Below the pieces are notes generated by a model that ran no database searches, was not told the DNA's origin, and saw only the letters and a program-made list of their open reading frames with translations. This document shows positions 1 through 6,331 of a stretch of DNA of 6,331 nucleotides, in pieces (the stretch's first letter is position 1; the number at the start of each line of letters is the position of its first letter). Source of the DNA: a bacterium (lineage in GTDB: Bacteria; AUK180); NCBI GenBank assembly GCA_030622125.1, contig JAUXGM010000130.1, positions 1 to 6,331 of the forward strand, in the 5' to 3' direction. A program made the position numbers and the translations under genes.

Positions 1-2008
1 AAAAGAGGTTTATTTATCCTGCGATCCCGGCATCGCTTATTATTTTTATGTTAGAGGTAGTGAATTATACGATGAGATCTGGATAAATATATATCGTCCT
101 GTTTTAGATGATCAGGGCAAGGAAACGGGAGAAGTTCGGCTTTATAGAGACGGAAGGTATAAAAATTATGGGACCTATTGGGAGTGGAAATCAGGGGGTT
201 ATACGCATAATTGGGATATCAGTTCTGAATATTTTGGTGTTTATTTAACAATGAAAGATTCCTTTTGGGGAATGGAATACTGGAGTGCGGGAAAGTATCC
301 GGGAAAATGGAAAACAGGGGCGATAAGAAAACAATGCTATGGGGATGGAACGGTTTACGAGGAAACATTCTTAAATTTAAGTAATTTTACAATTATTGAC
401 GATTATCCGCCGGAGGTCAAGATATATTATCCCGAATCAAATAAAATTTACCATGATACAGTTCCGGTAGAAATCAAAGGTAAGGATAATTGTATGGTTA
501 CAAATCTGCAAATTTACATAGATGGAGATACTAAAATCAATATTAATGAGGATTACTATAATAATATTTTTTCCATATCCGATTTATCGGAGGGGACACA
601 TACCGTAAGCGCTAAAGCAACTGATCAAGCAGGTAAAATAGGAGACGGACATGTATATTTTCGTAAATATATCTACACACTTAATTATTACTCGGGCAAT
701 AATCAAACAGGTTTAACAAGTAGTAAAATACCGGAACCTTTAATTGTTAAAATAATAGATAAAGAAGGAAAACCACATAGTAATGTTCCAATTGTATTTG
801 CGATAGATTCAAAACCTGGTGGAGCAAAAGGAACATCATTTTCTGATGGAAGCGAAGTAACCGATATTACCATAAAAACAAATAGTGAAGGTTTAGCACA
901 GGCATATCTTTATTTTGGTTCAGCAAAAGGAATTTATACCGTTACGGCAAGTTGTAGCGAGGCATCTTTTGGTTCACCTGTTACATTTAGTGAAGAAGCA
1001 AAAGTTCCTGATGTAAAAATTACATGGATGGGATATAATGATAATGTTAAAATTGAAGATTTTTTGCCGGTTTATAATGCAAATTTTAATGAAACAGGAG
1101 GGTTAATTGTATCTCAAAATGATACTGTTGGAGTTGGAATTGATAAAGATAAAAATGTAATCATTAGTCCACATTTTACCATGAATGCATACCCTAAAAA
1201 ACCACCGTTTGGAGATTGGCATCCATCCTGTAAATACGGTTGGAATATTAAGGGAGTAACAGGTCATAATAAACAAGTAAAAGCGGAAACCAAAATTGAT
1301 TGGACAGGAAATTTTACAATTAAAAAGAAAGTTGGCAGCCCTGATACTAAAAAATTTGGTCCGCATAATCTTCAAATTAATTTTACATTTAAACATAATA
1401 AGGAAGCAGTCGGCAAACAGAAGATAAATGTCCCAGTAAAGATATTTTTTGCGAAAGGGGAATGGTCTTATCAAGCAGTTGATTATGATTTGGATGGAAG
1501 ACCTAATTGGTTTGAATTCTGGCTTAAGGCATTGGGAGAATCACAAAGAAGAGTTTATTATACTAATACCATAAATTGGGGAGAATATAGACGCACCTGG
1601 ACAGATGCACCTGATCTGATATACATTGGAGGACAAGCAGGATATGGACCTGAAGAAAGGCATGGTAAAATAGGAATTGATTGTTTTTATTGCATAATGA
1701 CACATGAATTTCAGCATCTAAAAGATTTTCAGTATGTCATTAATAAATATGGCACATGTAAACCTTGGTGTATTAATGATCCCGCTAAACCAGGTCCGGA
1801 TACATTATCAGAAGAGATTGACAAAGACGGTGACGGTCTTCCCAATGAGATAGATCCATTTCCAGAGGATGTGAATGGAGCAGGATATGATGAATATACA
1901 GGTAAAGATGTCTGGCAGGGTGATTGGGAATATAGGGCAAGACAGGTTGAGGATGTTACCGCTCCGGCTGATATTGACTGGGCAAATCCAGGAAAACAAA
2001 CTAAATAA
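1..2008 (+). CDS. Secreted Ig-like multidomain protein with HEFQH metallopeptidase motif (5' partial)
   Basis: The frame is open from the left edge (first full codon at position 2), with no stop upstream of the ATG at 251. The gene therefore starts outside the window, and 668 codons are visible. Numbering from the first visible codon, residues ~135-222 look like a bacterial Ig-like domain (PPEVKIYYP at its start, TDQAGKIGDG near its end). Residues ~225-335 resemble an invasin/Big_1-type Ig module (KIIDKEGKPHSNVPIVFAI, then TNSEGLAQAYLYFG). The C-terminal part has two EF-hand-like calcium loops, DYDLDGRPNWFE from D494 and DKDGDGLPNEID from D607. Between them lies THEFQHLKDF, an HEXXH zinc motif at residues 568-572. 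By family knowledge HEXXH indicates a metallopeptidase, with His and His binding zinc and Glu catalytic. The third ligand is not obvious; an acidic residue in the following DTLSEEIDKD stretch is a candidate. Nearby cysteines (CFYC, CKPWC) suggest disulfides and an extracytoplasmic location. The substrate is unknown, and the peptidase call is moderate. Confidence 0.8.
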   Translation, partial: KEVYLSCDPGIAYYFYVRGSELYDEIWINIYRPVLDDQGKETGEVRLYRDGRYKNYGTYWEWKSGGYTHNWDISSEYFGVYLTMKDSFWGMEYWSAGKYPGKWKTGAIRKQCYGDGTVYEETFLNLSNFTIIDDYPPEVKIYYPESNKIYHDTVPVEIKGKDNCMVTNLQIYIDGDTKININEDYYNNIFSISDLSEGTHTVSAKATDQAGKIGDGHVYFRKYIYTLNYYSGNNQTGLTSSKIPEPLIVKIIDKEGKPHSNVPIVFAIDSKPGGAKGTSFSDGSEVTDITIKTNSEGLAQAYLYFGSAKGIYTVTASCSEASFGSPVTFSEEAKVPDVKITWMGYNDNVKIEDFLPVYNANFNETGGLIVSQNDTVGVGIDKDKNVIISPHFTMNAYPKKPPFGDWHPSCKYGWNIKGVTGHNKQVKAETKIDWTGNFTIKKKVGSPDTKKFGPHNLQINFTFKHNKEAVGKQKINVPVKIFFAKGEWSYQAVDYDLDGRPNWFEFWLKALGESQRRVYYTNTINWGEYRRTWTDAPDLIYIGGQAGYGPEERHGKIGIDCFYCIMTHEFQHLKDFQYVINKYGTCKPWCINDPAKPGPDTLSEEIDKDGDGLPNEIDPFPEDVNGAGYDEYTGKDVWQGDWEYRARQVEDVTAPADIDWANPGKQTK

Positions 2009-2009
2009 A

Positions 2010-2015
2010 AGGAGG
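2010..2015 (+). promoter_or_regulatory. Ribosome binding site fixing the start of the HEAT-like gene
   Basis: A perfect AGGAGG lies 6 bases before the ATG at 2022 and just after the upstream stop codon (2006-2008). The same frame is open further upstream to an ATG at 1875. That stretch overlaps the preceding gene, and starting there would bury the signal peptide, so 2022 is the real start. Confidence 0.85.
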
Positions 2016-2021
2016 TTTGTA

Positions 2022-3107
2022 ATGAAAAAAAAATTAATGCTAATTATTATGATTATGTTTTTTATTTTTCCAATAGATAATATATTTTCTTATTATGATG
2101 ATCCTACGGAAAGAATAGAAACGGAACGAATGTTGAAAACAGCAACAATTGATGAATTAATTCAAAGATTTGAAGAGGTAGGATATGCTACTACAAAAAA
2201 AATAATAATAGAAGAAATAGGTAAAAGAGAAAATATAAAAGCAATCTCATTTCTAAAAAAAATTATTAAAGAAAAAAATAAAAAATGTAAGAGGACTGAA
2301 CTCTCCATTGGTTTAACTTATGGTGAAACTGGCATTTCTGCTTGTGCCTATGTAATGATGAGAAAGATAGAAATGAAGGATTTAAATGAGGATGAAAAAT
2401 TAAAAATCTACGAAAAGATGATTAATGACAATTTTGAAAAAGGTGATAGATTTATAGCACATTATGCTATAGAAATATTATCAAATTGGAATGATAAAAA
2501 ACCACTTGCATTTTTAAGAAAACTTAGCAGAACTGAAAAGGAAAATTATAATACATTAAAATTACAGCTTGAATTATATAAATATGATAATGCGGGAAAG
2601 GCAAAAGTTCTTTGTAACTTTATGAAAGAACCAAACCATTCATCAATTGCTTATATAGCCGTAGGACAACTTTTAGACGAAACAGGGAGAGAGGGTTGGC
2701 AATATATTAAGGATCTTTTTATAGATATAGCCGATAAGAAAGTAATATTGAATAAAAATATTGAATATAATTATAGGATAGATGAAACAATTATTGTTAA
2801 TGTGGTTAGTTCTCTTGCAATCACAGGGAATGGAATGGATACCCTAAATGTAATAAAATCAAATCTCCATAAATTTGATAAGAAATTACAACGCAAGATA
2901 ATAAGATATGCAATGGGTGGAATTACTAATAATGCAGACGAACAAACCTGTTATGAATTAATTTCACTTGCAAAGAAATATGATGACAAATTAGTAAAAG
3001 AGACAATAAACAGAATAGTATGCAATAAAAGATTTCAGAAATTGGCTTGGGAAGAAGAGAAAAAGTTTGAAATGGAATTAAAAAAGAAGAATGGGGGTCA
3101 AAAATGA
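2022..3107 (+). CDS. Exported all-helical HEAT-like repeat protein
   Basis: The product has 361 residues. It starts with a typical Sec signal peptide: a Lys-rich n-region (MKKK), a hydrophobic core at residues 5-18, and a plausible cleavage after Ser23 in DNIFSYYDD. It has no lipobox cysteine, so it should be periplasmic or released rather than a lipoprotein. The mature part is rich in Lys, Glu, Ile and Leu and reads as successive amphipathic helix pairs, for example [65 protein letters not shown] and LQRKIIRYAMGGITNNADE. This pattern is typical of HEAT/PBS-lyase-type solenoids used as protein-binding scaffolds. I see no catalytic motif. The C-terminus is strongly basic (KKKNGGQK). The gene follows the Ig/metallopeptidase gene by 13 bases and overlaps the next gene by 4, so the three are probably co-transcribed. 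The solenoid assignment rests on the helical pattern only, and the function is unknown. Confidence 0.85.
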   Translation: MKKKLMLIIMIMFFIFPIDNIFSYYDDPTERIETERMLKTATIDELIQRFEEVGYATTKKIIIEEIGKRENIKAISFLKKIIKEKNKKCKRTELSIGLTYGETGISACAYVMMRKIEMKDLNEDEKLKIYEKMINDNFEKGDRFIAHYAIEILSNWNDKKPLAFLRKLSRTEKENYNTLKLQLELYKYDNAGKAKVLCNFMKEPNHSSIAYIAVGQLLDETGREGWQYIKDLFIDIADKKVILNKNIEYNYRIDETIIVNVVSSLAITGNGMDTLNVIKSNLHKFDKKLQRKIIRYAMGGITNNADEQTCYELISLAKKYDDKLVKETINRIVCNKRFQKLAWEEEKKFEMELKKKNGGQK

Positions 3108-4036
3108 ATAAAAAAATTATACAAATTATAACCTGCTTTTTAGTTATTTTTTTACTATTCGGGAATAATATTTATTCCTATTCCGTTGAAAGTAATTCAA
3201 AAGATAATAAGATTATACTAACGATTGAAAATAAGGATAATAAAAAGATGAAGAACCTAACACTCTTAATAAGTCATTATCCCGAATGGATAAATTTCAC
3301 TAAAAATGGTTTTTCAATAGGTGATATTGATAAAAATGAAAGTACGGATATAGAAATTAGTTTTAATGTTTCTCCGGAAGCAAAGAAAGGCGATAATGGT
3401 TCTGCTGCTTTTCTTGTTGCAAGAGGAAATAAGATACTATGGTCAAAAGGTGTTTATTTAAAGATAACAGAGCCTCCTTCCATTCCTGAGATTACGGCAA
3501 TTACACAGAAAGATCAGATTGTAAGTCTGAGTTGGAAAGCATCGCATAGCGAGAATGGAATATCGGGTTATAATGTTTATAGAAGTGAAATATCCGAAGG
3601 ACCTTATAATAAAATAGTAGGTTTAGTAAATGAAACCCATTATTATGACAATAATGTTGAAAATGGCAAGATATATTATTATGTTGTAACCGCTGTTGAT
3701 AACGAAGATTGTGAAAGTGCATATTCAAATGAAAAAAGTATAAGATTAACAAGAGCAAAAGGAAATCTGGATTCTGTAGTTACCTTTCCAAATCCATGGA
3801 AACGAGATTGCGGAAAAGATTATATGGTTTTTAGAAACTTAACACCAACGGCAACGATAAAGATTTTTAGTGTAAGCGGCAAATTAGTTAATAAAATAGA
3901 GGAAAAAGACGGAGATGGTGAAGCAAAATGGTATTTGGATAATATAAGTCAAAAGATTGTAAGTTCAGGAGTTTACCTATACAGTATTGAAGGAAATAAT
4001 TGTAAAAGGGAAGGGAAGATTGTAATAATAAAATAA
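3104..4036 (+). CDS. Secreted fibronectin type III protein with FlgD-like/T9SS-type C-terminal domain
   Basis: The product has 310 residues. Its ATG overlaps the upstream TGA (ATGA), and a GGGGGT ribosome site lies about 5 bases before it, indicating translational coupling. A Sec signal peptide covers residues 1 to ~25 (hydrophobic 5-19, cleavage near IYSYS). Residues ~26-120 form a beta-rich segment with a CARDB/NEW3-like look (IILTIENKDNKKMKNLTLLI, then STDIEISFNVSPEAKKGDNG). Residues ~124-217 are a clear fibronectin type III domain (VSLSWKAS, GYNVYRSE, YYYVVTAVD, SAYSNE). Residues ~222-310 match the C-terminal FlgD-like / type A sorting-domain pattern: FPNPW at 228-232, then TIKIFSVSGKLV, EAKW and SSGVYLYSIEG, ending in KIVIIK. 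In Bacteroidetes this class of domain directs type IX secretion and surface attachment. In other phyla the role is inferred. The protein is probably displayed or released at the surface together with its operon partners. No enzymatic motif is seen. Confidence 0.9.
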   Translation: MNKKIIQIITCFLVIFLLFGNNIYSYSVESNSKDNKIILTIENKDNKKMKNLTLLISHYPEWINFTKNGFSIGDIDKNESTDIEISFNVSPEAKKGDNGSAAFLVARGNKILWSKGVYLKITEPPSIPEITAITQKDQIVSLSWKASHSENGISGYNVYRSEISEGPYNKIVGLVNETHYYDNNVENGKIYYYVVTAVDNEDCESAYSNEKSIRLTRAKGNLDSVVTFPNPWKRDCGKDYMVFRNLTPTATIKIFSVSGKLVNKIEEKDGDGEAKWYLDNISQKIVSSGVYLYSIEGNNCKREGKIVIIK

Positions 4037-4051
4037 TGTAAATGGTAAAAT

Positions 4052-4087
4052 AAAAATACACAAAAGTTACTATTTTTTTGCATTTTT
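4052..4087 (+). terminator. Weak AU-rich terminator-like hairpin and U tract
   Basis: Sixteen bases after the third gene stops, AAAAATA (4052-4058) can pair with TATTTTT (4071-4077) around a 12-base loop. The 3' arm runs into a T-rich tract reaching 4087. The stem has only A-U pairs, so it would be weak. No G+C-rich intrinsic terminator occurs before the next gene. This is a candidate end of the secreted-protein operon only. Confidence 0.3.
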
Positions 4088-4151
4088 TAATTTGGGCTTG
4101 ACATTTCTCAATCTCTATTCCCGAAATTTCAAATTGCAAATCTTATTTCCG

Positions 4152-4169
4152 GATCAATTTCTTTTGATC
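4152..4169 (+). repeat. Inverted repeat GATCAA-N6-TTGATC, candidate activator site
   Basis: This is a perfect 6-bp dyad with a 6-base spacer. A further GATC follows at 4171-4174, and GGATCA/TGATCC (4151-4156 and 4170-4175) gives an alternative wider pairing. Its centre is about 138 bases before the predicted sigma-54 start, within the range where enhancer-binding proteins of the NtrC class usually bind. Binding is inferred; no known activator consensus was recognised. Confidence 0.45.
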
Positions 4170-4191
4170 TGATCCAAAACTGTTTAATTTT

Positions 4192-4212
4192 AGTGTCAAA
4201 TATTTTTACACT
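4192..4212 (+). repeat. Imperfect inverted repeat AGTGT-N-AAA-N3-TTT-N-ACACT, candidate activator site
   Basis: This is a 21-base palindrome with 8 matched pairs and one mismatched pair, centred at 4202, about 97 bases before the predicted sigma-54 start. Its centre is 41.5 bases from the GATCAA dyad centre, close to four helical turns, so both would face the same side of the DNA. It contains TGT-N11-ACA, one base longer than the NifA-type TGT-N10-ACA, so I do not call it a NifA site. Confidence 0.4.
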
Positions 4213-4235
4213 TCAAATTAGTTGAAAAGAATTAT

Positions 4236-4251
4236 TTGCGATATATTGCGA
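4236..4251 (+). repeat. Direct repeat TTGCGA with a 10-base period
   Basis: TTGCGA occurs at 4236-4241 and again at 4246-4251, one helical turn apart, shortly before the sigma-54 promoter. It may be a regulator or bending-protein site, or it may be chance in AT-rich DNA. Confidence 0.3.
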
Positions 4252-4272
4252 ACATATAAATATTTAAGAAAT

Positions 4273-4288
4273 TGGCACGATGGTTGCT
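4273..4288 (+). promoter_or_regulatory. Sigma-54 (RpoN) -24/-12 promoter of the small ORF-dnaK unit
   Basis: The sequence TGGCACG-ATGG-TTGCT matches the sigma-54 consensus TGGCACG-N4-TTGCW at every defined position. The diagnostic GG (4274-4275) and GC (4286-4287) have the required spacing. Transcription is expected to begin about 12 bases after the GC, near 4298-4300, giving a leader of roughly 47 bases before the ATG at 4346. By family knowledge such promoters are silent without an AAA+ enhancer-binding protein. None is encoded in this window. Confidence 0.85.
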
Positions 4289-4298
4289 ATATATGTAG

Positions 4299-4315
4299 TG
4301 GCTAAGGAAAAGCCA
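4299..4315 (+). promoter_or_regulatory. Short hairpin at the predicted 5' end of the sigma-54 transcript
   Basis: TGGCT (4299-4303) pairs perfectly with AGCCA (4311-4315) around the 7-base loop AAGGAAA. The stem begins almost exactly at the predicted +1. A 5'-terminal stem-loop can protect an mRNA from decay that starts at its 5' end; that role is inferred here. The loop's AAGGA is too far from the ATG at 4346 to act as its ribosome site. Confidence 0.45.
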
Positions 4316-4334
4316 AAAACGCTATTTAAATTAT

Positions 4335-4340
4335 AGGAGG
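4335..4340 (+). promoter_or_regulatory. Ribosome binding site of the 40-codon ORF
   Basis: A perfect AGGAGG lies 5 bases before the ATG at 4346. It is the main reason for treating the very short ORF that follows as translated. Confidence 0.75.
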
Positions 4341-4345
4341 CTATT

Positions 4346-4468
4346 ATGAGTATAAGTATAAGGCATGATAATTCAATTTTTGGTGGATTATCGCAATTAG
4401 ATGGTATATTAAAAATTGTTCTTAAAAAAGTTCAAAGAACAAAAGCAAAAAAAATTGAAATTAAATAA
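4346..4468 (+). CDS. Small basic 40-residue protein upstream of dnaK
   Basis: The ORF runs from ATG at 4346 to TAA at 4466-4468. It begins MSISIRHDNSIFGG and ends RTKAKKIEIK. The second half is strongly basic, with 9 Lys and 1 Arg among the last 18 residues, and contains a likely amphipathic helix (LDGILKIVLKKVQR). There is no signal peptide, cysteine pair or recognised domain. Support for translation is a perfect AGGAGG at ideal spacing, a consensus sigma-54 promoter immediately upstream, and dnaK only 13 bases after its stop, so it is the first cistron of that mRNA. It could be a small functional protein such as a DnaK partner or stress peptide, a leader peptide whose translation affects dnaK expression, or the remnant of a larger gene. 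I do not recognise it, and none of these roles is shown by the sequence. Confidence 0.6.
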   Translation: MSISIRHDNSIFGGLSQLDGILKIVLKKVQRTKAKKIEIK

Positions 4469-4469
4469 T

Positions 4470-4475
4470 AAGGAG
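4470..4475 (+). promoter_or_regulatory. Ribosome binding site of dnaK
   Basis: AAGGAG lies 6 bases before the ATG at 4482, in the 13-base gap after the small ORF's stop. The short gap would allow ribosomes ending the small ORF to restart on dnaK. Confidence 0.8.
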
Positions 4476-4481
4476 TAAAAG

Positions 4482-6331
4482 ATGAGCAAAAAGATTATCG
4501 GTATCGATTTAGGTACCACAAATTCCTGTGTTGCAATCATGGAAAATGGACAACCAAAGGTTATCCATAATGCTGAAGGTGGCAGAACTACCCCATCTAT
4601 CGTTGCTTTCAAAAAGGATGGTGAGATAGTTATTGGAGCACCGGCTAAAAATCAAGCGATCACAAATCCGGAAAATACAGTCTTTTCCGTTAAAAGATTG
4701 ATTGGTAGAAGTTATGACGAAATAGGCGAAGAGCTTAAAATATTACCGTACAAGGTTAAGAAAGGTAAATCACAAAATGTGGTCATAGAAGCCGCCGGCA
4801 AGAAATACACTCCACAGGAGATATCTGCAATGATACTTAAAGAGATGAAAAAGGTTGCAGAGGATTATTTGGGAGAAAAAGTAACGGATGCCGTTATAAC
4901 GGTTCCTGCCTATTTTAACGATTCACAAAGACAATCGACAAAAGATGCGGGAAAGATAGCGGGTCTGAATGTTTTAAGGATAATAAATGAACCTACTGCT
5001 GCAGCGCTTGCCTATGGAAGGGATAAAAAAAATGAGCAAAAAATAGCAGTATTTGATCTCGGTGGTGGTACTTTCGATATCTCCTTCCTTGAGATAAGTG
5101 AAGGCGTGTTTGAGGTTAAATCAACAAATGGTAATACACATCTTGGCGGTGATAATTTTGATATGAAAATTATTAATTACCTTGCCGATGAATTTAAAAA
5201 AGATCAGGGGATTGATCTTAGAGATGATGCCATTGCACTTCAGCGGTTAAAAGATGTTGCAGAAAAAGCAAAGATAGAACTTTCTTCAAAACTTGAAACC
5301 GAAATAAACCTACCGTTTATTACGGCAGATGCAAGCGGACCAAAACACTTACAAATTGCTATGACAAGAGCAAAATTAGAAAGTTTGGTTTCCGACTTAG
5401 TTGAAAAAACAGTTAGTCCTTGTAAAACGGCATTAAAAGATGCAAAAATGAGTAAATCGGATATTGATGTTATCTTACTTGTTGGTGGAATGACAAGGAT
5501 GCCGATCGTTCAAAAGAAAGTAGAGGAGATCTTTGGAAAAAAACCAAGCAAAGGTATCAATCCTGATGAGGCGGTAGCCATTGGTGCAGCGATTCAAGGT
5601 GCAATATTGGGAGGAGATAAATCCGTCGGTGATATTTTGCTCGTTGATGTTACACCTCTTTCTCTTGGAATTGAGACGCTTGGAAATGTGATGACAAAAC
5701 TTATTGATAAAAATACACCGATCCCTGTCAAAAAATCGGAAATATTTACAACTGCCGAGAATAATCAACCGGCTGTTGATATCCATGTCTTACAAGGTGA
5801 AAGACCCATGGCTTCTAATAACAAGACAATAGGTAGATTCCAATTAATGGGGATCCCGCCGGCACCAAGAGGCATGCCGCAGATAGAAGTTTCCTTTGAT
5901 ATTGATGCAAATGGCATAATGCATGTAACGGCAAAAGATAAAGCAACGGGTAAAGAGCAGAGTATAAAAATACAGGTTTCAAGCGGACTTTCCGATGAGG
6001 AAATAGAGAAAATGGTTAATGAAGCGAAGGAAAATGAAGAAGAAGATAATAAAAGAAAAGAACTTGTTGAAACTAAGAACAAAGCTGAGGGCTTGATCTA
6101 TCAAACAGAGAATATAATGAAAGAAATGAAAAAAAATGGTAAACTTGATGAAAAAGAGGAAAAGGAATTAAAGAAAAAGATGGATACACTACAAGAAAAA
6201 TCAAAGGGTGATAATAAAGAAGAAATAGAAAAAGCCATTGATGAACTTTCCGGTTTCTTTTCAAATATCTATCAGAAATATGGTCAGCAACAGCAACAAG
6301 AACAAGAAGTCGGAGGCCAAGCGGTCTTAGG
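4482..6331 (+). CDS. dnaK: Molecular chaperone DnaK (Hsp70), 3' partial
   Basis: 616 codons are visible, and only a short C-terminal tail is missing. DnaK is the cytoplasmic ATP-dependent Hsp70 that binds exposed hydrophobic peptides with DnaJ and GrpE. The ATPase domain (residues 1 to ~380) shows phosphate-1 [10 protein letters not shown] (from residue 7), [29 protein letters not shown], phosphate-2 DLGGGTFD (from 192) and the adenosine motif [10 protein letters not shown]. The hydrophobic linker DILLVD is at 384-389. The substrate domain follows ([43 protein letters not shown]), then the helical lid from about residue 505 and a Gln-rich start of the tail ([10 protein letters not shown]). 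Between KRLIG and YTPQEISA the protein has the roughly 22-residue insert of Gram-negative-type DnaKs, absent in Bacillus. The ATG at 4482 is fixed by AAGGAG and by the alignment of [13 protein letters not shown] with known starts. The gene appears to be transcribed from the sigma-54 promoter at 4273. No CIRCE element is present upstream. Confidence 0.98.

Follow-up and report, generated by a model that had tools for sequence, protein, structure and literature searches.

The window analysed here is a stretch of 6,331 nucleotides that makes up one complete contig of a 2.08 Mb metagenome-assembled genome (G000; 192 contigs, 96% complete) from the GTDB phylum of AUK180, which has been named Candidatus Uvuciota (PMC11382960). 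All of the results come from sequence inference on metagenome assemblies. The right end of the window is occupied by a dnaK gene (Hsp70; 4482-6331, forward strand) that runs off the contig, matches PF00012 with an E-value of 1.5e-262 and scores above the cut-off of the TIGR02350 equivalog model; no second dnaK-like gene was found in this genome. It is preceded on the same strand by a 40 aa ORF (4346-4468), and a terminator scan of the window detected no sense-strand terminator between the two. A gap of 309 bases separates this ORF from a cluster of three further ORFs (2-2008, 2022-3107 and 3104-4036) specifying secreted-looking proteins. These include a protein with an Ig-like domain and the motif HEFQH, and there are weak matches to a HEAT repeat and to a type IX-type sorting signal at the C-terminus.

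Within the 309-base gap, a pattern scan with the sigma-54 consensus TGGCACNNNNNTTGCW found TGGCACGATGGTTGCT at 4273-4288 on the forward strand with no mismatches, in agreement with the initial annotation, which had claimed a correctly oriented match at every defined base of the RpoN consensus. Only one further match was present in the window when up to two mismatches were allowed, and it carries two. The core pattern used for comparisons was TGGCAC-N5-TTGC, that is, the -24 GG and -12 GC elements at fixed spacing, and exact copies of it occur eight times in the 2.08 Mb genome versus none for a reversed control pattern. From its distance to the -12 element, transcription is predicted to start near 4299, giving a leader of about 47 bases (4299-4345) with a Shine-Dalgarno sequence, aggagg, at approximately 4335-4340. 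The possibility that this leader is an RNA thermometer was rejected, as it folds no better than shuffled sequences and shows no unusual structure, and an Rfam search of 3900-4700 returned only sub-threshold chance matches.

The phylum sample consisted of the seven available AUK180 genomes, which fall into two families and six genera: the family of the window (G000 itself with G001, G002, G003 and G004) and a sister family (G005 and G006). TGGCAC-N5-TTGC lies upstream of the dnaK operon in all seven, so that the alignment of relatives proposed in the initial annotation finds the GG and GC elements kept throughout both families and all six genera. Across the genera, identity is 100% at the ten fixed positions and at the preceding T, while it is 0.34-0.38 over the 40 upstream and 30 downstream bases and 0.35 in the N5 spacer. 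The site lies anywhere from 209 to 900 bases before dnaK, depending on how many hsp20 genes stand in between and on whether they are intact. As the seven genomes share ancestry, their agreement does not amount to seven independent events, and the evidential weight therefore rests on the invariant core compared with its diverged flanks. On the favored reading (see below), the phylum inherited this arrangement from its common ancestor.

A wider set of 111 dnaK upstream regions from all phyla, which total 163 kb and include some duplicated records, contains 13 with a sense match and none with an antisense match. Genomes of other phyla that have the site immediately before dnaK are represented by a Chitinispirillaceae contig (L024, at -79), a further genome (L025, at -69) and two Alistipes MAGs (L087 and L104). 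Strong sigma-54 matches do also occur within ORFs, several of them among the listed sites, and the site could in principle be a chance or relic match with dnaK driven by another promoter. We consider this highly improbable, since exactly the -24/-12 bases are kept in 7/7 genomes at varying distances from the gene, with no antisense counterparts, and a dyad conserved in position lies upstream of the site (see below).

The 40 aa ORF at 4346-4468 has no Pfam match and is missing the alpha-crystallin domain (PF00011), and it occupies the operon position of an intact hsp20 in relatives. In five of these, intact hsp20 is the first gene after the promoter, and dnaJ follows downstream of dnaK, the intact operon there being hsp20-dnaK-dnaJ. 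The C-terminal 22 aa of the ORF align to the Hsp20 C-terminus of the five relatives (0/2000 shuffles as good), and the N-terminal 18 aa show a weaker Hsp20 resemblance (23-29 of 2000 shuffles for G002 and G004). Judged by these alignments, the ORF arose from hsp20 by an internal deletion that keeps the frame and fuses the N-terminal ~18 aa to the C-terminal 22 aa; with only these two stubs left, it is better viewed as a remnant than as a functional Hsp20 member. A reading as a new small protein was rejected because it aligns as an hsp20 stub. The two-gene unit of the initial annotation thus stands as regards the ~47-base leader and the dnaK end, but its first gene is not an ordinary small gene, and the operon of the relatives extends into dnaJ.

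In G001 the in-frame deletion of hsp20 is a different one and is accompanied by a short insert, whereas the gene is intact in G004, of the same genus; no PF00011 match was found anywhere in either G000 or G001. Loss of hsp20 apparently occurred independently in these two lineages, which belong to two genera, with the promoter kept in both, although, given assembled sequence alone, the hsp20 deletion may be a mis-assembly. Both remnants retain the natural stop codon and have kept their spacing from dnaK, so that hsp20 and dnaK would stay translationally coupled, as if under selection, at least in these two cases. The leading position of intact hsp20 in five relatives and the lack of a sense-strand terminator before dnaK in the window raise the question of whether hsp20 was the original target of the promoter, with dnaK and dnaJ as read-through passengers and the promoter left to serve dnaK only after the deletion. 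This is unlikely in our view, as two lineages have lost hsp20 yet kept the promoter and a reading frame that runs to the natural stop, which argues for selection on the expression of dnaK itself.

A sigma-54 promoter before dnaK implies that expression must be switched on via an enhancer-binding protein. One RpoN, whose presence the initial annotation had proposed to check, is encoded in the genome, with a full sigma-54 DNA-binding domain (E 6.9e-52), together with about ten strong PF00158 (sigma-54 activator) proteins, of which the majority are of the NtrC type and carry a receiver domain. A candidate enhancer (UAS), the dyad TGTCAAATATTTTTACA at 4194-4210 (no strand assigned), lies 79 bases upstream of the sigma-54 site. 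The corresponding 17 bp motif, TGTMAA-N5-TTKACA, is found in all five genomes of the family at -70 to -79 of the site (-79 in the window, -70 in G001, G003 and G004, and both -70 and -109 in G002). It is absent within 150 bases of 41 other sigma-54-like sites (0/41), with a background of 0.006 per 150 bp; since the dyad was spotted by inspecting these upstream regions, the family-level statistics are post hoc, with the exception of the 41-site control. The motif was not found upstream of the site in the sister family (G005 and G006), where G006 has a different dyad, TGATAC-N5-GTATCA, within an inverted repeat starting at -132. The spacing of the dyad at 4194-4210 suits an activator site, and it is likely to be bound by the activator.

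A lead to the activator itself comes from an orthologous pair of genes for a histidine kinase and an NtrC-type regulator (HK-NtrC) found in G000 (contig C20), G002 (C55), G003 (C28) and G004 (C25). In G003 (L241, G003:C28:47335-49412) and G002 (L255, G002:C55), the dnaK-type dyad immediately precedes the histidine kinase, and the G003 pair and the dnaK operon are some 4-6 kb apart. However, no such dyad was found with the orthologues in G000 (L248), G001, G004, G005 and G006, and the pair is for this reason a weak lead to the possible dnaK activator and not an identification. No obvious chaperone gene was seen near the other dyad matches in the genome of the window.

Heat-shock genes of E. coli are transcribed mainly with sigma-32. 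The RpoH model TIGR02392 gave only sub-cut-off matches to sigma-70-family proteins in all seven AUK180 genomes, although this is a proteobacterial model and may miss a divergent heat-shock sigma-70. The seven dnaK upstream regions of the phylum contain no CIRCE element, which bears out an earlier remark that none is visible at dnaK, while CIRCE matches (0-3 mismatches) occur close to groEL, on its contig, in 7/7 genomes, and just upstream of groES in that of the window. The repressor gene hrcA was found in six of the seven, with a grpE-like ORF downstream of it in the genome of the window. Since CIRCE is near groEL and not dnaK, and HrcA is present, the two chaperone genes seem to have separate regulators.

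The initial annotation also saw no convincing sigma-70 promoter. This holds in that no conserved element stands out, but a weak sigma-70-like sequence, TTATTT-N17-TATAAA, can be picked out by eye at about 4235-4263 and could give basal expression. DnaK is usually needed constantly, and a tandem arrangement is conceivable in which a sigma-70-family promoter provides housekeeping dnaK and the sigma-54 promoter adds transcription on induction or during development; the hrcA-grpE-dnaK operon of Chlamydia is reported to work in this way. Such weak elements do exist in the gap, yet matches of this kind arise by chance in AT-rich DNA (38 found, 29 expected), and the flanks of the sigma-54 site are only ~35% identical across genera. 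Dual control is possible, at somewhat less than even odds.

We favor, with a probability of roughly 0.87, a reading in which the sigma-54 promoter at 4273-4288, with a dyad-bound activator, drives the hsp20-derived/dnaK(-dnaJ) operon, and groESL is under HrcA. RNA polymerase-sigma-54 would be held in a closed complex on the -24/-12 element until an AAA+ enhancer-binding protein on the dyad remodels it, probably under stress, and transcription would then begin near 4299; groESL would instead be repressed by HrcA at CIRCE. In the lineage of the window, hsp20 has been internally deleted with the promoter, start, stop and dnaK spacing retained. The reading starts from computed features (the conserved promoter match, rpoN and the activators, the dyad and where it lies, the restriction of CIRCE to the vicinity of groEL, and the hsp20 remnant), and from them we infer that the promoter is used, what the dyad does, that stress is the signal and which protein is the activator. 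A stricter version is tentative and rather doubtful: Hsp70 (with Hsp20 and Hsp40) would be turned on only via sigma-54 and one two-component activator dedicated to it, namely the HK-NtrC pair of G000:C20/G003:C28 and its orthologues, with GroESL released from HrcA. If this version is true, the two main folding machines answer different signals. The candidate dyad offers a testable activator site.

Sigma-54 control of dnaK is already known, and AUK180 is a well-supported further case. In Flavobacterium psychrophilum, dnaK has a mapped start and, as here, a -24/-12 sigma-54 motif, and groESL, grpE-dnaJ, htpG, clpB and lon also lie behind such motifs (PMC9723704); groESL thus shares the sigma-54 regulon there, whereas the genome of the window has CIRCE near groEL, and the hsp20-dnaK-dnaJ operon of the AUK180 relatives does not appear in the F. 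psychrophilum table (PMC9723704). For Bacteroidota and Planctomycetota, a survey from 2025 lists GroEL, IbpA, GroES, GrpE, DnaJ and DnaK as a cluster of predicted sigma-54 targets; its passages on this cluster mention neither the AUK180 phylum nor a positioned activator dyad (PMC12316311). For the hrcA-grpE-dnaK operon of Chlamydia trachomatis, tandem sigma-66/sigma-54 promoters have been reported (PMC8762339), while the start map of C. pneumoniae shows no sigma-54 promoter for protein genes (PMC3333780). The likeness is the reported sigma-54 promoter upstream of a dnaK operon, but in Chlamydia it stands in tandem with a sigma-66 promoter under HrcA and is linked to hrcA-grpE, whereas dnaK is here unlinked to hrcA-grpE and has no CIRCE. 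The parallel drawn earlier with E. coli ibpB, a small heat-shock gene transcribed by sigma-54, is found as a citation in PMC4370416; it matches the ancestral first gene, hsp20, but ibpB is separate from dnaK, while here an hsp20 remnant and dnaK share one operon. The initial proposal that dnaK is under sigma-54 is upheld by conservation and the presence of rpoN, with no CIRCE at dnaK and no clear RpoH found, but its description as unusual wiring is overstated, given F. psychrophilum (PMC9723704) and the predictions across Bacteroidota and Planctomycetota (PMC12316311). What is distinctive is the hsp20-dnaK-dnaJ operon and the apparent split from HrcA-controlled groESL. With this case, activator-dependent control of the main Hsp70 reaches into a candidate phylum that is uncultured, on comparative evidence that is unusually clean. 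It suggests that sigma-54 heat-shock wiring is commoner than sigma-32 and CIRCE models imply.

Elsewhere in the phylum, consensus sigma-54 sites precede pilin-type-, surface-protein- and cell-envelope-like genes and regulators, and those within ORFs are probably chance matches. One exact site in the genome of the window (L180, G000:C8) lies 28 bases before a predicted ORF that by eye resembles LpxC, an unusual target. A short palindromic element (TGTTCTG...CAGAACA / TGTTCTGATTCATGAACA), possibly a small mobile repeat, has inserted into the deleted hsp20 of G001 (L014) and into the leader of G004 (L015).
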